A stretch of DNA of 49,837 nt from assembly GCA_003130845.1 (NCBI GenBank), contig QEXW01000078.1, positions 1-49,837 on the forward strand. The letters are read 5' to 3'. Under the pieces are notes generated by a model. That model had not been told where the DNA came from. It made no database searches and saw nothing but the letters and a program-made list of their open reading frames with translations. The position numbers and the translations under genes were made by a program. This document shows, in pieces, positions 1 to 49,837 of this stretch (position 1 is the stretch's first letter; each line of letters opens with the position of its first letter). Source of the DNA: Anaerolineae bacterium (GTDB lineage: Bacteria > Chloroflexota > Anaerolineae > Anaerolineales > Villigracilaceae).

Positions 1-519
1 GGCTCTCTGCGCTATCTCACGCGACAGGAAATTCTTGACGATACCGGCTTTTTGTCTGGAATGTCGGTAACACAGGTGGATGCTGGCTTGGAAAAGGCGT
101 TCCAGCGTGGCACATTGCTCAAGGTTGAATCCAGTTTCGGTGACCTATGGATGTTGAATTCGCCTCGCGGAAGGGCAACCGCAGAAGCATTGCGCAATGC
201 GGCGGAAGCGACGTTGCATCGTCTGCCGCCCCCTACCCCCTTGCCGCGTCCCAACATCTTTCAGATTTACGAGGAGAACATTGGACCGCTGACCCCGATG
301 ATGGCTGAAACTTTGATAGACGCTGAACGTGAATACTCTGCTGAGTGGTTGGCCGAAGCAATCAGGATTGCGCTAGAGCGTAATATTCGCAACTGGAAAT
401 ACATCGCGGCTATTTTACGCCGCTGGAAAGAAGAAGGCTATGAAGGAAAAAATCGAACGAACGCTGAACAGGTTGCAAAGCGATATTCCCAAACCAAGTT
501 CGATGAATACCTCGATTGA
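1..519 (+). CDS. DnaD-domain replication protein, 5' truncated
   Basis: The frame is open from base 1, so the gene starts outside the window; an internal ATG at 52 is not needed as a start. The C-terminal part has the pattern of the DnaD/phage-type replication domain: an IFQIYEENIGPLTPMMAE helix followed by a long amphipathic helix and a conserved IRNWKYIAAILRRWKEEG end. DnaD-domain proteins take part in loading the replicative helicase in Gram-positive bacteria and phages. The next gene is a DnaC/DnaI-like ATPase whose start lies inside this one, so the pair is probably a primosome or helicase-loading module. Whether it is the chromosomal initiator system or a prophage remnant cannot be decided here, as no other phage gene is visible. 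The domain call is fairly secure; the role is inferred. Confidence 0.75.
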   Translation, partial: GSLRYLTRQEILDDTGFLSGMSVTQVDAGLEKAFQRGTLLKVESSFGDLWMLNSPRGRATAEALRNAAEATLHRLPPPTPLPRPNIFQIYEENIGPLTPMMAETLIDAEREYSAEWLAEAIRIALERNIRNWKYIAAILRRWKEEGYEGKNRTNAEQVAKRYSQTKFDEYLD

Positions 520-1963
520 GCGCAAAGCGCGGGTTGAGCCGCTGGGTGACCCAAATTGCTCCATTTGTGGCGGCGTTGGTTATGTGCGCTATGATGTTCC
601 GCTTGGGCATGAAAAGTTTGGCAAAGTAGAACTATGCGCCTGTCGTGCAGTCGATCGCGCTCAAGTGGCGCGCGCACGCTTGTATGCCATGAGCAATTTA
701 GAACGATTGAAGCACCTGACCTTTGAAAACTTCCGCACCGAGGGAAATCCTAAAGTCCGCCATGCAATCACCCAAATTGAGCGCGATAACTTGGAATTTG
801 CCAAAAGTGTTTGTCAAGAGTTTAGCGAGCACCTGGTAGGATGGATTTTATTGGAGGGCTCGTATGGCTGCGGCAAGACGCATTTGGCAGCAGCCATTGC
901 CAATGCAGTGGTTGCGCGCGGCGTGCCAACGCTGTTTATTACCGTCCCCGACTTGCTAGATAGCTTGCGTTTTGCCTATAACAGCCCCGAAACGACATTT
1001 GAGGCCCGTTTTGACGACATCCGCAATGCCAACCTGCTGGTGATGGATGACTTTGGCACGCAAAATGCGACGGGTTGGGCGCAAGAAAAACTATTTCAAA
1101 TTATCAACTACCGCTATATCAACAAATTGCCCACCGTAGTGACTACGAACTTGGTGTTAGATGAAATTGAGAGTCGCATTCGTTCGCGCTTACAAGACGA
1201 AGAACTCGTACGTCACGTGCGCATTATGACGCTTGATTACCGCCATCCAGAAGAAACCAGCAATCCGGGTCTTTCCATGCTCTCTCTGAAAGACATTAAA
1301 GAGATGACTTTTCTGACTTGGCAAGACCGTCAGAACGAGTTGGGGCATGAGATTGTCACCGTCAAAACGGTAGAGCGCAAGGGGAGCGGTGGAATGGCAG
1401 TGCGCGATAAGGAAATTGAACGGGAAAAAGTGACCCAGGCACACCTGGAACGGCTTAAACGCGCCCACGATGCGGCGGCCGATTTTGCCGAGCATCCGCG
1501 TGGATGGCTGGTCTTGCTGGGGCCGTCGTTTTGTGGCAAAACGCATCTGGCAGCAGCCATTGGTCATTACCGCATGGGTATGGGTGGACAAGCGATTATG
1601 GCTGATGTTTCCGTTTTGCTGGATTATCTCAAGCAGACTTTCCGTCCCAATTCTGATATTTCTTTCGACCGGCGCTTTTACGAAATCCGTACCGCGCCGC
1701 TCTTGATTCTGGATGGCTTCAAAGAGAGCAACATGAACTCGGCTTGGGCGGAAGACAAGCTCTATCAGATTTTGAATTATCGCTATTACGACAATCTGCC
1801 GACGGTGATTACATCCCAAATGGACCCGGAAAGCTTTGCCCGCAACCATCCTAGCTTGTGGAACAAGATTCTTGACCCCACCAAATGCCAGGTGTTTTCG
1901 ATAGACATGCCGCCATTTAGAAAACAAAGAAGCAAGAAAGAGAGAGCAAAACCATCGAATTAA
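440..1963 (+). CDS. Tandem AAA+ DnaC/DnaI-like helicase loader
   Basis: A 507-residue protein with two DnaC-like ATPase modules in one chain; usual family members have one and about 250-330 residues. A cysteine pattern C40-x2-C43...C66-x-C68 resembles the N-terminal zinc region of DnaI-type loaders. Module 1 has Walker A GSYGCGKTH (140-148), Walker B LLVMDD (199-204) and an arginine-rich SRIRSRL segment near 245-251. Module 2 has an intact Walker A GPSFCGKTH (361-369), but its Walker B reads LLILDG (421-426), so the second acidic residue is lost, and no matching SRL segment is seen. The overlap with the upstream gene is 80 bp if translation starts at 440; ATG 503 would reduce it to 17 bp. An AAGAAGG sequence lies just before 440, closer than ideal. 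The likely role is loading or remodelling of the replicative helicase together with the DnaD-domain partner. Confidence 0.8.
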   Translation: MKEKIERTLNRLQSDIPKPSSMNTSIERKARVEPLGDPNCSICGGVGYVRYDVPLGHEKFGKVELCACRAVDRAQVARARLYAMSNLERLKHLTFENFRTEGNPKVRHAITQIERDNLEFAKSVCQEFSEHLVGWILLEGSYGCGKTHLAAAIANAVVARGVPTLFITVPDLLDSLRFAYNSPETTFEARFDDIRNANLLVMDDFGTQNATGWAQEKLFQIINYRYINKLPTVVTTNLVLDEIESRIRSRLQDEELVRHVRIMTLDYRHPEETSNPGLSMLSLKDIKEMTFLTWQDRQNELGHEIVTVKTVERKGSGGMAVRDKEIEREKVTQAHLERLKRAHDAAADFAEHPRGWLVLLGPSFCGKTHLAAAIGHYRMGMGGQAIMADVSVLLDYLKQTFRPNSDISFDRRFYEIRTAPLLILDGFKESNMNSAWAEDKLYQILNYRYYDNLPTVITSQMDPESFARNHPSLWNKILDPTKCQVFSIDMPPFRKQRSKKERAKPSN

Positions 1964-1970
1964 TTCCGGG

Positions 1971-2003
1971 CAGGCGGCTTAAGAGAACTCAAGTTGCCGC
2001 CTG
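1971..2003. repeat. Inverted repeat after helicase-loader gene
   Basis: CAGGCGGC (1971-1978) and GCCGCCTG (1996-2003) can form an 8-bp GC-rich stem just downstream of the loader gene. No T-run follows on the plus strand, so it is a poor intrinsic terminator; it may still stabilise the mRNA 3' end. Confidence 0.4.
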
Positions 2004-2019
2004 GCAAAATTTGCACAAG

Positions 2020-2093
2020 TTCTAACGCAAAGTCGCAGAGTCGCAAAGAAAAAAGCTGAGCATCTGGGTGTACGCGTGCCTTTGCGTTAAGAA
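2020..2093. repeat. Short interspersed repeat with CGCAAAG units and inverted ends
   Basis: Three adjacent 8-mers ACGCAAAG, TCGCAGAG and TCGCAAAG (2025-2048) are followed about 30 bases later by an inverted copy, CTTTGCGTTA (2080-2089), which matches TAACGCAAAG (2023-2032) perfectly. The arrangement lies in a non-coding gap between convergent genes. It looks like a small dispersed intergenic repeat or MITE-like element, but its copy number cannot be judged from one window. Confidence 0.5.
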
Positions 2094-2136
2094 AATCCCC
2101 ACGAAAGTGATTCAAGACCCAAAGCGGTTAGAATCT

Positions 2137-2856
2137 TTAGTAGGGCCATTCCTTGCCGTCGTAATCTATCAGGGCAAGGCGATTTTCATCGGCGTTGGTG
2201 CCGAATAAAATAGGAATGGCCAGGGCGGCGGCTTCTTCTGGTTCGAAGTGTGCTTCGACCGCTTTTTGCCCGTGCATGTACGAACGTATCCAGCCAGGGT
2301 GATAGAGACGAAAGGTGTACCCTTGCGGACGCAAGTCATTAAACAAGATTTTGACCGCCATATTCAGGGCGGCCTTGGACATGCAATATCCGAACCAACT
2401 TGTGCGCTGCGCTGCGCCGATACTGCCTGCCTCCGAGGAGATAAAGCACAATCGTTTGCCTTGTCCGGCATCCATTAAAGGCAAAAACGCCTCTACCACG
2501 CGCAAAGGCCCCAAGGCGTTCACATCATACAGCCGATGCATCTCCTCATAATTCTGTGGTGAGCGGATGCCTGCATAAATTGTTTCCGATTGCACCCCGG
2601 CGTTGTTGATGAGAACATCCAGAGCCCCCACGCGCTGCTGCACGAAATCCGCTGCGGCATGCAACGATTCCATCGAACGCACATCCAGTGGAACAATCTC
2701 AAGCGTTTCGGGATATTGGCGCTGCAAGGCAGGCAATTCTGGCCAATCCGACAAGTATTGCCCGGCAAAAACGTGCCAGCCCAGCGGAAGCAAAGCCGCA
2801 CACAAACCCAATCCGAACCCTCGGTCGCCACCGGTAACCAAAACCGTGCCTGGCAC
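2137..2856 (-). CDS. SDR family NAD(P)-dependent oxidoreductase
   Basis: A 239-residue short-chain dehydrogenase/reductase. Visible motifs are the N-terminal cofactor turn TGGDRGFGLG (about 8-17), the NNAG motif (about 85-88) and the catalytic Tyr-Lys pair in YCMSK, with a serine pair (FISSEAG) upstream. SDRs reduce or oxidise carbonyl/hydroxyl substrates with NAD(P)H; the substrate cannot be predicted. The start is GTG at 2856, supported by an excellent AGGAGG six bases upstream. That ribosome site overlaps the TAG stop of the ThuA-like gene, so the two are an operon with likely translational coupling (9-bp gap). The family is certain, the specific reaction unknown. It might act on a sugar or polyol, given the ThuA-like partner, but that is guesswork. 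Confidence 0.85.
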   Translation of the reverse strand: MPGTVLVTGGDRGFGLGLCAALLPLGWHVFAGQYLSDWPELPALQRQYPETLEIVPLDVRSMESLHAAADFVQQRVGALDVLINNAGVQSETIYAGIRSPQNYEEMHRLYDVNALGPLRVVEAFLPLMDAGQGKRLCFISSEAGSIGAAQRTSWFGYCMSKAALNMAVKILFNDLRPQGYTFRLYHPGWIRSYMHGQKAVEAHFEPEEAAALAIPILFGTNADENRLALIDYDGKEWPY

Positions 2857-2865
2857 TGAGACCTC

Positions 2866-3516
2866 CTAATTTGTTCTAAAATCGCCCTCGGTACACCAAC
2901 GCGCGCAATTGCGTATTAATGTTTGAAAGGCGGGCTGTTGCCAAACTTCGAGCGTGTGGCCGGGGGTGAGTACTGCTACGCGTCCCTTACCTTCTTGCAA
3001 TCTCCAGCCGGCAGGTTGTTCACCATGGATAGAGTTTGCTTTGAGAAAAACATCTATCTCAGGGTTGGTGATAGACATAAAATAATGCTCGTCTTGTGCT
3101 GTGAATCGAACGGCGCCGGTCGTTAATGGATGGCTTGAGACTGGTTCGAAGGTAACTGAACACTGTTCTGGGTGGTATCTGAAAACTCCGCCGAGCAAAT
3201 TTCGCAAAATGGGTGCTTCCTCATACCCTGCTGTGCCGGAGTGGATAGCGAGTAACCCCTTTCCCTGCCGTACATAATCAGCAAAGGCGTTTTCTATTTC
3301 TTCTGTCATCCATGGGGATTGCTCGGTGCTAGAAATGTTGTTTGATTTCGACAGAATAACCAGGGGGTAGGTATTCATGTAAAGTGCAGACCAATCGCGG
3401 GCATTCTCTAACCAATCAAACTGAAACCCATGCTCTTGCAAAGTGCTTAAACCCTGCTGGATGAGCGCTGCGGGATGCCAGTAATCATCACATAAGACCA
3501 ATGTTTTGCATTCCAT
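2866..3516 (-). CDS. ThuA-like (trehalose utilisation / type 1 glutaminase-like) protein
   Basis: About 216 residues from ATG 3516, where the conserved fold begins (MECKTLVLCDDYWHP). A longer ORF reaches 3600, but its extra 28 residues look unlike the family. The ThuA pattern is visible: YPLVILSKSN, GKGLLAIHSG in the middle, and a C-terminal GRVAVLTPGHTLEVW block followed by a final helix ending in CARW. ThuA-like proteins have a class-I glutamine-amidotransferase-like fold; their catalytic role is mostly unknown, although ThuA itself is linked to trehalose or keto-sugar metabolism. The gene is first in a two-gene minus-strand operon with the SDR. It is divergent from the exchanger gene at 3630. 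The fold call is reasonable, the function open. Confidence 0.7.
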   Translation of the reverse strand: MECKTLVLCDDYWHPAALIQQGLSTLQEHGFQFDWLENARDWSALYMNTYPLVILSKSNNISSTEQSPWMTEEIENAFADYVRQGKGLLAIHSGTAGYEEAPILRNLLGGVFRYHPEQCSVTFEPVSSHPLTTGAVRFTAQDEHYFMSITNPEIDVFLKANSIHGEQPAGWRLQEGKGRVAVLTPGHTLEVWQQPAFQTLIRNCARWCTEGDFRTN

Positions 3517-3629
3517 CCTGAATTTCCGTGCAACCAACTTTGAAGTGATGGTATGATAAGCATTATTATGCCATACATTTTCTCCGCTGGGCATTTCCAA
3601 TTTTCAACTCATCAGGAGATAACAACGAT

Positions 3630-4718
3630 ATGATGCTTTTTACCGGGGTTATGTTCATTGCCGGTCTGGCTCTGCTGATTCTTGGAGCAGAGTGGTTGGT
3701 GCGTGGTTCTTCACGAATTGCGGCCTGGGCAGGGATTTCACCGCTTGTGATTGGGCTGACAGTGGTTGCTTTTGGAACGAGTGCGCCCGAATTGGCAATT
3801 AACGTACAATCTGCCCTAGCAGGTCAACCTGATATTGCCATCGGCAATGTAGTTGGGAGCAATATCGCCAACGTTCTACTTATCCTGGGTCTGTCGGCGG
3901 CGATTGCACCGCTCATGGTGCAGCAACAGGTTGTGCGACAGGACGTGCCAATTATGATTGGCGTTTCTGTTGTTACTTTTTTGTTTGCTCTGAACGGGTT
4001 GATTAGCACCTTTGAAGGTTTCATTTTGTTTAGTGCCTTGCTGGTTTATACCTGGTTCCTCATTCGCCAGAGCCGTTCCGAAAGCCGGGAAGTGGAACAG
4101 GAATACGAACAGGAATACGCTCCACGCGAACAAAAAAGCATACGGGGTTGGGTTTGGAACATTGGCTTGGTGTTGGTTGGTTTAGGATTACTCATTTTAG
4201 GTGCGCGTTGGATGGTTTCAAGCGCAGTAGAAGTGGCCCATTGGTTGGGTGTGGGTGAACTGGTGATTGGCCTGACAGTTGTTGCAGTAGGCACCTCATT
4301 GCCCGAACTAGCAACGTCTGTCATGGCTGCTATTAAAGGGGAGCGTGATATTGCCGTTGGTAATGTGGTGGGCAGTAACATTTTTAATCTGCTTTCTGTT
4401 TTGGGCCTAAGCGCTATCATTGTGCCGGAGGGTATTCCGGTTTCACAAGCAGCCATCCGGTTCGATATTCCAATCATGATTGCGGTGGCCCTGGCTTCTT
4501 TTCCCATTTTTCTTACCGGCGGCCAAATCTATCGCTGGGAAGGATTGCTCTTCCTGGGTTACTACGTTGTTTACACCGTTTATCTGGTTTTGAATGCTAC
4601 ACATCACAGCGCCTTGCCGGTTTTTAACAACGTCATGGCTTGGTTTGTATTGCCGCTCACCGCACTAACGCTGGTCATCTCGCTCTGGTATGAATTTCAT
4701 GTGCGTCGAAGAGCGTAA
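3630..4718 (+). CDS. Sodium/calcium exchanger family protein (CaCA, YrbG-like)
   Basis: A 362-residue integral membrane antiporter. The two alpha-repeats that define the CaCA superfamily are clear: GTSAPELAINVQSAL followed by IGNVVGSNIANVLLILG in the N-terminal half, and GTSLPELATSVMAAIKG followed by VGNVVGSNIFNLLSVLG in the C-terminal half. About ten hydrophobic segments flank them, and a charged loop rich in Glu and Arg (about 144-165) lies between the halves. The Pro-Glu in each repeat forms the ion-binding centre in the family. The predicted activity is Ca2+ export against Na+ or H+. ATG 3630 follows AGGAG by 11 bases. The gene stands alone and ends in a good terminator, but it precedes the Mrp operon, so this stretch is devoted to cation homeostasis. 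Confidence 0.9.
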   Translation: MMLFTGVMFIAGLALLILGAEWLVRGSSRIAAWAGISPLVIGLTVVAFGTSAPELAINVQSALAGQPDIAIGNVVGSNIANVLLILGLSAAIAPLMVQQQVVRQDVPIMIGVSVVTFLFALNGLISTFEGFILFSALLVYTWFLIRQSRSESREVEQEYEQEYAPREQKSIRGWVWNIGLVLVGLGLLILGARWMVSSAVEVAHWLGVGELVIGLTVVAVGTSLPELATSVMAAIKGERDIAVGNVVGSNIFNLLSVLGLSAIIVPEGIPVSQAAIRFDIPIMIAVALASFPIFLTGGQIYRWEGLLFLGYYVVYTVYLVLNATHHSALPVFNNVMAWFVLPLTALTLVISLWYEFHVRRRA

Positions 4719-4752
4719 AGACGACAATTTTTGGTTATCAAAATATCAAAAA

Positions 4753-4777
4753 CCCGCTCCAAAAGCGGGATTTTTTT
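4753..4777 (+). terminator. Intrinsic terminator of the exchanger gene
   Basis: CCCGCT (4753-4758) pairs with AGCGGG (4764-4769) around a 5-nt loop, followed by seven T. It lies 34 bases after the exchanger stop and before the mrpA promoter, which rules out the longer TTG start at 4731 for mrpA. Confidence 0.9.
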
Positions 4778-4789
4778 GCGTTTGTTTGC

Positions 4790-4795
4790 TAAAAT
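4790..4795 (+). promoter_or_regulatory. -10 box (TAAAAT) of the mrp operon, leaderless-type
   Basis: TAAAAT ends seven bases before the mrpA ATG (4803). A start point 6-8 nt after the box would fall on or next to the ATG, and no ribosome site is visible, so the transcript would be leaderless. No good -35 hexamer is seen at 16-18 bp. Confidence 0.55.
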
Positions 4796-4802
4796 ACGCC
4801 CC

Positions 4803-7703
4803 ATGATTGAAACCGTTCTCCTGCTACCTCTCGTACTGATTGCCCTTGGCCTGCTGATTGTGTTGCCTTTGCGCCGCACAGCACTCACCAATCCACAGGC
4901 AGGTTGGTTCCTTTCTCTCTTTCCTCTGGCTGCCTTCTTTTCTGTTTTGTATGCTTACAACTTACTGCCAAACGGCAAACCACTTTTCTTCCGTTTGCCC
5001 TGGCTTCCTTTACTTGACCTTCACTTCTCGCTTTATTTGGATGGCCTCTCGGCACTTTTTGCCCTAATCATCACCGGCATTGGCACGTTGATTATTCTCT
5101 ACACAGGTTATTATTTCCACCATACTTCTACCGCGGGAAGCCATTCCCCGGCAGATAGCCACCTGGAATTTCGCTTTTTTGCCTACACCCTACTTTTTAT
5201 GCTGGCAATGCTCGGCCTTGTCCTGGCCGGCGATTTGATAACGATGTTCATCTTCTGGGAAGGTACGAGCATCTCATCGTTCCTGCTCATCGGCTATAAG
5301 TACAAAGAGGAGGCCGCGCGCAAAGGAGCGTTCAAATCGCTGTTCATCACGGGCGGGGGCGGCATTGCGCTGCTAGCGGGTTTCTTGTTTGTCATCCATC
5401 TCACCGGCAGCGCCGACCTGAACGCCATCCTGGCCGGGCGGGATGTGTTGACCACCAGCCCACTCTACCCGGTCTTCTTTACGCTGATTGCGTTCGGCGC
5501 GTTCACTAAGAGCGCGCAATTCCCGGCGCACATCTGGCTGCCCGAAGCCATGAGCGCCCCCACTCCCGCCAGCGCCTTCTTGCATTCTGCAACGATGGTC
5601 AAAGCCGGCGTCTATCTGCTGGCGCGGCTCAACCCGGCGCTGGGCGGCACCGACCTGTGGTTTTGGGTTCTTTCCCTGTTTGGGATTGCCACCATGTTGG
5701 TTGGGGCTTACCTGGGCGCCAAACAAAACGACCTAAAGCCTTTATTGGCCTATTCCACCGTTTCACAACTTGGCGTTTTGGTGGCACTCATTGGTCAAAA
5801 CACCGAAATTGCCTTCAAAGCCTTAGTGATTAGCATCCTCGCCCATGCCCTCTACAAATCCGCCCTGTTTATGGCGGCAGGCATTATTGACCACGAGACC
5901 GGCACGCGCGATTTGCGCAAACTCGGCGGCTTGCGCAAGCAAATGCCGATTCTTTTTGGGGTAACGGCCATTGCCGCGCTCTCGATGGCCGGGCTTCCGC
6001 CGTTGTTTGGCTTTCTGGCAAAAGAGACTCTGCTCGCAACCGCCACCCATCCGACCCTGCCTCCTGTCGTCAACGCCATCTTCCCCCTGACGACCGTTTT
6101 GGCCGGGGCGTTGATTCTGTTCCAGGCGGGGATTCTTGTCTGGGGCGTCTTCCTGTCCCCCCCTGCCGACCCCAAACATCCTGCGCATGGGCATGACCCG
6201 CGCTTTGGCTTCTGGCTCGCTCCGGCTCTGCCTGCATTGCTCTCGCTGCTGATAGGCATCACCCCCATCGAGCCGGCCTCGCTGGCAAACTTCCTGGCCG
6301 AGGCGGCCAAAGCCGTTTACGGCGCAAAAGTCAAGGTCTCGCTCGCGCTGTGGACAGGCATCAACGTTCCACTCATCCTCTCAATCGTGGCTGTTTCGCT
6401 GGGGTTGCTCCTGTTCTGGCAGAGAAATCGCCTGCGCCCGGCGCTGATGGCGTTTTTGCCCAACCTAACGGTCAACACCCTGTTTGATGGGACTGTGCAA
6501 GGGCTAGATTGGCTTGCGCATACGGCCACCCGGCTTCAGGCTGGACGAATGCGAGTTTACTTGCGTGTTATTGTATTGAGTGCCGTGGTGTTATTGCTCT
6601 TACTCGTTGGCCTTCCCCCTCTGACTTTGTTCCAAAACGTACAGTGGAACTTGATGGGACTCAACGGTTTGCGCGCTTTCTCATTGGTAGTGATGGCCAC
6701 TGCTGGCTTAGCCACAGTTTTTCTACGGCGTGACCTGTACGCCGTGATTGCGCTAGGCCTGGTGGGGTTAGCCGTTGCCATCTGGATGGCATTGGAGCCC
6801 GCCCCCGATGTGGCGTTAGTACAGGTTGTTGTAGATATTCTAACAACCGTCATCCTGATTTTAGGGCTGAATGCCATTCCGCGCAAACAACGTGCCCGTG
6901 CCAATGAGTTATTGCATAGTCGGCGTGGTATGACCCGCGATTGGCTGGTGGCCGGGCTGCTTGGGCTGGTTGTGGCATGGACAACTTTTACGGCTTTGGA
7001 ATTGCGTCCACGCCAGAGCCTGGTTTCCCCTTATTACGCGCAAAATGCCAAACCACTGACCGGTGCCAAAGACATCGTTGGAGCGATTGTGGTGGACTTC
7101 CGCGGTTCGGATACGCTAATCGAAATTATGGTGTTCGGTATGGCTGGTGTAGCGCTCTACACGCTATTTCACTTTGGCACACGCCAACTCGAAGAGCGCG
7201 CAGCCAAAGAGCCAGGAGTGAAACTTTTACTTCCTGGCACACCCAAGGGCATTTACGCTCTGCCGACTTCCCCACTTTTGCATACTTTGGCCTATGTCAT
7301 CTTGCCCTTGGCGTTTATGCTTGGCGCAACACACATGATGTACGGACACGACCAACCTGGAGATGGTTTTACAGCGGGTGTTATCATTAGCTTGGCCATT
7401 GCGATGTGGTACATTGTGTTTGGTTATGAAGATACCCGTCGAAAATTGCCCTGGCTCAATCGCAATCATTTCGTGGCTGCTGGCCTGCTGCTGGCACTCT
7501 TCAATGCCTTAGGTGGGCTTGTGCTTGGCGCAGGCTTTTTTGCTCCTGTGGATTATGGAAAATTGCTCTCCCTGCCTTTGCCGCCTGGCTTCGCCTTGAG
7601 TAGTGCCTTTGTGTTCGAGGTTGCCATTTGTCTGACCGTGATTGGCAGCGCCAGCTTAATGATTGACAACTTAGGGCGTCCACGCGAGGAAGAGAACACA
7701 TGA
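4803..7703 (+). CDS. mrpA: Mrp cation/H+ antiporter subunit A fused to subunit B
   Basis: 966 residues from ATG 4803. The N-terminal part is the NuoL-like antiporter domain with many membrane helices, the conserved FIFWEGTSISSFLLIGYKY segment and the SAPTPASAFLHSATMVKAGVYLLARL segment containing the conserved lysine helix. It is followed by the MrpA-specific domain related to the membrane-bound hydrogenase subunits (around 600-780), and finally a MrpB/MnhB domain (TLAYVILPLAFMLGATHMMYGHDQPGDGF onward, here split for reading). A-B fusions are known from group 2 Mrp systems such as rhizobial PhaAB. With subunits C-G downstream this forms the multisubunit Na+(K+)/H+ antiporter of the cytoplasmic membrane, used for pH and salt homeostasis. 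mrpC starts inside the stop codon (ATGA). The DNA between about 5270 and 6550 looks more GC-rich than both ends of the same gene. Confidence 0.93.
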   Translation: MIETVLLLPLVLIALGLLIVLPLRRTALTNPQAGWFLSLFPLAAFFSVLYAYNLLPNGKPLFFRLPWLPLLDLHFSLYLDGLSALFALIITGIGTLIILYTGYYFHHTSTAGSHSPADSHLEFRFFAYTLLFMLAMLGLVLAGDLITMFIFWEGTSISSFLLIGYKYKEEAARKGAFKSLFITGGGGIALLAGFLFVIHLTGSADLNAILAGRDVLTTSPLYPVFFTLIAFGAFTKSAQFPAHIWLPEAMSAPTPASAFLHSATMVKAGVYLLARLNPALGGTDLWFWVLSLFGIATMLVGAYLGAKQNDLKPLLAYSTVSQLGVLVALIGQNTEIAFKALVISILAHALYKSALFMAAGIIDHETGTRDLRKLGGLRKQMPILFGVTAIAALSMAGLPPLFGFLAKETLLATATHPTLPPVVNAIFPLTTVLAGALILFQAGILVWGVFLSPPADPKHPAHGHDPRFGFWLAPALPALLSLLIGITPIEPASLANFLAEAAKAVYGAKVKVSLALWTGINVPLILSIVAVSLGLLLFWQRNRLRPALMAFLPNLTVNTLFDGTVQGLDWLAHTATRLQAGRMRVYLRVIVLSAVVLLLLLVGLPPLTLFQNVQWNLMGLNGLRAFSLVVMATAGLATVFLRRDLYAVIALGLVGLAVAIWMALEPAPDVALVQVVVDILTTVILILGLNAIPRKQRARANELLHSRRGMTRDWLVAGLLGLVVAWTTFTALELRPRQSLVSPYYAQNAKPLTGAKDIVGAIVVDFRGSDTLIEIMVFGMAGVALYTLFHFGTRQLEERAAKEPGVKLLLPGTPKGIYALPTSPLLHTLAYVILPLAFMLGATHMMYGHDQPGDGFTAGVIISLAIAMWYIVFGYEDTRRKLPWLNRNHFVAAGLLLALFNALGGLVLGAGFFAPVDYGKLLSLPLPPGFALSSAFVFEVAICLTVIGSASLMIDNLGRPREEENT

Positions 7704-8032
7704 ATATTTTGACCGCCTTGACCATTGGCATTCTTTTTGCGATTGCTATGTACCAAATGCTACGGCGCAATGTTATCCGCGCTGCAATTGGACTAGCCTT
7801 AATTTCCAATGCCATCAATCTCTACTTGTTTAGTATGGGTGCTTACAATGGTGTAGAAGCCGCTTATAGCACTGCCATAGCCCAAATCAGCGACCCTCTG
7901 CCACAAGCCTTGGTCTTGACAGCAATTGTGATTAGCGCTGGCGGGTTTGCCTTTGTGTTGGGTTTGTTGTACGTTGTATCCACGCGCTATAAAACAAGTG
8001 ATAGCGACGAAATCGAAGGCCTGAAGCATTAG
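7700..8032 (+). CDS. mrpC: Mrp antiporter subunit C
   Basis: A 110-residue NuoK-like protein with three transmembrane helices. The family signature DPLPQALVLTAIVIS is present (about 68-82), preceded by the GLALISNAINLYLFSMG helix. Length and motif fit MrpC/MnhC. The start overlaps the mrpA stop by four bases (ATGA), which points to translational coupling within the operon. MrpC sits between the A and D antiporter-like subunits in the complex. The tail after the last helix is short and acidic. The next gene starts 48 bases further on, without a clear ribosome site. Confidence 0.92.
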   Translation: MNILTALTIGILFAIAMYQMLRRNVIRAAIGLALISNAINLYLFSMGAYNGVEAAYSTAIAQISDPLPQALVLTAIVISAGGFAFVLGLLYVVSTRYKTSDSDEIEGLKH

Positions 8033-8080
8033 ACGGTTTTTGTATTCCCATCCTGTCTTATCCATACTAATCACTCACTG

Positions 8081-9559
8081 ATGACTGCATATTGGCTTCT
8101 CCCTCCCCTGCTGCTGCCCTTTTTGGGCGCTCCGCTTACTTTGATGTTGCGCAAGCAGCCTCGCTTGCAAACTGCCATTTCTCTGGCGTTGATGATGGCT
8201 GCGCTTCTTTCTTCATTTGCCTTGCTCTGGCAAGTGTTGATGCACGGCGCGTTGGCTTTGCAATTGGGCGCCTGGCCCTTTCCATTTGGCATTACTTTGG
8301 CGGCTGATTTACCGGGCGTTTTCATGCTCCTCATGAGCCAGATTGTTCTGACCGCCGGATTTTTGTATGCAGCCGGTTCAACGGAAAAGGTGACCCGTTA
8401 TCCGGCTTTTTACACACTCTTCTTCGGCCTAGCAACAGGCTTAAGTGGCGCTTTTCTGACCGGCGATTTGTTCAATCTGTTTGTGTTTGCCGAAATTATT
8501 GTCATTTCAGGCGCAGCACTGACCGCCAATGCCGATGACCCATTTGGTGTAGAAGCCGCCTACAAATATTTCTACATTTCCACCTTGGCGGCTGTCTTTT
8601 TTCTACTCGGTGTTGGTGCGCTCTATGCCGCCTATGGCACGCTCAACCTGGCCGATTTGGCGCGTCAGATTGCTGCCACCTCGCCCACCCCCCTGGCCCT
8701 GGCTGGGTTGGCCTTCTTGGCCACGACCTTTTTTATCAAAAGCGCTGCCTTCCCCTTTCACTTCTGGCAGCCCGATTTTCATGCTGCCGCCCCCACTGCC
8801 ATTAGTGCCATGCTTTCCTCTTTGGTTGTGAAAGTGGGCGTGTATGGATTTTTGCGACTCACCACCTTAATGTTTCCGCAAATTCAACTGCTGCAGACTT
8901 TGCTTGTGTGGGTTGGTGTAGCAGGCATTCTGTATGGCGGTTTGGGTGCAGCAGGTACCCATAACGTCAAGCGTATGTTAGCCTATTCCACCCTGGCCCA
9001 AATCGGCTTTATGCTTTTGGGCATTGGCTGGGGAACGCCATTTTCTCTCACGGCGGCGCTGGTCTTTGCCTTCAATCATGCTTTGGTTAAGGCTGCCATG
9101 CTCATGTTAGCAGGCGCGATGGCCAGCCGTGCGGCGGTTAAATCCGCATCTTTTAGCGTGGTGTTTGGTGTGGGCAAATATCATCCCTTTGCAGGCTTGC
9201 TGTTCTTGCTTGGTGGTATGGCCTTGGCTGGCATCCCTCCCCTAAACGGTTTCACGAGCAAGCTGCTCATCTTTTGGAGCGGTATCGCCTCGGCCAATTA
9301 CCTGTCCTTGGCTATTGCCGGCGTCGCTAGCATTGTCACGCTGACGTATGTTATCCGTGCTTTCATGAAAATTTGGTTCGAAACCAATCCCGAAGCCAAG
9401 CCGAAAACCGGTGATAGCCTGCTTGCTCCCGCCCTGCTGATTGGCCTGAGCCTGGCACTTGGCATTTGGGCTGCGCCGCTGGTTAATCTTGCGCAGGTCT
9501 CAGCCCAATGGCTCAGCGACCCCCAAAACTACATTCGCTGGTTGGTTGGAAATGGGTGA
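8081..9559 (+). CDS. mrpD: Mrp antiporter subunit D (NuoN/NuoM-like)
   Basis: A 492-residue polytopic protein of the proton-conducting antiporter family shared with complex I. Recognisable segments are GDLFNLFVFAEIIVISGAAL with the membrane-embedded glutamate, FIKSAAFPFHFWQPDFHAAAP with the conserved lysine, and the discontinuous helix around KRMLAYSTLAQIGFMLLG. About fourteen hydrophobic helices are present, as expected for MrpD. It is the second antiporter-like subunit of the complex. The start is the first ATG after mrpC; no Shine-Dalgarno is obvious. The stop overlaps the mrpE start by one base (TGATG). Confidence 0.93.
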   Translation: MTAYWLLPPLLLPFLGAPLTLMLRKQPRLQTAISLALMMAALLSSFALLWQVLMHGALALQLGAWPFPFGITLAADLPGVFMLLMSQIVLTAGFLYAAGSTEKVTRYPAFYTLFFGLATGLSGAFLTGDLFNLFVFAEIIVISGAALTANADDPFGVEAAYKYFYISTLAAVFFLLGVGALYAAYGTLNLADLARQIAATSPTPLALAGLAFLATTFFIKSAAFPFHFWQPDFHAAAPTAISAMLSSLVVKVGVYGFLRLTTLMFPQIQLLQTLLVWVGVAGILYGGLGAAGTHNVKRMLAYSTLAQIGFMLLGIGWGTPFSLTAALVFAFNHALVKAAMLMLAGAMASRAAVKSASFSVVFGVGKYHPFAGLLFLLGGMALAGIPPLNGFTSKLLIFWSGIASANYLSLAIAGVASIVTLTYVIRAFMKIWFETNPEAKPKTGDSLLAPALLIGLSLALGIWAAPLVNLAQVSAQWLSDPQNYIRWLVGNG

Positions 9560-10047
9560 TGCCGATGCGCTTCTTCCAAATTACCTTACCCCTCTTTATC
9601 GTATATCTTGTCCTAACCGGCAACTTAACTTTGCCCAATTTGGTGGTAGGCTTGTTAGTGGCAACAGGCATTTCTGTATTGTTGCCCCCCATTGAACTGC
9701 CGCCGTTTTCGCTTGCGCGTCTTCCATCGTTCTTGTGGGCTGGCTTTCGATATGTATTTGTGGTTGCTTGGGATGTGCTAAAGGGAGCACTCTCTACGGC
9801 TCGCATTGTTCTTGACCCCCAATTGCCTCTCAACCCCGGCATCATTGCCATTCCTTCTGGCTCAAAAACCGAGTTAGGGACAGCCCTCTCAGCGCATGCG
9901 ATTACACTTTCGCCAGGTGAAATGGTGATAGCAATTGATGATGATGGTGTCATGTATACACACTGCCTGAATGTGGATGACTCGGCGCGCTACAAAGATG
10001 AAGCCCAGGCGTTGCGCAAAAATTTGCTCAGCAAAATGTTTGAGTGA
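9559..10047 (+). CDS. mrpE: Mrp antiporter subunit E
   Basis: 162 residues from ATG 9559, which shares a base with the mrpD stop (TGATG); a longer frame from 9508 lies inside mrpD and is not supported. Two or three N-terminal hydrophobic segments (FFQITLPLFIVYLVLTGNL and neighbours) are followed by a soluble domain containing LSPGEMVIAIDDDGVMYTHCL, the hallmark stretch of MrpE/MnhE (TLTPGT-like followed by a D-rich strand). Subunit E is needed for assembly of the antiporter. Its length is typical (about 158-170). It lies 19 bases before mrpF. Confidence 0.9.
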   Translation: MPMRFFQITLPLFIVYLVLTGNLTLPNLVVGLLVATGISVLLPPIELPPFSLARLPSFLWAGFRYVFVVAWDVLKGALSTARIVLDPQLPLNPGIIAIPSGSKTELGTALSAHAITLSPGEMVIAIDDDGVMYTHCLNVDDSARYKDEAQALRKNLLSKMFE

Positions 10048-10066
10048 TGAAAGGCCTTCAAATTCT

Positions 10067-10342
10067 ATGGAACAACTTTTGAACTTGACCATTTGGATTG
10101 TCTTGGGCGTTCATTTGTTGATGTCCTTGGTCGCCGCCTGGAGAATTTTGCGCGGTGAAAATGCACCTGCGCGCTTGGCAGGTCTGGATTTGGCTTCCAC
10201 CTTGATGATTGCAGTACTGGTCCTCATCTCCATCATCCGCCAAAACAGCATTTTTGTAGATGTTGCTATCGCTGCCGCTGCTTTAGGATACCTTTCTACT
10301 GTTGCCCTGGCAAAATACATTTCCGACCAAAAGGTGTTTTGA
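10067..10342 (+). CDS. mrpF: Mrp antiporter subunit F
   Basis: 91 residues from ATG 10067. The protein has three hydrophobic helices and the MrpF pattern of a charged loop followed by ARLAGLDLASTLMIAVLVLIS (shown only in part), then IRQNSIFVDVAIAAAALGY. The conserved aspartate in GLDLAS lies inside the membrane in family members. A longer frame begins at 9971 but overlaps mrpE and adds unrelated basic residues. AAGG 12 bases upstream is a weak ribosome site. The stop overlaps the mrpG ATG by one base. The small size and position between E and G make the assignment secure. Confidence 0.9.
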   Translation: MEQLLNLTIWIVLGVHLLMSLVAAWRILRGENAPARLAGLDLASTLMIAVLVLISIIRQNSIFVDVAIAAAALGYLSTVALAKYISDQKVF

Positions 10343-10695
10343 TGTCCATCTTTCTGCAAGTTCTGGCTTGGGTTTTCCTAATCTTTGGCACGCTTATGTC
10401 ATTGATTGGCGTCATTGGCTTTGTACGATTGCCCGATGTCTACACCCGCTTGCATGCAACCGGCAAGGTGAGCGTATTTGGAGTGGTCTTCCTGTTGCTA
10501 GCAGCCGATATTCTAACTCCGCTGGTGACCTGGAAATCTCTCCTGCTGATTTTCTTTGTACTGATGGCCTCCCCATCCGTTGCGCATTCGATTGCGTCCG
10601 CCGCTTACCGAACCGGCATACCGATTACGGGCAACCGCGATGAATTAGCAACAAAACTGGACAACCGCCCCCCAAAAGGCCTGTTGCTGAAATAA
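10342..10695 (+). CDS. mrpG: Mrp antiporter subunit G
   Basis: 117 residues from ATG 10342 (TGATG overlap with mrpF). It has three hydrophobic helices and the MrpG motif GFVRLPDVYTRLHATGKVSVFG around residues 30-50 (shortened for length: RLPDVYTRLHA). A conserved TSPSVAHSIASAAYRTG-like segment follows (here MASPSVAHSIA), then a basic C-terminus. This completes the operon AB-C-D-E-F-G. No terminator hairpin is apparent between this gene and yvcK, only a promoter, so read-through into yvcK is possible. Confidence 0.92.
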   Translation: MSIFLQVLAWVFLIFGTLMSLIGVIGFVRLPDVYTRLHATGKVSVFGVVFLLLAADILTPLVTWKSLLLIFFVLMASPSVAHSIASAAYRTGIPITGNRDELATKLDNRPPKGLLLK

Positions 10696-10705
10696 AAATT
10701 TCGAA

Positions 10706-10734
10706 TTGACGAACCGTTTGACCCCTGCTATCCT
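10706..10734 (+). promoter_or_regulatory. Sigma-70-type promoter of yvcK
   Basis: TTGACG (10706-10711), a 17-bp spacer and TATCCT (10729-10734). The expected start point coincides with the GTG at 10741, so the message is predicted to be leaderless. Confidence 0.6.
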
Positions 10735-10740
10735 GGCCGC

Positions 10741-12063
10741 GTGACCATGCAAAAATGGCTTCTCTCTCTTCGCAACGAATTCGCGGGGCTTATGCTGTGG
10801 CTCACTCCCGGTTTAGGGGTCAAGCGCTGGCTTTTCATCCTGTTGATGGGAATCACATTCCTGGGGGTTGGCGTAGCCTATTTCTTGTTAGACCTGTACC
10901 GAACGGCCCCGCAAAGCGAGTTTCTAGATTTCGTGGATGTCGCTACCCTACGCTTCTGGCCACGACCGGTGCGCGTAGCCGCTTTCCTGATCATTGGCTT
11001 TGGCCTGGTGATTTGGGGCATTGCTGGGCTCAATCGCGCCTTGCTCAACCCCTTCTTGCGTCCTGGTCAGCGGTTGATTGACCAAATTACCGTACATCGC
11101 CGGCGTGAACGTGGCCCGCGTGTTGTGGTCATGGGAGGCGGGCACGGACAATCTACTTTATTGCGTGGGTTAAAACATCATACTAACAACATCACTGCCA
11201 TCGTCACGGTCGCTGACGATGGTGGTTCTTCCGGTAAATTGCGGCAAAACTTGGGCATTCTACCGCCTGGTGATATTCGCAACTGCCTGGCGGCGCTTTC
11301 TAACGATGAGGCCATGCTTACCCAGTTGTTCCAATATCGCTTTTCCGATTCTTCGGGGTTGGGTGGGCACTCCTTTGGCAACCTGTTTATTTCGGCCCTA
11401 GCGGATTTAACGGGTAGTTTTGAGGAAGCTGTGGCAGAATCGGGTCGGGTACTCTCGGTAAACGGGCGCGTTTTACCGGCCACCCTGCACGATGTGCGCT
11501 TGGTGGCCGATGTACAGTTGCCTGGTTCACTGCAAGAAGTGCGTATCGAAGGCGAAAGCCGCATTCCCGAAGCCCAAGGGCGTGTGCAGCGCGTATATTT
11601 GGAGCCAAACAATCCGGCGGCCTTTCCTCCGTCTATAAAGGCCATCTTAATGGCTGAAATGGTCGTGGTGGGGCCGGGCAGCCTGTACACTAGCTTGTTG
11701 CCAACCCTGCTCGTGCCAGAATTGGTGGCCGCCCTGCGCGCGAGCAAAGCATTGAAAATCTATGTGGTTAACATTGCAACCCAGCGTGGCGAAACCAGTG
11801 GCTATCATGTCAGCGACCATATTGCTGCATTAGAAGCACATGTTGGCTCTAACCTGTTTGATGTCATTGTGTGCAATAATGTTCACGAAAAGCCGTTACC
11901 ACCAGGCGTTGAATGGGTTAAGATAGATGCTGCCGCTGCGCGCTATCCTCTTTACCCGGCGAACTTGGTGGATGAGGAACAACCTTGGCGGCACGATTCG
12001 CTCAAACTGGCGCAGGCACTGATAGACTTACTTTACGAACGCACTGGCCCGCTGGCCGAATAG
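10741..12063 (+). CDS. yvcK: Membrane-anchored YvcK/CofD-like gluconeogenesis factor
   Basis: 440 residues from GTG 10741 (ATG 10747 is an alternative). Two N-terminal hydrophobic segments (about 28-50 and 78-95) precede a YvcK/CofD-like domain starting at PRVVVMGGGHGQSTLLRGL (about 127). Further family motifs are TVADDGGSSGKLR, PPGDIRNCLAAL, GHSFGNLFISAL and VGPGSLYTSLLP. YvcK proteins bind UDP-sugars, are needed for growth on gluconeogenic carbon sources, and help peptidoglycan precursor supply in Bacillus and Listeria. The membrane anchor is an extension relative to the roughly 320-residue Bacillus protein; I believe it is common in some phyla. gap and pgk follow, so three central-carbon functions are clustered. 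No ribosome site precedes the start, in agreement with the leaderless promoter. Confidence 0.88.
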   Translation: MTMQKWLLSLRNEFAGLMLWLTPGLGVKRWLFILLMGITFLGVGVAYFLLDLYRTAPQSEFLDFVDVATLRFWPRPVRVAAFLIIGFGLVIWGIAGLNRALLNPFLRPGQRLIDQITVHRRRERGPRVVVMGGGHGQSTLLRGLKHHTNNITAIVTVADDGGSSGKLRQNLGILPPGDIRNCLAALSNDEAMLTQLFQYRFSDSSGLGGHSFGNLFISALADLTGSFEEAVAESGRVLSVNGRVLPATLHDVRLVADVQLPGSLQEVRIEGESRIPEAQGRVQRVYLEPNNPAAFPPSIKAILMAEMVVVGPGSLYTSLLPTLLVPELVAALRASKALKIYVVNIATQRGETSGYHVSDHIAALEAHVGSNLFDVIVCNNVHEKPLPPGVEWVKIDAAAARYPLYPANLVDEEQPWRHDSLKLAQALIDLLYERTGPLAE

Positions 12064-12226
12064 CGTTTTATGTTATCGGGCGGTTAAATTCTTCTAGAAC
12101 TGAGTAAACCGCTGTTCGATTCTGTTGTAAAATCAACTTGGTTTGCGCAAGACGACCATGCAACAATGTGGTAAAATCTTACTTGTGTAAAAAATCACAA
12201 ACTATAAACCCTCAGGAGGTTTCGTT
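12064..12226 (+). promoter_or_regulatory. gap leader region with TAAAAT boxes
   Basis: A 163-bp non-coding stretch. Two TAAAAT hexamers (12128-12133, 12172-12177) are possible -10 boxes, both without a good -35. A strong AGGAGG ribosome site lies seven bases before the gap ATG, as expected for a highly expressed gene. No hairpin terminator is seen after yvcK. Confidence 0.4.
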
Positions 12227-13285
12227 ATGACTGTCAAAGTTGGTATCAACGGTTTTGGCCGCATTGGCCGCCAGGTTCTCAAGGCTATCCGCGACCTGTA
12301 TCCACAGGAGCTGGAAGTGGTGGCTTTCAACGACATCGGTGATATGAAAACGATGGCGCACCTGCTTAAGTACGACTCGAACTATGGGCGTTTCGATGGT
12401 ACGGTGGAAGCAACGGACGAGGGTCTGCTGATTGATGGCAAACTGGTGAAAGCGTTCAAGGAAACCGACCCGGCCAACATCCCGTGGGGCAGCTTGGGCG
12501 TAGACATCGTGATTGAATCTACCGGTCTGTTCACCATCAAAGAAGATGGTGTTAACAAAAAGGGCAAAGTCGTCAAGGGTGCGGTGAATCACATCACGCA
12601 TGGCGGCGCCAAGAAGGTCATCATCTCCGCCCCGGCGGAAGGTGAAGATATTACGATTGTGATGGGCGTGAACGAGGACAAGTACGACCCGGCCAATCAC
12701 CATGTCGTCTCGAACGCTTCCTGCACCACCAACTGCTTGGCCCCTGCTGCCAAAGTGGTGCATGACCGGCTGAAAATCAAGCGCGCGTTTATGACCACCG
12801 TTCATGCTTACACCAACGACCAGAAGATTCTCGACCTGCCGCACTCTGACTTGCGCCGCGCTCGTGCTGCTGCTATGAGCATCATCCCCACCACCACCGG
12901 CGCGGCCAAAGCCGTCGCCCTGGTCATTCCCGACCTGAAAGGTAAGTTCGACGGCTATGCTCTGCGTGTGCCGACCAGCACCGTTTCGGTGGTAGATTTT
13001 ACGGCAGAAGTGGAAACCGAAACCACCACCGAGGAACTGCGCCAAATGTTCCGTGATGCTGCCAAGGAGCCGCGCTTTAAGGGCATTTTGCAGGCAGTGG
13101 ATGAACCACTCGTCAGCATTGATTTCAAAGGCGACCCGCATTCCTCCAGTGTAGACCTGCCCTTTACCATGGTGCTTGGCAAAGAGAAGAGCAGCTTCAT
13201 CAAAGTTGTCACTTGGTATGACAACGAATGGGGCTATTCTTGCCGCACTGCTGACCTGGCTGCACTGATGGCGAAATCACTGTAA
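12227..13285 (+). CDS. gap: Glyceraldehyde-3-phosphate dehydrogenase, type I
   Basis: 352 residues. It catalyses the NAD-dependent phosphorylating oxidation of glyceraldehyde 3-phosphate in glycolysis, and the reverse in gluconeogenesis. The Rossmann motif [12 protein letters not shown] (6-17) and the NAD-side NDI (35-37) are visible. The catalytic cysteine is C166 in SNASCTTNC, the catalytic histidine lies in the [10 protein letters not shown] stretch, and the C-terminal WYDNEWGYS is intact. Length is slightly above the usual 335 because of insertions near 104-125. A strong AGGAGG ribosome site precedes the ATG, and codon use is biased as in highly expressed genes. pgk follows after a 61-bp gap that contains a strong hairpin. 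A 309-codon antisense frame over this gene is a codon-bias shadow. Confidence 0.97.
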
Positions 13286-13297
13286 CAAACAATTCTT

Positions 13298-13328
13298 GAC
13301 GAGTGGTCACTACAAAGGGCCACTCGTC
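13298..13328 (+). other. Intercistronic hairpin between gap and pgk
   Basis: GACGAGTGG (13298-13306) pairs perfectly with CCACTCGTC (13320-13328) around a 13-nt loop. No T-run follows. It probably protects the gap 3' end or marks a processing or partial termination point, giving more gap than pgk product. Confidence 0.6.
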
Positions 13329-13346
13329 TGTTCCTTTGGTGAGCTT

Positions 13347-14519
13347 ATGAACAAGAAAACGGTTCGTGATATTGATTTAAAAGGCAAGCGCGTATTCATG
13401 CGCGTAGATTTCAACGTCCCGATGGCCGATGGTAAAGTCACCGATGACAAACGTATTAAAGCCGCTTTGCCCACCATTCAATATGTGCTGGAACAAGGCG
13501 CTTCGGTGTTGCTTGCCAGCCATCTGGGACGTCCTAAAGGCGGCCCCGACCCGGAATTTAGCCTGAAGCCGGCGGCAGAGGTCCTTTCTGGCTTGTTGGG
13601 CCGACCGGTGATTATGGCGCCTGATTGCGTTGGCCCAGAAGTGGAGAAAATTGCTGCCAATCTCAAACCGGGTGAAGTGGTGATGCTCGAAAACACCCGC
13701 TTCCACAAAGGCGAAGAGAAAAATGACCTAGAGTTGGCTAAACAAATGGCCGCCCTGGCTGATGTGTACGTTAATGATGCGTTCGGCTCCGCACACCGCG
13801 CGCACGCTTCTACCGAAGGCATTGCCCGTTTCCTGCCCGCTGTGGCTGGCTTCCTAATGGAGCAAGAACTGGAGTACCTCGGCAAAGCAATTGCCAACCC
13901 TGAGCATCCTTACATTGCCATTTTGGGTGGCGCGAAAATCAGCGACAAAATCCTGGTGGTCGAAACGCTGGCCGCAAAGTGCGATAAACTCATCATCGGC
14001 GGCGGCATGGCCAATACGTTCTTGGCGGCCAAGGGCTTAAACATGCAAGATAGCCTAGTTGAGGCGGAATCCCTGGAGACAGCCAAAACCCTGCTCCAAA
14101 AACTAGGTGACAAACTTGTTTTACCCGTGGATGCAGTGGTGGCTGACCGTTTCGATGCCGAGGCCGAGAGCCAGGTGGTGGATGTGGATAAAATCCCGGC
14201 CGGTTGGCGCATGTTAGATGTTGGCCCCAAGACCATCGAGCTTTATAAGCAAACCTTGCAAGGCGCCAAACTGATTGTGTGGAACGGCCCGGTGGGTGTG
14301 TTCGAGTTCCCGAAATTTGCTGAAGGCACATTTGCCTTGGCGCGTTTGCTGGCCGAAAGTGGCGCAACAACCGTGATTGGTGGCGGTGATAGCGCTAGTG
14401 CGGTCAAGAAGGCTGGCGTTGCCAAGCAGATGACGCACGTTTCCACCGGCGGTGGGGCTAGCCTGGAGTTCTTGGAAGGCAAAGAGCTACCGGGAGTGGC
14501 TGCGCTCAACGACAAGTAA
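13347..14519 (+). CDS. pgk: Phosphoglycerate kinase
   Basis: 390 residues from ATG 13347 (GGTGAG ribosome site); the frame opens at 13296, but those 17 residues are unlike the family and overlap the hairpin. The enzyme transfers phosphate from 1,3-bisphosphoglycerate to ADP in glycolysis. Motifs: RVDFNVP near the N-terminus, the substrate segment [38 protein letters not shown], the hinge [33 protein letters not shown] and the C-terminal [13 protein letters not shown] followed by [15 protein letters not shown]. All are intact and the length matches the bacterial norm. It forms an operon with gap and ends in a strong shared terminator. Confidence 0.97.
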
Positions 14520-14543
14520 CGCCGCGAAGTACCCGTAAATCAA

Positions 14544-14576
14544 AACTTCCGGGCCTGCAACGGCTCGGAAGTTTTT
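14544..14576 (+). terminator. Intrinsic terminator after pgk
   Basis: AACTTCCGGGCC (14544-14555) pairs with GGCTCGGAAGTT (14562-14573), 12 bp with one wobble, loop TGCAAC, then a T-run to 14576. An AAAATCAAAA-like stretch on the other side could let it also serve the minus-strand methyltransferase gene ending at 14597. Confidence 0.88.
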
Positions 14577-14596
14577 CTTAGGTTGTCTCACTCGGT

Positions 14597-15835
14597 TCAA
14601 TCGAGAATGGCTTGAAACTGCTCACCTTGTGCCGTAACCATGCGCAGGCAGAGAGCACCGCTTCGGGGTGGAAGGGGCAAAGAACGGGGCAAAATGCCGT
14701 GGCGGAGTGGTAAAAGTGCTTGGGCGTAACTACGGAAGATAGTACCATCCCAATCGGGGTCAATTTCCCAATAGTCGGGCAAGGCATCGTTCAGAAAGTG
14801 GATTTGGTCGGATGAAAGGGACAAGCGAACCGGCGAAGCAGGGGCCGAGGGTGTCATTTTTTCTTCCTGATTTTGTTCTCTCCAAATGCTGAAAGGTGCA
14901 GCGTTCTGGCGTATCAGCCGCATGCGTGTGGTGTGAATGGCGCGAAAGGTAGCATCGGCAGCCAGAAACCGGCGACCATGCCGGGCAGCCACAAGCGGGG
15001 TGGTGCCAGAGCCACAGAAGAAATCGGCCACCAGGTCGCCAGGGCGTGAAGAGGCCAGCAGGATGCGTTCTAGCAAGGCTTGGGGTTTTTGCGTGGGGTA
15101 GCCGGTGCGTTCGTTGTGCAAACGTGCCACCACCGGGAAGTACCACCAGTCTTCTGGCACCTTGCCGCGTTCCAGGTCGGGGATTTTGCCAAAGCCGGCT
15201 TTGGGGGAGGAAGCAAATGTTTTGACCGTTGTCGGGTCGTAGGGAATGCGCACGGCATTGGCATTAAAGGTGTAGGTTTCACTTTTGGTATAGGCCAAAA
15301 TCGTATCATGTTTGCGGTTGAAGGCCGAGCGGATGGGAGATGGGCCGTGATACACCCAAATGATTTCGTTGAGCAAGCGTTCGGGGCCAAACAGTTCGTC
15401 CAGAATCAGGCGAGCGTAGGCGTCGGCGTGCCAGTCCAGGTGCAGGTAAAGGGTGCCATGCGGGGCCAGCAGGCGATACATAAGGGCCAGCCGCTCATAG
15501 AGAAATTGTAAGTATTCATCGAGATTATTCCAGTGGTCGGCATACCCTTCCGCCAGCTGCCACTCGCTGGGTTTGCGCGAATCTTCACCGCGTCCAATCC
15601 GAGCCGGATATTTGCGATTGGTGAAAAAGGGAGGGTCGGCGTAAATCAGGTCAATACGGCCCTCATATTCGGGCAACAGAGCCGTCATGATGGCCAGATT
15701 ATCCCCAAGATAAAGATGATTTTCTGGCGAAAAAGAGGGGTAGCCTGTTCCGTTGGGGTAGATGACCGAATCCAGCCTAAGGTTGGCCGGCTGGAGGACA
15801 GGCAGGGCTTTTCCGTTCCAGTCTAGGCTAGGCAT
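14597..15835 (-). CDS. Orphan beta-class DNA (N4/N6) methyltransferase
   Basis: 412 residues. The order catalytic motif first (ADPPFFTNRKY, about 66-76), then the AdoMet motif near the C-terminal third (DFFCGSGTTPLVAARHGRRF), is that of beta-class site-specific DNA methyltransferases (ParB-N/D21-like, DNA_methylase N4/N6 fold). Between them lie YLHLDWHADAYARLILDELFG and the NEIIWVYHGPSPIRSAFNRKHD block typical of type III-like Mod enzymes. About 90 residues after the AdoMet motif have no recognised domain. No restriction gene is adjacent, so it is probably a solitary regulatory or protective methylase, or a restriction remnant. No ribosome site is seen before ATG 15835; the upstream gene is the L,D-transpeptidase, 43 bp away. 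Confidence 0.82.
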   Translation of the reverse strand: MPSLDWNGKALPVLQPANLRLDSVIYPNGTGYPSFSPENHLYLGDNLAIMTALLPEYEGRIDLIYADPPFFTNRKYPARIGRGEDSRKPSEWQLAEGYADHWNNLDEYLQFLYERLALMYRLLAPHGTLYLHLDWHADAYARLILDELFGPERLLNEIIWVYHGPSPIRSAFNRKHDTILAYTKSETYTFNANAVRIPYDPTTVKTFASSPKAGFGKIPDLERGKVPEDWWYFPVVARLHNERTGYPTQKPQALLERILLASSRPGDLVADFFCGSGTTPLVAARHGRRFLAADATFRAIHTTRMRLIRQNAAPFSIWREQNQEEKMTPSAPASPVRLSLSSDQIHFLNDALPDYWEIDPDWDGTIFRSYAQALLPLRHGILPRSLPLPPRSGALCLRMVTAQGEQFQAILD

Positions 15836-15878
15836 GGGCGTAACTGGGCAGAGGGGAGATGCACAAGGTCGTTGGGGC

Positions 15879-16943
15879 CTATTGTGTGAGTGTGACGGGT
15901 GTGCCGTAGCCTTTTTTATCCAGGGTGAGGGGGTGAATCTCCTCAGCAGCCGCGGTTGGCAGGCACCACCGAAAGAGCCATTTGGCTTCTTCGGTGCGCA
16001 TGTTGATACAGCCGCTACTCATTGGCACACCAAAGTTATCATGCCAATAGGTGCCATGAAAGGCATGACCTTGAAAGGGCAGATGTTCGTATTGGAAGAA
16101 GGTAGACCAGGCTACGCCGGGTAGCTCGTAGGCTTCGATGTCAGCAGCCAGGTTGCCGTTGCCCATGTGTTTAGAAGGCATTTTGACGACTACGCGTGCT
16201 TTACCGGCTGGGGTGCGGGTGGGAATGCCGTTGGGGCCGGGTTGACTGTTGAGGCGGCCGGAGGAAATAATCGTCTGAAAGACAATTTGTTCGTTTTCGT
16301 AGCAAGTGAGAATTTGGTTTTTCAGGTCTACTTCAATACGTTTTTTCTCAAATGGCACTTCAGGCGAAAGAGGGGTGAGTTCTTCATCAGGGATGAACCG
16401 AAAGTGGGCTGCCGGAGCGTGATAGGTTATGTCGAGCAGTTCATCAAAGAGGCGATACCAGGGTTGACCATCCGGGCCTTCGTCTAGGCCAACAACCCAG
16501 TGGACGGAGGTGTAGTATAGGCGATAGAGGGGGGTCCAGCGCTCACCTGTACGACGCAGCACTTGTGTATAGGGAACAGTTACTTCGGCCAGTTGACCGC
16601 TTTCGCGCACCGGTAGCGTGGGCTGGTTGTAGATGTATTCTACCTTTTGCATACGGGCGCGATGCACATACCCGCCCCACACCCGATACCAGACGGGGTT
16701 GTAACCCGGCGTGCCAGAGTTGACTTCTTCATACACGTTCAAAATCTGGTCTCGGTATACTTGTCCAACGATGGCGCTGGTATCATCGGGGCGTTTGTGA
16801 ATGCTGACTTGGGTGGTAGCAACCCGTATCAGTGGTCCTTGTGTAAATTCAACTTCTGCGGGCAGATAAGGCGAAAAGGCCAGCCCGGTCAGAGAGGCGC
16901 TGGTCAGTTTCAGAAAATCACGGCGAGATAATTTGAAGGCCAT
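15879..16943 (-). CDS. Tat-exported L,D-transpeptidase (YkuD family)
   Basis: 354 residues. The N-terminus carries a twin-arginine signal, S6-R-R-D-F-L-K12, followed by a hydrophobic stretch ending near PYLPAEV. Residues about 35-200 form beta-rich repeats resembling SH3-like wall-binding modules. The C-terminal YkuD domain has HAFHGTYW (H293, H296) and SSGCINM with catalytic C312; the usual final arginine (SxGCIR) is replaced by asparagine or methionine context. L,D-transpeptidases cross-link peptidoglycan or attach proteins to it outside the membrane. Tat genes are encoded at 26717-28024 in this window. ATG 16943 lies seven bases after a TACAAT box without a ribosome site, so it is a candidate leaderless mRNA. 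Confidence 0.87.
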   Translation of the reverse strand: MAFKLSRRDFLKLTSASLTGLAFSPYLPAEVEFTQGPLIRVATTQVSIHKRPDDTSAIVGQVYRDQILNVYEEVNSGTPGYNPVWYRVWGGYVHRARMQKVEYIYNQPTLPVRESGQLAEVTVPYTQVLRRTGERWTPLYRLYYTSVHWVVGLDEGPDGQPWYRLFDELLDITYHAPAAHFRFIPDEELTPLSPEVPFEKKRIEVDLKNQILTCYENEQIVFQTIISSGRLNSQPGPNGIPTRTPAGKARVVVKMPSKHMGNGNLAADIEAYELPGVAWSTFFQYEHLPFQGHAFHGTYWHDNFGVPMSSGCINMRTEEAKWLFRWCLPTAAAEEIHPLTLDKKGYGTPVTLTQ

Positions 16944-16950
16944 GGCGAGT

Positions 16951-16956
16951 ATTGTA
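16951..16956 (-). promoter_or_regulatory. -10 box (TACAAT) of the L,D-transpeptidase gene
   Basis: On the minus strand TACAAT ends seven bases before the ATG at 16943. No Shine-Dalgarno lies between. The -35 region is not convincing. Confidence 0.45.
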
Positions 16957-16989
16957 CCCGAAAATGGCGCAACAGAAGTCTCAATAAAG

Positions 16990-17020
16990 ATTCAGCCCAC
17001 AGACAACCTGCGGGCTGAAT
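16990..17020 (-). terminator. Hairpin terminator of the SWIM gene
   Basis: ATTCAGCCC (16990-16998) and GGGCTGAAT (17012-17020) form a 9-bp stem 26 bases after the SWIM stop. On the minus strand it is followed by CTTTATT, a modest U-tract, so it is probably a weak terminator. Confidence 0.55.
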
Positions 17021-17046
17021 GCGCACTGATATTTTTATTGTTTGCG

Positions 17047-17289
17047 TTACGAGTATTGAATTTCTGGCAGCATATCTTTGAGCAAGTGCTCTAGGGCCAT
17101 TGTATGGGCGCAGCGCTGGTTTGCAATAAAAAATTCGCAGTCACAGTTAAATTTGCCGTTTTCGAACGAGACGTGATGGTTGTTGTTATCGCCGCGAAAG
17201 GTGACTTCAAATTTGTGAAATGTGAACCTTTGGCGTTCTTCTGCATAGCGTTTGGCTTTTTCAATTTTTCCGATCAGACTGTAGTTCAT
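17047..17289 (-). CDS. Small SWIM zinc-finger protein
   Basis: 80 residues. The C-terminal half has the SWIM signature C-x-C-x(n)-C-x-H: CDCEFFIANQRCAHTMALEH. The upstream strand pair (FHKFEVTFRGDNNNHHVSFENGKFNC) completes the fold. SWIM domains bind zinc and mediate DNA or protein contacts; in bacteria they often accompany helicases, but here the domain stands almost alone. ATG 17289 has a good AAAGGAG ribosome site. Its own promoter (17406-17434), a 12-codon leader ORF and a terminator-like hairpin lie upstream, suggesting controlled read-through. The neighbours (L,D-transpeptidase, cyclase) do not explain its role. Domain certain, function unknown. Confidence 0.8.
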   Translation of the reverse strand: MNYSLIGKIEKAKRYAEERQRFTFHKFEVTFRGDNNNHHVSFENGKFNCDCEFFIANQRCAHTMALEHLLKDMLPEIQYS

Positions 17290-17317
17290 GGTTTGTTCTC
17301 CTTTTGGAATAGAGAAA

Positions 17318-17347
17318 TGAAAAAGGCACGCAGAAAGAGCGTGCCTT
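17318..17347 (-). terminator. Terminator-like hairpin in the SWIM-gene leader
   Basis: On the minus strand AAGGCACGC, a TCTTTCT loop and GCGTGCCTT form a 9-bp stem followed by further T. It begins at the stop codon of the leader ORF and ends about 30 bases before the SWIM ATG, the place expected for an attenuator. Confidence 0.65.
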
Positions 17348-17385
17348 CAGTCGTTCACATTCTGGATGTCGGTAAATGCAGGCAT
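17347..17385 (-). CDS. Candidate 12-codon leader peptide upstream of SWIM gene
   Basis: ATG at 17385 with AAGGTG eight bases upstream encodes MPAFTDIQNVND and stops at the foot of the terminator-like hairpin. The peptide has no run of one amino acid, so the signal it would sense is unclear; Asp/Asn codons make up a third of it. It may only be a chance frame. Confidence 0.4.
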   Translation of the reverse strand: MPAFTDIQNVND

Positions 17386-17405
17386 ATGTATTTCACCTTG
17401 CAGAG

Positions 17406-17434
17406 AGTATATGACGAATCAGGCGCGGAGTCAA
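17406..17434 (-). promoter_or_regulatory. Strong sigma-70-type promoter for the SWIM gene
   Basis: On the minus strand TTGACT (17434-17429), a 17-bp spacer and TATACT (17411-17406). This is the best-matching promoter in the left half of the window. Transcription would start near 17399, giving an approximately 110-nt leader before the SWIM ATG. Confidence 0.75.
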
Positions 17435-17595
17435 CCGCTTAACGTGTTGTTCATGATTTTTGTAATGAAATTGTGTGCTGATTTTCCTATTTGCTTCTAG
17501 CGAGAGCATTTGCACATACATTGTCTAATTTATCATAGCTGGAGAGATGCGATTTCTATGCTAAAATCTGTTCAAAGTTTTTGACCTTGCTTTGG

Positions 17596-18579
17596 ATGAT
17601 ACATGTGACCAATAAACGATTTCTTTCTCCGAACGTTCTTGCCAAGCTGCAAACTATTTACAACGAACTTGAGCAGAAGCCCACCTCCACGGGTGTTTCT
17701 TCGATGTTTGCAGTTTCTTTGAAAAGTTTTTTGGAAAAATTTGGTGAAAGTGTCGAGCTCATCCCAGGGGAAATTCTTTTTATGCAAGATGATGTAGGAG
17801 AAAATTTGTACTGGGTGGAGGCAGGTATTCTGGCCGTTGTGCAAGGGAAGTTACGCAGTCCGCACTTGCTGACGTTTCGCCGGCCAGGGCATGTGGTAGG
17901 AGAGATTGCCTTGCTCGAAAATGTGCCGCGCACGGCCACCGTGGTTGCTCTTACGAATGCACGTCTGAAGTGCTTAAACAAAGAAAGGTTCCATGAAATG
18001 TTGGCGAATGTTCCGGAAGTCGGCATCGAATTGATGCGCCTGCTGACGGAACGGGTGCGTGAAGTGAAACCAATTGACTATGGACCAGGCATGTACGACC
18101 ATCTGACCGGTGCCTATTCTCGCCAGGCGCTCGATATTCGCTTGCAGGACGAAATTGAACGTGCCAGGCGATATGATTACAAATTTTCATTGGTCTTCAT
18201 TGATTTGGATAGGTTCAAACAAATCAACGATACCTACGGCCATGCCTGCGGTGATGATGTGCTGGTTTCGTTCGTGCGCCGCTTGGTGGCTGACCTGCGC
18301 ACAACCGACCATCTCTTTCGGTATGGCGGGGATGAGTTTATCTTGATGTTGCCGGGGATTGATATGACACGCGGGCCGGTGTTGGTGCAACGCTTGGCAG
18401 ACCTGGTCAGTATGACCCCTATCTCTACCAATCCGCTTTTGTTTATCTCTTTTAGTGCTGGCATGGCTTGTTATCCAGATGACGGTGAAACCCCCGAGGC
18501 CTTGCTGGCTACTGCTGACCGCCGCTTATACCAACGAAAAGGCACTACCGGCAAATTGCGTGCCCCGACCGTCTCATGA
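17596..18579 (+). CDS. cNMP-binding domain / GGDEF diguanylate cyclase
   Basis: 327 residues from ATG 17596 (TTG 17581 is an alternative). Residues about 40-155 form a cyclic-nucleotide-binding-like domain (PGEILFMQDDVGENLYWVEAG, then GEIALLENVPRTATVVA). The C-terminal GGDEF domain has YDHLTGAYSR, FIDLDRFKQINDTYGH, the active-site G244-G-D-E-F248, and an inhibitory RxxD site (R235-T-T-D238) five residues before it. It should make c-di-GMP from two GTP with product inhibition, gated by a cyclic nucleotide or another small ligand. No membrane segment is present. A TAAAAT box (17562-17567) is a possible -10. recO starts inside its stop region (ATGA overlap), so the two are co-translated. Confidence 0.9.
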   Translation: MIHVTNKRFLSPNVLAKLQTIYNELEQKPTSTGVSSMFAVSLKSFLEKFGESVELIPGEILFMQDDVGENLYWVEAGILAVVQGKLRSPHLLTFRRPGHVVGEIALLENVPRTATVVALTNARLKCLNKERFHEMLANVPEVGIELMRLLTERVREVKPIDYGPGMYDHLTGAYSRQALDIRLQDEIERARRYDYKFSLVFIDLDRFKQINDTYGHACGDDVLVSFVRRLVADLRTTDHLFRYGGDEFILMLPGIDMTRGPVLVQRLADLVSMTPISTNPLLFISFSAGMACYPDDGETPEALLATADRRLYQRKGTTGKLRAPTVS

Positions 18580-19334
18580 ATCAACCGCGTTCTTTTCGAG
18601 CCGAAGCCGTGGTGATTCGCCACGCTGATTGGGGCGAGTCTGATCGTGTTCTGACACTCTTTACACGTGAGCGGGGCAAGTTGCGTGCCTTGGCCAAAGG
18701 CGCACGTAAGGTGCTCTCTCGTAAGGCCGGGCACTTGGAGCCTTTTACGCACATCACGGTTCAATTGGCGCGTGGGCGTGATTTGCCGATTGTGGAACAG
18801 GTCGAGACGCTGAATGCGTATCTGCCAATTCGAGATGATTTGGTGAAGGTCGGTTACGCCGCCTATACATTGGAATTGCTAGACCGTTTTACCTACGACG
18901 AAGAAGGGCATCCTGCGGCTGTTTTTCGACTGTTACTCGAAACGCTGGCGCGCATTGCCACCGAACCAGATGGCTGGCTGCCGGTGCGTTACTATGAAAT
19001 GCGATTGCTCGATTTTCTTGGCTTTCGCCCTAAATTGTTCGAATGTGCCAATTGCGGACGGCCAATTGAGCCGTGCGCTCAATACTTTTCGCCCTCTTCG
19101 GGTGGGGTGATTTGCCCCAAATGTGGGATTGGCTTGCCGGGCTTATGGAACGTGAGTGTGGAGACGCTCAAGTATTTGCGACATTTTCAGCGCAGCACGT
19201 ATGCTGAAGCAACGCGAGCGCGTCCCGATGCCGAAAGCCGTAAACAGGTTGAAACGCTGATGCAGGGCTATTTTACTTATCTACTCGAACGGGAATTGAA
19301 CACGCCGGGGTTTTTGAAGCGGGTTCGGCCTTAA
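18576..19334 (+). CDS. recO: DNA repair protein RecO
   Basis: 252 residues. The N-terminal OB-fold begins SFRAEAVVIRHADWGESDRVLTLFTRERGKLRALAKGARK (seen in part), matching the RecO start pattern of conversion to a short-patch basic surface. A C4 zinc site (CANCGRPI and CPKCGIG) lies in the C-terminal helical domain. RecO works with RecR and RecF to load RecA on SSB-coated gaps. The ATG overlaps the cyclase stop by four bases. The 3' end overlaps the convergent RNA methyltransferase gene by four bases (19331-19334), so no terminator fits between them. Confidence 0.93.
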   Translation: MNQPRSFRAEAVVIRHADWGESDRVLTLFTRERGKLRALAKGARKVLSRKAGHLEPFTHITVQLARGRDLPIVEQVETLNAYLPIRDDLVKVGYAAYTLELLDRFTYDEEGHPAAVFRLLLETLARIATEPDGWLPVRYYEMRLLDFLGFRPKLFECANCGRPIEPCAQYFSPSSGGVICPKCGIGLPGLWNVSVETLKYLRHFQRSTYAEATRARPDAESRKQVETLMQGYFTYLLERELNTPGFLKRVRP

Positions 19335-20116
19335 TTCTTCAGTCCATACAAAAAAATTCCTGCTGCTACAGCCAGGTTGAGAGAAGATGCTCGCCCGCGC
19401 ATCGGCAGGGAGAGTACATCGTCACAGATGGCCATCTGTTCGGCACTCAACCCCTTTTGTTCTGAGCCAAGCAAAAGCACGGTGGGGCGTTCGTCCATGC
19501 AGAATGCCGTTAGGGAGCAAGTGGCATGTGCCGAGGTGCCGACAAGGCGGAAATTTCCTTTTTTGGCCCAAACCTTGAACGCCTCGAAACTGGTTTGCAC
19601 AAACGGTTTCCAGAACATCGTGCCCATGCTGGCGCGCACGCAGGCTGGTTGAAATGGGTCAGCACCCCCTTCGAGCAAAAACAGCCCATCGGCGCCGGCT
19701 GCATCAATGGTGCGGAAAATCGAACCGACATTGCCTGGGTCTTGAGGAGAGACCAGGGCGACCGCCAGTTGAAAAGATGGAAACGTGCTAAGCGAAAAAT
19801 GCTTTTGATGTACGAGCGCAGCAATCCCCTGGGGGTTTTCTTTTTCGGAAAAGGACTCGAAGGCCGTCTGGCTGATGGGTACACAGCGGATGTTTTGAGA
19901 GGCGAGCTTTTCGACCAATTCCCGGCCAAACCCACTCCGCAGGCGTTCTGGGCAATAGAGCAACGTTTCGATGTGCCAGCCGGCTTCGGCGGCCTCGCCA
20001 ACGTGCAAAATTCCCTCCACCAAAAACAGCCCGCTTTCCTGTCGGGCTTTTTTTTGCCGTAGAGCGCGGGCTTGTTTGATGAGAGGGTTGGATGGGCTGG
20101 TAATCAAGTCTTGCAT
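19331..20116 (-). CDS. SpoU/TrmH-family RNA 2'-O-methyltransferase
   Basis: 261 residues from ATG 20116 (MQDLITSPSNPLIKQARAL, the typical substrate-binding domain start); the 20 extra residues reaching 20176 lie in the upstream gene. The SPOUT knot domain has its three motifs: NVGSIFRTIDAAGADG (motif 1), VLLLGSEQKGLSAEQ (motif 2) and LPMRGRASSLNLAVAAGIFLYG (motif 3). Such enzymes transfer a methyl group from AdoMet to ribose 2'-OH in rRNA or tRNA; this two-domain type is close to TsnR/RlmB-like rRNA enzymes. The target base is not predictable. The upstream cupredoxin gene ends two bases before its ATG, so the two may be co-transcribed. Confidence 0.88.
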   Translation of the reverse strand: MQDLITSPSNPLIKQARALRQKKARQESGLFLVEGILHVGEAAEAGWHIETLLYCPERLRSGFGRELVEKLASQNIRCVPISQTAFESFSEKENPQGIAALVHQKHFSLSTFPSFQLAVALVSPQDPGNVGSIFRTIDAAGADGLFLLEGGADPFQPACVRASMGTMFWKPFVQTSFEAFKVWAKKGNFRLVGTSAHATCSLTAFCMDERPTVLLLGSEQKGLSAEQMAICDDVLSLPMRGRASSLNLAVAAGIFLYGLKN

Positions 20117-20118
20117 TG

Positions 20119-20517
20119 TCACTTTACAATCAATTTGCCTTTCATGCCAGCCGCCAGGTGACCGGGAATGCTGCAAATCACCTGGTACTCGCCTGCTTCG
20201 GCGATGGTGAATTTGAAACTCCCTGATTGGCCAGGCGCAAGCCGCGCTTCGAATAAGATGTCAGCCTGCTGGGTTGCGTGGTCAAAACTGTCCTGTGCGC
20301 TGCTCCCTTTTTTGAGAATCACGAAATCATGCTCGATAGCGCCCTTGTTGACCAATTCTAGCGTGATTTCTTGCCCCGCCGGAATGCTCAAGTCGCTTGG
20401 TTCAAACATAAATTCAACCATGTCCACCTTCAGGTTGGTGCTGGTTTGCCCACTGTTACAGGCTACCAGCAACACAGCCAGTAGAAGTAAAACGACAGGA
20501 TATGTGTGTTTCATCAT
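20119..20517 (-). CDS. Cupredoxin-like blue-copper lipoprotein
   Basis: 132 residues with a lipoprotein signal (LLLAVLLVAC; lipid-modified C20). The mature part is a plastocyanin/azurin-like fold: H63 in IEHDF, then C115-x4-H120-x4-M125 in CSIPGHLAAGMKG, the classic type-1 copper ligand set. It should be an electron carrier or a copper-binding protein on the outer face of the membrane. It starts a minus-strand run ending with the RNA methyltransferase. The gene before it (20549-21172) is a membrane protein with a 31-bp gap between them. Anaerobic Chloroflexota usually have few cupredoxins, so it hints at some respiratory or copper-handling capacity. Confidence 0.88.
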   Translation of the reverse strand: MMKHTYPVVLLLLAVLLVACNSGQTSTNLKVDMVEFMFEPSDLSIPAGQEITLELVNKGAIEHDFVILKKGSSAQDSFDHATQQADILFEARLAPGQSGSFKFTIAEAGEYQVICSIPGHLAAGMKGKLIVK

Positions 20518-20548
20518 TCTCTCGATTCTTTAGGTCGGCACAAAGTCA

Positions 20549-21172
20549 CTAAAACAGGAAGGGGATAAATAGTTTGCTCTTCTTTTTGTATTCGCTAAAT
20601 TCTGGGTAACGCGAGAGCGATTTGTCCTTTTTGCGCATAAAGCCCAGCCAAAAACCGAAGACGAAAACTGCCAGAATCACCAGCGGCAGCCAATGCATGG
20701 ACAGCAGCGCAAAGCTTAGGTAAATCAGCAATTCACCAAAATAGTTGATGTTACGCGAGTGGGCAAACATTCCATCGGTAATCAGGTGACCCGCATGGTA
20801 CTTCAATTGGATATACTTTTGCATGTCAGATGTGAAATGGAAGAACACACCAAAAATGTTCATGCTAATCGTCAGACCAATCAGCCAGGCGGGGGCGTTC
20901 ACGTTTTGCCAGGTAATGAGAAAAGGGGAAACCCAGTACGCGCTCAACCCGCCGAGAATGAGCAAGGCATAGGCTGGGCCTTTGTCAATTTCCCACTGTT
21001 TATCAGGGAAAATACGGCTCTTTAGAACCCATAAGATGCCGTAGGTGCCATGCAGAGCCAGGTACGTCCAGGCAGTGATGTTTTCCCAACGTCCGAACCA
21101 GGCGATCATCGCTAAAATAGCCAGGAAGGTTATGCCTTTGTGAGAGTCGATGAAGTATTTTTGCTTGAACAT
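20549..21172 (-). CDS. DUF1295/isoprenylcysteine methyltransferase-like membrane protein
   Basis: 207 residues from ATG 21172 (CAGGAAA ribosome site); the frame opens at 21205 inside the upstream SDR gene. Five or six hydrophobic helices are followed by the family segment HSRNINYFGELLIYLSFALL and a basic C-terminus (FMRKKDKSLSRYPEFSEYKKK). This fits the steroid 5-alpha-reductase C-terminal/DUF1295/ICMT superfamily, whose members reduce or methylate lipid-like substrates using NADPH or AdoMet. It follows the SDR by five bases, suggesting a shared lipid-modifying role. The exact reaction is unknown. Confidence 0.75.
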   Translation of the reverse strand: MFKQKYFIDSHKGITFLAILAMIAWFGRWENITAWTYLALHGTYGILWVLKSRIFPDKQWEIDKGPAYALLILGGLSAYWVSPFLITWQNVNAPAWLIGLTISMNIFGVFFHFTSDMQKYIQLKYHAGHLITDGMFAHSRNINYFGELLIYLSFALLSMHWLPLVILAVFVFGFWLGFMRKKDKSLSRYPEFSEYKKKSKLFIPFLF

Positions 21173-21177
21173 GGTGT

Positions 21178-22032
21178 TTATTTCCTGTGGGGTTGATATG
21201 TCCATTGGCGAGCGCCGTAGTCTTTTTGGGCTGGCCCGCCCAGGTTAACGAGTTTGCTCAAGACACCCGGGGCGATGGCAAACATGAGATACATCCACGG
21301 TAGATAGCCGGGCATGTCTAGGCTCGTTTGTCCGGTGCGCAACACGCGCAGAATGCCTGTGGCCACTTGGGGTGGGGTGAGCGCCGGCATCAGGTCGCCT
21401 AGGCGTGGCATGCGCGTCGAAGAAACTTGCTTGCGGAAGAAGTCGGTGCCTTCCACCAACCCCAAGCGCACGGTTGTCAAGCGCACACCGCTCCCTTGCA
21501 ATTCAAGCGCCAAGGTTTGGCCAAAACCATCCATAGCGGCCTTAACCGCACCATAAGCAGCATTTCCTTTGACGATAAACAGCCGCCCTGCCGAAGAACA
21601 CATGTTGATGATGTGACCCTGCCGGGCTTGTAGCATGAAAGGCAATGCGGTTTTGATGGTGTAGAGCATACCATAATAACCGACGGCCATCATCTGCTCC
21701 ATCTCTTCGATGGACATTTCCGTCACCGGCGCCCAGCGCACAAAAGCAGCATTATTCACCAGCACATCCAGCCGACTTGTGGCCTGGTAAACCGCAGAAA
21801 TCCAACCCTCAACCTGCGCGCGTTCGGCAACATCGCATGTGTGAAAGTGAATTTTCTCCTTCAGCGGGCTGTTGTTCAGCTCGTTTTTGGCTCTGGCAAT
21901 GTTTTCTTGGCTGATGTCACAAACGTATACCTCGCCCCCTGCATCGGCCAATGCTTGGGCAATCGCCCAACCGATTCCTTCGGCCCCACCTGTGACTAAA
22001 CAGGTTTTTCCGTGTAGAAACTGTGTATTCAT
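21178..22032 (-). CDS. SDR family oxidoreductase (lipid-type)
   Basis: 284 residues from ATG 22032 (GAGGA seven bases upstream). The cofactor turn TGGAEGIGWAIA, the NNAAF variant of the NNAG motif, a serine (NMCSSAG) and the YGAVK active site are present. Past the catalytic core it carries about 50 extra residues including a hydrophobic YLPWMYLMFAIAPGVL helix, like SDRs that act on membrane lipids (for example DHRS7/sphingolipid or retinol types). Together with the next gene, a 5-alpha-reductase/ICMT-like membrane protein, it suggests a small lipid-modification operon. Substrate unknown. Its promoter shares a 70-bp divergent region with the gene at 22151. Confidence 0.83.
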   Translation of the reverse strand: MNTQFLHGKTCLVTGGAEGIGWAIAQALADAGGEVYVCDISQENIARAKNELNNSPLKEKIHFHTCDVAERAQVEGWISAVYQATSRLDVLVNNAAFVRWAPVTEMSIEEMEQMMAVGYYGMLYTIKTALPFMLQARQGHIINMCSSAGRLFIVKGNAAYGAVKAAMDGFGQTLALELQGSGVRLTTVRLGLVEGTDFFRKQVSSTRMPRLGDLMPALTPPQVATGILRVLRTGQTSLDMPGYLPWMYLMFAIAPGVLSKLVNLGGPAQKDYGARQWTYQPHRK

Positions 22033-22105
22033 GGGGTATCCTCGTGTATTAAGATGACCGTCCCAAAGGAAGTAGCACAATCTGTGTCGCCTTTGGGACG
22101 TTTCT

Positions 22106-22134
22106 CTGTATAATACAGCGACTGAATTATACAG
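22106..22134. promoter_or_regulatory. Divergent promoter with paired palindromes
   Basis: CTGTATAATACAG (22106-22118, a perfect palindrome around a central A) and CTGAATTATACAG (22122-22134) are 11/13 identical and start 16 bases apart. The first contains TATAAT on the plus strand, the second TATAAT on the minus strand. They may be overlapping -10 boxes of divergent promoters, repressor sites, or both. Confidence 0.5.
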
Positions 22135-22150
22135 GCAAACGCTGGATTTT

Positions 22151-22813
22151 ATGCAACAACGTCCTGTGATTTCCCTCTCCGTGTTGTTCTGGCTGCCGAT
22201 TGGGTTGCTGTTACGTATGTCACCCTGGTCGGCTATCGGCTTGATTTTTGCGATAAGCGTGTTATGCTGGTCGCTTTACTACTCGCTCAATTCTGATTTT
22301 TTTGGATTGGCTGCGCCACCGTTTTCTAAAATCACCTTCTCGGCCGATTACAGGCAAGTGACCATGCCCGATGGCCACGTTTGGCGCATCATCTACGAAA
22401 AAGATACCTTTTCCGTGTTTACCGGTGTGGCGCGTGAAGTGATTCACTGGCGTGATGAACAGCAATTTCCTTTTGCTACCCATGATATTCTCGTCACCAA
22501 CGGTGAATATTCCTCGCCTACGCAGGTTACCGCCCGTGTTCAGAACCATGCAGTGTACTACGAATGGTACACCGATAGACTGCCCCAGGGTACTATTAAC
22601 CTTCTACACATCATCCCATTGGATGAGGAAATTTATCGGCAATTGCTTCAGATTCGTCGCTGGAATGTTGTGACCATCAAAGGCCGTGAAATTTTGCGGA
22701 TTGAAAATTTCAACCCGCTCGGAACGCCGGTGGTGTACTTTCAGGATGCGGGCTGTAACACCATCTTGGTCACCGCGGTCACAATCCTGGCCCAAGGCAC
22801 GCCCATTCCCTAA
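22151..22813 (+). CDS. Hypothetical membrane-anchored protein
   Basis: I do not recognise a family. The protein has 220 residues, with two closely spaced hydrophobic segments at the N-terminus (about 8-22 and 27-46), then a soluble, beta-rich domain of about 170 residues without conserved-looking cysteines. The topology suggests a hairpin anchor with the domain on one side of the membrane. It is the first gene of a plus-strand set (spacing 26 bp to the spermidine-synthase-like gene, then 14 bp to a DUF1461 gene), so it probably works with them at the membrane. Translation starts at ATG 22151; a plausible start of transcription lies near 22121. Confidence 0.65.
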   Translation: MQQRPVISLSVLFWLPIGLLLRMSPWSAIGLIFAISVLCWSLYYSLNSDFFGLAAPPFSKITFSADYRQVTMPDGHVWRIIYEKDTFSVFTGVAREVIHWRDEQQFPFATHDILVTNGEYSSPTQVTARVQNHAVYYEWYTDRLPQGTINLLHIIPLDEEIYRQLLQIRRWNVVTIKGREILRIENFNPLGTPVVYFQDAGCNTILVTAVTILAQGTPIP

Positions 22814-22839
22814 ATTTAATCTAACTGAAAGAAACTGCT

Positions 22840-24390
22840 ATGCGTCGTTTTCTCTACCTTACCGTTTTTTTCTCTGGCATGACCACACTGGCCGCTGAGT
22901 TCGGTGCCTCGCGCTTGCTTCAAACCATCTATGGCTCTAGTAATTTGGTGTGGGCGAGTGTCATTGGGCTGATTCTGGTTTATTTTGCGGCAGGGTATCA
23001 GCTGGGCGGTCGTTGGGCAGACCGTTCACCGCATGCGCAGACGCTGTTTACCATCCTGGCACTAGGGGCGTTTGCCCTTGGTGTTGTGCCATTTATCGCA
23101 CAGCCGGTCTTGCGTGGGGCAGCGTTGGCCTTTGATAGCCTTCAGCTAGATGCCGCTTTTGGCGCGTTTGCGGCCACGCTGATTTTGTTTAGCCTCCCCA
23201 TTACCTTATTGGCAGTTACCTCCCCTTTTGTCATTCGCTTGTTGGTGGATGACCCAAACCGTGCCGGAAATGTGGCGGGGGATGTCTACGCCCTCTCAAC
23301 CCTGGGGTCGGTGATAGGGGCTTTTCTGCCCACCCTGGTCTTGTTTCCGCTCATCGGGGTGACGCTTTCCTTCTTGCTTTTTAGCAGCTTAATGCTTCTC
23401 ATCGCATTCATTGGCTTGTGGCGGGCCTCTGGCATCAAGGCAGTGCTGCCTTTCTTGCTCATGCCGTTGTTTCTCACCGTTTTGGCCGTTCTGAATGATT
23501 ACCGCATCAAATCTACGCCCGGACAAATTTACGAAACCGAATCAGCCTACAACTACATCGAGGTATTGGAAGTGAACGGCACGCGGTATTTGCGCTTGAA
23601 CGAAGGCCAAGGTGTGCATTCACAATATCATCCGACCGAATTATTCTACGGCGGGCCTTGGGAGCAATTTTCGGTAGGCCCCTTGTTTAACAATCCCCCT
23701 TTTAGTCTCAAGCAAGTCGAGCGTATCGCCATCATCGGTTTGGCCGCAGGCACGGCCGCCCGGCAAGCGACCGCTATCTACGGGCCGATACCGATTGATG
23801 GTTGGGAAATTGACCCCAAAATCATCGAGGTTGGGCGAGAGTACTTCGGCATGACCCTCCCCAACCTAAATGCCTACGCTGCTGATGGCCGCTGGGGTTT
23901 GGAGCATAGCCTTTACCTTTACGATATTATCATCGTAGATGCCTATCGCCCACCGTACATTCCTCCACATCTCACCACGCAGGAATTTTTTGCTATTTGC
24001 GCCGAACGCCTAACACAAGATGGCGTGTTGGCGATTAACATTGGACGTGCCCCCAACGACCGGCGGTTGATTAACGACTTAGCAGCCACCATTCGCACTG
24101 TGTTACCCTCTACCCATGTGATGGACCTGCCTTACACCTTTAACTCGGTGTTATTTGCCACCAAACAGCCGACCTCGCCGGATAACTTAGCCTTTAATCT
24201 GGCTGCTTTGCACCGCGACCCGAGTACCCCGGCTTTGCTTCTTTCGGCGGCTGCTGTGACGTATACCGCTCTGCAACCTGCCCCCTCTGGTGGCATCGTC
24301 TATACCGATGACCGTTCTCCCATTGAATGGGTGACCAATAGCCTGGTGCTGAACTTCATCCTGACGGGTGGGGTAGATGAACTAAAGTAA
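22840..24390 (+). CDS. Membrane-fused spermidine-synthase-like protein
   Basis: 516 residues. The N-terminal 210 residues are seven or so hydrophobic helices of the type found in 'fused MFS/spermidine synthase' proteins (SGMTTLAAEFGASRLL, then GLILVYFAAGYQLGGRWADR). The C-terminal half is an aminopropyltransferase-like Rossmann domain: IAIIGLAAGTAARQATAIYG for the cofactor loop, IDGWEIDPKIIEVGREYF for the acidic strand end, and DIIIVDAYRPPYIPPHLTTQEFF for the active-site region. The usual GGGDG loop is altered to GLAAG, so polyamine synthesis is doubtful; a role in a membrane-linked methyl- or aminopropyl transfer is possible. SpeE-type gate residues were not checked. Confidence 0.8.
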   Translation: MRRFLYLTVFFSGMTTLAAEFGASRLLQTIYGSSNLVWASVIGLILVYFAAGYQLGGRWADRSPHAQTLFTILALGAFALGVVPFIAQPVLRGAALAFDSLQLDAAFGAFAATLILFSLPITLLAVTSPFVIRLLVDDPNRAGNVAGDVYALSTLGSVIGAFLPTLVLFPLIGVTLSFLLFSSLMLLIAFIGLWRASGIKAVLPFLLMPLFLTVLAVLNDYRIKSTPGQIYETESAYNYIEVLEVNGTRYLRLNEGQGVHSQYHPTELFYGGPWEQFSVGPLFNNPPFSLKQVERIAIIGLAAGTAARQATAIYGPIPIDGWEIDPKIIEVGREYFGMTLPNLNAYAADGRWGLEHSLYLYDIIIVDAYRPPYIPPHLTTQEFFAICAERLTQDGVLAINIGRAPNDRRLINDLAATIRTVLPSTHVMDLPYTFNSVLFATKQPTSPDNLAFNLAALHRDPSTPALLLSAAAVTYTALQPAPSGGIVYTDDRSPIEWVTNSLVLNFILTGGVDELK

Positions 24391-24404
24391 AAATGGAGTG
24401 ACCC

Positions 24405-25052
24405 ATGCCTTCCCGAATCATTACTTGGTTGACGACCCTTTTAATGCCCTTTGCGCTCATCATGCTTGGAGTGCGGCTCTTGATGACGCCTCTCTTCCCA
24501 GAGATTGAATATCGCATGCCGGGGTTTCCTGCCGACCCCTATGGCTTCACACTCGAAGACCGTTTACGCTGGGCCAAGCCTTCGATTGAGTACTTACTTA
24601 ATGATGCTGACTTGTCCTATTTGGCCGAGCTGCGCTTTGAAGATGGTACACCCATTTATAACGAGCGTGAACTCAGCCATATGCTTGATGTCAAGAACGT
24701 GGTACAACGGCTCTTGCAAATTTGGTACATCCACCTGGTGCTTTTGGCGCTTTTGGCGCTCGGGTCTTGGCGCCTTGGGCAAATGCCAGCGTTTCGCTCT
24801 GGTCTGCGTTGGGGCGGGCTGTTGACGGTTGGCTTACTGCTAGCGCTGGGGGCCTTTGCGGCGGTTTCGTTTTGGCAATTTTTTGCATGGTTTCACAGTT
24901 TGTTTTTTGAAGGTGATACGTGGATTTTTCGTTTTGAAGACACTCTGATTCGTCTTTTCCCCCTGCGCTTCTGGCAAGATACAGTTCTTTACATTGTGGG
25001 CTTTGCTATTCTTGCCGGTTTGGCGTTAGGGTGGGGTTTTCGTAAACGTTGA
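24405..25052 (+). CDS. DUF1461 integral membrane protein
   Basis: 215 residues with four or five transmembrane helices. The family pattern is clear: ERELSHMLDVKNVVQRLLQIWYIH (in part) before helix 2, and FHSLFFEGDTWIFRFEDTLIRLFPLRFWQD in the external loop (FFEGDTWIF and DTLIRLFP are the hallmark pieces). DUF1461 proteins (TIGR01906 type) are common in Firmicutes and Chloroflexota and have no known function. The gene is the last of three in a plus-strand operon and follows the spermidine-synthase-like gene by 14 bases. No signal peptide cleavage site is visible. Confidence 0.82.
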   Translation: MPSRIITWLTTLLMPFALIMLGVRLLMTPLFPEIEYRMPGFPADPYGFTLEDRLRWAKPSIEYLLNDADLSYLAELRFEDGTPIYNERELSHMLDVKNVVQRLLQIWYIHLVLLALLALGSWRLGQMPAFRSGLRWGGLLTVGLLLALGAFAAVSFWQFFAWFHSLFFEGDTWIFRFEDTLIRLFPLRFWQDTVLYIVGFAILAGLALGWGFRKR

Positions 25053-25112
25053 AAAAATTGCGACAGAATTTCTCTCGTCACTCCTGCTGCCCAAACGTGT
25101 TCTATCCTCGTG

Positions 25113-25118
25113 TATAAT
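25113..25118 (+). promoter_or_regulatory. -10 box (TATAAT) of the fabG operon
   Basis: A perfect TATAAT lies 20 bases before the fabG ATG, with CAGGAG as a ribosome site between. No convincing -35 at 16-18 bp is visible. Confidence 0.5.
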
Positions 25119-25138
25119 TCCCCTACAGGAGCAGAGCA

Positions 25139-25897
25139 ATGAGTGAGTTTTTATCGCTGAAAGACAAAGTTGCTGTTATCACCGGTGGTTCGCGCGGCAT
25201 TGGGCGCGCCATTGCGCTGGAACTGGCGCGGCGCGGCGCAAAAGTGGTCGTTAATTACAACAAATCGCCCGAAGCGGCTGAAACCGTGGTCGGAGAAATT
25301 AAAGGCTGGGGTGGTGAAGCCGCTGCGTTCCAAGCCGATGTCGCCGACCCTGCGGCGGCCCAGAATCTCATTAAATTTGCCATCGAAACCTTTGGCGATT
25401 TGCACATCCTGGTCAACAATGCTGGCATTACGCGTGATAAATTGATTATGATGCTGACGGAAGAAGACTGGGACGCCGTGCTGAACACCAACCTGAAATC
25501 CACCTTCATCTGCTCAAAAGCAGCCGTCAAGCACATGATGCGCAAACGCTATGGCCGGATTATCAACATTGCCTCGGTGGCGGGGCAAATGGGCAATCCT
25601 GGTCAGACCAATTATTCTGCCTCGAAGGCCGGGCAAATTGGCTTTACCAAAGCCCTAGCGCGTGAGGTGGCCGGACGCAATATCACCGTCAACGCCATCG
25701 CACCTGGCTTTGTAGATACCGAAATCCTGCTCGCTATGCCGCCCGAAACGCTTGAAGCGGCGCTTAAACTTGTTCCATTAGGACGCAAAGGCCAGCCCGA
25801 AGAAATTGCTTACGCGGTGGCCTTTCTCGCCAGCGACCAGGCTGCCTATATCACGGGGCAGGTCTTAGGCGTGGATGGCGGAATGGCAATGATGTAA
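25139..25897 (+). CDS. fabG: 3-oxoacyl-[ACP] reductase
   Basis: 252 residues. It reduces 3-oxoacyl-ACP with NADPH in fatty acid elongation. FabG features: TGGSRGIGRAIALELARRGAKV, NNAGITRDKLIMMLTEEDWD, the catalytic serine in INIASVAGQMGNPGQ, the NYSASKAG Tyr-Lys pair, and the C-terminal YITGQVLGVDGGMAM. The ITRD(K/N)L stretch after NNAG is typical of true FabG rather than other SDRs. The CAGGAG ribosome site fits ATG 25139. It opens an operon with asp23-like, nusB, tatA/B and tatC. No other fab gene is nearby, so a PHA-type or other acyl reductase role remains possible. Confidence 0.9.
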   Translation: MSEFLSLKDKVAVITGGSRGIGRAIALELARRGAKVVVNYNKSPEAAETVVGEIKGWGGEAAAFQADVADPAAAQNLIKFAIETFGDLHILVNNAGITRDKLIMMLTEEDWDAVLNTNLKSTFICSKAAVKHMMRKRYGRIINIASVAGQMGNPGQTNYSASKAGQIGFTKALAREVAGRNITVNAIAPGFVDTEILLAMPPETLEAALKLVPLGRKGQPEEIAYAVAFLASDQAAYITGQVLGVDGGMAMM

Positions 25898-25906
25898 GGA
25901 GCAATT

Positions 25907-26257
25907 ATGACCGAAGACTATCGCTCTCCTGGCAAGACCACCCTTTCTCCTGATGTCCTTTTGACAATTGCCCGCATGGCCGCTTTGGGCGTCGAAGGCG
26001 TGGCCCGCATGGCGCCTGTCCCTGGCGGCTTTGACCGCCTGTTCCGACGCGGCGCCGATGACGGGGTGCGGCTGAATGTGGAGGATGGCTTGGTCTATCT
26101 TGAACTATATCTGGTTCTCAAAAACGGCTTCAATGTGCGCGAGGTCAGCCGGAATGTACAAGCGCAAGTGGCACGTGCCATTTCTGAAATGGTAGGGATG
26201 GAAGTCGGCCATGTCAACATTCACATCGAAGACATTGAATACCAGACAGGTGACTGA
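25907..26257 (+). CDS. Asp23/Gls24 family (DUF322) protein
   Basis: 116 residues matching the Asp23/Gls24 envelope-stress family: GKTTLSPDVLLTIARMAALGVEGVARMA at the start, and EVSRNVQAQVARAISEMVGMEVGHVNIHIEDI at the end (VNIHIEDIE is the usual finish). Members in Gram-positive bacteria associate with the membrane and envelope. In many genomes an Asp23 gene precedes nusB, exactly as here, although the reason is not known. Spacing to fabG is nine bases and to nusB six, so it is clearly in the operon. Confidence 0.9.
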   Translation: MTEDYRSPGKTTLSPDVLLTIARMAALGVEGVARMAPVPGGFDRLFRRGADDGVRLNVEDGLVYLELYLVLKNGFNVREVSRNVQAQVARAISEMVGMEVGHVNIHIEDIEYQTGD

Positions 26258-26263
26258 ACCTTT

Positions 26264-26716
26264 ATGAAATCACGCACCAGGGCGCGCGCACTCGCCCTGC
26301 AAGTACTTTACGAAGTGGATTTAACCGACCATCTTCCAGGTGAGGTATTCAACCAGTGCCTGGAAGAGCAACGTGCTGAACACCAGAATGACCTGAGCGA
26401 AGATCTGGTCGAATTTGCCCATCAAATTATCTTTGGCGTAATCCCCCTGGCTGCCAAACTGGATGATGTGATTGCCGAATACGCGCCCGAATGGCCTTTC
26501 GACCAGATAGCCGCAATTGACCGGAATATTTTGCGTATAGCAGTATGGGAATTTGCGGTTGCGGGCATCACACCGCTCAAGGTCGCCATCAACGAGGCGG
26601 TGGAATTAGCAAAAACGTTTGGGTCTGATACGGCACCACGCTTTGTGAATGGTGTCTTAGGCAGCTTGGCTGACCATCAGCACATCATCGCCCAGCAGTT
26701 GAAGAAAGGCAGTTGA
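26264..26716 (+). CDS. nusB: Transcription antitermination factor NusB
   Basis: 150 residues, all alpha-helical. The NusB start (RARALALQVLYEVDLTDH) and the C-terminal consensus (IDRNILRIAVWEFAVAGITPLKVAINEAVELAKTFGSDTAPRFVNGVLG, seen as IDRNILRIA, INEAVELAK and FVNGVLG) are intact. NusB binds boxA RNA with NusE (S10) and promotes rRNA antitermination. The arginine-rich N-terminus supplies the RNA contact. The next gene starts directly after its stop codon. Confidence 0.95.
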   Translation: MKSRTRARALALQVLYEVDLTDHLPGEVFNQCLEEQRAEHQNDLSEDLVEFAHQIIFGVIPLAAKLDDVIAEYAPEWPFDQIAAIDRNILRIAVWEFAVAGITPLKVAINEAVELAKTFGSDTAPRFVNGVLGSLADHQHIIAQQLKKGS

Positions 26717-27100
26717 ATGGATATTCTCGGCATTGGCCTGCCCGAAATCTTCTTCATTGTCATTTTGGCGCTGATTTTGCTCGGCCCTAAAGACATGGTC
26801 AAGGCAGGGCGTACCATTGGGCGCGCCCTGCGTGCCTTTGTCATGTCGCCCACCTGGCAAGTGATGCGCAATACAGGTCGAGAAATTCAACAACTGCCTG
26901 TCAAACTGATGCGTGAGGCCGGCCTGGAAGAGATTCAAACTGAATTGCAACAAACGGGGGGCAAGATGCAGACAGTGGTCAGAGAGAGTGTAGAAGAAGT
27001 GCAGACCGCCGAACGACAGATTTTGGCCCAGCCCTTTTTACCAAAGCCTACCATTGGGCAGAAACCTGTCTCTAACTCTGCTCCTGCACCAGAACAATAA
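26717..27100 (+). CDS. tatB: Sec-independent translocase subunit TatA/TatB
   Basis: 127 residues: a short N-terminal membrane helix (LGIGLPEIFFIVILALILLGP), the G-P hinge before an amphipathic helix (KDMVKAGRTIGRALRAF), and a charged, flexible tail. A glutamate in the helix (LPEIFF) rather than glutamine, plus the long tail, favour a TatB-like protein over TatA, but the separation is loose outside Proteobacteria. Together with tatC just downstream it forms the twin-arginine export system for folded proteins. Its likely substrate in this window is the L,D-transpeptidase. It starts one base after the nusB stop. Confidence 0.88.
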   Translation: MDILGIGLPEIFFIVILALILLGPKDMVKAGRTIGRALRAFVMSPTWQVMRNTGREIQQLPVKLMREAGLEEIQTELQQTGGKMQTVVRESVEEVQTAERQILAQPFLPKPTIGQKPVSNSAPAPEQ

Positions 27101-27106
27101 CCCTCT

Positions 27107-28024
27107 ATGCAACGTTTGCGCCGTGCTTTTGCCTGGCTGATTACCGCCCCGTTTCGGTTGGCTTGGTGGTTGATTGGCTTGCCTTTGCGTCTGTTAGGCT
27201 GGTTACTCCAGCCTGTTGTAACAAAATTTCGTCAAGCGGCGTTCTACCGCTTCCTGACCGAAGTGCCAGAAGACCGCCCCGCCATTGATGCGATTGCTGA
27301 TGCGTTTCAGCAGCCAGAAAGTATTTTGGAAGAACTAGATGCTTTTCGCAAACACCTATTGCGCATGCTCGTTGCTGTCATCATCACCACTGCCTTTTCG
27401 TTTTACTTTACCAATGACCTAGCAGCGTTTTTGGCGGTGCCAGTGGGCGGGTTACAGCGGCTTCAAGCTGTTGCCGTCACCGAAACGGTTGGCGTATTTA
27501 TGCGGGTAGCGCTCATTTCGGGGCTGGTGTTTGCTTCTCCCTACATCGCTTTTGAAATTTGGCTGTTTGTCGCCCCCGGCCTAATGCCTCGTACTCGGCA
27601 ATTGAGTTTGCTTTTCATTCCCCTGGCGGCTTTTTTCTTCATCAGTGGCATGGCATTCACCTATTATGCTATGCTGCCCGTTGCCCTCCCTTTTATCGAA
27701 ACGGGCTTCATTCAGGTCACAACCAATTGGACAGTGGATAGTTACATCAAGTTTGTGACCGGGCTGCTGTTTTGGATTGGTTTGGCCTTTGAATTTCCGC
27801 TGGTTATTTATGGTCTTTCAGCAATTGGCATGGTCAAACCCAGAATGTTGCTTGAACAATGGCGACTAGCGCTGGTGCTGATAGCCGTTATCTCGGCGCT
27901 GATTACACCGACCACCGATGCGCTGACAATGGGTATCACCATGCTACCCTTGGCCTTGCTTTATTTCCTCAGCATTCTGTTTAGTGTCGTGGCTCAAGTG
28001 GCCAATCGTCAGAAACCGACATAG
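27107..28024 (+). CDS. tatC: Sec-independent protein translocase TatC
   Basis: 305 residues, longer than the usual 240-260 because of a 90-residue N-terminal extension with a hydrophobic segment (FRLAWWLIGLPLRLLGWLLQP). The TatC core follows: LEELDAFRKHLLRMLVAVIITTAFSF (the family start L-x-E-L-R-x-R is here LDAFRKHLLR), FMRVALISGLVFASPYIAFEIWLFVAPGL, and the later FIETGFIQVTTNWTVDSYIKF and GLAFEFPLVIYGLS segments. Six core helices are present. TatC recognises twin-arginine signals. It is the last gene of the operon; the metG leader follows at once. The extension is a point of interest. Confidence 0.92.
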   Translation: MQRLRRAFAWLITAPFRLAWWLIGLPLRLLGWLLQPVVTKFRQAAFYRFLTEVPEDRPAIDAIADAFQQPESILEELDAFRKHLLRMLVAVIITTAFSFYFTNDLAAFLAVPVGGLQRLQAVAVTETVGVFMRVALISGLVFASPYIAFEIWLFVAPGLMPRTRQLSLLFIPLAAFFFISGMAFTYYAMLPVALPFIETGFIQVTTNWTVDSYIKFVTGLLFWIGLAFEFPLVIYGLSAIGMVKPRMLLEQWRLALVLIAVISALITPTTDALTMGITMLPLALLYFLSILFSVVAQVANRQKPT

Positions 28025-28076
28025 CGCGAGCTGATTTTTGGTAACTCAAATTGAATTCAGTCAGTGTGCTTTGTAG

Positions 28077-28082
28077 TAAAAT
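28077..28082 (+). promoter_or_regulatory. -10 box (TAAAAT) of the metG leader
   Basis: TAAAAT ends six bases before the ATG of a Met-rich leader ORF, the same leaderless spacing as at mrpA, yvcK and sbcC. Upstream TTGAAT (28051-28056) is 20 bp away, longer than ideal, so the -35 is uncertain. Confidence 0.5.
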
Positions 28083-28088
28083 AAAGAT

Positions 28089-28166
28089 ATGCTCGTCACA
28101 TATCATTCCATGTTTTTGATGTCCATGCCCATCTTCACCCGGACAGTGTCGAAGGGAACGCGTTAG
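28089..28166 (+). CDS. Candidate Met-rich leader peptide of metG
   Basis: A 25-codon ORF beginning MLVTYHSMFLMSMPIF and ending at TAG 28164-28166. Four of its first 13 residues are methionine (positions 1, 8, 11, 13), far above the usual 2-3%. It lies directly upstream of an intrinsic terminator that precedes metG, the methionyl-tRNA synthetase gene. This is the layout of ribosome-mediated attenuation: scarcity of Met-tRNA would stall the ribosome at codons 8-13. Segment GGACAG (28141-28146), which a non-stalled ribosome would cover, is complementary to CTGTCC (28193-28198) in the 5' arm of the terminator, so an antiterminator is possible. Translation is not proven. Confidence 0.6.
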   Translation: MLVTYHSMFLMSMPIFTRTVSKGTR

Positions 28167-28188
28167 CACGCCAAAACGCTGAAACCGG

Positions 28189-28219
28189 AGGGCTGTCCAA
28201 ACCTAGGGCAGTCCTTTTT
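28189..28219 (+). terminator. Attenuator terminator in the metG leader
   Basis: AGGGCTGTCC (28189-28198) pairs with GGGCAGTCCT (28206-28215), ten pairs with two wobbles, around a 7-nt loop, followed by five T. It lies 117 bases before metG, so it must be bypassed for expression from the leader promoter. Confidence 0.8.
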
Positions 28220-28335
28220 GTTTATCGCGATTCGCTCAACCCAGCCAAGTCTTCTAATCGGTTGGGATACGCAGCCCGCACGAGCGATAACCAACATTCG
28301 ATTACCACTCTCCACTTTAACAAAGGAATTTTCCT

Positions 28336-30144
28336 ATGTCTGAGTACATTCTTATTGCCATTGCCTGGCCTTATGCCAACGCAGAAATTCACGTTGGTAA
28401 CATCACCGGCTCGCATCTGCCCGGGGATATTGTGGCGCGCTATCATCGCTTAAAAGGCAATCATGTTTTGGTGGTATCTGGTAGTGATTCGCATGGCACG
28501 CCTGTCACCATGAGTGCGGACAAACTCAAAAAGCCGGTGGAAGAAGTTTATCAGCAGTATCATGCCACCTTTCTAGAGGTATTCCAAGGCTACGGCATTA
28601 CCTATGATTTATTTACCAGCACGCATACCCAAAATCATTTCAAAGTTTCGCAGAGCATCTTTCTTGCCTTGAAAGAGAACGGCTATCTATTCACCAAGGT
28701 TGAGCCACAATGGTTTTCGCCAGGCTTAGGCAAGTTCTTACCAGATCGCTACATCGAAGGTACTTGCTATATTTGTGGTTTTGAAGGGGCGCGTTCAGAC
28801 CAGTGCGATAAATGCGGCAACGTGCTAGAACCGGCCAAATTGGTCAACCCGAAATCAAAATGGGCAGGAGATGCCTCTACCCCCGAATTGCGCGAAACGG
28901 AGCATTTCTACATTGACTTGTCAAAACTAGAGCCGCGCGTTGTCGAGTTCCTAAAAGAACGAGCCGGACACATGCGTGAAACCGTGCTGGGCGAGTCGCT
29001 TGGCAAAATTAACGCGGAGGGTCTTAAGCCGCGTCCCATCACCCGTGACCTAGATTGGGGTATCCCTGTGCCGGTACCGGGTTGGGAAGGCAAATGCCTC
29101 TACGTCTGGTTCGAGGCCGTCATTGGCTATCTCTCGGCTGCTATTGAGTGGGCAAAACTCTCCGGTCAACCAGATGGTTGGAAACGTTGGTGGTCTAACC
29201 CGCAAGCCCGTCAGTTTTATTTTATCGGCAAAGATAACATTTTCTTCCATACTTCGCTTTGGCCGGCAGAACTGATGGGTGTTGGTGAGAAGTTTGCAGA
29301 AATTTTCAATGGAGAAGCGGGCGTTTCCCTTACTTTGCCTTATGATGTGCCGGCCAACCAATTTATGAACTTGGAAGGCCAAAAAATCAGTGGCAGCCGC
29401 AACTGGGCGGTGTGGGGGCGTGATGCTCTCTCTCGCTATGATGCCGATGCCTTACGTTACTATTTGACCGTCAACATGCCCGAAGCCAAAGACAGTGACT
29501 GGGATTGGGGCGAATTTGTGGCGCGAAACAATAGTGAACTGGTTGCCACCTGGGGCAACTTGGCCAACCGTGTACTTTCATTTAGCTATAAACATTGGGA
29601 AGGACACGTTCCACCGATTGAGCTTGCTAACCTGCGCCAGGCAGACCGAGAGCTGCTCGCCACCATCGAAGATGGTTTTCAAACGGTCGGCGCGCTCTAC
29701 GACGCCGTCAAATTGCGCGATGCACTCAAAGAATCTCTGCGCCTGGCCACAGAAGTGAACCGTTACTTAGATGCCAACGCCCCGTGGACGGCCATCAAAA
29801 CCGACCGCGACTCGGCTGCGTTGACCATCTACACCGCTTTGCGTGCCATCGATTCGCTCAAATTGCTCTTGGCGCCGGTTTTGCCGTTCTCCTCCGAGAA
29901 GTTGCATACCTTTTTGGGCTACACCACCCCACTTTTTGGCGAACAGTATACCCAAACCGTGTCTGACCAGCTCGGTGTGCATACTGTATTGCGCTACAAA
30001 CCCGGCCCAGAGGAAGAGGTCTTGTCTCAGTGGCAGCCAAGTCAATTGCAACCCGGCGTCAAACTGATGGCTCCAACACCATTATTCAAAAAACTAGAAG
30101 AAAAAGTGGCCGAAGAAGAACGAGCAAGATTAGGGCAAAAATAA
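28336..30144 (+). CDS. metG: Methionyl-tRNA synthetase
   Basis: 602 residues. It charges tRNA-Met with methionine. The nucleotide-binding H19-V-G-N22 (HIGH motif) is followed by a C4 zinc knuckle (C144, C147, C157, C160), and the KMSKS-equivalent is K350-I-S-G-S354 within EGQKISGSRNWAVW. This, with the DSDWDWGEFVARNN region, is the archaeal-like MetRS class also found in Chloroflexota, spirochaetes and others. The C-terminal tRNA-binding EMAP-like domain is absent. ATG 28336 follows AAAGGAA by eight bases. A Met-rich leader and terminator upstream suggest attenuation; a terminator follows eight bases after the stop. Confidence 0.95.
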   Translation: MSEYILIAIAWPYANAEIHVGNITGSHLPGDIVARYHRLKGNHVLVVSGSDSHGTPVTMSADKLKKPVEEVYQQYHATFLEVFQGYGITYDLFTSTHTQNHFKVSQSIFLALKENGYLFTKVEPQWFSPGLGKFLPDRYIEGTCYICGFEGARSDQCDKCGNVLEPAKLVNPKSKWAGDASTPELRETEHFYIDLSKLEPRVVEFLKERAGHMRETVLGESLGKINAEGLKPRPITRDLDWGIPVPVPGWEGKCLYVWFEAVIGYLSAAIEWAKLSGQPDGWKRWWSNPQARQFYFIGKDNIFFHTSLWPAELMGVGEKFAEIFNGEAGVSLTLPYDVPANQFMNLEGQKISGSRNWAVWGRDALSRYDADALRYYLTVNMPEAKDSDWDWGEFVARNNSELVATWGNLANRVLSFSYKHWEGHVPPIELANLRQADRELLATIEDGFQTVGALYDAVKLRDALKESLRLATEVNRYLDANAPWTAIKTDRDSAALTIYTALRAIDSLKLLLAPVLPFSSEKLHTFLGYTTPLFGEQYTQTVSDQLGVHTVLRYKPGPEEEVLSQWQPSQLQPGVKLMAPTPLFKKLEEKVAEEERARLGQK

Positions 30145-30151
30145 CAAGATG

Positions 30152-30181
30152 CGCACCATCCAAAAGATGGTGCGTTTTTTT
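30152..30181 (+). terminator. Intrinsic terminator of metG
   Basis: CGCACCATC (30152-30160), loop CAAAA, GATGGTGCG (30166-30174), then seven T. A textbook terminator. Confidence 0.92.
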
Positions 30182-30232
30182 GCCCAGCAACTTCTCTACA
30201 TCCCATCACGTACAAATAGAGACAAAAGTCAT

Positions 30233-30261
30233 TTGTTTTCGCTTGCGGGGCGTGCTACACT
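30233..30261 (+). promoter_or_regulatory. Candidate promoter of the Cys-tail/radical SAM operon
   Basis: TTGTTT (30233-30238), a 17-bp spacer and TACACT (30256-30261). Transcription would start about 25 bases before the ATG at 30294, leaving room for the GGAGG ribosome site. The boxes are moderate matches. Confidence 0.5.
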
Positions 30262-30293
30262 CAAAATTGATATTTTTTTATGGAGGCTACCGT

Positions 30294-30692
30294 ATGGGAA
30301 AAACGTTTGCATTCATTGGCGCGGGGCTATTGTTTCTGATTGGCTTGTGCTTGCTTGGTTACGGTGCTTTACTCTTAATCGGTTCGACAGCAGAAAGCGG
30401 CAGTACAAACTGGCTGACCTTTGGCGTTGGGTTTACTTGCCTGGCGGTTCTATTTTTTGCAGGTGGGGGTGGGCTGGTTTGGTTGGGTATGCGTGGTCAG
30501 AAGACCGAAGTCGTGCAGCAGGTGACGATGAAAGTGGATTTGCCAGGCGAGACCAAGGTCTCCCAAATGAAATGTCAGTCATGCGGCGGCCCAATTACCT
30601 CCACCGACATCAAAATCATGGCCGGTGCGCCGGTCGTCACCTGTCCGTATTGCCAGGCCACCTATAACCTGACCGAAGAACCCAAATGGTAA
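30294..30692 (+). CDS. Two-helix membrane protein with C-terminal zinc ribbon
   Basis: 132 residues from ATG 30294 (GGAGG seven bases upstream); a longer frame reaching back to 30030 runs through the metG terminator and is not real. Two hydrophobic helices (about 5-30 and 42-65) are followed by a basic linker and a zinc ribbon of two CxxC pairs: CQSCGGP and CPYCQATY. No family name is recognised; small membrane zinc-ribbon proteins are often accessory. It lies 12 bases before the gene for the Cys-Ala-tailed membrane protein and is the first gene of this operon. Its role may be scaffold or redox/zinc handling for the modification system, which is inference. Confidence 0.7.
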   Translation: MGKTFAFIGAGLLFLIGLCLLGYGALLLIGSTAESGSTNWLTFGVGFTCLAVLFFAGGGGLVWLGMRGQKTEVVQQVTMKVDLPGETKVSQMKCQSCGGPITSTDIKIMAGAPVVTCPYCQATYNLTEEPKW

Positions 30693-30704
30693 AGGAGAGA
30701 TGCA

Positions 30705-32375
30705 ATGAAACACCGCATTTTGGCCTTTGTGTTGGTTTGCGCGCTCGTGTTTGGACTTTCTACCAGTGCAGCAGCCCAGACCTATCGCTTTCAACTGCCT
30801 AAAGAAGAAGTGCATGTGTATTGGAACAGTGATGGTACGGTGGCGGTGGATTATCAATTTACATTCCTGAACGATGTTTCTGCCGACCCCATTGATTTTG
30901 TGGATGTCGGCCTGCCTAACGGAAGTTACGACTTTGGCACTATCCAAGCCGATGTAAATGGTAAACCCGTGCGCGTCACAAGCGATTATCAGGGCGATGG
31001 CCCGTATGGCGTGGCGGTTGAACTGGGCAATCAAGCGATTCAACCCGGCAAAACAGGGACGGTACATGTCTACATCGGCAAAATCGAGCGCATGTATTAC
31101 CCCGATTCCAAAGACGAAACCTATGCGAGCGGCGAGTTTTCGCCAACCTGGTTTGGGGCACAATACGTGAGCGGTAATACAGACCTGTCGGTGATTTTTC
31201 ATCTACCGCAAGGCGTCCAAGCCGAAGAACCGCGCTATCATCTTCCGACCAACTGGCCCGGCACCCAAGAGCCCGCTTTTGGCTTCGACGCCGACGGGCG
31301 TGTTACATATACCTGGCGCAGCACCCAAGCCAATGGCTACACCCAATACACCTTTGGTGCTTCTTATCCGGCCAAATATCTTCCCGAAGATGCCATTGTG
31401 CGCACAACCTTTCTGGATTTGCTCCTAGGCGGGCTTGCCGCTCTCTTTGGGTTGATTGCCAGATTGCTGCCCTTTTGCTGTTTTGGTGTTTTTTTCTTTG
31501 GGCTACCTGTTCTAACGGCGGTGCAAGAACACCGTCGCAAAAAGCAGTACATCCCTCCCAAGATTTCTATCGAAGGTCACGGCATCAAACGCGGTTTAAC
31601 GGCGGTCGAAGCGGCTATCTTAATGGGGCAACCGCTGGAAAAAGTGATGCAGATGATTCTGTTTGGGGTGGTCAAAAAGGGCGCTGCACAGGTCGAAAAA
31701 CGTGACCCGCTGGAACTCTCGGTTGCCGACCCACTTCCCGAAGGCTTGCGAGAATATGAAAAAGATTTCTTAGAAGCCTTTCGCCGCCCCCAACTGAGTG
31801 TACGGCGCGAGTTGTTGCGAGATATGACCGTGCGTTTGGTCAAAAGCGTAACTGAGAAAATGAAAGGCTTTAGTGGCAAAGAAACTATCGAATACTACAA
31901 GTCTATCAACGAGAAAGCCTGGCGACAAATTGAAGCCGCCGGCACGCCTGAAGTGAAGAGCCAGATGTTTGAAGAAGCTCTGGAATGGACGATGTTGGAT
32001 AAGGATTACGACGACCGGGCTCGGCGCGTGTTCACCGGCCCCGTTTACGTCCCCACCTGGTGGGGGCGTTACGACCCTGTCTTTCGTTCCTCCACGGCCG
32101 CCTCTGCGCCTTCTGCTGCGGGTGGTGGCTTTAACCTGGGGAGTGGACGTGGCTCGGCACTGCCTGGTGCCGAATTGGCAGCTTCTATTGTCACTAGCAC
32201 ACAAAATTTCGCCCAGCGCGTGTTGGGGGGCAACTTTACAGAATCGGTGACGAAAGTTACCAATCCGCCGCCACCGCCCTCCCGTTCGGGGAGTTATCGT
32301 TCAGGCGGCGGTGGTTGTGCTTGCGCTTGCGCCTGTGCTGGCTGCGCCTGTGCCTGTGCTGGAGGCGGCAGGTGA
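30705..32375 (+). CDS. DUF2207-like secreted/membrane protein with Cys-Ala repeat tail
   Basis: 556 residues. An N-terminal signal peptide (MKHRILAFVLVCALVFGLSTSAAAQ) is followed by an extracytoplasmic beta domain of about 200 residues, a hydrophobic segment around 229-265 containing vicinal cysteines (LLPFCCFG), then a cytoplasmic helical region. The overall plan resembles DUF2207-type membrane proteins, which often end in a Gly/Ser low-complexity tail. Here the end is (Cys-Ala)4-Gly-(Cys-Ala)3-Gly3-Arg (residues 538-556, seven cysteines) behind a Gly/Ser/Pro linker. The tail would lie in the cytoplasm, where a radical SAM enzyme encoded 31 bp downstream could reach it. I infer the tail is a substrate for peptide modification; metal binding is the main alternative. 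Confidence 0.75.
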   Translation: MKHRILAFVLVCALVFGLSTSAAAQTYRFQLPKEEVHVYWNSDGTVAVDYQFTFLNDVSADPIDFVDVGLPNGSYDFGTIQADVNGKPVRVTSDYQGDGPYGVAVELGNQAIQPGKTGTVHVYIGKIERMYYPDSKDETYASGEFSPTWFGAQYVSGNTDLSVIFHLPQGVQAEEPRYHLPTNWPGTQEPAFGFDADGRVTYTWRSTQANGYTQYTFGASYPAKYLPEDAIVRTTFLDLLLGGLAALFGLIARLLPFCCFGVFFFGLPVLTAVQEHRRKKQYIPPKISIEGHGIKRGLTAVEAAILMGQPLEKVMQMILFGVVKKGAAQVEKRDPLELSVADPLPEGLREYEKDFLEAFRRPQLSVRRELLRDMTVRLVKSVTEKMKGFSGKETIEYYKSINEKAWRQIEAAGTPEVKSQMFEEALEWTMLDKDYDDRARRVFTGPVYVPTWWGRYDPVFRSSTAASAPSAAGGGFNLGSGRGSALPGAELAASIVTSTQNFAQRVLGGNFTESVTKVTNPPPPPSRSGSYRSGGGGCACACACAGCACACAGGGR

Positions 32376-32406
32376 TTGGTCTTTTTATAAATTGGGAGTA
32401 CGGTGG

Positions 32407-33759
32407 ATGAACCTTTTTACCGGTTTTTTCAAGCGTCAAGCACCGCGTAGCAGCACGCAGCCGGGCTTATATCACTACCGCATTCAACGCCCCGACGAAA
32501 CGGCACGGGTACACTTGCGGCTAGAGGCAGATGGCAGCGGCACGCTCATTGTCAATGCCAATCGCATTCTGCACCTTAACCCCACCGCTGCTTGGATGGC
32601 AAAACAGGTCCTGGATGGAAGAAGCCAAGCGGAAATTATTTCTGCCGGACGTCAGACCTGGGATGTTCACCCTCAAACGCTATTGAACGATTTTTCAACC
32701 TTCAATTTTCAACTCGGTGAGTTGATTCGCCCGGATGGCGCTTGTCCGGTGCATGAGTTAGAACTAGAAACCATCGCTCCCTTTAGCGCGCGGCCTTCAG
32801 CCCCTTATCGTCTCGACTTGGCACTTACTTATCGGTGTAACAATGATTGCGCCCATTGCTACAATGCCCGCGAGCGGCAGTTTGCAGAATTAAACACGGA
32901 AGATTGGCGAAAAATTATAGATACAGCCTGGGAATTAGGCATACCGCACATTGTTTTCACCGGCGGTGAACCAACCTTGCGTGATGACTTGCCCGACCTG
33001 ATTGCCCATGCGGAAGCCAACGGTCAGATAACCGGCTTAAACACCAATGCGCGCCGTTTGAGTGACCCGCATTTCGTCCAAAAGTTGGTCGAAGCAGGCC
33101 TTGACCATGTACAAATTACCGTCGAATCTTGTGACCCAGTCATTCATAATCAGATGGTGCGCGCCTCGGCCTTTCATCAGACTATCCAGGGCTTAAAAAA
33201 TGCCCTTGCTACGCGTCTGTTTGTGATGACCAACACCACCATGCTCCAGACCAATGTTCACACCATCCCTGCTACGCTTGATTTTTTGGCCGACTTGGGG
33301 GTGCCGACCATTGGCCTGAATGCACTCATCTACTCGGGTAAAGGAAAATCTGTTGGCACAGGCTTGCCGGAACGAGATTTGAAACCCCTGCTCGAAACCG
33401 CCCGCCAGAAAACTGAAGCGCGCGGACAGCGCCTCATCTGGTACACACCCACCCAATATTGTCACTTTGACCCGGTGCAAATGGAACTCGGCGTTAAGGG
33501 TTGCACGGCTGCACAGTACAATCTGTGTGTAGAACCGAATGGAGATGTCTTACCTTGCCAATCGTACTATCACCCACTGGGTAATCTTTTACAGGATGAA
33601 TGGCATACCATTTGGAATCACCCCTTGGCGGTCAAACTGCGCGAACGGCAGGACTTACCGCTTAAGTGCCAAGGTTGCGCTTTGCTGGCTGAATGTGGTG
33701 GAGGCTGTCCTTTACAGTTTTCAACGAGCGCGTTGCATGACGGACTCGCAGGAATATGA
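32407..33759 (+). CDS. Radical SAM/SPASM enzyme with PqqD-like N-terminal domain
   Basis: 450 residues from ATG 32407 (GGGAG seven bases upstream); the frame from 32311 lies in the upstream gene. Residues about 22-108 look like a PqqD/RiPP-recognition domain (ADGSGTLIVNANRILHLNPTAAWMAKQVLDG, core HLNPTAAW). The radical SAM core has C144-N-N-D-C148-A-H-C151 for the 4Fe-4S cluster and the T-G-G-E-P (185-189) SAM motif. Seven further cysteines (366, 374, 384, 421, 424, 430, 434) match a SPASM auxiliary-cluster domain. Such enzymes make thioether or carbon-carbon links, epimerise or trim peptides. Its position next to a Cys-Ala-tailed protein suggests sulfur-to-carbon cross-linking. The reaction is inferred. 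Confidence 0.88.
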   Translation: MNLFTGFFKRQAPRSSTQPGLYHYRIQRPDETARVHLRLEADGSGTLIVNANRILHLNPTAAWMAKQVLDGRSQAEIISAGRQTWDVHPQTLLNDFSTFNFQLGELIRPDGACPVHELELETIAPFSARPSAPYRLDLALTYRCNNDCAHCYNARERQFAELNTEDWRKIIDTAWELGIPHIVFTGGEPTLRDDLPDLIAHAEANGQITGLNTNARRLSDPHFVQKLVEAGLDHVQITVESCDPVIHNQMVRASAFHQTIQGLKNALATRLFVMTNTTMLQTNVHTIPATLDFLADLGVPTIGLNALIYSGKGKSVGTGLPERDLKPLLETARQKTEARGQRLIWYTPTQYCHFDPVQMELGVKGCTAAQYNLCVEPNGDVLPCQSYYHPLGNLLQDEWHTIWNHPLAVKLRERQDLPLKCQGCALLAECGGGCPLQFSTSALHDGLAGI

Positions 33760-33842
33760 TGGCCACCCAAAGCAGCAACACCACCAACCCAAAAACAACC
33801 GCAATCCCTGAGAACATGCCGCAGCATACCTGGCCCTTATGA
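33756..33842 (+). CDS. Candidate 28-codon ORF coupled at both ends
   Basis: A short frame starting at ATG 33756 inside the radical SAM stop (ATGA) and ending at TGA 33840-33842, which overlaps the next gene's ATG (ATGA again). AGGA five bases before a second ATG (33759) is a usable ribosome site, while the following gene has none of its own. The peptide is Thr/Asn/Pro-rich, contains no cysteine and ends HTWPL. It could be a small modified peptide, a coupling device, or chance. A BLAST of so short a sequence would not settle it; conservation would. Confidence 0.4.
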   Translation: MMATQSSNTTNPKTTAIPENMPQHTWPL

Positions 33843-34861
33843 GCACCTTAACACATGCCGAAATTTGCTTTTTGTTAGCCTTCCCCGATGAAGCCGATGG
33901 TAAATCGTTTGCCGAACCGGTCACTGGCCTAAAAAATGCGCCTTATTTCCAAGCGGTAGATATTCGCCTGCGTACTTTGGGTGTTGAAACTATACTCCTC
34001 GAGGGTATTCCGCTCAACCTTGTACGCCAACGCTATGAACAGCGCGTTCAGATGGTGGAGTGCCGTTTTCGGTTGCCCGACCCACTTGACTTGGCATGTA
34101 TTCAAAAACGCCAAGAAATCGAGGACCTTCTGCAAGAGCGCCTTCTTCCGGTCAAATACCGCTCCAGTGGTCTCTTCGAGACGTATTTGGTGCTGATGGT
34201 GAGAGATGAAATCGGTGCGCCAGACGACTTTGTCCAAGCCAATGCGGCAGGTTTAGCGCGTTTTATCCGTTCTCATCATGAAATTTTAGATGAAACCGAA
34301 ATTGATGATGTCCTGATTTCGCGCTTGCGCTATACCAAATGCGACTTGACTGTGGTAGATTGGGAAGGGGCGGTTATTTTTTCGCCAGAGGGCGATTTTC
34401 AATCCGAACTGGAGCTGCTCAAGATTGGTATCTATCAATTGCTGCGTTATCGGATGCTCAATCAATCTAGTGAAGAGATTTTGCAAACCATTAGCCGTAT
34501 CTTTCAACAGAGTAAATTTTCGGTCTTTGGCCCAACCCGCGCAACCCTGCGGCGCATTGTCAATCACCGCCTGGACATCATGCTAGAATTTGAACATACC
34601 GAGCAAAACTTGTTGTTAATCGGTGATTGGTACACGGCCAAGTTGTACAAAATCATTCGGGATGAGTTTTACCTGGACGAATGGAAACAAGTCATTCAAG
34701 ATAAACTCGATAATATGGAACGCCTCATTAGCACCATTCAGGAGAATTTTTCTATGACGTGGAGCGGTTTTCTCGACTTGGTGCAACTGGTCGGCTGGCT
34801 GCTTTTGCTGGTTGGCTATTTCATCTTGTTTTTTCTGCAAGACATCAAACCTGGTCATTGA
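33839..34861 (+). CDS. Unknown protein with C-terminal membrane helix (possibly DUF155/RMD1-like)
   Basis: 340 residues, acidic to neutral, helical, with one transmembrane helix at the very end (about 310-334, GWLLLLVGYFILFFL) and a short tail. The order EIDDVLISRLRY, DLTVVDWEGAVIF, LLLIGDWYTAKLYKIIRDEFYLDEW, then coiled-coil-like residues and a final helix resembles DUF155/RMD1-type proteins, but I cannot confirm the family. The ATG has no Shine-Dalgarno, so translation probably depends on the 28-codon ORF or the radical SAM gene upstream. It lies between the active radical SAM enzyme and its cysteine-free paralog. A tail-anchored adaptor that brings the enzymes to the membrane is one guess. 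Confidence 0.6.
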   Translation: MSTLTHAEICFLLAFPDEADGKSFAEPVTGLKNAPYFQAVDIRLRTLGVETILLEGIPLNLVRQRYEQRVQMVECRFRLPDPLDLACIQKRQEIEDLLQERLLPVKYRSSGLFETYLVLMVRDEIGAPDDFVQANAAGLARFIRSHHEILDETEIDDVLISRLRYTKCDLTVVDWEGAVIFSPEGDFQSELELLKIGIYQLLRYRMLNQSSEEILQTISRIFQQSKFSVFGPTRATLRRIVNHRLDIMLEFEHTEQNLLLIGDWYTAKLYKIIRDEFYLDEWKQVIQDKLDNMERLISTIQENFSMTWSGFLDLVQLVGWLLLLVGYFILFFLQDIKPGH

Positions 34862-34875
34862 CAAGGAGGTATGCG

Positions 34876-36024
34876 ATGAACTTATTTGAGCGTATTAAAA
34901 CGTTCTTTACCCCTGTCCAGCCGTTGCCGGCGGCTACCTATCACTATCAATCACCGCCTGAAGACAAACAGCCTTACCGGCTACACTTGCGCCTAAACCA
35001 GGATGGCAGCGGCATCCTGATTGTCAATGCCAGTACGGTGCTGCATCTCAACCCAACCGCAGCGGAGTTTGCCTTGCATTTTATTCATGGCGCGGCCCCG
35101 GCGCAGGCTGCCCAACAAATTGCCAGGCGCTACCGCATTAGCAAGTCCCAAGCCGAAAAAGACTATCTCGATTTCATGGAACGCATCGAAACGCTCATTC
35201 ACAAAGAAGACCTGGATCCTATTTCGTACCTCGACTTTGAGCGTGTCACTCCCAACTCGGCTCAACTGACGGCCCCTTTGCGCTTGGACTGTGCCCTTAC
35301 CTACCGCCTTCCACTCAACGCAGACCCCTTAAATGCCCCAACAAAGCGCGTTGAGCGCGAGTTAAACACCCAGGAATGGTTCAGCATCTTAGACAAAGCC
35401 TGGGCCTATGGCGTGCCGCACATTGTCTTTACCGGTGGCGAACCAACCTTGCGCGAAGACTTGCCTGAACTGATTGCCCGCGCCGAAAAAAACGGTCAGG
35501 TTTGTGGCTTGCTTACCGATGGCCATCGCTTGGCCGACAAGGCCTATCTGGATACGTTGCTGGAAACCGGTCTTGACCATCTGATGCTCGTTTTACCCTC
35601 CACCGGACAGCCAAACTGGCAGGCTCTTCAGAACGCTCTGGTTGCTGATATTTTCTTGGCCGTTCACCTGACGGTGACACCCCAAAATGTCACAACCGTC
35701 TCCTCCCTGATGAAACAATTGCACCAAGCCGGTATTGAAGCCATGTCGCTGAGCATTTCTGACCAAACCTTACATGATGAACTATCAGCCTTGCGCGATT
35801 TGGCCGGAGAATTGGGTATGCGCTTGGTTTTTGACCTGCCAGTGCCATATTCTGCTGCCAATCCGGTTGCGTTGGAAGTATTGGGACAAGATGTTCCTTC
35901 GGGCGCCGGCAAGGCCTGGCTCTACATCGAGCCAGATGGTGATGTTCTCCCGGCCCAGGGTATGGCGCACGTTGTCTTAGGGAACATTTTGCGTGACCCT
36001 TGGGATAAGATTTATCATCCATAA
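34876..36024 (+). CDS. Cysteine-free radical SAM paralog (predicted pseudoenzyme)
   Basis: 382 residues from ATG 34876 (AAGGAGG six bases upstream). It aligns over its whole length with the radical SAM/SPASM protein at 32407: the same PqqD-like start (QDGSGILIVNASTVLHLNP), T-G-G-E-P (186-190 region) and the EPDGDVLPAQG segment where the partner has EPNGDVLPCQS. The cluster motif is gone: the positions of C144, C148 and C151 are L145, A149 and L152, and no SPASM cysteine remains; the protein also stops before the last SPASM part. It therefore cannot bind the clusters. The intact frame and ribosome site argue for a kept function, such as a regulatory or substrate-binding partner. Confidence 0.8.
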   Translation: MNLFERIKTFFTPVQPLPAATYHYQSPPEDKQPYRLHLRLNQDGSGILIVNASTVLHLNPTAAEFALHFIHGAAPAQAAQQIARRYRISKSQAEKDYLDFMERIETLIHKEDLDPISYLDFERVTPNSAQLTAPLRLDCALTYRLPLNADPLNAPTKRVERELNTQEWFSILDKAWAYGVPHIVFTGGEPTLREDLPELIARAEKNGQVCGLLTDGHRLADKAYLDTLLETGLDHLMLVLPSTGQPNWQALQNALVADIFLAVHLTVTPQNVTTVSSLMKQLHQAGIEAMSLSISDQTLHDELSALRDLAGELGMRLVFDLPVPYSAANPVALEVLGQDVPSGAGKAWLYIEPDGDVLPAQGMAHVVLGNILRDPWDKIYHP

Positions 36025-36054
36025 CGCAGCGGGAAAGGTTCCTAAATCATTGGA

Positions 36055-36085
36055 CCGGACAGCGCTCGTCCGGGCTTGGTTTTTT
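36055..36085 (+). terminator. Terminator of the Cys-tail/radical SAM operon
   Basis: CCGGAC (36055-36060), loop AGCGCTC, GTCCGG (36068-36073), followed by GCTTGG and six T. The stem is short but the site is right, 31 bases after the last gene. Confidence 0.65.
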
Positions 36086-36165
36086 GGGGTAAGCGAAACA
36101 AATTGGCTGATGTCTATGTTGATTGCGGTGAATTGACCTGCGCATGGATGGAATTCAACGTGCGG

Positions 36166-36171
36166 TAAAAT
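36166..36171 (+). promoter_or_regulatory. -10 box (TAAAAT) of sbcC, leaderless-type
   Basis: TAAAAT ends six bases before the sbcC ATG, with no Shine-Dalgarno. The expected start point is the A of ATG. No good -35 seen. Confidence 0.5.
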
Positions 36172-36177
36172 CAGAGC

Positions 36178-38733
36178 ATGATACCTGTGCAGCTCAAACT
36201 CTCCGGTTTTCTTTCTTATCGTGACCCGGTGGAAGTGGATTTCACCTCTTTTGACTTGGCCTGCATTTCTGGGCACAACGGCGCGGGAAAATCCTCCTTG
36301 CTCGATGCATTTACCTGGGTTCTATTTGGAGAAGCACGTCGGCGGGGCGAAGAACTGATTAACACCGCTTGCGATTCTGCCGAAGTGATATTGACTTTCT
36401 CCTACGAGGGCAATCGCTATCGGGTGCGTCGCTATTTGGCGCGCGGCAAAAGCACCGTGCTGGAATTTCAGATTGAACATGATGGACGCTGGAAACCGCT
36501 CACCGAACCGAGTACCCGTGCCACGCAGGCACGCATTGAGAGCGTTCTGCGTCTGGATTACGATACCTTCGTTAACGCTTCATTCTTTCTACAAGGAAAA
36601 GCCGACCAATTTGCCCAGCAAAAGGCCAGCGAACGAAAACGCATTTTGGGCAGCATTTTGGGCTTGGAAATATGGGAAACATATAAAGAACGTGCTGTAG
36701 AACGCCGCAAAATGGTGGAAGCCCAGTTGAACGAGCTCGATGGTCGCCTGGCCGAGATTAACGAGGAACTTGCTCAGGAATCGGCACGCAAAGCCCATCT
36801 CACAGCGCTCGAAATACAACTGGCGCAGATTCAATCTCTGCTTGCCGAAAAAGAGACACAACTTCGACAAACCGAAAAGATGCAGATTTTGCTGAACAAC
36901 CAGCGTAAACAGGTCGAAATGCTGGCTTCGGCACTTGAGCGTACGCGCCGTGAACGTGATTCGGTTGTGAACCGACTGGTGGCGCGTCAAGCCGAATCGG
37001 TGCATCAGGTTGCCCTGCTCGACCGTGCTGCCGAAATCGAAGCCCGTTACCTGGCCTGGCAGGCTGTGCGAGCCGACCTGCTTCGCTGGGAAACGCTCGC
37101 CGGGCAATTTCGTGAAATTGAAAAGCGCCGCCAGCCCTGGCTCGAGGCCATCACCATCGAGCAGGCGCGGTTGGAACAAGAGCAACAATCGCTCCTCAAA
37201 GAGTCTGCACGTGTTGATGAGCAGCAAAAGGACATAGAAGCCTTAAAACAGCAAATTGTGCAAGCAGAAAAGACGCTACAAGAGGTTGAAGCCCGCCTGC
37301 CTCAGCGCGTCGAGCTGGAGAGCCAACTACGTCAAGCGCAAAATCACTATGTCGAATTAAAAGCGGAAAACGAACGCCTGAAATCTGAAATGGAGGCGCT
37401 CAAAGCGCGCCTTGACCAAGTCAGTGAAATTCAGGGCGCTGTTTGCCCAGTGTGTGGGCAACCGCTCACCGGAAGTCACCGCGATTTGCTCGTCGCACAA
37501 CTCCAAGCAGAAGGACGTGAACGGGGCGACCGCTGGCGCGCCAATCGAAATGACATGGAAAGGCTTGCTGTAGAGATACGTGAAATTGAAGCGCGTCTTA
37601 AGGGGCTTGACGAAGCAGATAATGAGCGGGTGAAGTGGGCCGCTCAACTCTCCTCCTTGAAGGAACGCCTGGAGACAACCGTTGCAGCCATCTCTGCTTG
37701 GCAAGCAGGGGGTGCCTTGCGCTTAACCGAGGTTGAACGGTTGCTGCGTGAACAATCATTTTCTGCTCAGGCACGTTCTGCACTTTTGGAAATAGAGAGT
37801 GAACTGATGGCATTGGGTTATGACCTCGCTGCGCACGAAGCTGCCCGTCAGGCCGAGCAGGAAGGCAAGGCTGCTGAGCAACAATGGCTAGAACTAGAGA
37901 AAGCACGTGCTGCTTGGCAGCCTTTAGAGCGCGAAATCAACGAGTTGCGCACTCAAGGTGCGGCCCTTGACCAACAAATTGAGCAACAGGAAGATGAATA
38001 TGCCCAGGCGGTGGCTGCTTTGCAACAGGCCGAAGACGAAATCCCCTCGCTCGAACAAGTGGAACGAGATTTTTATACTCTTAAGGAAAAAGAAACCGAC
38101 CTGATGCAACAGGTCGGCGCAGCGCGGCAGTTGGTGATAGTGTTAGAAAGCCGTCGGGCGCAGAAACAGCAACTTGAATTGGCGCGTCAGGACCGCGCCT
38201 TAGAAATTGGCCGCTATAAAACGTTAGAACGTGCCTTCGGAAAAGATGGCGTGCCTGCGCTGTTGATTGAACAAGCCTTACCGCAAATTGAAGAAAAAGC
38301 CAATGAGCTGCTTGACCGCCTTTCTAACGGCACGATGAGCGTACGTTTTGTGACACAAGCCGAATATAAAGACAAAAGGCGTGATGACTTAAAAGAGACA
38401 CTCGATATTCAAATCAGCGATGGCGCCGGTACCCGTGATTACGAAATGTTCTCTGGCGGCGAGGCCTTTCGTGTCAACTTTGCGATTCGGCTGGCCCTTT
38501 CCGAAGTGCTTGCACGGCGCACCGGAGCGCGCTTGCAAACGTTGGTGATTGATGAAGGCTTTGGCTCGCAAGATGCGCTTGGGCGTCAGCGATTGGTGGA
38601 GGCTATCAATGCGGTTCGGCGCGACTTTGCAAAAATTCTCATTATCACCCACTTAGATGAGTTAAAAGATGCTTTTCCCAACCGAATTGAGGTGGAAAAA
38701 ACACCGCGCGGTAGCCATGTTCGTGTAGTGTAA
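36178..38733 (+). CDS. sbcC: Exonuclease SbcC/Rad50-family ATPase
   Basis: 851 residues. The N-terminal half-ATPase has GHNGAGKSSLLDAFTWVLFG (Walker A 33-41 region) and a Q-loop (FFLQGKAD). A long Gln/Glu/Arg-rich coiled coil is broken by the zinc hook C423-P-V-C426. The C-terminal half carries the ABC signature (MFSGGEAFRVNFAIRLALSEVL), Walker B (LVIDEGFGSQD) and the switch histidine (IITHL). Rad50/SbcC forms a complex with the nuclease SbcD/Mre11 that opens DNA ends and hairpins. sbcD is usually adjacent but is not in this window. The gene is convergent with rsfS, with only two bases between stops and no terminator. Confidence 0.93.
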   Translation: MIPVQLKLSGFLSYRDPVEVDFTSFDLACISGHNGAGKSSLLDAFTWVLFGEARRRGEELINTACDSAEVILTFSYEGNRYRVRRYLARGKSTVLEFQIEHDGRWKPLTEPSTRATQARIESVLRLDYDTFVNASFFLQGKADQFAQQKASERKRILGSILGLEIWETYKERAVERRKMVEAQLNELDGRLAEINEELAQESARKAHLTALEIQLAQIQSLLAEKETQLRQTEKMQILLNNQRKQVEMLASALERTRRERDSVVNRLVARQAESVHQVALLDRAAEIEARYLAWQAVRADLLRWETLAGQFREIEKRRQPWLEAITIEQARLEQEQQSLLKESARVDEQQKDIEALKQQIVQAEKTLQEVEARLPQRVELESQLRQAQNHYVELKAENERLKSEMEALKARLDQVSEIQGAVCPVCGQPLTGSHRDLLVAQLQAEGRERGDRWRANRNDMERLAVEIREIEARLKGLDEADNERVKWAAQLSSLKERLETTVAAISAWQAGGALRLTEVERLLREQSFSAQARSALLEIESELMALGYDLAAHEAARQAEQEGKAAEQQWLELEKARAAWQPLEREINELRTQGAALDQQIEQQEDEYAQAVAALQQAEDEIPSLEQVERDFYTLKEKETDLMQQVGAARQLVIVLESRRAQKQQLELARQDRALEIGRYKTLERAFGKDGVPALLIEQALPQIEEKANELLDRLSNGTMSVRFVTQAEYKDKRRDDLKETLDIQISDGAGTRDYEMFSGGEAFRVNFAIRLALSEVLARRTGARLQTLVIDEGFGSQDALGRQRLVEAINAVRRDFAKILIITHLDELKDAFPNRIEVEKTPRGSHVRVV

Positions 38734-38735
38734 AG

Positions 38736-39080
38736 TTATTGCAGCCTTAATAAGACCTTGCCCTCGCGCCATAAGTCTTCTAGTTTGTAATATTCACGCA
38801 CTTCAGGCGCAAACAGGTGGACAATCACTTGGCCAAAATCTACCACCATCCATCCGCTAGAAGACAGGCCTTCGCGGTGACCCCTGATAGCGTGTTTTTC
38901 GCGCGCGGCATTTTCTACTCCCTCGGCCAAGGCATCGAGCATGCGGTCAGATGTGCCGGTGCAGAGGATGAAGTAATCGGTGAACATAGCAACTTTTTGC
39001 AGGTCGAGCAAGAGGATGTCTTCCCCTTTTTTCTCCTCCAGGGCAGAGACGATGGTGTGAGCAAGTTCAAGCGGTTTCAA
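38736..39080 (-). CDS. rsfS: Ribosomal silencing factor RsfS (Iojap)
   Basis: 114 residues from TTG 39080, the only start near the family's N-terminus (LKPLELAHTIVSALEEKKGEDILLLDL), with AAGGAG 12 bases upstream. The frame extends to 39416, but that part overlaps thpR and is meaningless. The RsfS pattern is visible: TDYFILCTGTSDRMLDALAEGV and SSGWMVVDFGQVIVHLFAPEVREYYKLEDLW. RsfS binds L14 on the large subunit and keeps the subunits apart in starvation. It follows thpR by 32 bases and is convergent with sbcC. Confidence 0.92.
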   Translation of the reverse strand: MKPLELAHTIVSALEEKKGEDILLLDLQKVAMFTDYFILCTGTSDRMLDALAEGVENAAREKHAIRGHREGLSSSGWMVVDFGQVIVHLFAPEVREYYKLEDLWREGKVLLRLQ

Positions 39081-39112
39081 GCGTTCTTTTTTCTCCTTGT
39101 TGGTTGGGTTGT

Positions 39113-39697
39113 CTAGCCGTTTTTTTGCAGCTGCGCAGTGGCAAGGCGGGAGTACTGAGGACCTTCTGGTCTGAGTTCGCTTTTGTAAATGTGAACTTCG
39201 CGAACGGTAAACGTTCCAAGCGCTGAAACGGTGCTTTGTTCTAGCAGTTTGCGCAGCGTTTGCAACTCGGTCGGCGTAATTTGTTCGCGTACGCGTCCAA
39301 TCGTCAGGTGTGGTGAAAAAGGTTTTTCTTCGGGTGTATATCCCAGACGAGTGGCAGCGTTTTCGATTTGGCGTTGTAAATGGGTTAATTCCGAGGGGGC
39401 TGAAAGTCCTACCCACAGCACGCGCGGATGACGCGGGTTAGGAAAACATCCCAGTCCTGCGACGGAAATTTCAAACGGTGCCGTTTGCGCGCATTCGGCG
39501 TGAATGCTTTGCCGCAGCAATTCTAAGTTCGCGGAGGAAACTTCGCCAAGAAACTTGAGCGTGAGATGAATGTTTTCGGTCGCCACCCAGCGCACAGCGC
39601 GGCCACAGGCCTGGCGCAGACCTGCAGTTTCATGGGAAATCGCCTGTCTGATTTCGGGGGGAATATCAATGGCGATGAAGGCGCGAAGTAAACTCAT
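39113..39697 (-). CDS. thpR: RNA 2',3'-cyclic phosphodiesterase (2'-5' RNA ligase family)
   Basis: 194 residues with the two HxTx motifs of the 2H phosphoesterase family: HLTLKFLG (about 44-51) and HLTIGRVRE (about 129-137). The N-terminal start RAFIAIDIPPEIRQAI is typical of ThpR/LigT. The enzyme hydrolyses RNA 2',3'-cyclic phosphate ends and has weak 2'-5' ligase activity. ATG 39697 is nine bases after the response-regulator stop; rsfS follows at 39080. The three minus-strand genes look like one transcription unit, although their functions differ. Confidence 0.92.
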   Translation of the reverse strand: MSLLRAFIAIDIPPEIRQAISHETAGLRQACGRAVRWVATENIHLTLKFLGEVSSANLELLRQSIHAECAQTAPFEISVAGLGCFPNPRHPRVLWVGLSAPSELTHLQRQIENAATRLGYTPEEKPFSPHLTIGRVREQITPTELQTLRKLLEQSTVSALGTFTVREVHIYKSELRPEGPQYSRLATAQLQKNG

Positions 39698-39706
39698 GGA
39701 GAACGT

Positions 39707-40087
39707 TCAGGACTGCTGTAAAACTTTTTCGACAGCCTGCTTTAAATCAAGAAAGCCGACGGGTTTCGTCAGGTATACGGAGGCGCCTGCCTCTAGCCCA
39801 CTTTGGATGTCGGTTGGTAATGACTTGGCTGAGACTACGATGACCGGTATCTTGGCTAGCGCTGGCTCGCGGCGCATGTACTTTAGTACCTCCAAGCCAG
39901 AAACATCAGGCATCATAACGTCCAGAATGACAACATCTGGTCGTTCATTTGCGATGAGGCTGATGGCTGGGCTGCTCGAGTAGCTCTTAAGCACCCGAAA
40001 CCCAGTCACACGCATCATTTCGGCAAACATTTCAGCGGCATCGGTTTCGTCTTCTACGACCACCACAGTTTTTTGAGCTTCTGACAT
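39707..40087 (-). CDS. Single-domain response regulator (CheY-like)
   Basis: 126 residues, a receiver domain only. The acidic pair E12-D13, phospho-acceptor D56 (in VVILDVMMPDVSG), the serine in VIVVSAKS and the lysine in YLTKPVGF are all present, so it should be phosphorylated. With no output domain it would act through a partner protein, as CheY or Spo0F do. No histidine kinase gene is in the window. GGAGAAA six bases before the ATG is a good ribosome site. A strong minus-strand terminator of the arabinose operon (40163-40199) lies upstream, so it has its own promoter. Confidence 0.92.
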   Translation of the reverse strand: MSEAQKTVVVVEDETDAAEMFAEMMRVTGFRVLKSYSSSPAISLIANERPDVVILDVMMPDVSGLEVLKYMRREPALAKIPVIVVSAKSLPTDIQSGLEAGASVYLTKPVGFLDLKQAVEKVLQQS

Positions 40088-40162
40088 GGTTTCTCCGCAT
40101 TGGCATCTAACCTAAAAATAGCATACTTAGAGCGAAAAGGCAAGGGCTTTTGCAGATGAAGC

Positions 40163-40199
40163 AAAAAATGGACTGCGTTCTTTGGAAAGAGCGCAGTCC
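40163..40199 (-). terminator. Terminator of the araBDA operon
   Basis: On the minus strand GGACTGCGCTC and its complement form an 11-bp (up to 14 with a wobble) stem spanning 40199-40170, then six T (forward AAAAAA at 40163-40168). It lies 30 bases after the araA stop. Confidence 0.88.
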
Positions 40200-40228
40200 T
40201 GGCTCTCTTCTGTGGCGGGCGGGTAAGG

Positions 40229-41740
40229 CTACAATCCTTTAGAGAGATGATAATACAAGTCGTTCCAGCGCAGTTTTTCTTTAAATGCTTCGATTTCTGT
40301 GTTTTCATCAATTAACAGAAATTCAACACCGGCAATGTTCGCGAAATCACGCAGGTGTTGCGCAGTAACAGCATAACTAAAACTGGTGTGATGTGCTCCG
40401 CCAGCGTAGATCCAGGCCGCCGCGGCTGTCTTTAGGTTTGGGCGTGGTTGCCACAAGGCCCGTGCTACGGGTAGTTTGGGCAACGGTTGTTCGGTTGGGA
40501 CAACGTCTACGACGTTGACGACCATGCGGAAGCGTTGTCCCATGTCCATGATCGAAGCCGCAACGGCTGGGCCGGTATTGGCATCGAAAATTAGACGCAC
40601 AGGGTCGGCTTTGCCACCGATGGAGAGCGGCAGAATTTCCAGTTTAGGTCGAATATCTGGTCGGGCAATTGACTGACAGATTTCTAGCATGTGTGCTCCC
40701 AGCACTTTGTCACCATTTGTGCTGAAATGGTAGGTGTAGTCTTCCATGAACGAAACGCCACCCTGTGTGCCGGCAGACATGACTTTCATCGCACGCACGA
40801 GAGCGGCCGTTTTCCAATCGCCTTCTGCACCGAAGCCGTATCCATCGCGCATCAGGCGTTGAACTGCCAAGCCGGGCAGTTGTGCTAGCCCGTGTAGGTC
40901 CTCGAATGTGGTGGTGAAGGCTTTGAAGTTGCCTGCTTGTAGGAAGCGGCGCAGTCCGATTTCGATGCGTGCGCCCTCTCGCAATGAAGTGTTCCGCTCG
41001 CCGCCGGGTTGCAGGGCTGGTACAACGTCATATTCGTCGAGATAGGCTTGCACCATTTGGTTGATTTCGGTTTCGGTGGTCTCGTTTACCATTCGAACCA
41101 AATCGCCTACGCCGTAGCCGTACACATCATAGCCAAACTGAATTTGCGCTTGTACTTTGTCACCCTCGGTGACGGCGACATCACGCATGTTATCACCAAA
41201 GCGGGCAATTTTTGCATCCTGCCAATCGGCCCAGGCACAAGCAGCGCGCGCCCAAGTGCCCAATTCCTCTTGTACTTCGGGGTCTTGCCAGTGTCCGACG
41301 ATGACTTTTCGTTCCAAGCGTAGGCGTGCGCCAATGAACCCGAACTCACGATCGCCATGCGCAGATTGGTTCAGATTCATGAAGTTCATATCAATTTCTG
41401 CCCAGGGAATTTCGCGGTTGTATTGTGTGTGCAGGTGTGCAAATGGTTTTTTGAGCAGGCGCAGGCCGGAAATCCACATTTTGGCCGGGGAAAAGGTGTG
41501 CATCCAGGTAATCAGCCCAACGCATTGAGGCGCGGCGTTGGCTTCTTGGCACAGTTGGGTAATAGCTTCGGGCGTGGTTACGACAGGCTTGAAGATGACG
41601 CGCGTTGGTATTTTGTTTGAGGCATCCAAAGCGGCTGCAATTTCGCGGGAGTTGGCAGCGACTTGTTCTAAAGTCTTCGGGCCGTACAGGTGCTGGCTGC
41701 CGGTTACAAACCAGATTTCGTATGCGGCTAAGTCAATCAT
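40229..41740 (-). CDS. araA: L-arabinose isomerase
   Basis: 503 residues from ATG 41740 (AGGAGA seven bases upstream), where the conserved start [20 protein letters not shown] begins; the frame from 41818 overlaps the araD stop. The enzyme converts L-arabinose to L-ribulose with Mn2+. Motifs: [85 protein letters not shown] and the C-terminal [12 protein letters not shown]. The metal-binding glutamates and histidines of these stretches are all kept. Length matches E. coli AraA (500). It is last in the araB-araD-araA operon. Confidence 0.96.
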
Positions 41741-41814
41741 TGTTGGCTCTCCTTTTGGCGCGTGTTGCATCGCGCCGATTTGTTTTGATAAGGGCTTATA
41801 CAGTGCATCCGTCG

Positions 41815-42510
41815 TCATTGACCATAGTATGCATTCGCACCGTGTTTGCGCTGATAGTGTCGGTCGAGCAATTCTTGTTGCATGGGTGACAAGTTTGGTC
41901 TCAATTGAGTGGCATGAAAGTTCATGAAGGCAATTTGTTCCAGCACAACTGCATTGTGAACGGCATCCATTGGGTCGCGCCCCCAGGTAAATGGGCCATG
42001 ACTGTGAACGAGCACGGCGGGAATGGCATCTGGGTCGTGTTCGGCAAACGTCTCTACGATCAGGCGTCCGGTTTCACGTTCGTACTCGCCTGCAATTTCG
42101 TCTGGGCGCATTTTGCGGGTGCAGGGGATTTCACCGTAGAAGTAATCGGCATGGGTGGTGCCGAGCGGGATGAGACTACACCCGGCTTGGGCGAAGGTGG
42201 TTGCCCAACGGCTGTGTGTGTGGACAATGCCGCCGATGTTCGGGAAGGCTTTATACAATTCGAGATGGGTAGGCGTATCAGAGGATGGTTTGAGTGTGCC
42301 TTCCACAACATGGCCGGTTTGCAGTTCTACGACCACCATATCGGCGCTTCTCAGAGATTCATAAGGCACTCCTGAAGGTTTGATGACCATCAAGCCAGCA
42401 GCGCGATCGATGCCAGAGACGTTGCCCCAGGTGAAGGTCACCAAGCCATGTTTAGGCAGTTGCAGGTTCGCAAAGCAGACTTGTTCTTTGAGTTGGTTGA
42501 GCATGTCCAT
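41815..42510 (-). CDS. araD: L-ribulose-5-phosphate 4-epimerase
   Basis: 231 residues of the class II aldolase/epimerase family. It turns L-ribulose 5-phosphate into D-xylulose 5-phosphate for the pentose phosphate pathway. Zinc-site histidines are in [14 protein letters not shown] and [11 protein letters not shown]; the N-terminal [19 protein letters not shown] and the epimerase-type [16 protein letters not shown] are present. The length is that of E. coli AraD (231). It follows araB by 21 bases and precedes araA by 74. Confidence 0.95.
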
Positions 42511-42531
42511 TTCTTATCGCTATGTTCCTGC

Positions 42532-44124
42532 TTACTTCAACGTTTCAGCGGCGATTTTTTCAATTTCCAAGCCGCGTTTATATCGCTGGATGAAGGCAGC
42601 AAATCCTTGTACGTCGGTGGGATCGGGAGAGATGGTTAGGGCTTGCTCGCCAGAGAAGACTCGTTCGTTTAGGTATGTTTCTAGTGTTTCGGTGGAATTT
42701 TTGTTGTGCATATAGGCCGCCAAGAGGGCCATGCCCCAAGCGCCACCTTCCCCGGCAGTGGAAAGGGTGGAAACCGGCACTCCCAGCGCTGCTGCCATGA
42801 TGCGTTGCCCGACTTCGGGGGTTTTGAAGAAGCCGCCGTGCCCAAAAATGCGTTCAAGTTGTACTTTTTCTTGCTCTAGCAGGATTTCCATGCCGATTTT
42901 GAGCGCACTTAGTGAGGCAAAAAGGTGTGTGCGCATGAAGTTTGCCAGGGTAAAACGACTATCCGGTGTGCGCACAAGAAGCGGGCGGCCCTCCTCGATG
43001 TGGGTGATGTGTTCTCCTGAGACATAGTTGTATGCTAGCAAGCCGCCGGCGTCGGGGTCAGCGGAGAGTGCCAGCCGGTAGAGTGTTTCGTAGAGTGTCT
43101 CTTCTGTGATTTGGATGCCCAGCGTTTGCGTAAATTCATGGAATAACCCTACCCAGGCATTTAGGTCGGAGGTGCAATTGTTGCTATGCACCATGGCAAC
43201 TGGTTTGCCGGTTGGGGTAGTGACTAGGTCAATTTCCGGGTAGACTTTGGAGAGTGGTTTCTCCATGACGACCATAGCAAACACCGATGTGCCGGCGGAG
43301 ACGTTGCCGGTGCGTGCAGCGATGCTGTTGGTGGCGACCATGCCTGTGCCGGCATCGCCTTCTGGTGGGCAGAGGGGAATGCCGGGTTGTAGTTCCCCGG
43401 TTGGGTCGAGTAGCTGCGCTCCCTCTTGGGTTAAGGTTCCGCCAGGCTGCCCGGCAAGCAAAACGCGTGGCAGGATGTCGCGCAGTCTCCACGGGATGCT
43501 GCGCTGGGCAAGTTTCTCATCGAATAGCGACAGCATGTGTTGGTTGTAGTCGTTGCGGGTGCTGTCAATTGGAAACATGCCCGAAGCCTCGCCAATTCCC
43601 AACACGTTCTGCCCGCTGAGTTTTGAATGTACGTAACCGGCTAAGGTGGTGAGATGGCTGATGTGGTTAATGTGTGTTTCTGCGTTGAGAATGGCTTGGT
43701 AAAGATGTGCAATGCTCCAACGCTGAGGAATGTTGAATTGGAACAATTCTGTTAATTCGGCGGCAGCCTGCCCGGTGATGGTATTGCGCCAGGTGCGAAA
43801 CGGAACGAGCAAATTTCCGTTTGCGTCGAACGCCAGGTAGCCGTGCATCATCGCACTCAAACCCATGGCTCCGACTTTGTTCAGCCGTAGGTTGTAGCGG
43901 TTCTGTACGTCTGCTTTTAAGGCACGGATGGTCTCTTGTAACCCTGTCCAAACTTCTTCTAGGGGGTAGGTCCAGATGCCGTTTTCGTAGCGATTTTCCC
44001 AGGCATGGCTGCCGCTGGCGAGTGGAGCGTGGTTGGGGCCGATGAGAACGGCTTTGATGCGGGTCGAGCCGAGTTCGATTCCCAAGGCGGTTTGCGATTG
44101 TTCAATTGCGCTAGTTGGGTTCAT
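42532..44124 (-). CDS. araB: L-ribulokinase (FGGY family)
   Basis: 530 residues. The FGGY fold is clear: [17 protein letters not shown] at the start (ATPase phosphate-1), [24 protein letters not shown] and the adenosine segment [25 protein letters not shown] followed by [17 protein letters not shown]. The GHGG and GEGGAWG combination and the araD/araA neighbours make L-ribulose the likely substrate, phosphorylated with ATP. It is shorter than E. coli AraB (566) but near other bacterial types. ATG 44124 has GGAGA seven bases upstream. It is the first gene of the operon, controlled from the 44171-44227 region. Confidence 0.9.
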
Positions 44125-44170
44125 CGTATCTCTCCCAAACGGGCGGAAAGGGGGGTGGGTAAGAACGGTT

Positions 44171-44194
44171 GTTATCGTTACCGTTATCGTTCAC
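44171..44194. promoter_or_regulatory. Operator O1 for the LacI-family arabinose regulator
   Basis: Two abutting 12-mers, GTTATCGTTACC and GTTATCGTTCAC, match 20 of 24 positions of the perfect operator at 45374-45397. The site covers the expected araBDA start point (about 44193) and the -35 box of the regulator gene, so it should repress the operon and autoregulate the regulator. Confidence 0.8.
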
Positions 44195-44218
44195 GAACAA
44201 TTATAACAAATGTATAGT
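44190..44218 (+). promoter_or_regulatory. Promoter of the LacI-family regulator
   Basis: TTCACG (44190-44195), a 17-bp spacer and TATAGT (44213-44218), leading to ATG 44258. The -35 lies inside operator O1, which suggests autoregulation. Confidence 0.5.
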
Positions 44219-44227
44219 AGAATACAA
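44200..44227 (-). promoter_or_regulatory. Promoter of araBDA
   Basis: On the minus strand TTGTAT (44227-44222), a 16-bp spacer and TATAAT (44205-44200). The start point would be about 44193, within operator O1. Confidence 0.65.
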
Positions 44228-44257
44228 TAGTCAAAACTTAATGAAGTTAGGTGATTT

Positions 44258-45295
44258 ATGCCCCGTAAAGCAGCTCGTAAAATTACTATTAAGGATGTGG
44301 CTCAAGCCTGCAATGTCTCGACACAGACCGTTTCGCGGGTGATTAACAAGCGCCCAGATGTTGCACTTGAAACGCGTGAACTGGTTGAACGCACCATTGC
44401 CGCGCTTGGGTATCAACCGAGTGCGTTGGCGCGTAGTTTGGTGCGTCAGCGTAGTTATACTTTGGGGGTGATTATTGCTGGGTTGAAGTATGTTGGTGTT
44501 TCCCAAACGCTGAATGGGATTGCCGAGCAGGCTGAACACGCGGGGTATGGTGTTTTTCTGAAAGAATTGCCGCGCTTTGATACGCCCAACATTGTCCCGG
44601 TGATTGAATCTTTGATGGCGCATCATGTGGAGGGGATTATTTTTGCCGGGCCGGAGTGGAACGAAAATGTTAAGGTGGCGCAATCACAGCTGCCATCGTT
44701 TTGTCCGCCGATTGTTTTTTTGAAGTGTCAGCCCAATCCCAATTACAACACAATTAGCATTGACAATTATGGTGGTGCCCGTGCCGCGGTGGAGCATTTG
44801 CTATCTATTGGGCGACGGCATATTGGGCTGGTGGCTGGGCCGCTTGAATGGTTAGAGGCTCGTCAGCGTAAGCAAGGCTGGGAAGATGCTTTGAGGCAGG
44901 CAGGAATTTCTGTCGCCGCGTATAAGTGGACCCAGGGGAACTGGAGCTCTGCCAGTGGGGAGGCGGCGTTTGCCGAGTTGGTGTCACGATACCCGCGGAT
45001 GGATTCGGTGTTTGTCAGCAACGACCAGATGGCGCTGGGCGTGTTGCATTATGTGCACGTGCACGGAATCCGCATTCCTGATGATTTGGCTGTGGTGGGT
45101 TTTGATAACTTGGCCGAATCGGCATACTTTACCCCTTCGTTGACGACCATTGAACAACCGTTGCGTGAACTAGGCCGTACGGCTGTCAATGTTTTGCTCG
45201 AGCAAGTTGAGGCGGCTGGTAAGGCCCTGGCGACTCGTGATATTGTTTTGCCGACTCGTCTGGTTGTTCGCCAGACGACAATGGGGAGTGGGTAA
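44258..45295 (+). CDS. LacI-family transcriptional regulator, arabinose operon
   Basis: 345 residues. The N-terminal helix-turn-helix is classic: TIKDVAQACNVSTQTVSRVINKRPDVALETRELV (helices and hinge; the YQPSALARSLVRQRS hinge helix follows). The C-terminal periplasmic-binding-protein-like effector domain has SNDQMALGVLHYVHVHGIRIPDDLAVVGFDN. As the only regulator between araBDA and chvE-gguAB, it should bind arabinose or a derivative as inducer and the dyads at 44171 and 45374. AGGTG is a moderate ribosome site. It is functionally like AraR but of LacI type; the GntR-type AraR of Bacillus is different. Confidence 0.88.
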   Translation: MPRKAARKITIKDVAQACNVSTQTVSRVINKRPDVALETRELVERTIAALGYQPSALARSLVRQRSYTLGVIIAGLKYVGVSQTLNGIAEQAEHAGYGVFLKELPRFDTPNIVPVIESLMAHHVEGIIFAGPEWNENVKVAQSQLPSFCPPIVFLKCQPNPNYNTISIDNYGGARAAVEHLLSIGRRHIGLVAGPLEWLEARQRKQGWEDALRQAGISVAAYKWTQGNWSSASGEAAFAELVSRYPRMDSVFVSNDQMALGVLHYVHVHGIRIPDDLAVVGFDNLAESAYFTPSLTTIEQPLRELGRTAVNVLLEQVEAAGKALATRDIVLPTRLVVRQTTMGSG

Positions 45296-45336
45296 TTCGA
45301 CTTTTTGCATGTTGCACTAAAACGCGTTGAAAATTT

Positions 45337-45361
45337 TTACCACTCTTGACGAAAGTGGTAA
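45337..45361. promoter_or_regulatory. Inverted repeat straddling the chvE -35 box
   Basis: TTACCACT (45337-45344) and AGTGGTAA (45354-45361) are exact complements around nine bases that contain TTGAC of the -35 box. This is a possible site for a second regulator, or a hairpin if transcribed. Confidence 0.5.
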
Positions 45362-45373
45362 TCGTGCTAAAAT
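45346..45373 (+). promoter_or_regulatory. Promoter of chvE-gguA-gguB
   Basis: TTGACG (45346-45351), a 16-bp spacer and TAAAAT (45368-45373), directly followed by operator O2. The best-supported promoter in the right half of the window. Confidence 0.8.
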
Positions 45374-45397
45374 GTTATCGATAACGTTATCGATAAC
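45374..45397. promoter_or_regulatory. Operator O2, two abutting perfect palindromes
   Basis: GTTATCGATAAC occurs twice in direct contact, so the whole 24-bp site is itself a palindrome with a central AACGTT, the CG centre typical of LacI-family operators. It covers the transcription start. Confidence 0.88.
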
Positions 45398-45450
45398 AAG
45401 CAGCGCTGCTACCTATTTTCTTGTTTTTTCCGAGAAAGGAAAGGAAAACT

Positions 45451-46536
45451 ATGAAGAGAAATGCTCTATACACCTTAAGTGCGCTTGTTTTTGTGTTTGC
45501 TTTGCTTTTGAGCGCATGTGGTCAGGCTTCTTCTGAGCAAACAGAAGAAAAGAAGCTGATAGGAATTTCTATGCCGACCAAGTCGTCCACTCGTTGGATT
45601 TCGGACGGTGAAAGCATGGTTAAGGAATTCCAGGCTTTAGGGTATGATACTGATTTGCAATTTGCCGATGATGATATTCCCAATCAGTTAGCCCAAATTG
45701 AAAATATGATTACCAAAGGGGCAGATGTATTAATCATTGCTGCTATTGATGGTAGTACCCTCACGGATACTTTAGCCAAGGCCAAAGAAAAGGGCATTCT
45801 CATCGTTGCTTATGACCGCTTGCTCGTTAATTCGCCGCATGTTGATTATTATGTGACGTTTGACAATTTCGGGGTGGGCGTCATTATGGGAACTCAGATT
45901 GAGACTGCTTTGGACTTGAAAAACCAGCCTGGTCCCTTTAACATTGAACTGTTTGGTGGTTCCCCAGATGACACAAATGCATATTATTTTTATGATGGGG
46001 CAATGTCTGTTTTGCAGCCTTATATTGATAGTGGCAAGCTGGTTATTCAATCTGGTCAGATGGGCATGGATAAGGTTTCTACACTGCGCTGGGATGGAAT
46101 TACTGCTCAGGCACGCATGGAAAATCTGTTAAGCGCCTATTACACTGATAAGCGGGTAGATGCTGTTCTTTCTCCCTACGATGGGCTATCTATTGGGATT
46201 ATCTCTGCCCTGAAGAGTGTCGGTTATGGTACGCCAGAGCAGCCAATGCCTGTGATTACTGGGCAAGATGCGGAAATTGCTTCTATCAAAGCTATGATTG
46301 CTGGCGAGCAAACGTACACGGTCTTTAAGGATACCCGTGAACTTGCTAAACAAGCAGCAATTATGGTGGATGCCGCTCTGAAGGGGCAGGAAGTGCCAAT
46401 TAATGATACGAAGACGTATAACAATGGTGTTAAGATTGTGCCTTCCTACTTGTTGACGCCCTATAGTGTAGATATTACTAACTATGAGAAATATCTGATT
46501 GAAAGTGGTTATTACACGGCTGATCAATTGAAATAA
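45451..46536 (+). CDS. chvE: ChvE-type sugar-binding lipoprotein of an ABC importer
   Basis: 361 residues from ATG 45451 (AAAGGAAAGGA ribosome site). A lipoprotein signal (ALLLSACGQ) is followed by a two-lobed periplasmic-binding fold: [54 protein letters not shown] and the C-terminal [30 protein letters not shown]. MPTKSxxRW and YDRLxxN mark the ChvE/multiple-monosaccharide group. It binds arabinose or similar sugars outside the membrane and delivers them to GguAB. It sits under the O2 operator. A strong hairpin follows the gene, likely keeping its mRNA more abundant than that of the downstream genes. Confidence 0.93.
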
Positions 46537-46548
46537 CTTCTTCCGCCT

Positions 46549-46579
46549 TGGGTGTGTGAGAAATAACCTCACACACCCA
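46549..46579 (+). other. Intercistronic hairpin between chvE and gguA
   Basis: TGGGTGTGTGAG (46549-46560) pairs perfectly with CTCACACACCCA (46568-46579), 12 bp around a 7-nt loop. Only a broken T-rich stretch follows, so it is more likely a stabiliser or leaky terminator that gives excess binding protein. Confidence 0.7.
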
Positions 46580-46648
46580 TTTGCTCTGTTTGAGTTTGGT
46601 TTTTTGGGCTGTAGGTCAGCAAGAATCTTAAACCTCAGGGTAGAGAAT

Positions 46649-48172
46649 ATGTCTGAGTTTATTCTTGAAATGCGTAATATTACAAAAACATTTCCTGGCG
46701 TAAAAGCGCTTGATAATGTTAGTTTTCGGGTGAGACGCGGGGAAATTCATGCTCTTGTAGGTGAAAATGGCGCTGGCAAATCTACCTTGATGAGGGTTTT
46801 GAGTGGTGTTTATCCGTATGGAACGTATGATGGGCAAATTTTTTTTGAGGGCCGGGAGTGTCGTTTCCACGATATTAGCGAATCGGAACGCGTTGGGTTA
46901 GTGATTATTCATCAGGAACTTGCACTTATTCCTTTTCTTTCGATTGCGGAGAATTTGTTTTTAGGAAATGAGCGTGCGAAAAATGGAATTATTCATTGGA
47001 ACGAGGCGATTGCACAAGCAAAAGAACTATTAAATAGGGTTGGATTGCACGAATCGCCTCAAACCTTAATTGCTGATATTGGTGTAGGAAAGCAACAGCT
47101 TGTAGAGATTGCTAAGGCGCTTGCTAAAAAGGTAAAGTTGCTGATTTTAGATGAGCCTACCGCTTCTTTGAATGAAACGGATAGTGATAAATTGCTGTCT
47201 CTTTTGTTGCAGTTGAAGGAGCATGGGATTTCTTCGATCTTGATATCACACAAGCTGAATGAGGTTTCTCGCGTTGCTGATTCGATCACCATTTTGCGGG
47301 ACGGGACCACTATAGAAACTATCGATTGCCGAAAGGAGGTGGTAGATGAAGATCGAATTATTCGTGGTATGGTTGGGCGTGATTTGACTCACCGCTTTCC
47401 GCCGCGCCATGCAAAAATTGGAGAAGTTATCTTTGAGGTGCGCGACTGGAATGTTTATCATCCTCTACATGCAGATCGTAAAGTGAGCGATAACATTAGT
47501 TTTTATGTGCGTCGTGGAGAAGTGGTTGGGCTTTCGGGTTTGATGGGTGCAGGTCGCACTGAGCTGGCTATGAGCATTTTTGGCCACTCTTATGGGGTGA
47601 GAATCAGTGGCAAGGTGTTCAGGCACGGTAAAGAGGTGGACGTAAGCACGATTGAAAAAGCAATTCAAAATGGTATTGCTTATGTTACAGAAGACCGTAA
47701 AGCGTACGGTCTCATACTGATTAAGTCTGTGAAAGATAATATTACTCTGACCAATTTAAGTTCAGTCTCACATCGTGGCGTTCTTAATGAACCGCGTGAA
47801 ATTAGAGCGGTGATGGAGTATCGGGAGAGATTGAATATCAAGTGCTCGAGTATTTTGCAGGAAACAGTTAATCTTTCCGGTGGCAATCAGCAAAAAGTGG
47901 TTTTGAGCAAATGGCTTTTTGCTAACCCCGAAATTCTCATTCTCGATGAACCCACACGTGGTATTGATGTGGGTGCAAAATATGAAATTTATAGTCTTAT
48001 TAATCAGTTGGCCGAGCAGGGCAAAGCGATTGTTTTGATTTCTTCTGAATTGCCAGAAATCCTTGGAATGTGTGATCGCATTTACATTATGCGTGAAGGC
48101 AAACTCATAGGAGAGATGCCCTCTAGCGAAGCGTCGCAAGAGGCAATTATGAAGTGTATTATGACTCAATAA
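46649..48172 (+). CDS. gguA: Sugar ABC transporter ATP-binding protein (GguA/XylG type)
   Basis: 507 residues from ATG 46649 (AGGG ribosome site); the longer frame to 46556 runs through the hairpin. Two ABC domains in tandem: the first with Walker [10 protein letters not shown] (38-46), a modified signature ([14 protein letters not shown]) and Walker [11 protein letters not shown]; the second with GLMGAGRTE, a full [15 protein letters not shown] signature and [13 protein letters not shown]. As in RbsA/XylG transporters the second P-loop is degenerate (R for K). It energises sugar uptake with the ChvE and GguB partners. Confidence 0.94.
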
Positions 48173-48194
48173 TCAATATACGAGGTGAGAAATC

Positions 48195-49355
48195 ATGAAA
48201 ACGTTGCTGTCGCTTCTTCGAAATAATCTTCGAGAGTATGGGATGTTGATTGCTCTCGTGGTTATCATGGTATTTTTTCAGTTTGTTACCAATGGCATTT
48301 TGTTGCGCCCTGTCAATATTACGAATTTGGTTTTGCAGAACAGCTATGTGATTGTGATGGCGCTGGGAATGCTCCTGATTATTGTTTCGGGTTGGATTGA
48401 TCTTTCGGTTGGGTCTGTGGCGGCGTTTGTTGGGGCGGTGGCGGCAGTTTTGATGGTTAAGAGTGGTTTGCATTGGGGCTTGACCATGTTGATTTGCTTA
48501 TTGGTTGGTGCCTTGATTGGCGCGTGGCATGGATTCTGGGTTGCGTATGTGAAAATTCCCGCTTTTATTGTTACTCTGGCAGGCATGCTTATTTTTCGTG
48601 GTCTCACTCTTTTGATTTTGCAAGGGGAGGCAGTAGGACCTTTTCCTATACCGTTTCAGCGTCTGAGTACAGGCTTTATTCCTGACCTTTTCAATATCCA
48701 GGGCTTTCACTTAACGACGATGTTGATTGGCATTTTGGTTGTGATTGCGCTCATTTTTATTGATTATCGTTCTCGAAAGAATCAACAAAAGTATGGTTTT
48801 GAAGTTCCCCCGATGTACTTTTTTATTGTTAAGAATGCTTTAATTGCTGGTGCTGTACTTGGTCTTTCGTATCTCTTGGCTTCTTATAAGGGTTTCCCAA
48901 ACGTTTTGGTTGTGATGGCAATCTTGATTGTGTTTTTTGCGTTCATTTCGAGTCAGACAGTTATTGGGCGACGAATTTATGCCATGGGTGGAAATGAAAA
49001 AGCAGCTCGGCTTTCTGGTGTAAATACTTCTCGTTTGTTGTTTATGACTTTTGTAAATATGGGCGTTTTGGCGGCATTAGCAGGTATGATTGTGGCTGCG
49101 CGTTTAAATACGGCTACTCCAAAGGCAGGAGTTGGTTTTGAGTTAGATGTGATTGCAGCTTGTTTTATCGGAGGTGCTTCTGCCAGTGGAGGGATTGGAA
49201 CAGTAATTGGTGCGGTTGTTGGGGCATTTGTGATTGGGGTGATGAATAACGGTATGTCTATTTTGGGCATTGGTATTGATTGGCAACAAGCCATTAAGGG
49301 ATTCGTATTACTCATGGCTGTATTTTTTGACGTATATAACAAAAATAAGGGCTAG
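48195..49355 (+). CDS. gguB: Sugar ABC transporter permease (GguB type)
   Basis: 386 residues with about ten helices. It follows the RbsC/XylH family: LQNSYVIVMALGMLLIIVSGWIDLSVGSVAAF (ALGMLLIIVSGWIDLSVGS), AYVKIPAFIVTLAGMLIFRGLTLL, RRIYAMGGNEKAARLSGVNT and AACFIGGASASGGIGTVIGAVVGAFVIGVMNNGMSILGIG. The AMGGNEKAARLSG loop is the contact with the ATPase. It is the last gene of the transport operon and ends in a terminator. The gene appears more AT-rich than the older housekeeping genes in the window. Confidence 0.94.
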   Translation: MKTLLSLLRNNLREYGMLIALVVIMVFFQFVTNGILLRPVNITNLVLQNSYVIVMALGMLLIIVSGWIDLSVGSVAAFVGAVAAVLMVKSGLHWGLTMLICLLVGALIGAWHGFWVAYVKIPAFIVTLAGMLIFRGLTLLILQGEAVGPFPIPFQRLSTGFIPDLFNIQGFHLTTMLIGILVVIALIFIDYRSRKNQQKYGFEVPPMYFFIVKNALIAGAVLGLSYLLASYKGFPNVLVVMAILIVFFAFISSQTVIGRRIYAMGGNEKAARLSGVNTSRLLFMTFVNMGVLAALAGMIVAARLNTATPKAGVGFELDVIAACFIGGASASGGIGTVIGAVVGAFVIGVMNNGMSILGIGIDWQQAIKGFVLLMAVFFDVYNKNKG

Positions 49356-49375
49356 GTTCTCTTTTCTCCTTATTG

Positions 49376-49403
49376 AAAGGCGGTTCAGAACGAGCCGCCT
49401 TTT
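49376..49403 (+). terminator. Terminator after gguB
   Basis: AAAGGCGGTTC (49376-49386), loop AGAAC, GAGCCGCCTTT (49392-49402) with one wobble, then T to 49403 and a T-rich tail. It may also stop the minus-strand gene ending at 49424. Confidence 0.82.
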
Positions 49404-49423
49404 GTCGTTTTGGGGCATCTTTT

Positions 49424-49753
49424 CTATTCTCGCCGAATGATTTTTAGAATGCCGCGCATCAGTTCTTTGAGTAGTTCAAATTGGTTTCGGATGAGTTCCA
49501 GGGCTTCGTTGGGCAAGTTGGCTAGGTTGCCGCCGCTGATTTTGAGTAAGCGCGCATATTCTTTTCCAATTCGGCCGATGAGTTTTTGAGATTGTTTGAC
49601 TTTTTCGTCCAGTTGTAGTTGTTCTTCTAGGCTAAAGTTGCCGAACTCATATTTGAAGATGTCGGTGGTAATTTCTCCCAGTAAGATGCGGTAAAGTTCT
49701 ACTGCTACGTATTTGCTGATGAGATTGACGCGCCCTTCTTGGTAGTATGTCAA
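49424..49753 (-). CDS. Small helical protein of unknown function, TTG start
   Basis: 109 residues, no family recognised. The sequence is almost wholly helical with hydrophobic heptads (VAVELYRILLGEI, LNEKVKQSQK-like stretch, FELLKELMRGILKIIRRE), so a helical bundle or coiled coil is likely; there is no signal peptide and no cysteine. The start TTG 49753 overlaps the stop of the upstream gene (TTGA), which indicates translational coupling, and no separate ribosome site is seen. It probably works with the product of the truncated upstream gene. It is convergent with gguB. Confidence 0.6.
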   Translation of the reverse strand: MTYYQEGRVNLISKYVAVELYRILLGEITTDIFKYEFGNFSLEEQLQLDEKVKQSQKLIGRIGKEYARLLKISGGNLANLPNEALELIRNQFELLKELMRGILKIIRRE

Positions 49754-49837
49754 TCGTTGTGTAAAAGTTGAACAGCGGTTTCCTGAGCAGGAATGGTAAT
49801 TCTTCGCAGTTTCAGGCTGCGGGTGACCGCATAGAAC
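49750..49837 (-). CDS. C-terminal end of an unknown gene, cut by window edge
   Basis: The last 28 codons of a minus-strand frame, ending YAVTRSLKLRRITIPAQE...LLHND, stop TGA at 49752-49750. Too short to assign. A second frame over the same bases, in phase with the next gene, is also open to the edge, so a longer fused protein without the TTG start is the alternative. The four-base TTGA overlap makes the two-gene reading more likely. Confidence 0.45.
   Translation of the reverse strand, partial: FYAVTRSLKLRRITIPAQETAVQLLHND

Follow-up and report, generated by a model that had tools for sequence, protein, structure and literature searches.

The window analysed here, a stretch of 49,837 nucleotides from an Anaerolineae bacterium, contains a group of genes in which a membrane protein ending in a cysteine-rich tail is followed by a radical SAM enzyme, and it raises the question of whether the enzyme modifies this tail. 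Most of what is known of radical SAM/SPASM peptide enzymes concerns small peptides and cofactors. The original prediction that the two proteins constitute a substrate and its enzyme is supported by the sequence-based work described below, which covers co-occurrence, adjacency, conservation, and predicted topology and fold. The linked pair points to membrane proteins being chemically modified in a way not yet described, and its significance lies in the tie between an enzyme family of the radical SAM/SPASM type and a near-invariant membrane-protein tail across both Bacteria and Archaea.

Gene Organization of the Locus

Open reading frames (ORFs) for all five predicted genes were recovered at their expected positions, and these genes and the relevant parts of SUB are as follows.

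ZR, 30294..30692, + strand: ORF of 132 aa; two membrane helices predicted, four-Cys zinc ribbon at the C-terminus, last residues TEEPKW
SUB, 30705..32375, + strand: ORF of 556 aa with a signal helix, beta-sandwich ectodomain, one membrane helix, cytosolic part, linker and tail
TNPPPPPS segment in SUB, 32259..32282, + strand: sequence preceding the flexible linker, a candidate site for recognition by the PqqD domain
SUB tail CACACACAGCACACAGGGR, 32316..32372, + strand: extreme C-terminal sequence of SUB with 7 Cys, proposed substrate of RS
RS, 32407..33759, + strand: 450 aa, by Pfam an N-terminal PqqD-like domain, a radical SAM motif CxxxCxxC (C144, C148, C151) and SPASM
TA, 33839..34861, + strand: ORF of 340 aa, family unassigned, with a hydrophobic C-terminal stretch; accessory
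PS, 34876..36024, + strand: 382 aa (ORF and Pfam), paralogue of RS lacking the radical SAM cluster motif

The 556-residue membrane protein was thus found to carry the seven-cysteine Cys-Ala tail ascribed to it, and the fusion of a radical SAM/SPASM enzyme to a PqqD-like domain is borne out by matches of RS to PF04055, PF13186 and PF05402. The cluster-less paralogue was likewise recovered, as PS matches the radical SAM (3e-10) and PqqD (3e-06) profiles and is without CxxxCxxC. A promoter had also been placed upstream of the unit but was not confirmed; the region 29900–36300 contains four consensus sites, where 5.2 are expected from shuffled sequences, and none of them lies ahead of 30294. As to the terminators, a strong terminator-like site (30151–30175) follows the upstream gene, and a weaker one is present at 36055–36073.

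The Membrane Protein and Its Cys-Ala Tail

The AlphaFold model of SUB (pLDDT 80.8, pTM 0.46) and its hydropathy indicate a beta-sandwich ectodomain at about residues 29–222, a membrane helix inside residues 236–280 and a cytosolic part that is mostly helical. The sequence HRRKK directly follows the membrane helix in this hydropathy-based topology and residues 525–556 of the model fall below pLDDT 50; the tail is predicted to be cytosolic and disordered. In fold searches, the ectodomain matched yeast Ost1 with Z 17.2 and rmsd 2.7 over 184 residues at 10% identity, the cytosolic part being barely covered, and it also matched LTA4H, which has the M1-aminopeptidase N-domain fold (Z about 12). With respect to a sequence relationship to ribophorin I/Ost1, SUB had neither a Pfam match nor a PDB profile match at E 0.1. 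The label "DUF2207-like", which SUB had been given, was not upheld, as the protein in the window has no Pfam match and hence does not reach the gathering cutoff of PF09972; matches to this family below its cutoff (17.5 and 18.8 bits versus 24.4) were observed in two of the five SUB homologues scanned, both of them from Bacillota.

Among 40 SUB-matching ORFs, which came from loci fetched via RS and include that of the window, 36 end in CACACAGGGR. Of the four others, one (L064) covers the N-terminal part of a broken gene, the tail being on the second fragment, one (L069) is open at a contig end, and two (L067 and L068) are short relatives whose match is confined to the cytosolic part of SUB. 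In the 36 tailed proteins, rows that were selected by this ending, both Cys codons (TGC and TGT) occur, all four codons are found where Ala and Gly are fixed, and the stop codons are TAA (15), TGA (11) and TAG (10). The residues of the tail are therefore fixed while the codons under them vary. The fixed residues are Cys, Ala, Gly and Arg, with no fixed aromatic residue or Lys; six to eight Cys are found per tail within the Chloroflexota, they are present in both halves of the tail, and in 35 of these 36 proteins TNP occurs no more than 75 residues from the C-terminus. In alignment A2 the last tail columns are invariant by construction, because its rows come from loci fetched with the tail pattern. 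The unbiased figures are the 36 of 40 endings, the codon analysis (its 36 rows being chosen by ending) and the motif rows of RS given below.

The Radical SAM Enzyme

The RS protein of the window matches PF04055 (1.9e-26), the SPASM family PF13186 (5.7e-10, above cutoff) and the PqqD family PF05402 (3e-05; 24.7 bits versus a cutoff of 23.4). Its PqqD-like region is seen in the structural model (pLDDT 87.9, pTM 0.88) as strands and three helices at residues 20–107; for the enzymes of loci L103 and L150 no PF05402 match was found at E 0.01. The cysteines of CxxxCxxC are invariant in all 15 rows of alignment A1, which were not chosen by the motif; in alignment A3 this invariance is by construction, as its rows are from tail-pattern loci filtered for the motif. 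The final Cys of the full SPASM pattern is missing from the RS of the window, several archaeal homologues seem to keep it, and the Bacillota enzymes are without the CX2CX5CX3C stretch, so that the cluster content differs within the family.

The best fold matches of RS are SkfB (Z 28.5) and SuiB (Z 28.4); CteB (Z 25.5), the epimerase EpeE (Z about 19) and TigE (8vpo, Z 22.5) were matched as well. Over the core, Z values of about 25, level with CteB, were also reached by viperin-like enzymes and anSME, neither of which crosslinks peptides. Profile matches included SkfB, PqqE, SuiB and CteB besides BlsE, MoaA and others. In the best 25 of 77 NCBIfam matches, no curated cutoff was reached by the RS of the window, the top relative being PqqE with 127.6 bits versus a cutoff of 381, and those of L103 and L150 likewise remained under the cutoffs. 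As these scores lie far below the cutoffs, the chemistry of RS is not readable from its family.

Co-occurrence of the Tail and the Enzyme

In a set of 61 genomes (the source genome and 60 relatives; full-length RS at E <= 1e-99), SUB and RS were found together in 46 and both were lacking in 15. SUB was thus present in 46 of 46 genomes with a full-length RS, and the widespread occurrence of RS homologues without a Cys-tailed neighbour, the result named at the outset as refuting the prediction, was not seen. The DNA pattern of the tail was detected in 44 of these 46 genomes, and in the other two (G031 and G041) the SUB matches run into a contig end. The co-occurrence survey that had been proposed for the Chloroflexota gave a concordant picture: of 400 genomes, 28 contained both RS and the tail, three RS only, one the tail only and 368 neither. 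The distance between tail and RS was within about 0.7 kb in all 28 positives, and a reversed control pattern had 0 occurrences in the 400 genomes among the matches listed. In two of the three genomes with RS but no tail pattern, a divergent RS adjoins a SUB relative whose Cys tail is of another kind (CHSAC repeats), and the third contains only the cluster-less paralogue. Within a Bacillota order, the tail was present in two of 196 genomes and RS in the same two, about 1 kb apart. Separated arrangements also exist, RS lying 129 kb from the tail in genome G057 and about 4 kb away on the opposite strand in G044. Fisher values for these co-occurrences ignore kinship, and the sets of 61 and 400 genomes overlap.

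A wider scan of the collection with the tail DNA pattern gave at least 118 stretches, of which the 80 listed were evaluated. On the strength of their sequence, position and ORF length, 75 of these loci were judged to be true tails and 5 to be chance matches. Among the matches listed, the RS family accompanied 74 of the 75 true tails: in 62 a match, some of them partial or motif-less, lies inside the locus, and of the remaining 13 one shares its contig with an RS-bearing locus and 11 of the other 12 have RS elsewhere in the genome. The last tail locus (L175) is from a 1.7-Mb assembly in which no RS match was found. Of the loci listed, 52 were retained when a long, motif-bearing RS was required, and the five chance loci listed had generic radical SAM matches (best 3.1e-27) or none. 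The tail-pattern records listed include Bacillota, Planctomycetes, and Asgard and other archaea; the titles of the tail-bearing records listed include Chloroflexi, Clostridia, Lachnospiraceae, Pirellulales, Zixibacteriota and Aminicenantes, and for Archaea Heimdallarchaeota, Bathyarchaeota and Methanomassiliicoccales, with more taxa besides. The core of the system is SUB plus RS, and it spans Bacteria and Archaea.

Accessory Genes and an Associated Methyltransferase

ZR and PS are common partners of this core and TA is an occasional one. A ZR-profile match was present in 34 of 40 related loci; the protein has hydrophobic 19-residue windows starting at residues 1 and 40, and its zinc-ribbon matches are below cutoff. 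In a Bacillota homologue (L117) a zinc ribbon is found within SUB itself (26.5 bits versus a cutoff of 27). PS-profile matches were observed in 35 of 40 loci, and in the alignment of PS homologues, which includes that of the window, CxxxCxxC is absent from 36 of 36 and GGE(P/A/S/C)T is kept in 30 of 36. TA is present at 33839–34861 as predicted, but it is not a core member of the unit, since its profile matched in only 8 of 40 related loci; at E 0.1 it had no Pfam or NCBIfam match.

In the gaps between RS and the next gene no conserved small ORF was seen that could serve as a precursor. A 28-aa ORF at 33757–33843, whose start and stop overlap both neighbours, was considered as a precursor peptide but rejected, as it is gone in G009 (L032), a relative of the same genus with TA, where only 4 bases separate RS from TA. 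Downstream of RS, the gap is occupied in many relatives by a PAS-like gene (PF08448, 20.0 bits versus a cutoff of 23.1) rather than a Cys-rich precursor; this gene was matched somewhere in 17 of 40 loci. A survey of neighbouring families, covering stretches of 2.7 to 12 kb and families above a floor, identified a family of S26 signal peptidases at 5 of 40 loci from Chloroflexota, a family that also neighbours the methyltransferase described next, and one of ABC ATPases at 5 of 27 loci from Bacillota; no protease family is among those listed for 17 archaeal loci.

A class-I methyltransferase, unlinked to the locus in the source genome, was found in 43 of the 46 genomes with SUB and RS versus 0 of the 15 without them. 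It was also present in 14 of 16 genomes with a GGGR tail end versus 0 of 16 with other tails, at a cutoff (1e-28) chosen post hoc and with 6 of the 14 positive loci being rows of the query alignment. In Ornatilinea apprima P3M-1 (L144), ZR, SUB, RS, PS and the methyltransferase form a single same-strand run. On the RS tree, which covered 30 of these 32 loci (L107 gave no RS with the motif and the row of L162 was too short), the GGGR ending is one clade resulting from one change, and hence its association with the methyltransferase is a single event and not independent support. The methyltransferase goes with the SUB–RS system in the GGGR-tailed lineage; whether it acts on the same tail as RS we regard as evenly balanced.

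Proposed Modification and Alternative Explanations

SUB would span the membrane, with the ectodomain exposed on the outside and the C-terminal tail facing the cytosol. The PqqD-like domain may allow RS to bind SUB, perhaps by way of the conserved TNP segment that precedes the flexible linker, and the tail with its alternating Cys and Ala would be the target of 5'-deoxyadenosyl radical chemistry by RS. The likeliest products would be intramolecular thioether bridges from Cys, either of the sactionine type to the alpha-carbons of Ala or Gly or a ranthionine-type variant, and the modified tail would remain on the membrane protein. In the GGGR clade the methyltransferase perhaps acts upon the same tail, and ZR and PS are probably assembly or substrate-holding partners. 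That RS acts on the tail is very probable; given this, it is likely that the tail stays attached, and a thioether is moderately favoured over other radical products. The joint reading, in which RS acts on an attached tail with thioethers as the leading chemistry, we hold to be slightly more probable than its contrary.

With regard to the acceptor residue, precedents differ: the account in PMC8326336 has SkfB accepting Ala and that in PMC8172795 describes a Cys5–Ala12 bridge in ruminococcin C1, whereas AlbA, a thioether maturase, rejected acceptors changed to Ala (PMC8172795). Most sactipeptides are hairpins, and in the known ones the donor Cys is located in the N-terminal half, according to PMC8326336. 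The AlbA precedent, the Cys in both tail halves and their varying number count against the reading that we favour, as do the differing cluster content of RS, the Z scores of viperin and anSME, the unlinked genes in G057 and G044, and L175.

RS could act on the tail and yield carbon–carbon or carbon–oxygen crosslinks, epimerised residues or carbon-skeleton changes on the repeat. The fold of RS is as near to SuiB, whose chemistry is Lys–Trp as given in PMC8326336, as it is to SkfB, and TigE and EpeE were also matched; the fixed residues, however, include no aromatic residue or Lys, and the thioether maturases SkfB and CteB are among the best matches; we consider such products unlikely. It is improbable that the tail is instead a metal- or cluster-binding site (CxCxCxC) loaded or maintained by RS or ZR without crosslinking: seven closely spaced Cys of variable number and a zinc ribbon in the neighbouring gene or within SUB accord with this, but a pure metal site by itself explains neither the tie to a PqqD–SPASM enzyme (46 of 46) nor why Ala and Gly are invariably found between the Cys.

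PqqD–radical SAM–SPASM enzymes are often part of RiPP pathways, as reported in PMC8326336, the Gly-rich linker is a possible cleavage site, and S26 and ABC ATPase families occur at some loci, all of which would suit a RiPP core, with the tail modified while part of the membrane protein and then cleaved from it to give a released or exported peptide. We nevertheless assign this a low probability, because the loci with these families are minorities, the S26 family also neighbours the methyltransferase, the archaeal loci list no protease family, the tail core is near-invariant and not diversified, and the protein that carries it is membrane-bound and has a conserved ectodomain. A tail that merely docks RS at the membrane, with the enzyme modifying another target, appears very improbable; modification of the tail is inferred and not directly seen and RS can be unlinked from SUB, as in G057, but docking has no need of an invariant Cys-Ala sequence under varying codons, and the 28-aa ORF is absent from the nearest relative compared.

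Returning to thioether formation on an attached tail, the breadth and invariance of the tail suggest a housekeeping role rather than a weapon. We tentatively envisage, at somewhat less than even probability, a cross-domain modification in which a multiply thioether-bridged tail, methylated in one clade, is a permanent functional group (redox, metal-binding or sensing) on the cytosolic face of a ribophorin-fold protein, built by the RS maturase and a cluster-less partner.

Comparison with Known Systems

No description of the SUB–RS pair was found in open PubMed Central papers among the matches listed, a scope outside which preprints and most subscription papers fall. DUF2207 membrane proteins have a layout similar to that of SUB, and weak PF09972 matches were seen in two Bacillota homologues but not in the protein of the window; an example of this family is SMU.243 of Streptococcus mutans (PMC10457818). 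Ost1/ribophorin I and the M1-aminopeptidase N-domain share the fold of the SUB ectodomain, but at about 10% identity and with no catalytic domain in SUB their function is not transferable.

PqqE with PqqD resembles RS in its PqqD-type partner and is its best NCBIfam relative (best 25 of 77), but as described in PMC8326336 it forms a Glu–Tyr C–C bond and requires PqqD as a protein of its own, whereas in RS this domain is fused. The sactipeptide and ranthipeptide maturases (SkfB, CteB) are among the nearest solved folds and share with RS a PqqD-type domain, a radical SAM core, SPASM or twitch, and a Cys-rich substrate, which for RS is a candidate one. Their substrates are small leader-bearing precursors according to PMC8326336, whereas the candidate substrate of RS is the tail of a membrane protein with a conserved ectodomain; a small precursor with leader and core was not found here, the conserved Cys-rich partner being a membrane protein whose copy in the window has 556 aa. 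QhpC of quinohemoprotein amine dehydrogenase differs from SUB in being a small subunit (about 9 kDa when mature) with a 28-residue leader that is cut and Asp/Glu acceptors, as stated in PMC7876137, and it is not a Cys-Ala repeat of a membrane protein. In QhpC, by the same account (PMC7876137), the radical SAM enzyme QhpD forms three thioethers inside a protein subunit, and the modified protein stays a functional part.

Organization of the tail-enzyme locus

The window is contig C53 of an assembly of 3.77 Mb in 159 contigs. The five-gene unit of the original prediction was confirmed, with all of its open reading frames (ORFs) on the + strand between genes for methionyl-tRNA synthetase and an SbcC/Rad50-like ATPase.

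Features of the locus
Flank: methionyl-tRNA synthetase gene (PF09334)
30151-30175: terminator-like site after the methionyl-tRNA synthetase gene
30294-30692, +: zinc-ribbon membrane protein (ZR)
30705-32375, +: membrane protein with Cys-Ala tail (SUB)
32407-33759, +: PqqD-radical SAM-SPASM enzyme (RS)
33839-34861, +: tail-anchored protein (TA)
34876-36024, +: cluster-less RS paralogue (PS)
Flank on the other side: SbcC/Rad50-like ATPase gene

The PqqD, radical SAM and SPASM domains of RS all score above the Pfam cutoffs. PS has PqqD and radical SAM domains and lacks CxxxCxxC, a motif absent from all 36 aligned PS sequences. In 35 of 41 loci (window included) a tailed SUB and RS share a strand, with a median gap of 48 bases; among these 35, the order is reversed in L066 and the gap widens to 505-701 bases in four. 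The remaining six loci are L050, L065, L067, L068, L069 and L070, several of them at contig ends. In L067 (3889-6673) and L068 (3859-6992) the RS enzymes are longer and carry a GGGCSGCSGSCGT stretch at the C-terminus; each is followed by a short SUB-like protein devoid of ectodomain and tail.

The partner genes are variable. ZR is encoded separately in Chloroflexota and in several archaeal loci, and a Bacillota homologue (L117) has the zinc ribbon within SUB. PS-type cluster-less ORFs are present in Chloroflexota loci, and RS-like ORFs lacking CxxxCxxC occur in L146 and L177, whose titles name Pirellulales and Armatimonadetes. Of 40 related loci, 17 contain a PAS-like match and 8 contain TA; in L033, L038, L041, L043 and others RS is followed by a PAS-like gene that encodes about 110 residues and stays below the Pfam cutoff. 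The window also holds a 28-aa ORF (33757-33843) that overlaps both neighbours by ATGA and is absent in the same-genus relative compared. A methylmalonyl-CoA mutase gene family neighbours the operon in 14 of the 40 loci from Chloroflexota (L047, L055, L058 and others).

Sequence and conservation of the SUB tail

In the window SUB ends in CACACACAGCACACAGGGR. The predicted Cys-Ala tail was borne out in 40 regions fetched from relatives with RS as bait, where CACACAGGGR is the exact end of 36 of 40 SUB-matching ORFs (window included), mostly preceded by further CA pairs and a Gly, and codons vary freely at the fixed tail positions. The four exceptions are a broken-gene piece, an ORF that runs off the end of a contig, and two short relatives matching the cytosolic part only. 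The number of tail Cys residues ranges from 6 to 8 and may be odd or even, which speaks against simple Cys-Cys pairing. A DNA scan of the genome collection listed 80 loci, of which 75 were judged true tails and 5 chance.

Endings of the 75 true tails among the 80 loci listed
GGGR at the very end: 36
GGGRAGC plus roughly 15-35 residues: 27, records of Clostridia type
Variants L113 and L115: grouped with the GGGRAGC endings, beyond the 27
GGGGAGC: 3
GGGV, GGGA or similar: 7, archaeal records

Co-occurrence of RS and the tail

In protein searches of 61 genomes (the window's own and 60 relatives), SUB was found in 46, and exactly these 46 have RS (E <= 1e-99); SUB and full-length RS were both absent in the other 15, which include G005, from the window's genus, and G036, whose congener G012 has the system. 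The original prediction was thus not contradicted by RS homologues occurring widely without a Cys-tailed neighbour, as all 46 RS genomes have SUB. Weaker RS matches in four of the 15 are PS alone in G036 (1.8e-59) and generic radical SAM matches (1e-21 to 1e-23) in G038, G047 and G060. At L251 (2597-3752) G036 retains PS; SUB, full-length RS and the methyltransferase described below were not found there. The 26-base tail pattern was present in 44 of the 61 genomes, all within the 46.

Across 400 Chloroflexota genomes, RS (1e-60) was detected in 31, the tail pattern in 29 and both in 28 (Fisher 1.4e-38, uncorrected for kinship). The tail pattern occurs without RS in one case (G226), an ORF that resembles neither SUB nor RS. 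The three RS-only cases comprise PS alone and, in G189 and G432, a divergent RS adjoining a SUB relative with a tail of successive CHSAC/CVHDAC repeats; both kinds are present in G070. Divergent RS enzymes adjoin SUB relatives with long CHSAC/CVHDAC tails in L248, L249 and L253, and these pairs perhaps represent a second tail chemistry of this enzyme family. Among the loci listed, 74 of the 75 true tails have an RS homologue, and the five chance genomes reach at best 3.1e-27. Among 196 genomes of a Bacillota order, two have the tail; the same two have RS, linked to it. RS and the Cys-Ala tail form a genuine enzyme-tail pair that is conserved across domains. L175 (3627-4446), a tailed protein from a Clostridia assembly of 1.7 Mb, has no RS match, reflecting either an incomplete assembly or an exception.

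A methyltransferase outside the window

A class-I methyltransferase adjoins RS or PS in Chloroflexota loci and in loci with Zixibacteriota, Coatesbacteria and Heimdallarchaeota titles, as indicated by neighbour clustering. At E <= 1e-35, 43 of the 46 genomes with the system and none of the other 15 have it, counting genomes in which it lies at a distance; the query alignment (A5) was built from, and hence is tuned to, system loci. The family falls below every NCBIfam cutoff among the matches listed. It accompanies 14 of 16 GGGR tails versus 0 of 16 other tails, a restriction that coincides with a single RS clade, so that the link is inseparable from descent. In the window's genome it lies on another contig (C16:69836-70579; L319), flanked by genes for a DSP-type phosphatase and for a signal peptidase (S26); in nine fetched regions of the window's family, the signal peptidase is beside it in eight and the phosphatase family recurs in seven.

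Structural models and proposed chemistry

In the SUB model a signal helix and a beta-sandwich ectodomain precede a single membrane helix, after which come HRRKK, a cytosolic part that is mostly helical, and a disordered tail. By the positive-inside rule, this topology would place the tail in the cytosol, the presumed location of RS. SUB does not reach the Pfam cutoff for DUF2207, and the earlier label "DUF2207-like" was not upheld. Its ectodomain (about residues 25-225) matches the folds of Ost1/ribophorin I and M1-aminopeptidase N-domains, the likeness to Ost1 being a fold match only. The SUB family occurs also in Heimdallarchaeota-titled records. One paper notes earlier reports of ribophorin homologues from Asgard archaea (PMC8993221).

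The best matches to the RS model (pTM 0.88) are SkfB (Z 28.5, starting at residue 33) and SuiB (Z 28.4, starting at residue 22), and these starting points indicate that the recognition domain is largely covered. The core of the model is also matched by CteB (Z 25.5) and, at about 25, by viperin-like enzymes and anSME. In profile searches SkfB and PqqE ranked first, followed by BlsE, GDGT-MAS, SuiB, MoaA and CteB, and RS lies below every NCBIfam radical SAM cutoff among the matches listed.

Known thioether maturases attach Cys sulfur to alpha-carbons; SkfB takes Ala as acceptor (PMC8326336), AlbA did not accept Ala, and a Cys5-Ala12 bridge is present in ruminococcin C1 (PMC8172795). Most known products are hairpins in which the donors precede a turn and the acceptors follow it. 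The arrangement CACACACA-G-CACACA-GGGR appears hairpin-like, yet it has Cys in both halves. A sactipeptide system was not demonstrated, there being no small precursor and no product. On the strength of the Ala and hairpin precedents, QhpD, the fold and profile matches of RS and the tail topology, the most likely reading is that RS would form thioether bridges in the SUB tail, which would remain attached to SUB. QhpD is a precedent for an enzyme of this kind acting on a protein that is kept functional (PMC7876137). The enzyme class of RS is already known; the proposed kind of substrate is new.
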